A stretch of 32,770 nt of DNA. It comes from Actinomycetes bacterium. GTDB taxonomy: Bacteria > Actinomycetota > Acidimicrobiia > Spongiisociales > UBA5794. Position 1 is the stretch's first letter; the number at the start of each line of letters is the position of its first letter. The position numbers were made by a program, and so were the translations under genes. Shown here piece by piece: positions 1 through 32,770 of the stretch. Under the pieces are notes generated by a model. That model did no database searches, was not told the origin of the DNA, and saw only the letters and a list, made by a program, of their open reading frames with translations. The stretch lies in contig JAHEJX010000037.1 of assembly GCA_024638645.1 (NCBI GenBank), positions 1 through 32,770 of the forward strand. Reading direction: 5' to 3'.

Positions 1-95
1 CCGGGTGCCAATGTCGGGTCCGGCATCGTGTCGCTGCACGCCGTGATCACCATCACCATCACTGCCAAACCGACCCAGGCTCTGCGGCCCCCCAT
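1..95 (-). CDS. N-terminus of a secreted lipoprotein (partial)
   Basis: Reading leftward from an ATG at 95, the first 31 codons give a classic lipoprotein signal peptide: a basic start (MGGRR), a hydrophobic stretch rich in Val and Met, then a VITAC lipobox with the lipidated Cys at residue 20, followed by a Ser/Asp/Pro-rich linker. The gene leaves the window at position 1, so its mature domain and function cannot be seen. An alternative in-frame ATG lies at 125, which would add ten residues. The start at 95 places the basic residues right at the N-terminus, while a GAGG lies further upstream and suits either start imperfectly. The run of CAC/CAT triplets here simply encodes the Val/Met signal core. 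Confidence 0.6.
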   Translation of the reverse strand, partial: MGGRRAWVGLAVMVMVITACSDTMPDPTLAP

Positions 96-318
96 ACAAC
101 CTCGAATATCGTCAAACAACGTCATGGCCAGCTTATTGCCTCAACTCGGGTGGTGTCGAGCGCAACCCCGACAATTGTTTTCGCGCCCTGTGTAGTCGAT
201 TCGCAGGTTTAGCCACGAAAGCCACATCCTGCTGAGGGCACGCACCCGTCGGCATATTCTGGCTGCAGGACTATTCGATCGGCCTACCCGGGACGGCCTT
301 GTCGCTACGACCCTCACG

Positions 319-810
319 CTACGACCCTTGGGCCAACCATCCTTCGAGTTGTTCGATCGCTGAGGCCACCACTGACTGAGCACCGACGAGCGCTTTGCGA
401 AGCTCGTCCGTGAGGTCGCCATTCAGTGCTTCTTCGATCTGGTTCATGGCGTAGTTCTCGGCTCTCAGAACGGATTCGACAATGGAGCCGTCGTCGACGA
501 GCACAGACTCGATCTTGAGCCATGCCCGATGAATGGCGCCGGCAACTGATCCGTCAGTCTTCGGTTCGAAGTCGATGCCGGCATCGCCGGCAGCGCGCAA
601 TGTCGCTTCGATCGTGTCGCTTCTGTGGTTGGCTTGCTCATTGAATATGGATGTGAGCACGGTGTCGGCAACTTCACCGGAGAGGGTGCGGTAGCCGAGC
701 ACACCGTTGCTCAATGTCTGTAGTGCAGCCTCGACTGCAGTTGAAGCGTCGAGGTCTGGGATCTCTGTCTCGGCCGCTACTCCGGCCGCAACGATGTGAG
801 CTTGTCGCAT
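319..810 (-). CDS. PA2169/DUF2383-like four-helix-bundle protein
   Basis: A 163-residue, helix-rich acidic protein that resembles the DUF2383 (PA2169) ferritin-like four-helix-bundle family. The family hallmark is visible around residues 84-98: a Gly-Ser-rich stretch leading into GAIHRAW, followed by a long helix with Glu/Asn-Tyr residues. The start at 810 was chosen because a strong GGAGGAAC ribosome binding site sits 5-6 bases upstream; a longer reading frame begins at 870 but would run through a terminator hairpin. No signal peptide is present, so it is probably cytoplasmic. The molecular role of this family is not well established; members are often stress-associated. It lies downstream of an SRPBCC gene but is separated by a strong terminator, so it probably has its own promoter. 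Confidence 0.75.
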   Translation of the reverse strand: MRQAHIVAAGVAAETEIPDLDASTAVEAALQTLSNGVLGYRTLSGEVADTVLTSIFNEQANHRSDTIEATLRAAGDAGIDFEPKTDGSVAGAIHRAWLKIESVLVDDGSIVESVLRAENYAMNQIEEALNGDLTDELRKALVGAQSVVASAIEQLEGWLAQGS

Positions 811-870
811 GAGTGTTCCTCCAATTGATCGTTGTGGGACATCTACCCGCTTTCCGCTACTTCCAAACAA

Positions 871-908
871 ACAAATGCGGGACCGGCTCGAGCCGGTCCC
901 GCATTTGT
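871..908 (-). terminator. Perfect 19-bp palindromic terminator
   Basis: Positions 871-889 are the exact reverse complement of 890-908, giving a GC-rich hairpin with no mismatches, centred on CTCGAG. On the minus strand it follows the stop codon of the SRPBCC gene (925) by 16 bases and is followed by a T-rich stretch (TTTGTTTGTTTGG counting from the stem base). This fits an intrinsic terminator for the SRPBCC transcript. It also separates that transcript from the DUF2383 gene that starts at 810. Confidence 0.8.
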
Positions 909-924
909 GTCCAAAGATGATGTC

Positions 925-1389
925 TTAGTTCGTTGCGGTCTGTTGGATAGTCCCGCGCCAGCCACCGGTCTCATGGTCGAGATCCTCGATGAACTTCTTG
1001 AACCGCTCGAGATCGCCGCGAACTCGGGACTCGACGATGCCGAACGCGTCACCAATGACCTCAACAAAACCCTGTGGGTCGTAGTCCATCTGGAGCGTCA
1101 CTCGGCACTTGTCGTCTTCGAGGCGGTGAACGGTTACGACGCCTTCATGAGCCGGGCCCTCGGTGGTCGTCCATGCAATGCGCATGTCGGGCTCCTGCTC
1201 GGTGATGACAGTCTTGAATTCGCGCTCGACGCCACCGATGTCAACCTTCCAATGGTTGTGGGAGTCATCGATCTGACGTACGTACTCAACGCCCTCCATG
1301 AAGGCGGGGAACATCTCGAATTGGGTCCACTGGTTGTACGCCGTGCGCACGTCGACATCCACATCGATCGATTCTGTAATGCTTGACAC
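925..1389 (-). CDS. SRPBCC family (polyketide cyclase/dehydrase-like) protein
   Basis: A 154-residue protein of the START/Bet v1-like SRPBCC superfamily. It opens with an ESIDVDVDVRTAYNQW strand-helix signature, followed by the FPAFMEGV segment and alternating beta strands with conserved Trp residues (WKVDIGG, RIAWTT), and closes with a long C-terminal helix containing ESRVRGDLERFKKFIE, the usual order in this fold. These proteins bind hydrophobic ligands in a helix-grip cavity; the ligand here cannot be inferred. Start is GTG at 1389 with an AAGGAG site nine bases upstream. No signal peptide. It is divergent from the secreted propeller gene at 1553 and ends just before a strong hairpin terminator, so it looks monocistronic. 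Confidence 0.85.
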   Translation of the reverse strand: MSSITESIDVDVDVRTAYNQWTQFEMFPAFMEGVEYVRQIDDSHNHWKVDIGGVEREFKTVITEQEPDMRIAWTTTEGPAHEGVVTVHRLEDDKCRVTLQMDYDPQGFVEVIGDAFGIVESRVRGDLERFKKFIEDLDHETGGWRGTIQQTATN

Positions 1390-1552
1390 TTGCTCTCACT
1401 CCTTCGTGGGTACGAGCAAGCCCTACCCCGGAGAGCGGCACTTCAAACATCGGCATCCAGACGGTCCCCTGGCAGGCCACGACGCCGTCATCATGCGTCG
1501 ATTCCAGGTCTAGGGTTCGGGCAGCTCTTTCAGCGCTGGAAGGACCCTTGCA

Positions 1553-2464
1553 ATGCGACTCGCCCGCACGTTCCTGCTCACCCTGGCTCTCGTAGCAGCC
1601 CTCGCCGCACCTGGAACAGCGGCTCAACCATTTCCGGATGTGATCCAACTGCCGGGGGGCTACTTCCCGGAAGGTATTGCCGTCGGCGATGGCCACACAG
1701 CCTATGTCGGGTCACTCGTCGATGGAGCCATCCGCCAAGTCGACCTGCGTTCGGGTGAGACGATTGAGCTCGTCGCCGGAGGCGCCGGTCGCATCGCCGT
1801 TGGCATGGACTACGACCGTTCGACGGGCAATCTGTTCGTAGCAGGCGGGCCAGACGGCAACGCATATGTCTATGACGGTTCCGATGGCGATGCTGTCGCG
1901 GTTGTCAACCTGACGTCCTTCGGATTCGTCAACGACGTGATCGTGACGAACGAGGCGGCCTACTTCACGGACTCGTTTGCGCCGAACCTATATGTCTTGC
2001 CCCTCAGTCCGAACGGCGAAATTGCCGGCCCGGCAAGCGCTGTTCCCCTCAGCGGAGATTTCCGGTTCGAGCCGGGCCAGTTCAATGCAAACGGCGTGGT
2101 CGCCAATCGCTCCGGAGACACGCTGATCGTGGTGAACAGCTTCTTCGGCGAGCTCTATACAGTCGACCCGGCAACCGGTATCGCCAGCCTCATCGACCTC
2201 GGCGGGACCGCCGTCAACGGTGATGGGCTGGTTCTCGCCGGACGGACGCTCTACGCCGTAGAAGGATCGAAGAACCAAGTCACCGAGATCTCGCTGACCC
2301 CGGACTGGAGCTCTGGGACGATCGTCGGAGCGCTCACCAGCGCTGCATTCGACGTCCCGACGACGGCTGCCCGATTCGGCAACAGCCTGTACGCGGTGAA
2401 TGCGAAGTTCGGGACTCCGCCCCTTCCGACGACGCCTTACGAGGTGGTCGAGCTCACCCGCTGA
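1553..2464 (+). CDS. Secreted SMP-30/ScyD-like beta-propeller protein
   Basis: A 303-residue exported protein. Residues 1-24 form a Sec signal peptide (MRLARTF, hydrophobic core, then PGTAA before Gln25). The mature part is built of repeated blade-like motifs such as GYFPEGIAVGDGHTAYVGS, GGAGRIAVGMDYDRSTGNLFVAGG and NGVVANRSGDTLIVVNS, typical of six-bladed propellers in the SMP-30/gluconolactonase/ScyD group. The catalytic metal ligands of true gluconolactonases cannot be confirmed by eye, so enzymatic activity is uncertain. A GGAAGGA site lies about nine bases before the ATG. It is divergent from the SRPBCC gene and its last 11 bases overlap the end of the convergent MarR gene, with no terminator between them. 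Confidence 0.8.
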   Translation: MRLARTFLLTLALVAALAAPGTAAQPFPDVIQLPGGYFPEGIAVGDGHTAYVGSLVDGAIRQVDLRSGETIELVAGGAGRIAVGMDYDRSTGNLFVAGGPDGNAYVYDGSDGDAVAVVNLTSFGFVNDVIVTNEAAYFTDSFAPNLYVLPLSPNGEIAGPASAVPLSGDFRFEPGQFNANGVVANRSGDTLIVVNSFFGELYTVDPATGIASLIDLGGTAVNGDGLVLAGRTLYAVEGSKNQVTEISLTPDWSSGTIVGALTSAAFDVPTTAARFGNSLYAVNAKFGTPPLPTTPYEVVELTR

Positions 2465-2972
2465 CGACTAACGAGGCATTCTTGGGCTCGTCACCTAGAG
2501 CCTCGAGAACGGTGCGCAAGGAAGTCGACAGCTGAGCCATCTTCCGGTCGCCGACCGATGCCAGGCTCGCGCTGAAGACGGCAAGGATCGCCAAAAAGAC
2601 GAGCTCGGCAAGGGCAATGCCCGTGTCGGTCAGAACGATGTCGACCGTGCGTCGATCCTCCGGGTTGCTCTCGCGGGCAATGAGGCCCTCCGCCTCGAGC
2701 CGGTCGAGTCGGCCTGTCATGCCGGAAGTGGACACCATCGTGAGGGTGGACAGCATGGCCGGCTGCACGGGGTCCGGGTGCAGCCGTCGTAGCGCAGCCA
2801 GCACTTCGAAATCGCCGGCAACAGTCAACCCGTGGCTTGCTGCGGCTTCGTCGATGAGCTTCTCGAGAAGCCGACCTCCCCGCAGCATCCGCCAAGCAAC
2901 TCCGAACGGGAGCAGGTTCTCTTGGTCGGCGATGGCACTCCACTGTGCGGAGGCCTGTTCGGTTATGTCCAT
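2454..2972 (-). CDS. MarR family winged helix-turn-helix regulator
   Basis: A MarR-type repressor or activator. The recognition helix and wing are clear: STSGMTGRLDRLEAEGLI followed by the wing motif NPEDRRTVDIVLTDTG, flanked by dimerisation helices. I place the start at the ATG at 2972 (172 residues). An in-frame ATG at 3005 would add 11 residues, but it would put a likely -10 element (minus-strand TATAAG at 3000-2995) and one operator half-site inside the coding region. Neither start has a strong ribosome binding site. The gene is divergent from the giant subtilase gene at 3111, and a perfect palindrome sits between them, so autoregulation and control of the protease are likely. The ligand is unknown. 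Confidence 0.85.
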   Translation of the reverse strand: MDITEQASAQWSAIADQENLLPFGVAWRMLRGGRLLEKLIDEAAASHGLTVAGDFEVLAALRRLHPDPVQPAMLSTLTMVSTSGMTGRLDRLEAEGLIARESNPEDRRTVDIVLTDTGIALAELVFLAILAVFSASLASVGDRKMAQLSTSLRTVLEALGDEPKNASLVVSG

Positions 2973-2984
2973 TTGCTCACAAAC

Positions 2985-3032
2985 TATCCGATAACTTATA
3001 GTCATGTAGCGGATTATCCGCTAGCGTACAAT
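2985..3032. promoter_or_regulatory. Candidate MarR operator and divergent promoter
   Basis: A perfect interrupted palindrome, TAGCGGAT-T-ATCCGCTA, occupies 3007-3023. A third copy of the half-site, TATCCGATA at 2985-2993, matches TATCCGCTA at 3015-3023 in eight of nine positions, with starts 30 bp apart, close to three helical turns. A plus-strand -10-like TACAAT lies at 3027-3032, directly beside the palindrome and 79 bp before the protease start codon. A minus-strand TATAAG lies at 3000-2995 between the half-sites. A regulator bound here would block both promoters. The size and symmetry fit MarR operators; the pairing with this MarR protein is inferred from adjacency. Confidence 0.65.
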
Positions 3033-3110
3033 ATACACAGCTCGGCATCCAGCCGACGAGGGAGATTCCACTTCGCCGATGAACGGTGACCTGTCCAGAA
3101 AGGTCTCGAA

Positions 3111-6100
3111 ATGAGATCAGCTTCCCGCCTCATGGCCGTATTGGCGCTATTCGCGCTGGCGGCACAGCTTGCCATTCCAGTCGCCGGAGCATCACCTCCC
3201 ACCATCGCAACGGGTCGTGCTGCGGTCGACTCCGACCTCACGCGCCAGTTCGAGGTTAAGGAAACCTCGCGGTTCGTTGTCGAGTTCAACAATCGCCCCG
3301 ATCTCCGTGGGCCGGCGGCCATCGAGGACTTCACCGAGCGCGGCGAAGCCGTGGTCGACGCCCTCCGCGGCGCGGCGGCCCGTTCCCAGCGCGAAGCGCT
3401 GGCACTCGTCGCCAGCCGTGGTTTCGAGGCGGAGGCATTCTGGTTCCGCAACGTCATCATCGTGGAGGGTGACGCAGCCCTGGCCGAAGCGCTTGCTGGT
3501 TTGGCCGGCGTCAAGGAAGTGCGGCCCGAGCGGATATATCCGCTGGTGCGCCCTGTCGAGCGAAGAGCTGCCGAGCGTAATGTGGCGGCCGCACCTGAGT
3601 GGGGCGTTGCTCAGATCGGTGCAGATCAGGCATGGGAGCAGGGCATACTCGGTGGCGGCATCGTCGTCGCCAACATCGACACCGGCGTGGACTACACGCA
3701 CCCCGCTCTCACCAGTCAGTACCGCGGCAGTCTCGGTGACGGCAGCTTCGTCCACGATTACAACTGGTGGGATCCTTCTGGCATCTGCGGTGACGAACCG
3801 TGCGACAACGTCGAGCACGGCACACATGTCATGGGAACCATGGTCGGCGGCGATGGCCCCGGACCCTTCTTCCCAGACATCGGTGTAGCCCCTGGGGCGC
3901 GCTGGATCGCAGCCAAAGGCTGTGAAGACTTTGGCTGCTCCGAGAGCTCGCTGCTCTCCTCCGGCCAGTGGGTGATTGCACCTACCGATCTCAACGGTGA
4001 GAACCCCGACCCTTCAAAGCGCCCCGACATCGTCAACAACTCTTGGGGCGGTGGCCCCGGCGATGCGTTCTATCTCGAGACCGTTCAGAACTGGCGGGCA
4101 GTGGGCATCATCCCGGTGTTCGCGTCCGGCAACCCCGGCCCGTTCTGCGGCGAAGGTGGCTCTCCCGGCGACTACGTGGAATCGTTCTCCGTGGGCGCCA
4201 CCGACATCAACGACGTAATCGCCGACTTCTCCGGCCGTGGCCCATCGGCTTTCGGCAAGATCAACCCTGACGTTGCGGCGCCCGGCGTGGACGTGACATC
4301 GTCGGTTCCCGGCGGTGGCTATGCCACGTTCTCGGGAACTTCGATGGCTGCGCCCCATACGGCCGGCACGCTGGCGCTGATGCTGTCGGCTGCGCCGGCA
4401 TTGATCGGCGACTTCGACGGGGTGACGGGCAGCTTGTCGGCAACAGCCCTCGACATCATCGACTTGTCGTGCGGCGGTGATGAATCCGGAGACCCCAACA
4501 ACGTCTACGGCGAGGGGCGCATCGATGCGCTGGCCGCCGTTGAACTGGTTGCGTCCGGCGGCACGCTGCAGGGCACGATCACGGCAGCCGACACGGCTAA
4601 CCCGATCGGCGGCGCATCAGTGTCGGCGAACAACGGCGAGCGTGAATTCTCCACCGTCAGCGACGCTTCGGGATCATTCAACTTGTTCTTGGCCGAAGGC
4701 GACTATCTGGTGACCGCCTCTGCATTTGGCTTCGAGACCATCGCCGTATCGGGCGTGACGATCGAAACCGATCAGACGACCACACTCGACATGTCACTCA
4801 CACGTTTGCCCAGCTTCACGCTGCGCGGCGTCGTCCGTCGCGCCGAGACCAATCGGCCGGTAGCCAATGCCTCGGTGCGCGCCCTCGGGACTCCCGTCCC
4901 GGCGGTGGCGACCAATGCCGACGGTGAGTACAGCGTCATCCTGCCTCTGGGTAACTACGAAGTGGAGGCGTCCCAGGGTGGCTGTCTCTCACGCGAGTCC
5001 AAGTCGGTTGAGCTCATTGCCAACCGCAATCTCAACTTCAAGCTCGTCCGCAAGATCGACAACTTCGGATACGGTTGCCGTCCCATCAAGCCGGTGTGGG
5101 TGGACGTCAAACGACCGACGACGATGTACGGCGACGACACCACCGGCCGCATGCCCATGCCGTTCCCCTTCCCGTTCTACGGCGAGGAGTTCGACAAGCT
5201 GTTCATCGCAAGCAACGGATATGTTGCTTTCGAAGACGCCTACCTTGGCTACTCCGATCCTTACAACACTTCCATACCGAACACGTTCGAGCCGAACGCA
5301 GCCGTCTTTGGGGCGTGGCAGGACCTCTGGGTAATCAACGATGCCCACGTCGACTGGGGCATGCGCACCGGTAAGAAGGGCCTCAAGACATTGATCATCG
5401 AGTACGCCGACGTCCCGGCCTTCGGCTCTGACGCCGGCGCCAACTTCGAGATCAAGCTGCGCGACAACGGCGTCGTCGACCTCGTGTACGGCGCGGGGAT
5501 GGAGAACATCCTGTCTGGACGCAACGCAACTGCCGGCATTGAAGCGCCGGGTGGCACCGATGGCCTGCAGCTTTCGTTCCAGCAGCGTTCGCTCACGACC
5601 GACAGCGCGTGGCGCATCAAGAAGGTTCCGACGGGGCACGTCGCAGGTGTTGTCACCAACGCCAACGATGGGCTGCCGGTAGCCGGGGCGACGGTCACTG
5701 CCCTTCCCAGCGGCAGGACTGCAACGACCGACGAAAACGGCAACTACGAGCTGCTGCTCGTGCCCGGCAACTACCTAGTGACGATCTCCGCCAACAACTA
5801 CGTGTCTGAATCGATGGACATCCGCATCAGGCGGGATGAGGTGACGCCGTTCGACGCAGCCCTCAAGGCTGCTCGTGCCGAGGTTAGCCCCACATCCATC
5901 TCTGCAAGCACTGCGCTCGGCGAGGTGGCAACACAAACAGTGACCATCGCCAACACAGGTAGCGCACCTCTCGTCTGGGAGGCTCGCGAGCGTGACAACG
6001 GGGGTACTCCCCCGGAGCTGCCACCGCTGCCGACGCTTCGAGTTGTCCGGCCAACTGAGTGGGCACCGTTCGTGGTTCCCGACGGCTTCGGCCCAAGCGT

Positions 6101-8111
6101 GGCTGCACAGCCGGTGTTCGCTGGCGACCTGGACCCGATCATTCAAGATCCGGCCGGCGATGCCAACGGCTCGGTCGACATCACCACCGTTGGTGGCGGT
6201 GCCGACGACTTCGAGATATCGATGGAGATCGGTTTCACGCAGGGCACGCCCATGGATCGAGCAGTCGGGATCGTCTTCGTGGACACCGACCAGAACCCGT
6301 CGACGGGACTCCCGGCCGAAGCATTCTTCGGACTTCCGACGCAGGATGTCGGCATGGAGTACTTCGTCGATCTGTTCGGGGCACCGGGTGGGTTCGGCTA
6401 CGTCGTCGATGCCAACACGTTTGAGCTCGTAGGCGAAATCGCGGTCGAGACGGTTGGACAGAGCTACCGCTTCGACGTGCCGCTGTTCATGCTCGGGTTC
6501 GACGACGGGTTCGTGAACGTCGATATGGTGATGGGCGACTTCAACCAACCCACGGACTGGGCGGCCAACGTCGGCCACGGCACGATCGAGCCGTTCCGTG
6601 ACGCCCCGTGGATGGACCAGAGCCCGCAGCTCGGGACCATTCCCGCCGGGGGAAGCACCGAGGTGACTTTGATCCTCGGCGGTCCCGATGTCGGGCCGGG
6701 GAATTACAGCGGCCTGCTGGCATTCCGAACCAACGATCCGCGCATCGCAACTCACACCGTCGATGTCGAGCTGGCTGTCGAGCTGCCTGCGAACTTCGGA
6801 GCACTCACCGGGATCGTCACCAATGGACGAGCCGGGTTCCCAGTGCCCGCAACCGTGACGGTTGCGGCCGAAGACGGCGGAGCGCCGCTAGTGGTCACCA
6901 CGACGGCCGACGACGTCTCCGGTGAATATCAGATATTCCTGCCGGAAGGAAGGTGGCCGCTCACAGCCGACTTTGAAGGCTATGCAACCTTCAGCGGCGA
7001 GGTCTCGGTCTTCGCCGGGAACTCCGCATCGTTCGATATCGCCATCGACCCGCTGTGGGCCAACGCCTCGCTTGAAGGCGGCCCCCTCGAGTTCTCGCTC
7101 GTAGCCGGCGAAACGGCATCGGCAGAGCTGGTGTTGTCGAACCTGGGCGGATTGGCCGACCTCGAGTTCGAGGTCCTCGAAAGAGCAGGCGCAGCTTCCG
7201 AGCCGGCGCAGGCCAATCAGATCGACCGGGCATTGCGTAGATCTGGGCTCACTACCAACGACACCGCAGCCACACCAGGCGGCGCAGTCGAGCGGATCAT
7301 CCGCAACGGATCCCAGGTGCTGATCTTCCAAGATCAGTTGCCATGGGGCAGCGACGCGCTCCAGCAGGTGCTCGACAACAACGCGATCACCTATGACCTG
7401 GTCGGGTCGAGCGACATGGCAACGATCGACATGACCGACTACGAAGTTGTGTTCATTTCGAACGACCAACCGCAGCGGTTCTACAACGCATACTCGGCAA
7501 GTGCCGACCGCTTCGAGACATATGTGGCGGACGGTGGCTTCCTGTGGGTCGGGGCGGCAGCCTGGGGCTGGAACGGCGGAGACGCCACAGGGCTCCCCCT
7601 TCCGGGTGGAGTTACCGTCGCCGGCCCGCTGTTCGAATCACGCAATGTGGTCGTGCAGACGGACCATCCCACGATGGTGGGCGTGCCCGAGACGTTCACC
7701 GGCACAGAAGCGAGCCACACGTCTTTCGACAACTCACCGGAGGGGTCGACAGTGGCGATCGGCGCCCAATCCAGGGCTCCGACCATGGTCGAATATGGCG
7801 TGGGTTCTGGGCGTGTTATGGCGTTCGGCCAGACTCTCGAATTCGCCTGGATGGAGGGCCAGGACGGTGCGCTGATCCTGGAGAACGCAGTTCCATACGC
7901 ATTGGCTTTCGACCCGTTCGTAGACCTGCCGTGGATCAGCGCAACTCCGGCTAGCGGCACGATCGTGCCGGATGGCTCTGAGACTCTCTCCGTCGGCGTC
8001 GATGCGACCGGGCTCGAACCAGGTGTCTACACGGCGCAGATCGCGGTTCGTACCAACGACCCGTTGAACCGAATCATTCGGGTTGCGGTGACGCTCACCG
8101 TCACTGCATAA
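3111..8111 (+). CDS. Giant multidomain secreted S8 subtilase
   Basis: A 1666-residue exported serine protease. A Sec signal peptide ends at AGA/S (27/28), followed by an I9-like propeptide region (about 46-147). The subtilisin domain has Asp190 (NIDTGVDYTHP), His236 (HGTHVMGT), oxyanion Asn341 (SGNPGP) and Ser411 (GTSMAAPH), so it should be active. Downstream come carboxypeptidase-regulatory-like beta domains at roughly 484-564, 569-647, 842-919 and 1232-1310, a beta-sandwich with FIASNGYVAF at about 650-826, BACON/choice-of-anchor-like Ig segments near 920-960 and 1603-1666, a DOMON-like stretch near 1005-1160, and a class I amidotransferase/ThuA-like Rossmann segment at about 1399-1600. This resembles bacillopeptidase F-type proteases. 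AAAGG lies eight bases before the ATG. Probably controlled by the divergent MarR gene. Confidence 0.92.
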   Translation: MRSASRLMAVLALFALAAQLAIPVAGASPPTIATGRAAVDSDLTRQFEVKETSRFVVEFNNRPDLRGPAAIEDFTERGEAVVDALRGAAARSQREALALVASRGFEAEAFWFRNVIIVEGDAALAEALAGLAGVKEVRPERIYPLVRPVERRAAERNVAAAPEWGVAQIGADQAWEQGILGGGIVVANIDTGVDYTHPALTSQYRGSLGDGSFVHDYNWWDPSGICGDEPCDNVEHGTHVMGTMVGGDGPGPFFPDIGVAPGARWIAAKGCEDFGCSESSLLSSGQWVIAPTDLNGENPDPSKRPDIVNNSWGGGPGDAFYLETVQNWRAVGIIPVFASGNPGPFCGEGGSPGDYVESFSVGATDINDVIADFSGRGPSAFGKINPDVAAPGVDVTSSVPGGGYATFSGTSMAAPHTAGTLALMLSAAPALIGDFDGVTGSLSATALDIIDLSCGGDESGDPNNVYGEGRIDALAAVELVASGGTLQGTITAADTANPIGGASVSANNGEREFSTVSDASGSFNLFLAEGDYLVTASAFGFETIAVSGVTIETDQTTTLDMSLTRLPSFTLRGVVRRAETNRPVANASVRALGTPVPAVATNADGEYSVILPLGNYEVEASQGGCLSRESKSVELIANRNLNFKLVRKIDNFGYGCRPIKPVWVDVKRPTTMYGDDTTGRMPMPFPFPFYGEEFDKLFIASNGYVAFEDAYLGYSDPYNTSIPNTFEPNAAVFGAWQDLWVINDAHVDWGMRTGKKGLKTLIIEYADVPAFGSDAGANFEIKLRDNGVVDLVYGAGMENILSGRNATAGIEAPGGTDGLQLSFQQRSLTTDSAWRIKKVPTGHVAGVVTNANDGLPVAGATVTALPSGRTATTDENGNYELLLVPGNYLVTISANNYVSESMDIRIRRDEVTPFDAALKAARAEVSPTSISASTALGEVATQTVTIANTGSAPLVWEARERDNGGTPPELPPLPTLRVVRPTEWAPFVVPDGFGPSVAAQPVFAGDLDPIIQDPAGDANGSVDITTVGGGADDFEISMEIGFTQGTPMDRAVGIVFVDTDQNPSTGLPAEAFFGLPTQDVGMEYFVDLFGAPGGFGYVVDANTFELVGEIAVETVGQSYRFDVPLFMLGFDDGFVNVDMVMGDFNQPTDWAANVGHGTIEPFRDAPWMDQSPQLGTIPAGGSTEVTLILGGPDVGPGNYSGLLAFRTNDPRIATHTVDVELAVELPANFGALTGIVTNGRAGFPVPATVTVAAEDGGAPLVVTTTADDVSGEYQIFLPEGRWPLTADFEGYATFSGEVSVFAGNSASFDIAIDPLWANASLEGGPLEFSLVAGETASAELVLSNLGGLADLEFEVLERAGAASEPAQANQIDRALRRSGLTTNDTAATPGGAVERIIRNGSQVLIFQDQLPWGSDALQQVLDNNAITYDLVGSSDMATIDMTDYEVVFISNDQPQRFYNAYSASADRFETYVADGGFLWVGAAAWGWNGGDATGLPLPGGVTVAGPLFESRNVVVQTDHPTMVGVPETFTGTEASHTSFDNSPEGSTVAIGAQSRAPTMVEYGVGSGRVMAFGQTLEFAWMEGQDGALILENAVPYALAFDPFVDLPWISATPASGTIVPDGSETLSVGVDATGLEPGVYTAQIAVRTNDPLNRIIRVAVTLTVTA

Positions 8112-8121
8112 CGAAAGGGGG

Positions 8122-8157
8122 ATGGGGAGCACGCCGCCACCAGCGGCTGCTCCCCAT
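8122..8157. terminator. Bidirectional terminator hairpin
   Basis: An outer stem ATGGGGAGCA (8122-8131) pairs with TGCTCCCCAT (8148-8157), enclosing an inner stem GCCGC/GCGGC with a five-base loop CACCA; one base (8132) is bulged. It lies 10 bases after the subtilase stop and 27 bases from the stop of the convergent cupin gene. There is no long T-run, so efficiency as an intrinsic terminator is uncertain. Confidence 0.7.
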
Positions 8158-8184
8158 TCGGGGAACCGGCATCGCGTTTGCTCG

Positions 8185-8517
8185 CTATCCGCTGCCCTTG
8201 AGCATGGTTAGCAGCATGACGCTCGGCTCAATGGCCATCACAGAGTGACGCAGGTCGGCGGGCATATGAACCCAAGATCCCGGGGCAAGCTCTACTTCAT
8301 CGTCGCCGAGCCCGACGCGAAGCCGCCCCCGAATCACCTCGACGATGGCGGCGACTGCTGCCGTATGAGACGTCAACTCCTGCCCGGAATCAAAGGCGAA
8401 CACGACGAGCCGAATATGGTCGTCCTTGTAGAGCACTCTGCTCAACGTGCCGTTAGGTGGGATCTCGACTTCGGCTGCCAAGTCGCCGAATACGGTGGCC
8501 GATGGTGTGTCTTCCAT
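8185..8517 (-). CDS. Cupin domain protein
   Basis: A 110-residue single-domain cupin. The two cupin motifs are recognisable: SHTAAVAAIVEVIRGRLRVGLG (motif 1 with His at about 51 and Glu at about 60) and PGSWVHMPADLRHSV (motif 2 with His). The HxH pair of motif 1 is reduced to SHT, so metal binding may be incomplete. There is no signal peptide. Such small cupins act as isomerases, dioxygenases or ligand-binding proteins; nothing here decides which. The ATG at 8517 has no clear ribosome binding site, so it may be leaderless. It ends 27 bases from the bidirectional terminator. Confidence 0.8.
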   Translation of the reverse strand: MEDTPSATVFGDLAAEVEIPPNGTLSRVLYKDDHIRLVVFAFDSGQELTSHTAAVAAIVEVIRGRLRVGLGDDEVELAPGSWVHMPADLRHSVMAIEPSVMLLTMLKGSG

Positions 8518-8607
8518 CGTCGAAGTCTAAGGACCATCGCGTGTCGTCGAACTAGGTCGATCGCGTGCGGACCGGTTCGGCGACTGGGCTCGATGCTGCC
8601 GGCTGGC

Positions 8608-9183
8608 CTAGGCGGCGTCCCAGTCTCCGAGCCACTGGATCAAGCCGGCCATGTCGACATCGGGGCCGAATTGTGCAATGAAGTTCTCACCCTGTTCTGT
8701 CCAGGCAACGAACGAGATCGCCTCAGGAACAAAGAGGGAACAGCCAGGCTCACCTCGTACCGTTGCAGGCTCCCATTCGAGATAGAGGGGGTCGCCGAGG
8801 GGTGCGTCACAGATCGGTTTCCCGTTCGCCGACACGGATTGGACGCTGACGTACACCGAATCGTCTGGGCGCCGCAGGACGATGCTGCCCTCGCTGCCGC
8901 CAACCGGCACGCGCTGTGAGATCTGAACGGCCGCCGAGAGTTCGCCCGTCGAGGCGTCTGGAGGAGCCGACGGCAGCAGCATCCACATTTGCCCTTGGCG
9001 CAGAGCGTCGCGGAGGGTCGTAAGGACATCGACAGGTGGGCTCCACGCTGGGCTCCAACCACTGGCGTAGCCCACTGAGACGGCAGTGATCGTCGGCTCG
9101 CTCGTGCCGGGCGACCCGGAGAGCCCATCGGCACACCCTGAACTGATCAGGGCAACAGCGGCGACAGCCACGGCAAGTCTCAT
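8608..9183 (-). CDS. Lipoprotein of unknown function
   Basis: A 191-residue predicted lipoprotein. The signal peptide MRLAVAVAAVALISSGC places the lipidated Cys at residue 17. The start at 9183 is supported by GGAGG six bases upstream; an in-frame ATG at 9219 would bury the signal peptide. The mature protein has a Ser/Thr/Pro-rich linker and then a mixed alpha/beta region with a Cys pair (CDAPLGDP and GCSLFVPE) that could form a disulfide outside the membrane. I do not recognise the domain. It is a stand-alone gene between the cupin and a MerR remnant. Confidence 0.7.
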   Translation of the reverse strand: MRLAVAVAAVALISSGCADGLSGSPGTSEPTITAVSVGYASGWSPAWSPPVDVLTTLRDALRQGQMWMLLPSAPPDASTGELSAAVQISQRVPVGGSEGSIVLRRPDDSVYVSVQSVSANGKPICDAPLGDPLYLEWEPATVRGEPGCSLFVPEAISFVAWTEQGENFIAQFGPDVDMAGLIQWLGDWDAA

Positions 9184-9213
9184 CCCATCCTCCAGAAGGG
9201 CCGGCATGGCCCA

Positions 9214-9456
9214 TTGCAATTGAGACGCTGCGTGGCAGTCGCCGGTTCCTCGACCGGCGTCCGTTTTTGTGTTCTAGACCCTTGCATCACATTGCTCCGC
9301 CAGGTTGGGCTTCCGCTCAACGAGGTGGCCAGGGCCCTCGACGATCCGCAATGGGACACCCGGGCGGCCATTGCCGCCCACCGGGAGGCTGTTGAGCGCC
9401 GGCTCGAAGCCGAGACGCGCCTGCGCGGCCGACTGAAACCGAGTGCTCAATCATGA
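9214..9456 (+). pseudogene. MerR-family regulator remnant (effector half only)
   Basis: The stretch translated from about 9286 to 9456 reads LLRQVGLPLNEVARALDD, then WDTRAAIAAHREAVERRLEAE, the helix and coiled-coil region typical of MerR/TipA-type regulators just after the DNA-binding domain. The upstream sequence in this frame does not encode the winged helix (no YYRRYSED-like motif), and there is no downstream effector domain. I therefore read it as a decayed fragment and not a working gene. It runs into the convergent end of the radical SAM operon with 62 bases between them. Confidence 0.5.
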
Positions 9457-9518
9457 AGGCGACGGGTTAGGCGCTGGCATCCGCGGGCCACACGATCGGC
9501 GCCGAGAGCTCCACGGCG

Positions 9519-9893
9519 TCACCCCAGCAGGCTCCACAGGGTCCACGCAGTTCCCGCTGTCGCCGCCAGCGCCAGATACGCGATGACCAGGCGGGTGTCG
9601 CCGAGGAGGCAGCGGCTGGCAGCGAGCCCGCGCCGCCGCGCCCGCCAGTAGCCGGCGACGCCTATCCAGCCGAAGACGGCCACCGTGAGCGGCGGAGTGA
9701 TAAGCCAGGCGATGACCCCGATCGTCGTGTAGATGCACAGCCGCAGTGGGTCGTATTCCGCAGGCGGCGCATCTGGTGACGCAACCGCAATTGGGGACGG
9801 TCGGTCCACAACTTCTGACGTTGCTGCGGGCACGTTGGCCGCAACCGGGAGCGCCGCCGTGTCGCCGAACGCACCCGGGGCTCGATCTCTCAC
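9519..9893 (-). CDS. Small two-helix membrane protein, last gene of radical SAM operon
   Basis: A 124-residue protein with an Ala/Pro-rich, probably disordered N-terminal 50 residues and two transmembrane segments, about 53-80 (CIYTTIGVIAWLITPPLTV) and 102-123. The basic loop GYWRARRRGL between them should face the cytoplasm. The GTG start at 9893 overlaps the stop codon of the radical SAM gene in a GTGA arrangement and has GGAGG eight bases upstream, so it is translationally coupled. A longer frame up to 10232 is only a shadow of the radical SAM gene. I do not recognise the family; its place in the operon suggests a membrane partner for the enzyme. Confidence 0.75.
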   Translation of the reverse strand: MRDRAPGAFGDTAALPVAANVPAATSEVVDRPSPIAVASPDAPPAEYDPLRLCIYTTIGVIAWLITPPLTVAVFGWIGVAGYWRARRRGLAASRCLLGDTRLVIAYLALAATAGTAWTLWSLLG

Positions 9894-11503
9894 GTTGCCA
9901 CCTCCACCTCTCGTCTCGTCGGCAATAGCGCCAGCGGAGTCGTTCCCTCGTGTCGTCCCGCCACCTCGGATAGCTTGGTTCGAGCCAGCGGCGCCCACGC
10001 CTGCACCGCGCAGAATGGGGCGCACTGATCGAGGTCTTCTGCCGACTTGGTGCCGACGTGAACACAGCACTGCAGAAGCCGTTCCTCGAGCATGGTGTTG
10101 ATGTCCATGAACGGCTTGATGGTGATGCGCTTGATGCGCTCCCCGATCATTTCCCGCAACCGCTCCTGGCGGCCTACCGCCGACCCCGCCAGCCGCAGCA
10201 GGCTGGCGATACCCAGGTCGCAGGTCTCGCACACGTTGCGAATGAGCTCACCGACTGTGGGATGGCTCAGCGAAGACTGCTCGGAAAGCAGGCCGAGCAG
10301 TGAATCCTGCACAACGGCGCGCAACTCGTCGGGAATCTCGTGATCGGCGATCCGGTTCGCCACCAATCCCAGATGCTCCTTGAGGCGGTCGTGGCCGATC
10401 ATGGACACCATCGAACGCCACTCCCCCGCATCGGTCTTGACCAGGTAGCCCACCGAACAGCAGTGCGGATGCGAGCACGGCAATGCCGTCATGTCACGCC
10501 AGGTCACCAGCCCGTCCGTTTGCGGGCCGAGGCGCTTGAGAACGCCGGTGTGGGTGAGCCGTTGGTATGGGTTGATCGGGGTGGACCGGCCTGAACCGAA
10601 CTGGGGTTGAATCGTGACCCCGCCGACGTAGGGAGTATCGAGCGCCGTCTGGATGACGGCCCCGATCTCGTCGTCGTTGACGCCGAGAGTTGCCGTCATC
10701 GTGAGCGTTGTGAAGATACCGGCCCCAGACAACCGCCCCAGCGCTCGCTCCTTCATGGCCCGGAGGTCCGCCCGGCGATGGTATTGATGCGTCTCTTTGC
10801 GCAGTCCGTCGAACTGCAGGTAGGCCTCGACGCTGCTCCGGTTCCGCTGCAGTGCCGCCAGCAACTCGTCGTCCTTCGCCACGAGGACTCCGTTGGTGTT
10901 GACGAGGACGCGCACGATGTTGCGCTGACACAGTTCGTCGAGCAGCTCGATGAACTGTGGGTGCAGTGTCGGCTCCCCCCCGCTGAGCATGACGACGTCG
11001 AGCCTGCCGTTCTCCCGTGCCAGCCGCTGGTCGACGTTGGCGAGAACTTCCGCCATCGGCACCACACCCGCCATATCCGGAGACGAATCGGCGAAACACG
11101 TCGGGCAGCGCAGATTGCACACCTGGGTGATGTCCTCCAGCAGGATGCAGGTGTGCTGAGTCTGCATTTCGCCGAGCCCGCGGAGGTACGCCGCCGGCAC
11201 CGGGTCGTAGTTCCCGAACGAGTCGGGGGCATGCACCTTGGTGGGAGCCGTCCACTCCTCCAGATACCGCAGGATATCGGCATCCTCGTCGTACAGGGTG
11301 ACAACCTTGCCGTGGTCCGGACACCCCCGTACCAGCCACACTTCTCCTTCGAGCTCTGCCAGGTACCCGGACAGTCGGCGCACCTGGTCGAGCGGCCGGT
11401 CCGGCGCTTCGTCGTGACACATCGGGCAGAACGCGGTGACGTAGCGCAACACACGATCGCGCCGCAGCGGCATGCCAAGTGGGGTTTCGGTCGAGATTGT
11501 CAT
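9890..11503 (-). CDS. Radical SAM enzyme, MJ0619/tetraether-synthase-like
   Basis: A 537-residue radical SAM protein. The cluster motif is CNLRCPTC (Cys129, Cys133, Cys136), preceded by QHTCILLEDIT as in the MJ0619/Tes group, and followed by SGGEPTLHP. An N-terminal metal site is likely formed by FCPMCH (Cys26, Cys29) and GCPDHG (Cys61, His64). Further Cys clusters occur at 343/348/349, 425/428, 479/480 and 494/498. Relatives include archaeal tetraether lipid synthase and pterin methylases, which do radical chemistry on unactivated carbons. The CGLCPxH block usually found just before the TC motif is absent here. The ATG at 11503 shares one base with the upstream stop (TGATG). It sits in an operon with an Lgt-like lipid enzyme, which suggests a lipid or lipid-linked substrate. 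Confidence 0.88.
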   Translation of the reverse strand: MTISTETPLGMPLRRDRVLRYVTAFCPMCHDEAPDRPLDQVRRLSGYLAELEGEVWLVRGCPDHGKVVTLYDEDADILRYLEEWTAPTKVHAPDSFGNYDPVPAAYLRGLGEMQTQHTCILLEDITQVCNLRCPTCFADSSPDMAGVVPMAEVLANVDQRLARENGRLDVVMLSGGEPTLHPQFIELLDELCQRNIVRVLVNTNGVLVAKDDELLAALQRNRSSVEAYLQFDGLRKETHQYHRRADLRAMKERALGRLSGAGIFTTLTMTATLGVNDDEIGAVIQTALDTPYVGGVTIQPQFGSGRSTPINPYQRLTHTGVLKRLGPQTDGLVTWRDMTALPCSHPHCCSVGYLVKTDAGEWRSMVSMIGHDRLKEHLGLVANRIADHEIPDELRAVVQDSLLGLLSEQSSLSHPTVGELIRNVCETCDLGIASLLRLAGSAVGRQERLREMIGERIKRITIKPFMDINTMLEERLLQCCVHVGTKSAEDLDQCAPFCAVQAWAPLARTKLSEVAGRHEGTTPLALLPTRREVEVAT

Positions 11504-11838
11504 CAGTTGTACATCGAGCTGAGCATGGCGAAACACACCCCGGCGAGCACGGCCACTGCTGCTGCAGTCACGGCGAGGCCCCGCAGAAAGCAGCGCCTGA
11601 AACGAGGATCACGAACAGAGAAGTAGATGGCAACCACGATCCCAGCCAGGAAGACAGCCCCACTGCTGGCCGACGCAGCCGCTCCGGCAAGACTCGCCAG
11701 CGTGCCGGCGACGAAACTAAGCGCAATGAGCCCGCCGAAGACCATCAGCCCGCACACCAGGAAACCCGGCTCCTTGGGGGGCGGCTGCGGTGGAGGCATG
11801 TTGGGCGGAGGCATCTGTGGCGGTGGAGCATCAGTCAT
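11503..11838 (-). CDS. Proline-rich small membrane protein in Lgt-like/radical SAM operon
   Basis: A 111-residue protein with a proline-rich N-terminal tail (residues 5-24, PPP repeats) and about three hydrophobic segments (roughly 26-48, 58-72 and 84-107), with the basic loop DPRFRRCFLR before the last. The start at 11838 is fixed by GAGGAGG upstream and by the four-base ATGA overlap with the stop of the Lgt-like gene. Its own stop overlaps the radical SAM start by one base. It resembles generic actinobacterial Pro-rich membrane proteins; no function can be assigned. Coupling on both sides suggests it is made in fixed ratio with the two enzymes and may link them at the membrane. Confidence 0.8.
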   Translation of the reverse strand: MTDAPPPQMPPPNMPPPQPPPKEPGFLVCGLMVFGGLIALSFVAGTLASLAGAAASASSGAVFLAGIVVAIYFSVRDPRFRRCFLRGLAVTAAAVAVLAGVCFAMLSSMYN

Positions 11839-12608
11839 GCGGTGACCTCCTCGAGTCTTGGCCGGCGGGCACCCCTGGCGACCGCCCACGCCAGCAGCGG
11901 CAACGTCACAACCAGGAACACTTGGGAACCGGACAGCCCGAACGCCAACTCGGGATTGCCCCTAACGAACTCCACGAGCAACCTGAAGATCCCGTAGCCG
12001 AGCAAATACAGCTTGAACGACTGACCATCCGGCAGCCGATCGCGCGTTGCCCACAGCAGGCCGAAGGCCGCGGCATGGAAGAGGATTTCGTACAGGAATG
12101 AAGGGTGTAGCGGAGCCCCGACCATGCATTGCGGACAGTTGGGAACGGTCGCGGCCAGCTCTGGAGAGAGGGTGATCCCCCACGGCATCCTGGTCGTCGT
12201 GCCGATCTGCTCGGTGAGGAAACATCCAATACGGCCTATGGCCATGCCGAGCGCCACCGCAGGGGCGAACAACTCGCCGGTGCTGTGCCTGTAGCCGACG
12301 ATGCGCTTGGTGACGACGGCCCCGGCGTATGCCCCCGCCAGGCCGCCGAGCACGCTGCGGCCGCCGTAGAGCCACACATCTACAAACGAGCTACCGGTCA
12401 GCGTGAATTGCCAGATGGCGGCCGCCCTGGCAAAGACCCCGCCGCCGATGAGAGCACCTACCGCCACCCACCGGACCCTGTCATCGAGTTGGTTGCGGGC
12501 GCGAGCCCGGATGTAGAAGACGATCAGCGCGGCAACCAGGCCCAGGCCGATGAAGAACTCGTGCGTCGGTACGCTCCAGCCTCCAAATCGAAACAGGGTC
12601 GGCACCAT
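11835..12608 (-). CDS. Divergent prolipoprotein diacylglyceryl transferase-like protein
   Basis: A 257-residue polytopic membrane protein of the Lgt family with about seven hydrophobic segments. Recognisable signatures are GGRSVLGGLAG (82-92), GRIGCF (125-130), HPSFLYE (168-174) and FRLLVEFVRGNPE (208-220). In the canonical Escherichia coli enzyme the first motif carries an essential His (HGGL) and the second an Asn (GRxGNF); here these are Leu87 and Cys129, and the NGE block is replaced by TEQ. It also has an NCPQC pair (Cys158, Cys161). Normal lipoprotein maturation is therefore doubtful and another lipid-transfer role is possible. First gene of the operon running down to 9519; no clear ribosome binding site at the ATG. 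Confidence 0.85.
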   Translation of the reverse strand: MVPTLFRFGGWSVPTHEFFIGLGLVAALIVFYIRARARNQLDDRVRWVAVGALIGGGVFARAAAIWQFTLTGSSFVDVWLYGGRSVLGGLAGAYAGAVVTKRIVGYRHSTGELFAPAVALGMAIGRIGCFLTEQIGTTTRMPWGITLSPELAATVPNCPQCMVGAPLHPSFLYEILFHAAAFGLLWATRDRLPDGQSFKLYLLGYGIFRLLVEFVRGNPELAFGLSGSQVFLVVTLPLLAWAVARGARRPRLEEVTA

Positions 12609-12929
12609 GGAGTAACGCTACTGCCCAGGAACGGACGAGGGGGCCGAACGGCATGCCTTTTTGTCGATGGCTCCGCATTGATTTCCAGGCCCATCGGGCC
12701 GACGAATCCGGCAACCGGCCGAATTTGCGAACCAGCGGAGTGCCTTCTTCGACCATGGCGTGAGGTTATCGCCCAGCGTCGGCCTGAAGCGGCAGGCCAT
12801 ACCGCCAGCGAGAGCGCCGTCAGAACGGGCCTCGCTCGATTCCAACAAGTGTCTCGCACGAGGTGTAGCCCGAGTCGCCATCTCCGGCACCGCAGATGTC
12901 ATCGTCGCGCTTCATCACGCCGTGGCGCG
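12609..12929. other. Gap of 321 bases without a supported gene
   Basis: This stretch lies between the start of the Lgt-like operon and the stop of the TolB-like gene. It must hold the operon promoter, but I see no convincing -10/-35 pair. Open frames on both strands have Arg/Pro/Ser-rich shadow composition, no ribosome binding site and no known motif. I find no tRNA or other structured RNA signature. Confidence 0.4.
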
Positions 12930-13820
12930 TTAGTCGGCCCGCCAATCGGGGAAGAAGTCACGCGAGGCCCGAGTCAGTCGGGTGCGGTCGGAACCGTCTG
13001 CCGCCATTACCCAGATGGCGATTTCGCCGTTTCGCATCAAGGCGGTGTAAGCGACCTCGGAGCCATCTGGTGAGTACGTCGGAGCGAACTCCCATCGTCG
13101 ATTGGTTCGAGTGATCCGCTCGGCGCGGTCGTCGTCTTCAACCTCGGCCGCCCAGATGTCGCCGCCGCGGCTGAACAAGATGGACTCACCGTCAGGAGAC
13201 CAATCCGGGTGCTCGGCATCCCTTCGGCCGAAAGTGAGCTGCGTGGCATCACTGCCATCGACGTCGACAAGCCAGATGTCCTCGATGAGCTTGTGCCGGC
13301 TCGAGTAGGCGATCCGAGATCCATCCGGCGACCACTCTGGAAACGAGTCAAAACGCTTCTTGGTGAGACGTCGTTTGGACCGTCCGTCGGCCGTTATCAC
13401 CCAGATACTCTGCGAGTCCTTATTGCGCAACGTGTAGGCAATCTCAGTTCCGTCGGGAGCCCACGTCGGCGACCCCTCCTCCATCTTGTCGGTAAAGGTG
13501 AGCTGCCGCTTGTCGCCGCTATCGACGTTCATCACCCACAATTCGCACTGCGTCGGTTCGGCTACTGCGCAACGGGAAAATGCGATTCGGGTCCCGTCGG
13601 CGCTCCAATCCGGCGTTACCTCGTTGAAATTCCTGCTTCGTGTCAGCCGGGAGGTCTGACCGGTCACCCGGTCGACTGTCCAGATGTCGGTCTGTCCCTT
13701 GGTCCAACGGTTCAGCGCGATCTCGCCGTTGCTGCCCGGAAAAGTTGCTGCGGCGTTTGGCGGCGGCACTGTCGCAACCATCGCCAGAGCGACTACGACT
13801 GCGGCCGCGTATCGAATCAT
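12930..13820 (-). CDS. Secreted TolB-like PD40 beta-propeller protein
   Basis: A 296-residue exported protein. A Sec signal peptide (MIRYAAAVVVALAMVATV, then PNAAA) is followed by six TolB/PD40 repeats, each with a version of PxWSPDGxxIAYS: TPDWSADGTRIAFSR, SPTWAPDGTEIAYT, FPEWSPDGSRIAYSS, HPDWSPDGESILFSR, APTYSPDGSEVAYTA and a final FPDWRAD. These form a six-bladed propeller outside the membrane. Actinobacteria lack the Tol-Pal system of Gram-negatives, so the role is probably ligand or protein binding. The start at 13820 follows GGAGGG by a few bases; a longer frame to 13946 would hide the signal peptide. It is divergent from the second subtilase gene, with 230 bases between. Confidence 0.88.
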   Translation of the reverse strand: MIRYAAAVVVALAMVATVPPPNAAATFPGSNGEIALNRWTKGQTDIWTVDRVTGQTSRLTRSRNFNEVTPDWSADGTRIAFSRCAVAEPTQCELWVMNVDSGDKRQLTFTDKMEEGSPTWAPDGTEIAYTLRNKDSQSIWVITADGRSKRRLTKKRFDSFPEWSPDGSRIAYSSRHKLIEDIWLVDVDGSDATQLTFGRRDAEHPDWSPDGESILFSRGGDIWAAEVEDDDRAERITRTNRRWEFAPTYSPDGSEVAYTALMRNGEIAIWVMAADGSDRTRLTRASRDFFPDWRAD

Positions 13821-14050
13821 CCATCCCTCCAGCCCCACGAACGTTCGCAATATTAGGACACGCCCTACAGAACACCTCATGGAGGCAAACGTCTCAGTCG
13901 TAATCGGCGGCTGGACGGACATCTTGCTCGAGCGGTACGTCGACACGAACCCGGTCTAGATGTCTAGTCAGACGGTGCGTCCCGAGAACCATCCTCCGCG
14001 AGCACGGCGGCGCTGTCGATATGTAAATCAATACGGCATAGCGGAGACGG

Positions 14051-15802
14051 ATGACAATGACCACAACGAAGCGAGCCCGCTGGGCTGTTTCCTTCGCAGC
14101 ATTCCTCACCGCCGCTACCGCCCTGGTTGCGGCGCCGGTCACAGCATCGTCTGACACCAGCACCGTGTCGGTGATCGTGCGCGAGACAGCAGACGCGGCC
14201 AATGAAGCCGAGAACTATGTCACCCATCACGGGGGCTCGATCGGCAATCAACTCGCCATTATCGACTCGTTCGAAGCTTCGCTTCCCGCCACGGCCGTCG
14301 CCGATCTCGAAGCTCTCCCCAGCGTTGTGGCTGTCACGCCGAACGCCGCCGTCCAACTCCTCGACTGGGACACTACGCCCGGCCACACCCGCAACACAAT
14401 GGATCGCATCACCAACGACGTGCTCGAGGCGGACAAGTTCTGGAACGACGGCTCCCACGGGCAAGGTATCGACATTGCATTGATCGACTCCGGAGTCGTG
14501 CCTGTTGAAGGCCTCACCGTCGCAGGAAAGATCGTCAACGGGCCCGACCTGTCCTTCGAGTCACAAGCGGACAACCTGATGTATCTGGACACGTACGGAC
14601 ACGGCACGCACCTCGCCGGAATCATGGCCGGCAATGACGGACACGCCTCGAATATCACTACCCATTCTGTCAAGAGGGGATTCCTCGGCGTGGCTCCCGA
14701 GGCCCGCGTGGTATCAATCAAGGTGGCCGACGCCAACGGCAACACCGATGTCTCGCAGGTCATCGCCGCCATTGATTGGGTCGTGCAACACCGCAACGAC
14801 AACGGGCTCAACATCCGGGTGCTCAATCTGTCGTTCGGCACCGATTCGACTCAGGGCTACAGGCTCGACCCGCTGGCATACGCCGCTGAGGTGGCTTGGA
14901 AGCATGGCATCGTCGTCGTAGTCGCTGCCGGTAACGACGGCAACGATTCCCGGCTGCGCAACCCGGCGACGAATCCTTTCGTCATCGCTGTCGGAGCTCT
15001 CGACGCCAACGGGACAAGCCGCACCCGCGACGATTGGCTACCAGGATTCTCGAGCTGCGGAACAGCGACCCGCCACGTGGATGTTCTCGCACCAGGCAAG
15101 TCGATTGTCAGCCTGCGGGCCCCCGGCTCATCAGCGGACCTGGACTTCCCGAACGCAAGGGTCGACGACCGCTACTTCAAGGGCAGCGGCACGTCTCAGG
15201 CAGCCGCCATGGTCTCCGGCGCAGCCGCGCTACTCATCAGCCAGCGGCCCGACCTGACCCCGGACCAGGTCAAGAAGATCCTCGTCGACACCACGGACAC
15301 AGTGTGGTGGATCGCCGACGAGTGCCATGGCGCCGGGTTAATCGATCTGGACGCGGCTGCGAATGCGTCAACGCCATCCGCACTCGCCGCTCTGCAGACA
15401 CACGACCCGGCAACCGGCCTCGGCTCACTAGAGGCAGCTCGCGGCTCGATGCACGTGGCAATGGACGGTGTGGTCCTCATCGGTGAGCAAGACATCTTTG
15501 GACAGTATTGGAACGGCGCCTCCTGGTCTGGAGCATCGTGGAGCGGCGCATCCTGGTCAGGCGGCGAGTGGAACAGCTCGACGTGGACCGGCGCATCGTG
15601 GAGCGGCGCATCGTGGTCAGGAGCATCGTGGAGCGGCGCATCGTGGAGCGGCGCATCGTGGTCAGGAGCTTCCTGGTCCGGCGCTTCGTGGTCGGCCAAC
15701 ACATGGAATGGCGCCTCGTGGTCTGGAGCATCGTGGAGCGGTGCCTCGTGGAGTGGAGCTTCGTGGAGCTCCAACGGATGGCTGGGTGGCTCATGGGACT
15801 GA
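14051..15802 (+). CDS. Secreted S8 subtilase with Trp-periodic C-terminal repeat tail
   Basis: A 583-residue exported serine protease. A signal peptide (about 1-33, ending VTASS) is followed by an I9-like propeptide (about 38-103). The catalytic domain carries Asp146 (IDSG), His184 (GHGTHLAG), Asn295 (AAGNDGN) and Ser382 (GTSQAAAMVSG), all intact. From residue 487 to 582 the chain becomes a pentapeptide repeat, mostly WSGAS, in which a Trp occurs at every fifth residue without exception, 20 times; variants such as EWNSS, TWTGA and TWNGA keep the spacing. Such a tail could pack as a beta structure that binds the cell wall, a polymer or other proteases; its role is unknown. GGAG lies upstream of the ATG, with a second ATG two codons in. 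Confidence 0.9.
   Translation: MTMTTTKRARWAVSFAAFLTAATALVAAPVTASSDTSTVSVIVRETADAANEAENYVTHHGGSIGNQLAIIDSFEASLPATAVADLEALPSVVAVTPNAAVQLLDWDTTPGHTRNTMDRITNDVLEADKFWNDGSHGQGIDIALIDSGVVPVEGLTVAGKIVNGPDLSFESQADNLMYLDTYGHGTHLAGIMAGNDGHASNITTHSVKRGFLGVAPEARVVSIKVADANGNTDVSQVIAAIDWVVQHRNDNGLNIRVLNLSFGTDSTQGYRLDPLAYAAEVAWKHGIVVVVAAGNDGNDSRLRNPATNPFVIAVGALDANGTSRTRDDWLPGFSSCGTATRHVDVLAPGKSIVSLRAPGSSADLDFPNARVDDRYFKGSGTSQAAAMVSGAAALLISQRPDLTPDQVKKILVDTTDTVWWIADECHGAGLIDLDAAANASTPSALAALQTHDPATGLGSLEAARGSMHVAMDGVVLIGEQDIFGQYWNGASWSGASWSGASWSGGEWNSSTWTGASWSGASWSGASWSGASWSGASWSGASWSGASWSANTWNGASWSGASWSGASWSGASWSSNGWLGGSWD
15509..15799 (+). repeat. 15-bp tandem repeat encoding WSGAS pentapeptides
   Basis: An in-frame tandem array of a 15-base unit close to TGGAGCGGCGCATCG, with synonymous and a few amino-acid-changing differences between copies (TCC/TCG, GGA/GGC, GCA/GCC/GCT). 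It encodes the C-terminal 96 residues of the subtilase. Period and reading frame never slip over 19-20 units. Nearly identical neighbouring copies suggest expansion and contraction by recombination or slippage. Confidence 0.9.
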
Positions 15803-15899
15803 CCATGACTCCCCCAACCATGGGACTCAGCTGGGAATGAAGATGACTAAGACAGCATCTGGCCTCAGCTGGGAGTGACCGCAGACGCATCAATGCGTC
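15803..15899 (+). other. Two imperfect 38-bp repeats and a hairpin after the subtilase
   Basis: 15803-15840 and 15841-15878 match at about 26 of 38 positions and both end in a CTCAGCTGGGA(A/G)TGA block. Each would read Gly-Leu-Ser-Trp-Glu-stop, echoing the real protein end Gly-Ser-Trp-Asp-stop at 15788-15802. A hairpin GACGCAT-CA-ATGCGTC follows at 15884-15899, without a T-run. The rest of the 292-base gap up to the next gene shows nothing else I can support. Confidence 0.4.
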
Positions 15900-16094
15900 G
15901 GAGGCGTGACGCCCTACCTCGACCACTCCCCTGAGGTTGATCGGAGCAACAGCTACCCCAATGCACTGTCTGGCCCCATGCCGGGTAGCGAGTCGCGGGG
16001 ATGGGCCGGAATCCTCTACTGGTGTTGACGCTCCTGGAGGATGATGTTGTCAGCAGACCTCCGGCCTGCGGCGCGCAGAGTAGGAGGCGAAGCG

Positions 16095-17342
16095 ATGGGT
16101 ATCGCAAGTGTTCTCCACCACCACCGGATAGTTGCAGTATTGGCGTGCCTGCTGTTGGTCACGGCATGCGGGTCGGCCGACCAGGAGCCCACCACGAGCT
16201 CTCCGGTGGCGTCGACCTCGGCCCCGACCACTGCGGCACCTACTACGGGCCCGCCTGCGACCACAGTGGCGCCACCGACAACATCGTCCACGGCACCGAC
16301 TACGACGAGCCCTCCAGCTACGACGACCACGACCCCGCCAACCACGACCACGACTACGACCACCACCACCACAACGACAACAACGACGCTGCTGCCGCCG
16401 CCTCCCTTCGTCGGCTCGACCAAGCCGGTGAGCGGGCCTGGTAGCGGTTTCGGCCAGCTGGAAGAGACCCGGATGGCCCAGCATGTCAACTACGACCGGT
16501 TCGTTCTCGAATTCGAAGAGCACGTGCCCGCGTACGACATCGCATATGCCCATCCGCCGTTCATCGACATCCCAGGCAACATGGTCGGCGTGTGCGGGAA
16601 TGCCTTCCTCGCCGTGAACCTCCATGGAGCCTCCACGGTCGACTGGGAGGAGTCCGCCGGTGAAGACATCGTCCTGTCCTACGAGGGCCCATGGCGAGTC
16701 ACTGCCACTACGGACAACTACACAGAGGCCGTCTTCGTCACAGACTTCGAGTCGGACATGGAGTGGATCGTCGGGCTGGCGGATCGGGTTCCCTTCCGAG
16801 TCATCGAGTTGGCTAGCCCGGCGCGGCTGGTCATCGACGTCGGCCACGGCGATGTCACCAAGGCTGAGATCCCCACGCAGATGATCGACGGCAAGGGCAC
16901 CGGTTTCGGCTGGATGGCCGACTCTCGCCTGGCGGGCCACGACACGTTCGATCGCTTTGTGATCCAGTTCCGCGGCGGGTACCAACCCGGAGACGACTAC
17001 CCCGAGCCCGGCAGGCCCAACTACATGATCCACTACGCGACCGGCCCCTTTGGGGGCTGCGACGCAACGGATCTGATCCCGGTCGACGGTGATGCGTTCA
17101 TCATGGTCGAGCTGCGGCCGGCAACCGGTACGGACTGGAACGTCGACCCGCCACGGGTCATCTACACAGGGGAGAATCGACTGGCCGCCGACACCGTCAA
17201 CATCACGGAGGCGGTGCTGGCCGGCGAATGTGAAGGAATCCAATGGGTGATCGGCGTGGATGCGGTAACGACGTTCAGCGTGACCTGGATGACAAACCCG
17301 CTGCGCCTGGTGATCGACGTCCCGCATGTGACGGTGGATTGA
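16095..17342 (+). CDS. Lipoprotein with poly-Thr linker and two AMIN-like domains
   Basis: A 415-residue lipoprotein: signal peptide with lipobox LLVTAC (lipidated Cys25), a long Thr/Pro/Ser linker (about 31-100, including an unbroken run of about 16 Thr), then two homologous AMIN-like domains at about 115-265 and 285-410. The repeat is visible from paired motifs: GSGFGQLEETRMAQHVNYDRFVLEF versus a matching GTGFGWMADSRLAGH and DRFVIQF block, and closing SPARLVIDV versus NPLRLVIDV. AMIN domains bind peptidoglycan or septal/cell-wall partners; this group is common in actinobacterial lipoproteins. The start at 16095 is fixed by GGAGG seven bases upstream; an earlier in-frame ATG at 16041 would mask the signal peptide. 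Confidence 0.85.
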   Translation: MGIASVLHHHRIVAVLACLLLVTACGSADQEPTTSSPVASTSAPTTAAPTTGPPATTVAPPTTSSTAPTTTSPPATTTTTPPTTTTTTTTTTTTTTTTLLPPPPFVGSTKPVSGPGSGFGQLEETRMAQHVNYDRFVLEFEEHVPAYDIAYAHPPFIDIPGNMVGVCGNAFLAVNLHGASTVDWEESAGEDIVLSYEGPWRVTATTDNYTEAVFVTDFESDMEWIVGLADRVPFRVIELASPARLVIDVGHGDVTKAEIPTQMIDGKGTGFGWMADSRLAGHDTFDRFVIQFRGGYQPGDDYPEPGRPNYMIHYATGPFGGCDATDLIPVDGDAFIMVELRPATGTDWNVDPPRVIYTGENRLAADTVNITEAVLAGECEGIQWVIGVDAVTTFSVTWMTNPLRLVIDVPHVTVD

Positions 17343-17645
17343 CGCGCGGACCTCGCCGAACAGGAAACCGTCGACGCCGGCTCGACGAGTCGGCAACCCC
17401 GCCTCGTGCGTCCCCCAATTGAACTAGGCCACACGTCCGTTATGGTGTCTGTCGGGAACGGACGACCACGACTGGGGACCTGATCGACGGATTCCGCATG
17501 GTGCGGCGGATCGCATCGAGCCGATCGGCGACTGAATGCGCCGACGCTGCCAACGGTTGCGCAACCTCGGTGACCTCGCCCGTCCACGATCTAACCCCCG
17601 GGCCAACAACAATCGCCGCGGTCTGAGCGCGGCCAGGAGTTACAT
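17343..17645 (+). promoter_or_regulatory. Intergenic leader with candidate promoter for the glycosyltransferase
   Basis: This 303-base gap precedes the GT4 gene. A possible promoter is TTGAAC at 17419-17424 and TATGGT at 17441-17446, 16 bases apart, each matching the consensus in four of six positions. If used, the leader would be about 190 bases, long enough for regulation, but I see no known riboswitch. AGGAG sits six bases before the start codon at 17646. Short open frames here on both strands lack supporting signals. Confidence 0.3.
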
Positions 17646-18953
17646 ATGACAACCATGTCGGCGACAAGCCCTGGGCCGTTGCCCCGAATCCTCATGCTGT
17701 CCCTCCACGGGCATGTAGCCGCCGAACCAGAGCTCGGCCTCCCCGATACCGGCGGCCAAGTGGTCTTTGTACTCGAACTCGCCAAGCAGTTTCGGGCGTT
17801 GGGTTACGCCATCGACATCGTCACCCGCCGGTTCGAGAATCAACCAGAATTCGACGATATGGGACAGGATCTTCGTGTCTGGCGGATTCCCTTCGGAGGC
17901 CCTGATTTCATCCGCAAAGAAGACATGCACGACTATCTCGACGAGTTCGTGCTCCGCTTCTGCGAAATGTTCCCAGACAGGCGATTCCCCTACGAAGTGA
18001 TCAACTCCCACTACTGGGATGCCGGCTATGCAGGACAGAAGATCGCCGAAGAGATGAACGTCGCCCACGTCCACACGCCGCATTCGTTGGGCACCTGGAA
18101 GCGGCAGGACATGCAGGGTGACCCCCAACAGGTCGAGTCGAACTACCGCTTCGAGGAGCGGATCCGCAAAGAGTTTCTCACCTATCGCAGGTGCGACTAC
18201 ATCATCGCCACCACCAACCAACAGGTCGAGATCCTGAATCAGGAATACGACGTGCCGGCCGAACACGTGGCGATGATCCCGCCCGGCATCGCAGAGGGCA
18301 GGTACACGCCGGTGACGACCAATCAGGCGAGTGCCCTGCGCCGCAGATTCAAGTTCCGCAAACATGACGTGTACACGGTTGGCCGGGCGGCAGCGAACAA
18401 GGGATACGATCTGTTGATCCGCGCTCTGCCCGAACTGCGGGAGATGGTGCCCGACGCCCGCCTCCAGCTCGCAGTGGGCGCCAACTCCAAGGCGGACGAG
18501 CGCAAGATCGAGAAGTGGTCGGCATTGGCCGCCGAACTGGGCGTCGCTGAGCACGTCAATTGGCTCGGCCATGTGGCGGACGACGAAATGGCCGACTACT
18601 ACCGCGCCGCCCCGGTCTTCGCCCTTCCCTCTCGCTACGAACCCTTCGGTATGACCGCCGTCGAGGCTATGGCATGCGGAACGCCGTGCGTAGTGACGGT
18701 TCACGGCGGCCTTGAAGAGATGTTCGACTTCGGTTCCCACGCTTTGTTCGCCGACCCGAAGCGACCCAGGGAGTACGCAGTGATGCTGTCGATGGCACTG
18801 CGCTACCCGGCTCTCCACAAGCGACTGTCCATCGCCGGGGCCCGGTTCGCTCGCCGCATGTTCGGCTGGCGTGGTATCGCCCGGCGCACGCTCGTAGTCC
18901 TCGACCGTGCCCGCGGCATCCACGAGCGGGACCTGACCGAGCTCCCTGCTTAG
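17646..18953 (+). CDS. GT4 glycosyltransferase, mannosylfructose-/sucrose-phosphate synthase-like
   Basis: A 435-residue retaining glycosyltransferase with two Rossmann domains. The N-terminal signature SLHGHVAAEPELGLPDTGGQ, then VFVLELAKQ, TRRFENQPE, INSHYWDAGYAGQ and HTPHSLGTWK closely follow mannosylfructose-phosphate synthase and bacterial sucrose-phosphate synthases. The C-terminal domain has GRAAANKGYDLLIRALP and the E-x7-E motif Glu332/Glu340 (EPFGMTAVE). These enzymes transfer a sugar from GDP-mannose or UDP/ADP-glucose to fructose 6-phosphate. The length fits MfpsA-type proteins. The donor cannot be decided by eye. Its stop overlaps by four bases the convergent hydrolase gene; a matching phosphatase lies at 20860. 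Together they suggest synthesis of a non-reducing disaccharide solute. Confidence 0.85.
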   Translation: MTTMSATSPGPLPRILMLSLHGHVAAEPELGLPDTGGQVVFVLELAKQFRALGYAIDIVTRRFENQPEFDDMGQDLRVWRIPFGGPDFIRKEDMHDYLDEFVLRFCEMFPDRRFPYEVINSHYWDAGYAGQKIAEEMNVAHVHTPHSLGTWKRQDMQGDPQQVESNYRFEERIRKEFLTYRRCDYIIATTNQQVEILNQEYDVPAEHVAMIPPGIAEGRYTPVTTNQASALRRRFKFRKHDVYTVGRAAANKGYDLLIRALPELREMVPDARLQLAVGANSKADERKIEKWSALAAELGVAEHVNWLGHVADDEMADYYRAAPVFALPSRYEPFGMTAVEAMACGTPCVVTVHGGLEEMFDFGSHALFADPKRPREYAVMLSMALRYPALHKRLSIAGARFARRMFGWRGIARRTLVVLDRARGIHERDLTELPA

Positions 18954-20731
18954 TATCCCGAGCCGAATTCGGCCGGGTCGAGCGGAGGGAAGACCTTTGG
19001 ATTGGCGTCGCCGTGCAGCGTCAAATAGGCGTGAACATACGACGCGGCGCTCCATGCCTGGTGGGCCTTGCCCATCGGTCGACCAGTTTGCCCGTGGAGC
19101 CATTCGTTGAATTCCCACTCCCCGTGGAGACCCTGTCGGCACGACTCGGCGAGAATCGTCAGCTCCCGGTGGGCCAGTTCGACCCGGTCAACCGCGGCGA
19201 GGAAGCGGACCCAGAGCCCCCCGATGAAGGGCCAGATCCCGCCGTTGTGATAGTGGCCCGGCAGGTTGAGGAAGTTGACGAGGAAGTAGTCCTTCCAGTC
19301 TTCGGCACCGGAAGCGATTGGCGGATATAGGCAGGTCACCGGGAACGGGCTATTGACTCCGACGCCCCACAAGAAAGTGAAGAGCCGGTCGAGCTTGTGT
19401 TCATCGAGCAGGCCCGCCAGAGCTGCGAGGAGATTCGCGTATACGTCGCAGCGCCAGCCGTAATCGAATGGCGTGATCTGAGAGAGCAGGTAGTAAGCCT
19501 CACCCACCGAGAAGCGGCCACCTTGTGAACCGGCAATGTCCATGAGCTGTTCCCCGGTGGGCCAGAACTGGCGCAGGATCTCGCTGCGTATCCGGTCACC
19601 CTGTGCTCGCCAGCCCGACCCGTCATGGCCGAGAGCGTCCAGCAGGGCGGCAGTGTCGAGGCATGCCTGCCACCACAACACTTCGTCGTAGAGCACGTTG
19701 TATGACCGTGGAAAGATGTCCATCCAGTCGGACGATTCAGGGATCTCGAGAAGCGCGTCGTTGTTGGCATCGTGGGCCGCCAGCCACGCCATTGCCTTCT
19801 CGAGCGGCTCGAGAATCTCCTCTGCGAACTCTCGATCCCCGGTATGGAAGGCGAGACGGGCGGCACCGATGACGAACCAGATCACCGAATCGATGCTGCC
19901 GATACCGCCAATCCCGGAGTAGTCCGGCTGTTCGCCTTTGAGCCGCACGTTGGAAGGAATCTGGCCGGCCGGTGCCTGATGTTTGGCGAGCAACCGCAGG
20001 GTTCGCTCGAAGGCAGTGATGAGGTCGGGATCGTTGAGACACAGCGTCCACAACCCCGTGATGACGCCGTCGCGCGCCCAGACGGCGGCATAATTGGCAT
20101 CGTGCAGTCCGAGCGGATTGTCGGTGAGCGAGGCCGCGGTGAACCCCATCTCGGTGACATTTCGCCGCAGAGAATCGAGCGCAGCTGCGAATCCGTCGTC
20201 GCAGATGTCGGTTGCCGTTGCCGCCGGCCGCCCCAGGAGCTGACTCTCTTCCAGAGCGGCGATAACCGCGTCCTCGTCGGCCTCCGCAACCCAGCTGCCT
20301 TGTGCAGGAGCCTCGTCGCCGCCAATGACTATCAGCCGCTGCACATCAAACAGTCGTTGCGCATCGCCGGAAACCAATCGGTCGGCTCCTACAAGGCAGT
20401 ACGCCTCCGACGAGGGGACGAGGAGCGCATCGGCCAGATGGTTGACGGCTCCGGCGATGTCCGCCGGTGCCGTCGGGGGCGGCCAGGCTTCGACCAGTTC
20501 GTTCGCCGGCATTCGTGTGATCGACTCGGTACCCAAATCGACGACGTAGTCCGGTTCGGGAAGGCCATCAAAGGACGACCCTCCGATGTAGACGAGCACC
20601 GTACCCAACCTCACGCCGGCCAGCCGGTCACCGAGCCGGTGCCAGCCATCGCTTGTCGGTAGTCCCAACGCCTCGAGGTCTAGAGCAAGCAGGCTCTGCG
20701 GCGAGCTGGGCATCGCTGCCGGTGTTGTCAT
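18950..20731 (-). CDS. (alpha/alpha)6 glycoside hydrolase, amylo-1,6-glucosidase/GH100-like
   Basis: A 593-residue cytoplasmic protein. The first 170 residues are a beta-rich domain; the rest is an (alpha/alpha)6-barrel-like region with NYAAVWARDGV (Asp221, a probable catalytic acid), GGIGSIDSVIWFVIGAA, YHNGGIWPFIGGLW (494-507) and GEWEFNEWLHGQTGRPMGK (537-555, with Glu538/540/543). The order of the WARD and HNGGxWP motifs resembles GH100 neutral invertases and the amylo-alpha-1,6-glucosidase group. In this neighbourhood it may hydrolyse the disaccharide made by the adjacent glycosyltransferases. The start at 20731 has GGAGG about nine bases upstream and faces the phosphatase gene across a 128-base divergent region. 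The exact substrate is an inference. Confidence 0.75.
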   Translation of the reverse strand: MTTPAAMPSSPQSLLALDLEALGLPTSDGWHRLGDRLAGVRLGTVLVYIGGSSFDGLPEPDYVVDLGTESITRMPANELVEAWPPPTAPADIAGAVNHLADALLVPSSEAYCLVGADRLVSGDAQRLFDVQRLIVIGGDEAPAQGSWVAEADEDAVIAALEESQLLGRPAATATDICDDGFAAALDSLRRNVTEMGFTAASLTDNPLGLHDANYAAVWARDGVITGLWTLCLNDPDLITAFERTLRLLAKHQAPAGQIPSNVRLKGEQPDYSGIGGIGSIDSVIWFVIGAARLAFHTGDREFAEEILEPLEKAMAWLAAHDANNDALLEIPESSDWMDIFPRSYNVLYDEVLWWQACLDTAALLDALGHDGSGWRAQGDRIRSEILRQFWPTGEQLMDIAGSQGGRFSVGEAYYLLSQITPFDYGWRCDVYANLLAALAGLLDEHKLDRLFTFLWGVGVNSPFPVTCLYPPIASGAEDWKDYFLVNFLNLPGHYHNGGIWPFIGGLWVRFLAAVDRVELAHRELTILAESCRQGLHGEWEFNEWLHGQTGRPMGKAHQAWSAASYVHAYLTLHGDANPKVFPPLDPAEFGSGY

Positions 20732-20859
20732 CTTCGAGGTCCTCCAGTGATCCGCCCCAGCATGGCCCACCCGACTGCTTCGACCAAGAACCCCCCGAGC
20801 TGTTGGGATATCGACGCAAATCGACCATCCTGCCTGCTCGGCAAGCAGACGGAGGATCG

Positions 20860-21606
20860 ATGCTGCGGCGGCTGTTGGCGACAGATCTCGACGGCACCTT
20901 CATCGGGGATGACACCGCGATGAAGGAGCTGTGGGCCGACCTCGAAGACGCCGGCATCATCGTCGCCTTCTCGACGGGCCGGCACCTTCCTTCTATCGAG
21001 GGTTTCTATAGAGAGGCGCAACTGGCGCGGCGGGCGCAGGCGTGCGTCTGTATGGTCGGCACCGAAATCTGGGTGCGCGACGACTCGAGGTACGAGCTGG
21101 ACGCCTCGTGGAGCGAACACATCACCGATGCGTGGAACAAGAGCGCGGTCGAAGAGATTCTCGGCGACATCCCGACGGTGACGAAGCAGCCGCCTGAGTG
21201 GCAGTCACCTTTCAAGAGCAGCTACTACCTGGAGCAGGATGCGGAGTCCGCTCTAGCCCGGATCCACGACGAACTCGCCACCCGCGAGCTCGCCGCCAAA
21301 GTCGTCTACTCGGCAGGCAAGTTTCTCGATCTGCTGCCGCACCGCTCGGGTAAGGGAAGTGCCGTGAGCTGGCTGGCAGCCGCGCTCGGAGTCGACCCCA
21401 TTGACGTCATCACTGCCGGCGACACCGGCAACGACATCGACATGATGCGAGCCGATCTCGGATTCCGCTCTATCGCGGTAGGCAACGCGTCCGAAGAGCT
21501 GAGCCGAGTCCGGGAGCCGCAGATCTACCACGCCACCGCCGAATATGCCGCTGGGATCCGCGAGGGTCTGGAACACTACGGCTGGCTGCCGGCCCGTCCG
21601 ATGTAG
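20860..21606 (+). CDS. HAD phosphatase, sucrose-/mannosylfructose-phosphate phosphatase type
   Basis: A 248-residue HAD hydrolase of the Cof/sucrose-phosphatase type. Motif I is DLDGT with nucleophile Asp9 and Asp11, motif II STGR (38-41), motif III Lys165 (RSGKGSAV), and motif IV GDTGNDIDM (187-195). VGTEIW (66-71) is a hallmark of sucrose-phosphate phosphatases. It should remove the 6-phosphate from the product of the GT4 synthase. GGAGG lies four bases before the ATG at 20860; the frame extends upstream without support. An inverted repeat CTGCT-CGGCA-AGCAG sits at 20834-20848, just before the ribosome binding site. First gene of a probable three-gene operon ending at 23931. Confidence 0.87.
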   Translation: MLRRLLATDLDGTFIGDDTAMKELWADLEDAGIIVAFSTGRHLPSIEGFYREAQLARRAQACVCMVGTEIWVRDDSRYELDASWSEHITDAWNKSAVEEILGDIPTVTKQPPEWQSPFKSSYYLEQDAESALARIHDELATRELAAKVVYSAGKFLDLLPHRSGKGSAVSWLAAALGVDPIDVITAGDTGNDIDMMRADLGFRSIAVGNASEELSRVREPQIYHATAEYAAGIREGLEHYGWLPARPM

Positions 21607-21640
21607 TCGTGGAACAGGTGCTATCCAGGAAGGAGATCGT

Positions 21641-23014
21641 GTGAGCGACGAGCCAGTTTTTGGTGACAAGGGCCGGACCCACGTGCTGATGATCACCAAC
21701 CACGGCGTGCACGAGTGGAACGTCGTCCCCGGAATGCCAGACACGGGAGGGCAGAACGTCTTCGTCAACCAGTTCACCGAATCGCTTGTTGCCCAGGGCT
21801 ACCGGGTCACGATCGTCAACCGGGGCGGGTACTCCCATCCGGTCACCGGACTGCCGCAGACGGGTGTTCACTATCACCCGAGCGGCCATGCTCGCATCAT
21901 GTACCTCGAAGACGGCACCCCCGAGTTTGTCCGCAAAGAGGACATGGCCGACCAGATCCCGCCGCTGGTTGCCAACCTGCAAACCCAGTTGGCGGCAGAC
22001 GATGACGATGCAGACTTGATCATCTCCCACTACTGGGATGCCGCGATGCTCGGAGCTGGGTTCAACGAACGCGCCGCCCGGAGGGTGCCCCACGTGTGGA
22101 TTCCGCACTCGCTGGGCGCGTTGAAGAAGAAGAACATGGACCCTTCCACCTGGGCAGACCTGCGGATCGATGAACGCATCGCACTCGAACAGGACCTGCT
22201 CTCCAGCCTCGACGGTGCCGTCGCCACCTCCAGCAGCATTCGCGACACCTTCGTGGACTCCTACGGCCATTCTCCGAAATACTTCCTCCCGCCATGCGTC
22301 GACGAATCCCGATACCGGCCCCGCAACGACGCTGACTGCGACGCCATATGGGATTTCCTGGCGGCGCGCTCGCTGCACACCGCAGATGAGCTGCGGCAAC
22401 GTCGCATCGTCACCGAGATCAGCAGAACCGACGCCACCAAACGCAAGGACGTTCTAATCCGCGCCTTCGCCCGGACACGGGAGAGAATCGATGGCCTCGC
22501 CCTGGTCGTCGCCCTGGACGAAACGGCGGGAGTGGCCTACGACGAAGCCATGTCGTTGATCCACGAACTCGAGCTCGAAGAGGATGTGATTCCGATCGGC
22601 TCGGTCTGGGAACAGCTGCCATGCCTCTACGCGATCACCACCGTGTATTGCACCCCTTCGGTCATGGAGGGGTTCGGGATGAGCGCCCAGGAAGCTGCCG
22701 CCACCGCCAAGCCGGTGGTCTCGTCCGACCTGGTTCCGTTTGCGGTCGAGTACCTCCTCGGCGACGAACCGGACCAGGTGCAGTTCTCGGATGGTGATGG
22801 CGTCCGCGATTTGCTCGTCGGTGAAGGCGGCGTGGTGGTTCCGGCCGACGACGTTGCCGGATTCGCCTCCGCCCTCGAGATGTTGCTTAGGGACGACGAG
22901 CGGCGCATCGCAATGGGGCAAAGGGCTCTCGAGATCACGGTGCCGTACTTCACCTGGGAGCGACGAACCCGCGATTTGCTCGACGACCTCCGCCTGACGC
23001 CGCAACGCCAATGA
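21641..23014 (+). CDS. Second GT4 glycosyltransferase, sucrose-phosphate synthase-like
   Basis: A 457-residue GT4 enzyme, distantly similar to the one at 17646. Shared landmarks are GMPDTGGQNVFVNQF, ISHYWDAAMLG, IPHSLGALKKKN and the E-x7-E motif Glu343/Glu351 (MEGFGMSAQE). The TDATKRKDVLIRAFA segment is the usual nucleotide-sugar binding region. Residues are otherwise quite different from the first copy, so it probably uses another donor or acceptor and may extend or replace the first reaction. The GTG start at 21641 has AAGGAG five bases upstream and lies 34 bases after the phosphatase stop. Its own stop overlaps the next gene by four bases (ATGA). Confidence 0.82.
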   Translation: MSDEPVFGDKGRTHVLMITNHGVHEWNVVPGMPDTGGQNVFVNQFTESLVAQGYRVTIVNRGGYSHPVTGLPQTGVHYHPSGHARIMYLEDGTPEFVRKEDMADQIPPLVANLQTQLAADDDDADLIISHYWDAAMLGAGFNERAARRVPHVWIPHSLGALKKKNMDPSTWADLRIDERIALEQDLLSSLDGAVATSSSIRDTFVDSYGHSPKYFLPPCVDESRYRPRNDADCDAIWDFLAARSLHTADELRQRRIVTEISRTDATKRKDVLIRAFARTRERIDGLALVVALDETAGVAYDEAMSLIHELELEEDVIPIGSVWEQLPCLYAITTVYCTPSVMEGFGMSAQEAAATAKPVVSSDLVPFAVEYLLGDEPDQVQFSDGDGVRDLLVGEGGVVVPADDVAGFASALEMLLRDDERRIAMGQRALEITVPYFTWERRTRDLLDDLRLTPQRQ

Positions 23015-23931
23015 GCGACGGCACCGAGCTTGCCGAGCTGCTGACCGCGACCTGGCAGCACCAGGCCGACGTTGGCTTCCTGCTCGCACCACCGGATGAG
23101 GCCGGCGTCGAAGAAAGGGCAGTTCGCGACGACATCTCAGGGGTCGTGTTCCGGTTCCGCTGGATGCCGCATCGGGAACTCCGCATCGATACTGCTGCGC
23201 TGGAGGAGCGCGGGATCCTCAATCCTGACCGTGACGAGGAAAGGCTGTTCCGCGATAAGCGCGATCCGTCCGGCCGGCACTGTTTCTTGTGTTCAGAGAA
23301 CATCGCCGAATGCCATCCTCTGGAGGAACTGGTTCCACTGCGGCTGGCGGGCCGCGACTACCTGGCCGGGGCGAACTTCGCCTGGATCGAGCTGAATCAC
23401 TACACAGTGATGTCCGCCGAGCACGTCGACCAGGCATTCTCTCCCGCTGTGCTGGCTGCCATGGTCGAGCTCCATCAACGTACCGGAGGCGAGTTCCGCG
23501 TCATCTACAACGCCGCCGAAGCCGGGGCAACGATTCCGTGGCATCTCCATTTCCAGATCACGTCGGAACAGCTTCCGGTTGAGGGGCTGGCCGCAGGCGC
23601 GGAGCCCACGTACCCCATGGCGCTACGCCGTTTCACCGTCACACAAGATGACACCACGGCGGCGTTGGCCGCCATCGATGCATGGCAGGGCGAGGACCCG
23701 GACAACCATCGGGTCAACGTGCTGGTCGCCGGCCCGGCCACTGCGCCCGTGGTCCATGTGTTTGCTCGGGACCGGCGCCTCACCCACTCGCCTGTCAAAG
23801 GCCTCATGGGAGGGTTCGAGATGTGTGGCGACCTGGTGTACAGCGAGCCTGACAAGCGGGACGAGTTCCAAAACGCCTCCGCTGCGATGGCGAGGCAGGC
23901 CCTCGAGGATGTTCGGCCGGCCGGGTTCTGA
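23011..23931 (+). CDS. DUF4922 protein, HIT-type nucleotide-sugar phosphorylase-like
   Basis: A 306-residue soluble protein of the GalT/Apa2 branch of the HIT superfamily. A zinc-type CFLC motif (Cys91, Cys94) lies in the middle, and the active-site triad WHLHFQ (His178, His180, Gln182) lies in the expected H-x-H-x-Q arrangement. Relatives include GDP-L-galactose phosphorylase and ATP adenylyltransferase, which split nucleotide-linked bonds with phosphate. Because its ATG overlaps the glycosyltransferase stop by four bases (ATGA), the two are translationally coupled. In this setting it may recycle or balance the NDP-hexose donor (for example GDP-mannose or ADP-glucose). That substrate is an inference from context. 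Confidence 0.78.
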   Translation: MSDGTELAELLTATWQHQADVGFLLAPPDEAGVEERAVRDDISGVVFRFRWMPHRELRIDTAALEERGILNPDRDEERLFRDKRDPSGRHCFLCSENIAECHPLEELVPLRLAGRDYLAGANFAWIELNHYTVMSAEHVDQAFSPAVLAAMVELHQRTGGEFRVIYNAAEAGATIPWHLHFQITSEQLPVEGLAAGAEPTYPMALRRFTVTQDDTTAALAAIDAWQGEDPDNHRVNVLVAGPATAPVVHVFARDRRLTHSPVKGLMGGFEMCGDLVYSEPDKRDEFQNASAAMARQALEDVRPAGF

Positions 23932-23935
23932 GTTG

Positions 23936-23973
23936 CGACGGGCGGTCGCGGCGCCCGATTCCTGCGCCCGTCG
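23936..23973. terminator. Hairpin between convergent operons
   Basis: CGACGGGCG at 23936-23944 is the exact reverse complement of CGCCCGTCG at 23965-23973, separated by 20 bases that can themselves fold. A second palindrome, TGCCCGGGCA, follows at 23977-23986. It lies just after the DUF4922 stop and before the end of the convergent transporter gene (24049). There is no T-run on either side. Confidence 0.55.
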
Positions 23974-24048
23974 GGTTGCCCGGGCAGACACGGTTCCTTC
24001 GTCCAATCGCGCTTCCGCACGAGCCGTCATGGCCAACCGCCCGAAGTC

Positions 24049-25704
24049 CTAGATGAGCCCCAGTAGCTGCCACAACGGAACGACCGCGCCCACGAGAATG
24101 GCGATGCCGACCAGATCGAGGATCGAGCCCTTGCGCAGGATCTCGCGCACTGTGAAGAGATCGGTGCTGTAAGCAAGCATGGTCGGCGGCGTGCCGATCA
24201 CCAGAGCGAAGTCGATCGAAGAGGCGATCGCCACGACGACCACGAGTAGGGCGGGTGCCACACCGATGACGCCGGCGAGCGGAATCGCCAGCGGGATCAG
24301 CGTCGCCGCCGATCCGGTGTTGGAGGCAACAGTCGTCAGCGTCAATGCCACGAGCGCCACGGCCAAGATCGCCAACCAGGCGGGCCAAGCTGCCAGGACT
24401 CCGAGGCGCGCCACGACCCAGTCGGACGTACCGGTGGCAACCATGAAGCTGCCGAGCGCCAGGCCCCCGCCGAACGTGAGCAGAGTCGGCCATGAAATGC
24501 GCGCCAGGTCGGACGGCTCGATCAACCCGACGGCAAACAGGACTACGGCCCCGGCCAGGGCCACTATGCCAGGCGATTGCCCGTGCCACTGTTGGCTGAG
24601 CCATCCGGCGAACACTGCGGCAAACACTGCGAGCACAGCCCACTGGCGGCGCCCCAGCCCAACAGTGGCAGCGGCTTCGGCCTGCGCCCGTTGCCTCGTC
24701 TGGGCAAATCGGGTCCGATCTACCTGCACGCCGCTGACCCGCCACAAATACAGCCCGATGACGGGCAAGAACAGCACGACCATTGGGACGCCGAAGCGGA
24801 ACCAGCCGGCGAAACTGATTTCGCGGCCGGTTACCGAATCGAGGAACTCGATGGCCAGCAGGTTGGCCGGCGTACCGATGGCGCTGCCAACGCCGCCGAG
24901 GGTCGCGGCATATGCAATGCCGAGCACCATCATCTTGCGGTAGCCCTGATGTTCCAACGGCGCGGTGATGGCCAGCGCAATCGGGAGCAGGACGGCGACT
25001 GCCGCAGTGTTGGACATCCACATGGACATGAAGGCGGTGATACCGAGCATGGCGGCGAACAACCGGCCGGGAGTTCGCCCGAGTCGAGCGACGACGGTCA
25101 CTGCTGCGAGCCGATCGAGATCCACGCGGCGCATCGCTTCTGCCATGAGAAAACCGGCAAAGAACAACACGATGATCGGATCGAAGAACGGCGCTAGGGC
25201 GTCGCCGGCCGCAGCCACGCCGGCGAAGGTCAGGACGACAGGAATCCCAAGAGCCGTAACGAAAATGGGCACAACCTCGGACACCCATAGGACGATGACT
25301 GCAGCGAGTAGCCCGAGCACGATGCCGACATCGACAGGGGCGCGGCGCGCCGCTCGGAAGGTGCTGCCGTCCTGGCTGAGGACGGGCACCGACTCCCGCG
25401 TGCCGTCGGCGAGCACGAGCGTCACCGCCACGTCGCCCAAGGTCGCTGCCTCCGTGGTGAATACCACCTCGACCCTGCCGTCGCGAGGCACTCCGGACGG
25501 CAGGACGACAGTCGCACCGGGCCTGGCTATGTCAACCTCGTCGGTGTCCCCGATCGTGACGGTTTCGTCGACGACCACATTGTCCGCGACAGTGATTTCG
25601 AGACGGCCGGCGCCCGCTTCCCACGGGCCGGGGGCAAAGTTCGCCACTACAAGGCCGGAGGCCACGGCAAGAAGGACGATGAGGGCACGGCGCACCGGAG
25701 TCAC
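24049..25704 (-). CDS. SLC13/DASS family transporter with extracytoplasmic beta domain
   Basis: A 551-residue integral membrane protein of the divalent anion:sodium symporter family, which imports dicarboxylates, sulfate or phosphate. The two family SNT motifs are at 231-233 (SNTAAVAVLLP) and 461-463 (SNTGSAATLIP), each paired with a GTP loop (GTPANLLA at 277, GTPPTMLAYS at 504). Unusually, the first membrane segment (about 8-24) is followed by a soluble beta-rich region of roughly 100 residues (30-120) before the transport core begins. That region should lie outside the membrane and is not part of standard members. The GTG start has no clear ribosome binding site and may be leaderless. It is divergent from the hydrolase gene. 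Confidence 0.87.
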   Translation of the reverse strand: MTPVRRALIVLLAVASGLVVANFAPGPWEAGAGRLEITVADNVVVDETVTIGDTDEVDIARPGATVVLPSGVPRDGRVEVVFTTEAATLGDVAVTLVLADGTRESVPVLSQDGSTFRAARRAPVDVGIVLGLLAAVIVLWVSEVVPIFVTALGIPVVLTFAGVAAAGDALAPFFDPIIVLFFAGFLMAEAMRRVDLDRLAAVTVVARLGRTPGRLFAAMLGITAFMSMWMSNTAAVAVLLPIALAITAPLEHQGYRKMMVLGIAYAATLGGVGSAIGTPANLLAIEFLDSVTGREISFAGWFRFGVPMVVLFLPVIGLYLWRVSGVQVDRTRFAQTRQRAQAEAAATVGLGRRQWAVLAVFAAVFAGWLSQQWHGQSPGIVALAGAVVLFAVGLIEPSDLARISWPTLLTFGGGLALGSFMVATGTSDWVVARLGVLAAWPAWLAILAVALVALTLTTVASNTGSAATLIPLAIPLAGVIGVAPALLVVVVAIASSIDFALVIGTPPTMLAYSTDLFTVREILRKGSILDLVGIAILVGAVVPLWQLLGLI

Positions 25705-25824
25705 GCCGGGAGTATGTCACCGTGGAGGCCGGCACTTGACTTTGTTCGCCGTCGTCGCTGCACGCGACAGAGTCGAAGCCGTCGGCGACCTTGACTCGGC
25801 CCCGTTCCGCGGGATGATGGGTGC

Positions 25825-26460
25825 GTGGATAGCGCCGCACCCAGCCGCGAGGTGACGATCCCGGCCGGCCACCTGAGCCTGACGGGAACCCTCACCATTC
25901 CCGCCGACGCCATGGGGCTCGTGCTGTTCGCCCACGGCAGCGGGAGCAGCCGGCTCAGCCCTCGCAACCGCCAGGTGGCCGTAGCCCTCAACGCTACGGG
26001 ACTGGGAACGCTCCTTTTCGACCTGCTGACGCCGGAAGAGGCCGCCGACCGCGCTCGGGTCTTCGACATCCCGCTCCTGGCAGCGCGTCTCGGCCACGCC
26101 ACCACTTGGATCGAAACGGAGGCACCCGGGCGAGGGCTTGGGTACTTCGGAGCCAGCACAGGCGCAGGAGCCGCCCTGTGGGCGGCGACCGATCACAACG
26201 TGGCGGCGGTGGTGTCCCGAGGTGGCCGCCCCGATCTCGCCGGCCCCCGCCTAGATCTGGTGCGGGCGCCCACCCTGCTCATCGTCGGTAGCCTCGATCA
26301 CCAAGTCATCGAGCTGAACCGCAAGGCCATGGCCTCGCTCACTTGCCCTCACGAGCTCGCCATCGTCCCGGACGCCACCCACTTGTTCGAAGAGCCGGGA
26401 ACCCTCGAACACGTGGCCGAGTTAGCCGCCGCCTGGTTCACAGGGCACCTGTCCGGCTGA
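25825..26460 (+). CDS. Alpha/beta hydrolase, dienelactone-hydrolase-like
   Basis: A 211-residue soluble alpha/beta hydrolase. The nucleophile elbow is GYFGASTGA (Ser111), the acid is in IVGSLDHQV (Asp158) and the base is in DATHLFEEPG (His186). The oxyanion loop is FAHGSGSSR (35-43). This pattern matches the small dienelactone-hydrolase-like group common in actinobacteria; the substrate is unknown. The GTG at 25825 is the only suitable start in frame, with no strong ribosome binding site upstream, so it may be leaderless. It ends 75 bases from the stop of the convergent FG-GAP lipoprotein gene. Confidence 0.82.
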   Translation: MDSAAPSREVTIPAGHLSLTGTLTIPADAMGLVLFAHGSGSSRLSPRNRQVAVALNATGLGTLLFDLLTPEEAADRARVFDIPLLAARLGHATTWIETEAPGRGLGYFGASTGAGAALWAATDHNVAAVVSRGGRPDLAGPRLDLVRAPTLLIVGSLDHQVIELNRKAMASLTCPHELAIVPDATHLFEEPGTLEHVAELAAAWFTGHLSG

Positions 26461-26535
26461 TTGCCGACGGACCTGGCCACCGCCACCTGCTCGGTGAACG
26501 AGACACCGAAGGTGATCGCACCCGTGGGAGCGTCG

Positions 26536-28212
26536 CTAGCTACATCCCCCAGGCAGCCGGATGTGTCTATTCGCAACGACATTATCCATTGAAAGCTCGC
26601 GCCCTGAAGGGAGGCGCACGACGACATCCACTATGTCGACCTCGCCGAGCCCGATGTGGGCGATCGCCTGAACACCGGCCGAGTATCCGCGAGATGCCGT
26701 GATACCGGCGGCTCCGATCAACGTGTTGGGAGCCGAAGACGACCCGGCTGAGGCATGCACGAACACCTGAGCGCCGATCCCACCCCCAGCTTCGGCGCCG
26801 ATCGAGACTTCGAGCCAGTTTCCCGAAGCGGTCTCGTTGCGCAGGAGGTAGGAAGGGAGGGAGGGTTCGAACTCCACGAGCAGCAGATCGAGCCTTCCGT
26901 CCAGATCGACGTCGGCGGCCGGTGCAGCCACCCAGTACTGGGCATCGCCGAGGCCCTCGGGAGGAGCGAAGCGAGGCAACCCCTCCTCGATACCGAGACC
27001 CCGGAACACCGCCGGCCGTGTCCCAGCTGTGGACGATGCAGAAGTGACGATGTCGGGCCAGCCATCGTTGTCAAGGTCGACTATCTCAACATGGGGTGCC
27101 TTTGTCGGCAAGGGAACAAGTCCGGCTACATCCGTGATTTCATCGAAGGCGATCACGCCTCTCGGTTCGGTGCGGTTCAAGAAGAGCCGCACCGGAGCCG
27201 GGACACCGTCGTCGACGGTGCTATTGAAGTGTTGCCCGATCACCAAGTCCATGCGACCGTCGCGGTCGACATCTCCAAATGCGGCGCCGGCTGGGTCGTC
27301 CTCATTGCCGATCGGCGGCCACCGGAAGACACCAGGGGCCGCTTCTTCGAAGCCGTCTCCCACATCGAGGAAGAGCCGGTTGTCGCCGGCAATGAAGATA
27401 TCTACGTCGTTATCGCCATCGACGTCCGCAGTGGCTACGCCAAGGCCGGCCAGAGCATCAGGCAACCCGGCGGCGGCAGTGACATCGATGAACTGCAATT
27501 GACCGGCGTTTCGATAGAGCCGGCTGTGACCACCCCGATAGCGGTCCTCGGCGATGAAAAGGTCCAGCAACCCGTCAGAATCGTAATCCAGGACCCCTAT
27601 CGATCTCCCTCCGAGGTCCGCGGCAATTCCGCTGTCGACAGATCGGAAAGATCCATCGACGTTCTCGTAGACGGTGGTCGTCGCGAGGCCCTGGCCACTC
27701 TTGACGTTGTGCGCCAGGACGAGGTCGAGATCGCCGTCGTTGTCGAGATCGACGAACGCCGCCCCGGAGGAGCGCCCGTATGACTGAGGGAAGTCTTCCA
27801 ATGTGGCGAAAGCTCCATCACTCTGCACGAGCAGCCGATCGGGAGCGGGTTGGATCGCACCGCGATGCTGGTAACGCTCTGTCGGTCGATCTGCGAATGT
27901 TCCCACCACGAGATCGGGGAGCAGATCACCGTTGATGTCACCCCAAGCGGCGGCGTGCGCAAACATCCCGGTTAGCGGCTCGATCAGCCCGGAAGCTGCG
28001 GTCACATCCGAGAACGAGATGTCACCGGAACCATCCGCTGGATCTGCCTGCCAGCAGGTCACTGCGGCCAGCACGTCCTTGTTCTCACCGTCACCTGTCA
28101 CAGCAGGCGTCGACGACGCTGTCTCCTCTTCCTCCCCGATCACGCCCGATGAGTCGCCGGAACATCCGCCGGCCAGCAACAGAGCCGCGATGAGCGCGCA
28201 AGTCCGCTTCAC
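26536..28212 (-). CDS. FG-GAP/VCBS and ASPIC/UnbV beta-propeller lipoprotein
   Basis: A 558-residue lipoprotein: lipobox LLLAGGC (Cys17), an acidic Ser/Thr linker, then FG-GAP/VCBS repeats with calcium-binding DxDxDGxxD loops, for example WGDINGDLLPDLVV, FVDLDNDGDLDLVL, VLDYDSDGLLDLFIA, TADVDGDNDVDIFIA, FGDVDRDGRMDLVI, IVDLDNDGWPDIVT and AADVDLDGRLDLLLV. These build a seven-bladed propeller. The C-terminus (about 470-558) is an ASPIC/UnbV domain with NWLEVSIGAEAGGGIGA and GYSAGVQAIAHIGLG. Such proteins bind calcium and partners on the cell surface. The GTG start overlaps the upstream stop by four bases (GTGA) without its own ribosome binding site, so its translation depends on the preceding gene. 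Confidence 0.88.
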   Translation of the reverse strand: MKRTCALIAALLLAGGCSGDSSGVIGEEEETASSTPAVTGDGENKDVLAAVTCWQADPADGSGDISFSDVTAASGLIEPLTGMFAHAAAWGDINGDLLPDLVVGTFADRPTERYQHRGAIQPAPDRLLVQSDGAFATLEDFPQSYGRSSGAAFVDLDNDGDLDLVLAHNVKSGQGLATTTVYENVDGSFRSVDSGIAADLGGRSIGVLDYDSDGLLDLFIAEDRYRGGHSRLYRNAGQLQFIDVTAAAGLPDALAGLGVATADVDGDNDVDIFIAGDNRLFLDVGDGFEEAAPGVFRWPPIGNEDDPAGAAFGDVDRDGRMDLVIGQHFNSTVDDGVPAPVRLFLNRTEPRGVIAFDEITDVAGLVPLPTKAPHVEIVDLDNDGWPDIVTSASSTAGTRPAVFRGLGIEEGLPRFAPPEGLGDAQYWVAAPAADVDLDGRLDLLLVEFEPSLPSYLLRNETASGNWLEVSIGAEAGGGIGAQVFVHASAGSSSAPNTLIGAAGITASRGYSAGVQAIAHIGLGEVDIVDVVVRLPSGRELSMDNVVANRHIRLPGGCS

Positions 28213-29540
28213 GGGAGGGTGACGATGATCAGCACGACTTCTCCGAATCCGCCGTCGTCGTTGGTGTCGCTGGCGTTCATCCCCAGGTAGATCGTCCTCG
28301 CCTGGCTGTCTATGGCGACGCTGTATGTTCCACCGAGTCGCATCCCGAGGTGTTGCGCGGCGAGTGGCTGTAGCTCAACGACGATCTCCTGCATACCCGT
28401 CGTGGTATCGACCGCAATGAGCGGCGCGCCGTGCTTCCAAGAATCTCCGTGCGCCCGTGGAACCGAGTACAGCTTCGTCCCGTCCGGGGAGAGAGCGACC
28501 GATGTTGTGTACCCGACCGCTGCGCCGAGGCTGCGCACCATCCCCTCGGGACTGAGGGCGAAGAAGACTTCGGGCTCCCGCGTAACACCGTATACGGTGC
28601 CATCCGCATCGGGCCCGGTGGCGGCACGGAGCCAGTTCCCCGGAAGCTCGGCATCAAGCACTGACTGTGTGTTCGACTGTGGGTCGTACACGGCGAGTCT
28701 GCCGCCGCCGATCGAGTAGTAGGCCCTTCCTTCGGCATCAACCGCAATGGACCGGTACCCAGTGTGGGATGGATCGCTGTCGACGAAGACCGTCGAACCG
28801 TCGGCGGCCTCACGCACGACGAATGCTCCGGCATCATCGCCCAGCGGATCGACCGCTTCCGCGTACAGAAGCGTTCCGTCGGGAGATGCAGCTAGAGACG
28901 GGACGCCGTGTTCGGGGTAGAACACACCCTGAGCGCCGATTGTCAGACGCTGCGGGTCGATACTGATCAGCACGTCACCCTGATATCCGGCAGTGAACTC
29001 GATACCACGGCGGCTTCCCCAATACGTGGTCACCATGACGTTGTCACATGGGCCTCGGACCATCTGGGCGTGGATCTTGCCGTACCCCCAATCACCCGGT
29101 GCGTGCCCAGCGATCGCCTGCACATCGCCGATCCGCGTCAACAACCGGCTGGCGGGGTTGTACTCGAAGAGATACGCATTCCCGTCCGGAGCCCGATGGT
29201 CACCAACGCCGGAGAGGTACCTGCCGTCGTCGAGCACCACACCCTGGCCCCAATGCGACCACGGTTTGCCTTCATAATCCGGATGTGGATACCTGACCGC
29301 TTCGACGCGCGGACTTGTGTCGCTGCCTTCAGCAAGGAGGACAGTCTGCGCCGACTCCTCCGCGGTCCACGGCACTTCAGTGGGCGGTCCCTCGCATCGC
29401 ACTCCGTCGTCCACGGCCTCCGCAGTGGTGGTCGCCACAACGCCTCGTTCGGATTGGTCGGCGCTTTCGAGCGTTGCGGACGAGCATGCGGACACAACGA
29501 CGGCAAGAATCAGAACCGTGGTCCGCAGCTGATTGCTCAT
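28209..29540 (-). CDS. Beta-propeller lipoprotein coupled to the UnbV lipoprotein
   Basis: A 443-residue lipoprotein with lipobox VVVSAC (Cys19) and an acidic linker, then repeated blade-like segments such as SHWGQGVVLDDGRYLSGVGD, VPSLAASPDGTLLYAEA, RSIAVDAEGRAYYS, TSVALSPDGTKLYSVP and TYSVAIDSQARTIYLGM. This is a WD40/NHL-type surface propeller of unknown ligand. Residue stretches with conserved His and Trp (KPWSHWGQG, APGDWGYGKIHAQM) suggest a binding or catalytic face. The start at 29540 has a GGGGGA stretch close upstream; a longer frame to 29618 would hide the signal peptide. It forms a two-gene operon with the FG-GAP lipoprotein and is divergent from the B3/4 gene. Confidence 0.8.
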   Translation of the reverse strand: MSNQLRTTVLILAVVVSACSSATLESADQSERGVVATTTAEAVDDGVRCEGPPTEVPWTAEESAQTVLLAEGSDTSPRVEAVRYPHPDYEGKPWSHWGQGVVLDDGRYLSGVGDHRAPDGNAYLFEYNPASRLLTRIGDVQAIAGHAPGDWGYGKIHAQMVRGPCDNVMVTTYWGSRRGIEFTAGYQGDVLISIDPQRLTIGAQGVFYPEHGVPSLAASPDGTLLYAEAVDPLGDDAGAFVVREAADGSTVFVDSDPSHTGYRSIAVDAEGRAYYSIGGGRLAVYDPQSNTQSVLDAELPGNWLRAATGPDADGTVYGVTREPEVFFALSPEGMVRSLGAAVGYTTSVALSPDGTKLYSVPRAHGDSWKHGAPLIAVDTTTGMQEIVVELQPLAAQHLGMRLGGTYSVAIDSQARTIYLGMNASDTNDDGGFGEVVLIIVTLP

Positions 29541-29556
29541 ATTCCCCCGTAGCAGT

Positions 29557-29570
29557 CGGTAAGCATACCG
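29557..29570. promoter_or_regulatory. Small inverted repeat in divergent promoter region
   Basis: CGGTA-AGCA-TACCG lies in the 92-base gap between the lipoprotein operon and the B3/4 gene, 17 bases upstream of the minus-strand start codon. It could be an operator or part of the 5' leader of the lipoprotein mRNA. The repeat is short, so chance is possible. Confidence 0.3.
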
Positions 29571-29632
29571 AGCTGGGTATCGCAGCGACTCAGCCCAGAG
29601 TGCAGGCTGCGTGTGCATTAGCGTGGAACTCG

Positions 29633-30340
29633 ATGTCGCAGCTGTTCCGGTATGACCCGGCCATCATCGATCACTTCCCCACGATCCGGGCGGGGGTGAT
29701 TCATGCCAGTGGGCTGGCCAACGAGCCCAGCCAACCGGCCCTCATTGACGAATACCTAGCCGAACAGGAGACCGTCAAAGTCCGCCTCGACGGGATAGCG
29801 CTCGCCGACTTACCGTCGATCAATGCGTGGCGACGCGCATTCAGCCAATTCGGCGTCAAGCCGACGCAATACCGGTCCGCCGCCGAGGCACTGCTGCGCC
29901 GCTTGACCAAACAAGGCGACATCCCAACGATCAACACGCTCGTCGACATCGGCAACCTGATCTCGATTCGCAACGCCATGCCGGTCGCCGTGTTCGACCA
30001 GGCCACTATTGCTGCCCCGACCACGGTGCGGTTCGCCACGGGCGAGGAACGGTTCACCGACCTCGGATCCAGCGATGCGCTCAACCCCGAACCCGGTGAG
30101 GTGGTCTTCGCAGACGAGGACGGCGTGGTAAGCGCTCGCCGCTGGTGCTGGCGGCAAAGTGCCCAGAGCGCCACAGGCCCGACAACGGTCGAGGCGCTCT
30201 TCGTCATCGAAGGCCACCACGAGACGGCAAGCCACGAGATCGACCAGGCCCTGGAGGATTTGGAAACCCTGCTCGGCCACTGCCAGCCGGCCAGCACCCG
30301 TACCATCGGTCGGTTGTCGCCGTCAGCGCCAGAGTTCTAG
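29633..30340 (+). CDS. Stand-alone B3/4 (phenylalanyl-tRNA synthetase beta editing-like) domain protein
   Basis: A 235-residue soluble protein consisting mainly of a B3/4 domain like the editing domain of the phenylalanyl-tRNA synthetase beta subunit. The diagnostic stretch is LVDIGNLISIRNAMPVAVFD (about 103-122), followed by TVRFATGEERFTDLG and NPEPGEVVFADEDGVVSARRW. Free-standing members are presumed to act on mischarged tRNA or aminoacyl-type substrates, but this has not been shown for this group. The ATG at 29633 was chosen because similarity to the family begins just after it; there is only a weak GGAA upstream, so the message may be leaderless. A compact hairpin follows the stop. Confidence 0.82.
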   Translation: MSQLFRYDPAIIDHFPTIRAGVIHASGLANEPSQPALIDEYLAEQETVKVRLDGIALADLPSINAWRRAFSQFGVKPTQYRSAAEALLRRLTKQGDIPTINTLVDIGNLISIRNAMPVAVFDQATIAAPTTVRFATGEERFTDLGSSDALNPEPGEVVFADEDGVVSARRWCWRQSAQSATGPTTVEALFVIEGHHETASHEIDQALEDLETLLGHCQPASTRTIGRLSPSAPEF

Positions 30341-30354
30341 CCTCGGCTCGAGGC
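30340..30354 (+). terminator. Compact hairpin after the B3/4 gene
   Basis: GCCTCG-GCT-CGAGGC is a perfect six-base-pair stem that begins on the last base of the B3/4 stop codon. No T-run follows, so it could be a Rho-assisted or mRNA-stabilising hairpin. Confidence 0.4.
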
Positions 30355-30476
30355 AAACGGCGCTGCCGACACACGGGGTGGACTTGTTCGGAAGGTGCCC
30401 GTCGTTGGATTGACCTCGATGGTCCAGCGGGAGTTGTGAACGCCGCGACGCTCCACGACCTCGCGTTCAGGCTGGC

Positions 30477-30821
30477 TCAGATCTCGTCGAACTTGCGGAC
30501 GACCCGCATCACCAGGTTCTGAACGACCGTCCACCCCAGGAGGGCCGCGACAATCGCCGGATCGAATCCGTCACCGGCGATCGCCGTGAAGCCGCCGCCG
30601 CCGAACAGCGAATCGAGCCCACTGCCGACCCCCTGTACAGGGGCGGCGAGCACGTTGCTCCAGGTGGCGATCAACTCTCCAATACCTGCATCCGCCGGGA
30701 TGACCCCGAGGTCGAGCAATATCCTGGCAACGAGCACAAGATGGATCAACGCAAACGTCAACAAGACGGCCCGCCGAATCAAACGCGAAAGGTCGAAGTT
30801 GGTGGTCGTTTGTTGCAGCAT
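30477..30821 (-). CDS. Small membrane protein of unknown function
   Basis: A 114-residue protein with an N-terminal amphipathic/basic segment (LSRLIRRA), a transmembrane helix at about 18-40 (VLLTFALIHLVLVARILLDL), a Gly-rich middle (SLFGGGGFTAIAGDG) and a second hydrophobic helix near 88-108. The layout is loosely like YggT-type small membrane proteins, but no diagnostic motif confirms that. The ATG at 30821 has GGGAG seven bases upstream. It stands alone, followed by about 136 bases before the B3/4 gene end and preceded by a 255-base gap in which I see no gene. Confidence 0.7.
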   Translation of the reverse strand: MLQQTTTNFDLSRLIRRAVLLTFALIHLVLVARILLDLGVIPADAGIGELIATWSNVLAAPVQGVGSGLDSLFGGGGFTAIAGDGFDPAIVAALLGWTVVQNLVMRVVRKFDEI

Positions 30822-31076
30822 GCAGCTCTCCCTCAGTTGCCGAAGACGAAGTCCTCGTGATCGCTCTCGTGTCCCACCCCGTGACTACAAGAGCCTGCCG
30901 GAAGCCTACTGATACATCGGAGGCGCAGACCGAACGACCTCGACGCGGAGGGCTCTCGACCCGGCGCCGACCAACGGCCGGCCCAGCCTCAGGCTCGAGA
31001 TCGAGGAGCTCCCGCTGCCGTCTCCGAGCTCGCCGATCTCTTGTCATGGCGCGGCACGGATCTGCCGAGGCTTTGC

Positions 31077-31493
31077 TCAGCCGGGCACAGAGGCTGTGTC
31101 ATCGATGCCGTTGAAGATGAACGCCGGGATGCCTGGAGTATTCGGGAGGTCCTTCATGCACACATACCCATTCTGGTTGAGGTCGAGACCGGCCCACTGG
31201 ACGACCTTGACGAAAAACTCGGTCTCGGCTGCAGACGAGAATCCTGCGGCGATAGCGAACGCTTCGTACTCGGCTGAGAACGTCACACCGTCGGCTTCGT
31301 AGACGGCAATTCCCATTTCGGCGAAGCCTTCGACCGACCGATCCCACCATCTGTCCACATCGACACGCTCAAAAGCCGAAGCTCCCGCAGGGCAGCTGAG
31401 GCTCGGCTTTGCGGCGGAGGCTGCTGCCGGTAATGCCATCACAAGGGCGGTAGCGGCGCCCAAGACGAGCCATCGGCTCAATGACTTCTTCAT
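31077..31493 (-). CDS. Small secreted protein with EF-hand-like loop
   Basis: A 138-residue exported protein. A signal peptide (MKKSLSRWLVLGAATALVMAL, then ASAA) ends near residue 28. The mature region has a Cys (LSCPAG), a helical middle with Trp-Trp (DRWWDRS), and near the end DLNQNGYVCMKDLP, an Asp/Asn-rich loop resembling calcium-binding EF-hand or excalibur-type loops, with a Cys that could pair with the first. Function unknown; probably extracytoplasmic and calcium-dependent. AGGAG lies seven bases before the ATG. It is divergent from the ECF sigma factor gene, so it may be one of its targets. Confidence 0.75.
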   Translation of the reverse strand: MKKSLSRWLVLGAATALVMALPAAASAAKPSLSCPAGASAFERVDVDRWWDRSVEGFAEMGIAVYEADGVTFSAEYEAFAIAAGFSSAAETEFFVKVVQWAGLDLNQNGYVCMKDLPNTPGIPAFIFNGIDDTASVPG

Positions 31494-31632
31494 CGTTCTC
31501 TCCTTCTGGCCCGCATGTCTGCGAGGCCGTCAACCCCCAATGACCGGCACAGCCGCCGCGGGGACAGGCAATATGTCGAGACGCGTAGGTGAGCGGATTT
31601 GCATGTCCCCGGCCTACCGATGCCGGCCATAA

Positions 31633-32222
31633 ATGTACGAACGTCGGATGAGAGAGCCACCCGTGGCCACCCGAGAGAACAAGCGGACGAAGCTGCACGC
31701 AGCCTTCGAGCAACACTTCGAGGCCATTAGCCGTTACTGCCACCGCAGACTGCCCACTGCCGACGCGAATGACGCAACTGCGCAGGTCTTCGTGGTGGCC
31801 TGGCGCAGGGTCGAAGACATGCCGGACGGAGACGAAACGCTTCCTTGGCTGTACGGCATCGCTCGCAACCATGTGCGCACGGCTCGGCGATCCGCACAGC
31901 GCCTCACGAACCTGCGCGCCAAGCTGAACGGCCAAGCACGTGTCATGGATCCCGGTCCCGAGGCGGTCATCGTGCGGAACGACGAACAGAACCAACTGCT
32001 GCGTGCACTTGCCACGCTCAAGGCAGAGGACCGGGAGATCCTGTACCTCCGCAGCTATGAACAGTTGTCGTCATCAGAAATGGCAGCGGTGTTGGGTTGC
32101 AGTGCCGAAGCTGCGAAGAAGCGGTCGACACGGGCCCTGCAACGACTTCGAGTGGCGGCAGGTCTGCCGCAGGTTCAGATAATCACACCCAGTTCTAAGC
32201 AGATGCGGGAAGGAGGCGGGGC

Positions 32223-32226
<4 letters not shown>
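31633..32226 (+). CDS. ECF-type RNA polymerase sigma factor
   Basis: A sigma-70 family ECF factor of up to 197 residues. Region 2 (about 25-80) includes FEAISRYCHRRL, DATAQVFVVAWRRVEDMPDG and LPWLYGIARNHV; region 4 (about 120-175) includes LKAEDREILYLRSYEQLSSSEMAAVLGCSAEAAKKR, written here in parts: LRSYEQLSSSEMAAVLG is the helix-turn-helix. The start is unclear: ATG 31633, ATG 31648 and GTG 31663 are in frame, and the last is closest to the conserved region and follows GAGAG. Its stop overlaps the next gene by four bases (ATGA), the usual arrangement of sigma factor and membrane regulator. Confidence 0.87.

Positions 32227-32770
<544 letters not shown>

Follow-up and report, generated by a model that had tools for sequence, protein, structure and literature searches.

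A conserved operon for an Lgt paralogue, a radical SAM enzyme of the Tes superfamily and a small membrane protein carrying a G-x-C tail

Organisation and conservation of the operon

The window, a stretch of 32,770 nucleotides from an Actinomycetes bacterium (contig JAHEJX010000037.1), carries four consecutive genes on its minus strand, listed here in coding order.

11835..12608, minus strand: LGT-like, a prolipoprotein diacylglyceryl transferase paralogue of 257 aa, ATG start (Pfam LGT; AlphaFold model)
11503..11838, minus strand: MID, a Pro-rich small membrane protein of 111 aa, ATG start, three predicted TM helices
9890..11503, minus strand: rSAM, a radical SAM gene of 537 aa, ATG start, belonging to a new clade of the Tes/TrsS superfamily
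9519..9893, minus strand: SMALL, a small membrane protein of 124 aa, GTG start, with a DPxxxC ... GLxxSxCxLxDxR signature

The genes overlap by 4, 1 and 4 bases in the window sequence, with the junction sequences ATGA (LGT-like/MID), TGATG (MID/rSAM) and GTGA (rSAM/SMALL); coordinates and junction bases match exactly the overlaps described in the original prediction.

Conservation of gene order in relatives had been set beforehand as a test of that prediction, and the outcome favours it. The same order was found in at least five phyla (Actinomycetota, Chloroflexota, Gemmatimonadota, Acidobacteriota and Rhodothermales). The operon is present in 32 of 118 sampled Mycobacterium genomes, and cultured carriers were found in Nocardia, Nonomuraea and Microbispora. 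In a sample of 296 genomes of actinobacteria, six contained an operon-type Lgt, and rSAM occurred in the same six and in no others. LGT-like lies immediately 5' of rSAM in practically every related locus of sufficient reach (rSAM identity 66-82%), and the MID start overlaps the LGT stop by 4 bases (-4) in 57 of 65 cases; in Nonomuraea and a divergent clade, MID is located upstream of LGT. SMALL was not found in one group of mycobacteria, nor in one divergent clade, and MID was not recognised near LGT-like and rSAM in three loci (L022, L033 and L038). In the wider neighbourhood, nothing around the operon was conserved across phyla. The arrangement is not due to chance. The evidence supports a conserved, undescribed operon in which an Lgt paralogue accompanies a radical SAM enzyme of the Tes superfamily; no description of this pairing was found in the literature searched. 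The genetic module is solid, and the chemistry proposed below is put forward conditionally.

Features of the encoded proteins

LGT-like matched Pfam LGT with an E value of 3.9e-31 (108.7 bits, cut-off 24.9) and reached none of the NCBIfam cut-offs for Lgt equivalogs (for TIGR00544, 76.1 bits where 118.9 are required). Its AlphaFold model (pLDDT 87.7) matched E. coli Lgt (5azb) with an E value of 2e-7, the sole match below 1e-3. Two stretches correspond to functional positions of the E. coli enzyme.

12561..12563, minus strand: H16, at the position of E. coli Lgt Y26, present in 82/82 orthologues
12222..12233, minus strand: R126-I-G-C129, active-site motif at the E. coli Lgt R143/N146 positions, C129 present in 82/82 orthologues

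Residues Y26, R143, N146 and R239 are essential in E. coli Lgt, R143 and R239 positioning the lipid phosphate (PMC13251419). Both arginines are present and invariant in LGT-like, as R126 and R209, with Y26 replaced by histidine and N146 by cysteine. The orthologue alignment shows that E133, HPSxxYE and E213 are also retained; H103 is missing, as it is from the ordinary Lgt of the source genome. The cysteine at the N146 position is not unique to the operon protein, being shared by another Lgt subfamily with the sequence GRLGCFxNGCCYG and by distant Lgt relatives (PMC13251419). Duplication of the housekeeping enzyme was rejected because all 18 of the carriers checked have a second, higher-scoring Lgt elsewhere in the genome. 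MSMEG_5408, the second Lgt homologue of M. smegmatis, carries Y26H and N146C, the two substitutions invariant in operon LGT-like, and its Lgt activity is presumed to be low (PMC13251419). From these residues, MSMEG_5408 is probably an operon-type protein; the text consulted discusses the Lgt alone and leaves rSAM and the peptide unmentioned.

Pfam searches of rSAM returned Radical_SAM (E 3e-22) and Zn_ribbon_HMPTM (E 1.2e-8). The nearest solved structure was Tes/MJ0619 (7tol, E 2e-30), and the fold was closest to Tes (E 2e-24), with the RiPP maturase SkfB as next best. Two metal-binding motifs expected of a Tes are present, both invariant in the alignment.

11312..11428, minus strand: N-terminal rubredoxin-like metal site, C26-x2-C29 ... 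C61-x2-H64
11096..11119, minus strand: CX3CX2C radical SAM cluster motif, C129, C133 and C136

The original description of an MJ0619/tetraether-synthase-like enzyme was right as to the superfamily and wrong if taken to mean a Tes. Against the NCBIfam Tes equivalog, rSAM scored 146.7 bits (cut-off 450), compared with 582 for a close bacterial Tes; the operon enzymes form a separate clade near Tes and TrsS (support 0.99) on a stem of approximately 1.66 substitutions per site; and none of 25 operon rSAMs has a cysteine in the motif that in Tes supplies C73, C77 and C80, ligands of the N-terminal auxiliary cluster. The lack of these ligands makes the name 'tetraether synthase' unwarranted. Identity with TrsS, the best NCBIfam match, was rejected on score (186.1 bits, cut-off 490). 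Since rSAM is not a Tes, its relatives give no ground for assuming that it acts on lipid tails; the pterin role attributed to MJ0619 has been withdrawn in the literature, that protein being the tetraether synthase (PMC9692996, PMC9433317).

SMALL matched no Pfam family above cut-off. It contains two conserved cysteines, both predicted at the cytoplasmic membrane surface.

9735..9737, minus strand: C53 of SMALL, kept in 58/60 orthologues
9609..9611, minus strand: C95 of SMALL, kept in 59/60 orthologues

The most informative part of the operon, which the original prediction overlooked, is the invariant G-x-C that ends the Pro-rich protein.

11533..11541, minus strand: G100-V101-C102, invariant G-x-C at the predicted outer end of the last MID TM helix, nine residues before the C-terminus

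MID was assigned to no known family, and MID proteins, at 35-236 aa, are hardly alignable between phyla. Nearly every operon nevertheless encodes one or two MIDs whose last TM helix closes in G-x-C. A coding-strand ORF with this tail was present in 73/78 loci, compared with 1/69, 1/69 and 1/78 control stretches, and the tail occurred in 1 of 828 background genes. All 65 motif-bearing MIDs have the glycine at -2 and the cysteine, the -1 residue being mostly F, I, L or T. The cysteine stands 5-23 residues ahead of the C-terminus and at a median of 21 residues (quartiles 21-21) from the last basic residue. Basic residues predominate before the helix (186 K/R, 30 D/E) and acidic residues after it (11 K/R, 25 D/E). 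Minimal MIDs are single-helix peptides of 35-39 aa (e.g. ...VLVIGIGVCVFVVAGG) encoded directly 5' of LGT, and some genomes carry a tandem pair of MID paralogues.

The canonical lipobox pattern [LV][ASTVI][GAS]C fits only 3/65 MIDs; G-x-C is not a standard lipobox because G, A or S is absent from -1 in most cases. An ordinary lipoprotein cleaved by signal peptidase II was rejected on the position of the cysteine and the -1 residue, and MID has no N-terminal lipobox. In 16 carrier genomes, a tail profile built from the actinobacterial form matched inside the operon only, with one or two MIDs per genome. A generic sorting tag of the MYXO-CTERM type was rejected because the profile found no copies outside the operon in these carriers, and the cysteine follows the helix. 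The tail resembles a lipobox that is C-terminal and uncleavable, next to an Lgt paralogue dedicated to it, and its invariance speaks for a lipidated peptide or protein no less than for a free membrane lipid.

Proposed function and alternative explanations

The explanation we favour, tentatively and at somewhat below an even chance, is that the four genes form a self-contained module of patchy distribution for making and modifying a small membrane peptide, a dedicated system lipidating and radically altering the GxC peptide MID. MID would insert N-in/C-out, with the G-x-C cysteine on the outer side of the membrane, the side on which Lgt works. The Lgt paralogue, co-translated with MID, would most likely transfer diacylglyceryl or a related glycerolipid to this cysteine, and cleavage by signal peptidase II is not expected, given the bulky -1 residue and the C-terminal position of the motif. 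Before or after lipidation, rSAM may carry out radical C-H functionalisation of the MID product, on acyl chains or peptide, and SMALL may dock or feed rSAM. As rSAM and the cysteines of SMALL are predicted to be cytoplasmic, away from the Lgt site, a single shared product would need a handover step. The model builds on the gene order and translational coupling, the joint occurrence of LGT-like and rSAM in the sample, the invariant G-x-C, the confinement of the alignable tail to the operon and the ordinary Lgt alongside the paralogue; RiPP-lipoprotein hybrids (PMC12636315) and the lipidation by an Lgt-like enzyme proposed for the MYXO-CTERM cysteine (PMC11980579) serve as precedents. Against it stand the three loci with LGT-like and rSAM and no recognisable MID nearby, the departure of the motif from a standard lipobox, and the replacement of two residues essential in E. 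coli Lgt (Y26H and N146C), changes that the M. smegmatis homologue of presumed low activity shares; G-x-C might just as well serve for docking or as part of the structure. A bolder version, which we consider improbable, envisages a new lipopeptide class in common environmental actinobacteria and other phyla: the Lgt paralogue would lipidate the uncleaved outer-face G-x-C, and a cytosolic Tes-like rSAM would link or alter the tails from the other side to give a peptide-anchored, possibly membrane-spanning lipid.

One alternative, in line with the original prediction, makes free membrane lipid the substrate: rSAM would couple or alter bulk acyl chains, the Lgt paralogue would shuttle diacylglyceryl between lipids, and MID and SMALL would be subunits of the complex. 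Tes is the nearest fold to rSAM, Tes made in E. coli binds bacterial phospholipids (PMC9433317), and membrane-spanning lipids have been suggested for bacterial Tes homologues (PMC8941075). However, the tree places rSAM apart from the Tes clade, the ligands of the N-terminal cluster are missing from the enzyme, and the retention of G-x-C by otherwise divergent MIDs is left unexplained. We know of no membrane-spanning lipids from mycobacteria or Nocardia, which also counts against this explanation, and we regard it as unlikely. RiPP-like maturation seems more doubtful still: rSAM would modify the MID peptide, for example by introducing a cysteine thioether or a C-C link close to G-x-C, and a lipid anchor would come from the Lgt paralogue, or this paralogue would handle the modified peptide. 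A small, variable and sometimes tandem precursor with an invariant short motif, beside a radical SAM enzyme with auxiliary cysteines, is consistent with this, as are the SkfB fold match and the existence of RiPP-lipoprotein hybrids, the DAG-RiPPs (PMC12636315). Yet Pfam detected no leader-binding domain, the G-x-C cysteine is predicted outside and rSAM in the cytosol, and the module includes no conserved protease or transporter.

The invariance of C129 at an essential Lgt position, together with the invariant MID cysteine and the presence of one or two MIDs per genome, would also suit an inactive Lgt paralogue complexed with MID, the two cysteines forming a disulfide or metal site for redox or sensing. 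The same cysteine in another Lgt subfamily and in distant relatives (PMC13251419) argues against this, as do the invariant R126, R209 and other Lgt core residues, a pattern expected of an active lipid enzyme; we consider absence of lipid transfer very improbable.

If lipidation and modification of MID are correct, the operon would reveal a dedicated way of lipidating proteins that does not use a lipobox, together with a new radical SAM family for which a candidate substrate can be named. Both would be present in roughly a quarter of the Mycobacterium genomes sampled and in cultured Nocardia, Nonomuraea and Microbispora. The operon might also explain why M. smegmatis has a second Lgt, a puzzling one that seems weak, and the G-x-C cysteine provides a named residue for probing this idea.

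Comparison with known systems

The operon shares with bacterial lipoprotein maturation the Lgt fold and most core residues, and a substrate helix predicted to be N-in/C-out with an outer-face cysteine after the hydrophobic helix. It differs in that the motif is C-terminal, on a peptide with one or several TM helices, has the form G-x-C with a -1 residue that is usually bulky, and lacks an Lsp site, and in having a dedicated Lgt with Y26H and N146C and an ever-present rSAM. With Tes (MJ0619), rSAM shares the overall fold, the CX3CX2C motif, a C-terminal FMD...CC...PFC region and the rubredoxin-like site, whose ligands follow the Tes C9X2C12X20C33X2H36 pattern (PMC9433317) plus an insertion; it is set apart by approximately 22% identity in structural alignment, its bacterial operon partners and its own long-stem clade. 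Most TrsS-like relatives examined retain GCPxDCGxC, and the neighbour of two of them is a methyltransferase-like gene, not Lgt or a G-x-C peptide.

The MYXO-CTERM/myxosortase system likewise combines a C-terminal TM region and an invariant cysteine, for which lipidation by an Lgt-type enzyme has been proposed (PMC11980579). There the cysteine precedes the TM helix, the topology is inverted, and dozens of substrates per genome are cleaved, whereas the operon has one or two dedicated peptides with the cysteine after the helix and no sortase. DAG-RiPPs such as the dyb product also unite enzymatic maturation of a peptide with an Lgt-type lipid, but use the ordinary Lgt of the cell, a canonical N-terminal lipobox and an MNIO enzyme instead of rSAM (PMC12636315).

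Organisation and distribution of the operon

The four genes lie on the minus strand of the window:

11835-12608, minus strand: Lgt paralogue (LGT-like); Pfam LGT, E 3.9e-31
11503-11838, minus strand: proline-rich small membrane protein (MID); no Pfam match above cut-off
9890-11503, minus strand: radical SAM enzyme (rSAM); Pfam Radical_SAM 3e-22 and HMPTM zinc ribbon 1.2e-8
9519-9893, minus strand: small membrane protein (SMALL); no Pfam match above cut-off

These coordinates and the junction sequences, ATGA between LGT-like and MID (4 bases), TGATG between MID and rSAM (1 base) and GTGA between rSAM and SMALL (4 bases), bear out the gene positions and overlaps given in the original prediction. 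Elsewhere in the window, a subtilisin-like protease (14051-15802) ends in a long C-terminal tandem repeat of GASWS type, and a secreted protein (16041-17342) contains a long Thr-rich linker encoded by a simple repeat.

A scan of 84,980 species genomes identified 410 stretches encoding relatives of rSAM; the best 80 of these, at 66-82% identity, came from Mycobacterium, Nocardia, Nonomuraea, Microbispora, Dactylosporangium, Oscillochloris, Gemmatimonadetes, Blastocatellia and Rhodothermales. LGT-like was directly upstream of rSAM in related loci and SMALL directly downstream in most, so that the gene order, whose conservation had been proposed as a check, is retained in several phyla. Because no neighbour beyond the module was common to different phyla among the loci compared, the module is compact and has probably spread horizontally. 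The operon is patchily distributed in a set of 60 genomes related to that of the window, and rSAM is present in 32 of 118 Mycobacterium genomes. A full-family rSAM was found in six of 296 Actinomycetota genomes (E below 1e-140; next best 4e-77); the operon-type LGT was found in exactly these six (E below 1e-87; next best 1.7e-51). Such agreement would have a chance probability of about 1e-12 for independent genomes; these are not independent, three of them belonging to one family.

Contig C34 of the window's own genome (L102 7081-7514) carries a second SMALL gene, preceded by no more of an rSAM copy (59% identical) than its last 38 residues; this is what is left of a duplicated operon that has decayed. 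In one Mycobacterium genome (G652:C1 4266435-4267953) rSAM is in two overlapping pieces, probably through a frameshift.

Relationship of the radical SAM enzyme to Tes and TrsS

The original prediction described rSAM as resembling tetraether synthase (Tes, MJ0619). This holds for overall fold, Tes being the nearest match (E 2.4e-24, then SkfB at 6.5e-7) to the predicted model (pLDDT 71.8, pTM 0.77), but not for membership: rSAM scored 147 bits against Tes (450 required) and 186 bits against the related family TrsS (490 required). Phylogenetic analysis alongside Tes, bacterial Tes and TrsS-like proteins placed the operon enzymes in one clade of their own (support 0.99, stem 1.66). In Tes, a rubredoxin-like site is accompanied by an N-terminal cluster (C73/C77/C80 and a His), by the radical SAM cluster and by a C-terminal cluster (PMC9433317). 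The operon enzymes retain the rubredoxin-like site, the radical SAM cluster and a Cys-rich C-terminus, whereas cysteines of the N-terminal cluster motif were found in 0 of 25. On these grounds, rSAM forms a new family within the Tes/TrsS superfamily, and its substrate is not readable from Tes.

Close Tes homologues are encoded in L154-L156 and L159 (the phylum of L022; Gemmatimonadaceae), whose genomes are candidate producers of membrane-spanning lipids; the homologue scanned, that of L154, scored 582 bits, above the NCBIfam Tes cut-off. Bacterial Tes homologues were noted previously, with branched tetraethers suggested (Zeng 2022, PMC8941075). Two other actinobacterial loci (L118, L119) have TrsS-like radical SAM genes followed by a small gene that looks methyltransferase-like by eye.

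MID proteins and their G-x-C tail

The MIDs encoded between LGT-like and rSAM are 42 to 236 aa long. Pro-rich, DUF2510 and single-helix versions are among them, and sequences from different phyla can hardly be aligned. Their constant part is the end, a final transmembrane helix with a G-x-C motif 5-23 residues ahead of the stop. Where no MID separates the two genes, one is often present elsewhere in the locus: one or two MIDs lie immediately upstream of LGT in Nonomuraea, the position occupied in the divergent clade L107-L109 by G-x-C peptides of 35-39 aa. This clade also encodes, upstream of the tiny peptide, a two-helix protein whose N-terminal part is bPH-like (named by eye); in L108 an isoprenylcysteine-methyltransferase-like protein (also named by eye) lies between them.

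In a uniform scan, a coding-strand ORF with a G-x-C tail was found at 73 of 78 loci, against 1/69, 1/69 and 1/78 in three control stretches. Of the five misses, L016 reads LQGTC and was excluded by the scan filter only, L075 is truncated, and L022, L033 and L038 gave no such ORF. This type of tail occurred in 1 of 828 background genes. An actinobacterial tail profile matched 16 of 19 carrier genomes, at the operon only, and failed in the same three noted as MID-less. In the 296-genome set it matched one carrier and gave one weak match (6e-4); it missed the window's own, more divergent MID, and thus covers the alignable form only.

Across 65 motif-bearing MIDs, 186 K/R and 30 D/E precede the last helix, compared with 11 and 25 past the Cys; by the positive-inside rule this distribution predicts the Cys at the outer face. 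The last basic residue lies a median of 21 residues from the Cys (quartiles 21-21; many of the 65 are homologous to each other). A lipoprotein signal peptide likewise places its Cys at the outer face. In contrast to a lipobox, G-x-C sits near the C-terminus, and the residue directly before the Cys is mostly not a small one (F 32, I 9, L 7, T 5, V 4, A 4, Y 3, M 1); three of the 65 fit the lipobox.

The Lgt paralogue and a possible lipidation pathway

Common to 82 LGT-like orthologues are H16, G89-L90, R126, C129, E133, HPS, YE, R209, E213 and R216. E. coli Lgt was the sole match to the AlphaFold model. When the shared residues are mapped on the E. coli sequence, R143, R239 and E243 are kept, while Y26 is replaced by H and N146 by C. 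A better-scoring Lgt is also present in all 18 carriers tested. In M. wolinskyi (L020), which belongs to the same group as M. smegmatis, ppx and DUF501 genes lie a few kilobases away from the operon. One study gives Y26, R143, N146 and R239 as essential in E. coli Lgt and H103 as not universal, and describes M. smegmatis MSMEG_5408 as a second Lgt, presumed to have low activity, that carries exactly Y26H and N146C (PMC13251419). Cys also occupies the N146 position in a different Lgt subfamily, from a single actinobacterial family (L168, L170-L173), with the sequence GRLGCFxNGCCYGKET.

In the simplest reading, the Lgt paralogue would lipidate MID, a co-translated peptide ending in a lipobox-like Cys, and the acyl chain or the peptide would be the subsequent target of rSAM. 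The placement of the Cys, the exclusivity of the tail and the exact co-occurrence of LGT and rSAM argue for this peptide-lipidation model; the Lgt substitutions, the three loci without a MID and the predicted location of rSAM in the cytosol speak against it, and we give it slightly less than an even chance.

No description of the LGT/rSAM pairing was found in the literature searched. Both enzyme superfamilies are already known; the rSAM clade and the association of these enzymes with a dedicated G-x-C peptide appear not to have been described before. Nearest in concept are DAG-RiPPs and the lipidation proposed for MYXO-CTERM proteins, both of which differ in topology, substrate number or enzymes.

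Follow-up and report, generated by a model that had tools for sequence, protein, structure and literature searches.

Secreted Subtilases with a Tryptophan-Repeat Tail Are Genomically Linked to a Polytopic Membrane Sensor

Pentapeptide-repeat domains (PF00805) form a right-handed quadrilateral beta-helix. AgrD-AgrC and ComX-ComP are peptide-receptor pairs in which the receptors, AgrC and ComP, are polytopic. For most c-di-GMP enzymes with a polytopic membrane sensor the input has, to our knowledge, yet to be found. A published account of pentapeptide repeats gives the consensus (A/C/S/V/T/L/I)(D/N/S/K/E/I/R)(L/F)(S/T/R/E/Q/K/V/D)(G/D/E/N/R/Q/K) and counts as members proteins with at least eight contiguous five-residue repeats (PMC8145042). 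The Phr pheromones of Bacillus, including duplicated copies, are matured by extracellular proteases (PMC11343458). In Caulobacter, YjbI is described as a secreted surface pentapeptide-repeat protein that silences envelope two-component systems, which become activated when YjbI is lost by proteolysis (PMC12864828).

The window, by which we mean the whole stretch of 32,770 nucleotides analyzed, encodes a protease whose C-terminal end resembles these repeats in part. Its features are as follows.

14051..15802, + strand: secreted S8 subtilase with a Trp-repeat tail, 583 amino acids (open reading frame, translation, PF00082)
14051..14152, + strand: Sec-type signal peptide, about residues 1-34, end approximate (judged by eye)
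14156..14365, + strand: I9-like propeptide region, about residues 36-105 (PF05922 below cutoff, AlphaFold)
14459..15295, + strand: Peptidase_S8 domain, residues 137-415 (PF00082)
15416..15508, + strand: conserved linker GLGSLEAARGS..GEQDIFG, residues 456-486 (alignment, AlphaFold)
15509..15799, + strand: tail with 20 Trp at five-residue spacing, commonest unit W-S-G-A-S (translation)

By eye, the signal peptide consists of KRAR, a hydrophobic stretch and an A-x-A-like end. PF05922 scores 12.7 bits on the window protein (cutoff 21.2) and matches 6 of 66 aligned family members at E <= 0.01; the AlphaFold model is mostly confident over this region. PF00082 lies above its curated cutoff (E 7.9e-42, 144 bits versus 21.8) and matches all 66 aligned sequences at E <= 0.01. 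The protein has D146, H184 and S382, which we take to be the catalytic residues, and N295, presumably the oxyanion residue, so that the Asp-His-Ser triad and oxyanion Asn are intact; N295 and S382 are invariant among the 66 sequences, and D146 and H184 are at least 90% conserved. The best NCBIfam match is the type VII secretion system (T7SS) mycosin family (TIGR03921), with which the protease shares the S8 fold; at 154.4 bits it is far under the curated cutoff of 278.75, and the identity was rejected. Mycosins carry a C-terminal membrane helix, whereas the window protease ends in the Trp tail, which follows a linker modeled with pLDDT block means of 85 to 97.

The 486 residues ahead of the tail contain 8 Trp. 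In the tail, which comprises the last 97 residues and runs from base 15509 to the last sense codon at 15799, Trp occupies residues 487, 492, 497 and so on to 582, and the protein stops 1 residue past the last of them. The earlier note had reported Trp at every fifth residue, 20 times, and translation confirms this, with 19 of 19 intervals exactly 5; such spacing arose in none of 20,000 composition-preserving shuffles of the 97 residues. WSGAS is exact in 11 of the 19 complete units. The other eight (WNGAS twice, WSGGE, WNSST, WTGAS, WSANT, WSSNG and WLGGS) all keep W, so the spacing is indeed unbroken where other residues vary, as had been claimed. The 11 WSGAS units are encoded by 8 different DNA sequences with a mean mutual difference of 3.3 of 15 bases, and both Ser codon families occur in the tail.

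Comparison with PF00805 repeats gives a mixed picture. Both have a five-residue period, Ser/Thr and Gly positions and a hydrophobic residue at one fixed position, and the tail, with 19 contiguous five-residue intervals, exceeds the eight repeats required. Read as x-S/T-W-S/T-G, however, it has a central Trp where the family has Leu/Phe, a residue outside the consensus as printed (PMC8145042), and Ser/Thr is usual before that Trp. Another difference is that Arg, His, Asn and Gln are not rare two residues before Trp in the tails (this x, position 4 of the W-first unit, is Asn or Arg in 8% each, His in 3% and Gln or Lys in 2%). PF00805 scores 12.9 bits on the window protein, under its cutoff of 20.2, and matches 1 of the 66 aligned sequences at E <= 0.01. 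The tail was therefore rejected as an ordinary pentapeptide-repeat domain, and the likeness was kept.

A profile of 17 tails matched eight PDB sequences up to E 10, with E-values that carry no composition control: three QnrB1 and one Qnr (from 2.5e-4, the best, a QnrB1, to 6.1e-4), the thylakoid lumenal 15 kDa protein (2.6e-3), an antibody light chain (9.9e-3), an RFR-domain pentapeptide protein (0.88) and the designed protein 4yfo (0.97). The lumenal and designed proteins are presumably pentapeptide-type solenoids as well. Single-stretch E-values are weaker (QnrB1 0.16 to 0.21, Qnr 0.0023, lumenal protein 0.0035), and Trp is for the most part aligned with the Leu/Phe position. In the full-length AlphaFold model confidence holds up to about residue 510, with pLDDT < 50 for nearly all of 513-583, and modeling the tail by itself gave a mean pLDDT of 35; neither contains a confident repeat fold. 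A regular stack, as suggested earlier, may or may not form: the PDB matches of the profile are mainly to pentapeptide-repeat beta-helices, but the AlphaFold models do not bear it out.

Tails of this kind are widespread among relatives. The protein has a match at E <= 1e-3 in 41 of 60 related genomes, many of these being ordinary subtilases only. Among the 20 best relative loci (L006 to L025), a W-x4 tail passes the filter in 19 (L006 to L024, the unit of L024 being WGNLT) and was not detected by the filter in L025. Close relatives without the tail, or with random Trp spacing, had been proposed as the sign of a neutral expansion, and this is not the pattern found. Some relative matches end before the tail, and L002, from the window's own genome, is cut by a contig end. 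A further search, across 84,980 species with one genome per species, used the tail family's own linker and is uninformative on tails without proteases; it gave 161 stretches, of which 95 were confirmed and the best 80 kept, representing 79 loci. In all 80 open reading frames from these loci the tail is present at least in part and a regular expression finds an S8 active-site motif upstream of it. By record titles, the loci are mainly from Acidimicrobiia and other Actinomycetota (Frankiales, Dactylosporangium, Couchioplanes, Pilimelia, Spirilliplanes, Geodermatophilus, Blastococcus, Kineococcus and Thermoleophilia), with some from Chloroflexi and Dormibacterota.

The unit varies among these proteins (WSGAS, WSGLS, WSGVS, WSGTS, WSGST, WSGRT, WSGHT, WSGAG and others) with W fixed. 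In these 80 open reading frames, 1,225 of 1,270 Trp-Trp intervals are divisible by five (1,140 of 5, 70 of 10, 14 of 15 and 1 of 20), which supports the earlier proposal that what selection maintains is the period of Trp and not the exact repeat. Of the 101 Trp-phase positions without Trp, 43 are occupied by F, L, M, Y, I or V and 31 by Ala; at other phases of these stretches the same six residues occupy 54 of 744 positions. The protein ends exactly 1 residue past the last Trp in 51 of the 80, some of which are cut by contig ends. In the 76 arrays with at least 8 units, identity at position 4 is 0.40 within arrays versus 0.13 between arrays, and the 512 copies of each protein's commonest unit comprise 362 distinct DNA sequences. 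A 20-residue coil of four units was considered and rejected: in 57 long arrays mean unit identity peaks at a lag of 2 (0.638) and is 0.600 at a lag of 4. In some tails (L097, L102 and L103) the units clearly alternate with a 10-residue period.

Several further variants were seen. At L026 and L137 (G031:C5), more distant S8 proteases lie in tandem and carry a six-residue Trp repeat (GLAWSN, GLAWNN); that genome has no sensor-domain match (see below for the sensor). A very regular tail with more than 20 WSGQA units adjoins a sensor at L141:2131-3708. Tail proteases occur in tandem at L040:4570-8365, G052:C108 and G040:C58, both L040 copies having the WSGST unit. In many proteins (L049, L061, L066, L069, L101 and others) a Cys pair, possibly a disulfide, flanks a Trp-phase position near the start of the tail, in forms such as CWCG, CLCA and CFCS.

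The nearest named orthologue, L035 from an Acidimicrobiaceae metagenome-assembled genome (MAG), is 86% identical to the window protein over linker and tail. From GEQDIFG on, the two share 52 identical codons and differ by 47 synonymous and 7 nonsynonymous ones, none of the 7 falling in a perfect WSGAS unit; over 200 catalytic codons the counts are 102, 77 and 21. Our results demonstrate that the Trp-repeat tail is under purifying, protein-level selection, since synonymous differences far outnumber nonsynonymous ones. Together with the tails in relatives, this divergence also rules out a repeat expansion confined to the window.

Clustering of neighboring open reading frames revealed a recurrent multidomain gene directly downstream of the tail protease. 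Pfam searches on 35 members found GAF in 23, GGDEF in 22, EAL in 21, and HisKA and HATPase_c in 9 each. They share an N-terminal domain, hereafter the sensor domain, of about 240 residues, in which roughly six or seven hydrophobic segments are joined by loops no longer than 17 residues; L059 and L108 are members that lack it. The domain appears distantly MASE9-like: PF20972 matches 10 of 32 trimmed sensor domains weakly at E <= 1 and one of 35 full-length sensors at E 4e-5, close to the cutoff, but the best trimmed domain (E 5.3e-4, 20.4 bits) is below the Pfam cutoff of 24.3. A sensor domain is present in 56 of the 79 named loci and in 41 of the 50 that are flanked by 2.5 kb or more on either side; in most cases it lies 40 to 320 bases downstream of the tail gene on the same strand, and in some loci upstream. 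Such pairs occur in Blastococcus (L103), Pilimelia (L071), Kineococcus (L090), Spirilliplanes (L084) and Couchioplanes (L065), and in Geodermatophilus (L097) tail gene and sensor gene are separated by 2.2 kb. It is absent from nine well-flanked loci (L040, L052, L059, L063, L064, L091, L105, L108 and L111); L059, L063 and L064 are the only three loci from Dactylosporangium. By motif, the 56 sensors comprise 36 with GGDEF and EAL, 3 with GGDEF, 1 with EAL, 9 kinases (H-box) and 7 that are short or unassigned.

In a sample of 396 genomes of the phylum, the sensor domain (E <= 1e-10) was found in 67 and the tail (E <= 1e-6) in 44. All 37 genomes with a tail at E <= 1e-8 have the sensor, compared with 30 of the 359 others (Fisher p 6e-34, with genomes treated as independent and relatedness uncorrected). 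This count leaves out 7 genomes with weaker tails, 5 of which have no sensor match (G097, G147, G149, G297 and G431); with these included, the sensor is present in 39 of 44. In a smaller sample of 149 genomes, which overlaps the larger one, 24 of 24 tail genomes and 11 of 125 others have it, and among 60 close relatives a hand count gave 20 of 21 with a strong protease match (E < 1e-60) versus 5 of 39 others. Tail loci lie within 3 kb of a sensor in 43 of 54 cases, with about 0.2 expected for 3.5-Mb genomes, and 41 of these 43 are upstream of the sensor on the same strand. Among the 11 nonadjacent tail loci, G101:C313 and G084:C142 adjoin a weaker, subthreshold sensor match, some are at contig ends, and the remainder count as unpaired. 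Conversely, 66 of the 106 sensor places in the phylum sample have no tail match within 3 kb. The sensor model favors tail-linked sensors because it was built from them, and many of the genomes are fragmented MAGs. These data establish that the repeat is genomically tied to the sensor.

The window's own copy is an exception. No sensor lies beside its tail gene within the window, and none was found in the short fragments that carry its orthologues L006 and L035. Its genome encodes two sensor genes elsewhere, one of them divergent from the protease relative that is cut by a contig end (L002), and only one tail was found in this 85%-complete assembly.

We examined 38 sensor loci without a clear tail protease, of which L131, L158 and L159 had been flagged beforehand by a short or weak-frame tail match, with the search beside the sensors confined to repeats and Trp. 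At nine the neighbor is a divergent S8 or S8-plus-Trp-repeat protein (L120, L122, L132, L162, L165, L168, L169, L170 and L172), six have a protease-free repeat protein, and at 23 this search found no partner. Among the nine, no Trp repeat was seen at L120, the repeat is short in L165 and L168, the L168 gene lies downstream of the sensor, and at L172 a contig end leaves only the repeat visible. With L138, which comes from outside the 38, protease-free repeats stand beside the sensor in seven loci, representing four families.

L131: signal peptide (by eye), GNTWT in 10-residue units
L133: 127 amino acids, signal peptide (by eye), 11 GISWT with spacers of 1, 3 or 9 residues
L138: signal peptide (by eye), 18 GASLT, PF00805 E 1.8e-30
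L158: GVNWA at period 5, cut by contig end
L159: 36 amino acids, MTRKTD(GATWA)6
L163: 41 amino acids, five GTSWG at period 8, three residues between
L164: 38 amino acids, three DGWSWT at period 10

Four of these (L158, L159, L163 and L164) are from one genus, and by eye ribosome-binding-like sequences precede the stand-alone small genes. The core motif is G-x-S/T-W-like, with the exceptions of L158 (Asn for Ser/Thr), L164 (D-G-W-S-W-T) and L138, a bona fide pentapeptide-repeat protein with a central Leu rather than Trp. Fused tails as a rule have five-residue spacing, and three of the seven stand-alone forms retain it (L138, L158 and L159). In these seven loci the protease is unnecessary for the tie between repeat and sensor, and it therefore looks as though the repeat, not the protease, is the sensor's partner.

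The reading that we favor, to which we would assign slightly less than an even chance, is that the tail is a secreted, multicopy Trp-pentapeptide module (core G-x-S/T-W) working with a polytopic membrane sensor that is usually encoded next door. The array would most likely be displayed outside the membrane, where the sensor would read its presence or state; the fused subtilase would supply or regulate it, and the output would be c-di-GMP turnover (GGDEF-EAL) or histidine kinase activity. Although being neighbors in the genome is not the same as binding, we infer that repeat and sensor are in physical contact, that the repeat acts while the array is whole and not through peptides released from it, and that the window copy, which lacks an adjacent sensor, acts on sensors whose genes lie elsewhere in its genome. 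YjbI would be a parallel, being an extracytoplasmic repeat protein that acts on sensor pathways with proteolysis as the switch; it is from a Gram-negative bacterium, however, its sensors are apparently of another type, and the likeness is so far one of description (PMC12864828).

Four readings of the tail were weighed. A neutral repeat expansion without function would fit the differences among proteins in copy number and in position 4, but we consider it very improbable given the synonymous divergence with protein identity, both in the arrays and versus L035, and the retention of the tail in at least three phyla by record titles. Alternatively, the tail could be a beta-solenoid-like rod, an anchor or adhesin that fixes the protease to the cell wall or to a polysaccharide, the sensor being merely coregulated. 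The match of the tail profile to pentapeptide-repeat structures (best QnrB1, E 2.5e-4), the strict phase with hydrophobic substitutions at the Trp position and the precedent of a secreted pentapeptide-repeat protein on the Caulobacter surface (PMC12864828) all speak for such a rod. It is nonetheless unlikely in our judgment: the tail is modeled with low pLDDT, the motif period is 6, 8, 10 or 14 rather than 5 in L131, L133, L163 and L164, and the sensor in all 37 tail genomes is left unexplained. The roles offered in the earlier note, namely, adhesin, polysaccharide-binding surface or anchor, have thus found no support so far, and the gene context indicates signal transduction instead.

The remaining explanation shares the sensor with our favored reading and differs in what is sensed: the array would be a propheromone, a stock of short Trp peptides that the fused subtilase, or other proteases, would excise and the neighboring polytopic receptor would perceive as a signal. 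Small stand-alone genes beside sensors (36, 38, 41 and 127 amino acids), a unit homogenized within proteins and differing between them (position 4, 0.40 versus 0.13) and a sensor domain made of hydrophobic segments with short loops speak for it, and Phr pheromones freed by extracellular proteases offer a precedent (PMC11343458). Against it, most fused tails are free of spacers and keep the Trp phase through differing units, identity between neighboring units falls below 0.6 in 24 of the 57 long arrays, the complete leaderless peptides of L159, L163 and L164 have no export signal by eye, and L138 carries Leu. We regard the propheromone as unlikely, slightly less so than the anchor. An intact displayed array accounts for the strict phase, for the irregular units that are nevertheless conserved and for the C-terminal end that many tails share, whereas small stand-alone genes and units specific to a lineage are better accounted for by released peptides. 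Once protease distance is removed, the partial correlation between unit type and sensor type is 0.21 to 0.22 (permutation p 0.0005), and that of unit type with protease, sensor removed, is 0.17 to 0.19 (p 0.0005 to 0.014; partial Mantel, 49 pairs). Coevolution of unit and sensor was rejected on this basis, and the correlation, being weak and little above that with the protease, does not decide between intact array and released peptides.

Were peptides released, this would be a new peptide-signaling system of Actinomycetota and neighboring phyla, a doubtful prospect at present, in which tandem Trp-pentapeptide precursors, stand-alone or fused to a processing subtilase, would be recognized by a polytopic receptor controlling c-di-GMP or a kinase cascade, the units diverging by lineage like pheromone types. 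The precursor gene adjoins the putative receptor gene at 43 of 54 tail loci and not at the window copy. In Phr-Rap, AgrD-AgrC and ComX-ComP, likewise, a small, sometimes repeated peptide gene adjoins the receptor gene, and extracellular proteases participate in Phr maturation (PMC11343458). Rap receptors are cytoplasmic, however, and here the subtilase is usually fused to the repeat. Unlike in Phr-Rap, AgrD-AgrC and ComX-ComP, copies here commonly number 13 to 20 and the output is c-di-GMP or a kinase. The gene pair names the repeat protein as candidate partner for a sensor domain found in 67 of 396 sampled phylum genomes, and the favored reading, if true, would give a function to Trp-type pentapeptide repeats. 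The stand-alone forms of 36 to 41 residues are short enough for synthesis and direct testing. Our search of the open-access literature found no publication on the Trp-repeat tail or on the tail-sensor gene pair.

Other features of the window were observed as well. Antisense repeat open reading frames over the tail are mirror frames and were discarded. Downstream, 16041-17342 (+ strand) encodes a product with a long run of Thr and two stretches that resemble AMIN (PF24837, E 9.6e-40); by eye it is lipoprotein-like. Upstream and divergent from the protease, 12930-13946 (- strand) encodes a TolB-like PD40 beta-propeller protein. Finally, a hexanucleotide repeat of 12 ACCACG copies occupies 32505-32578.
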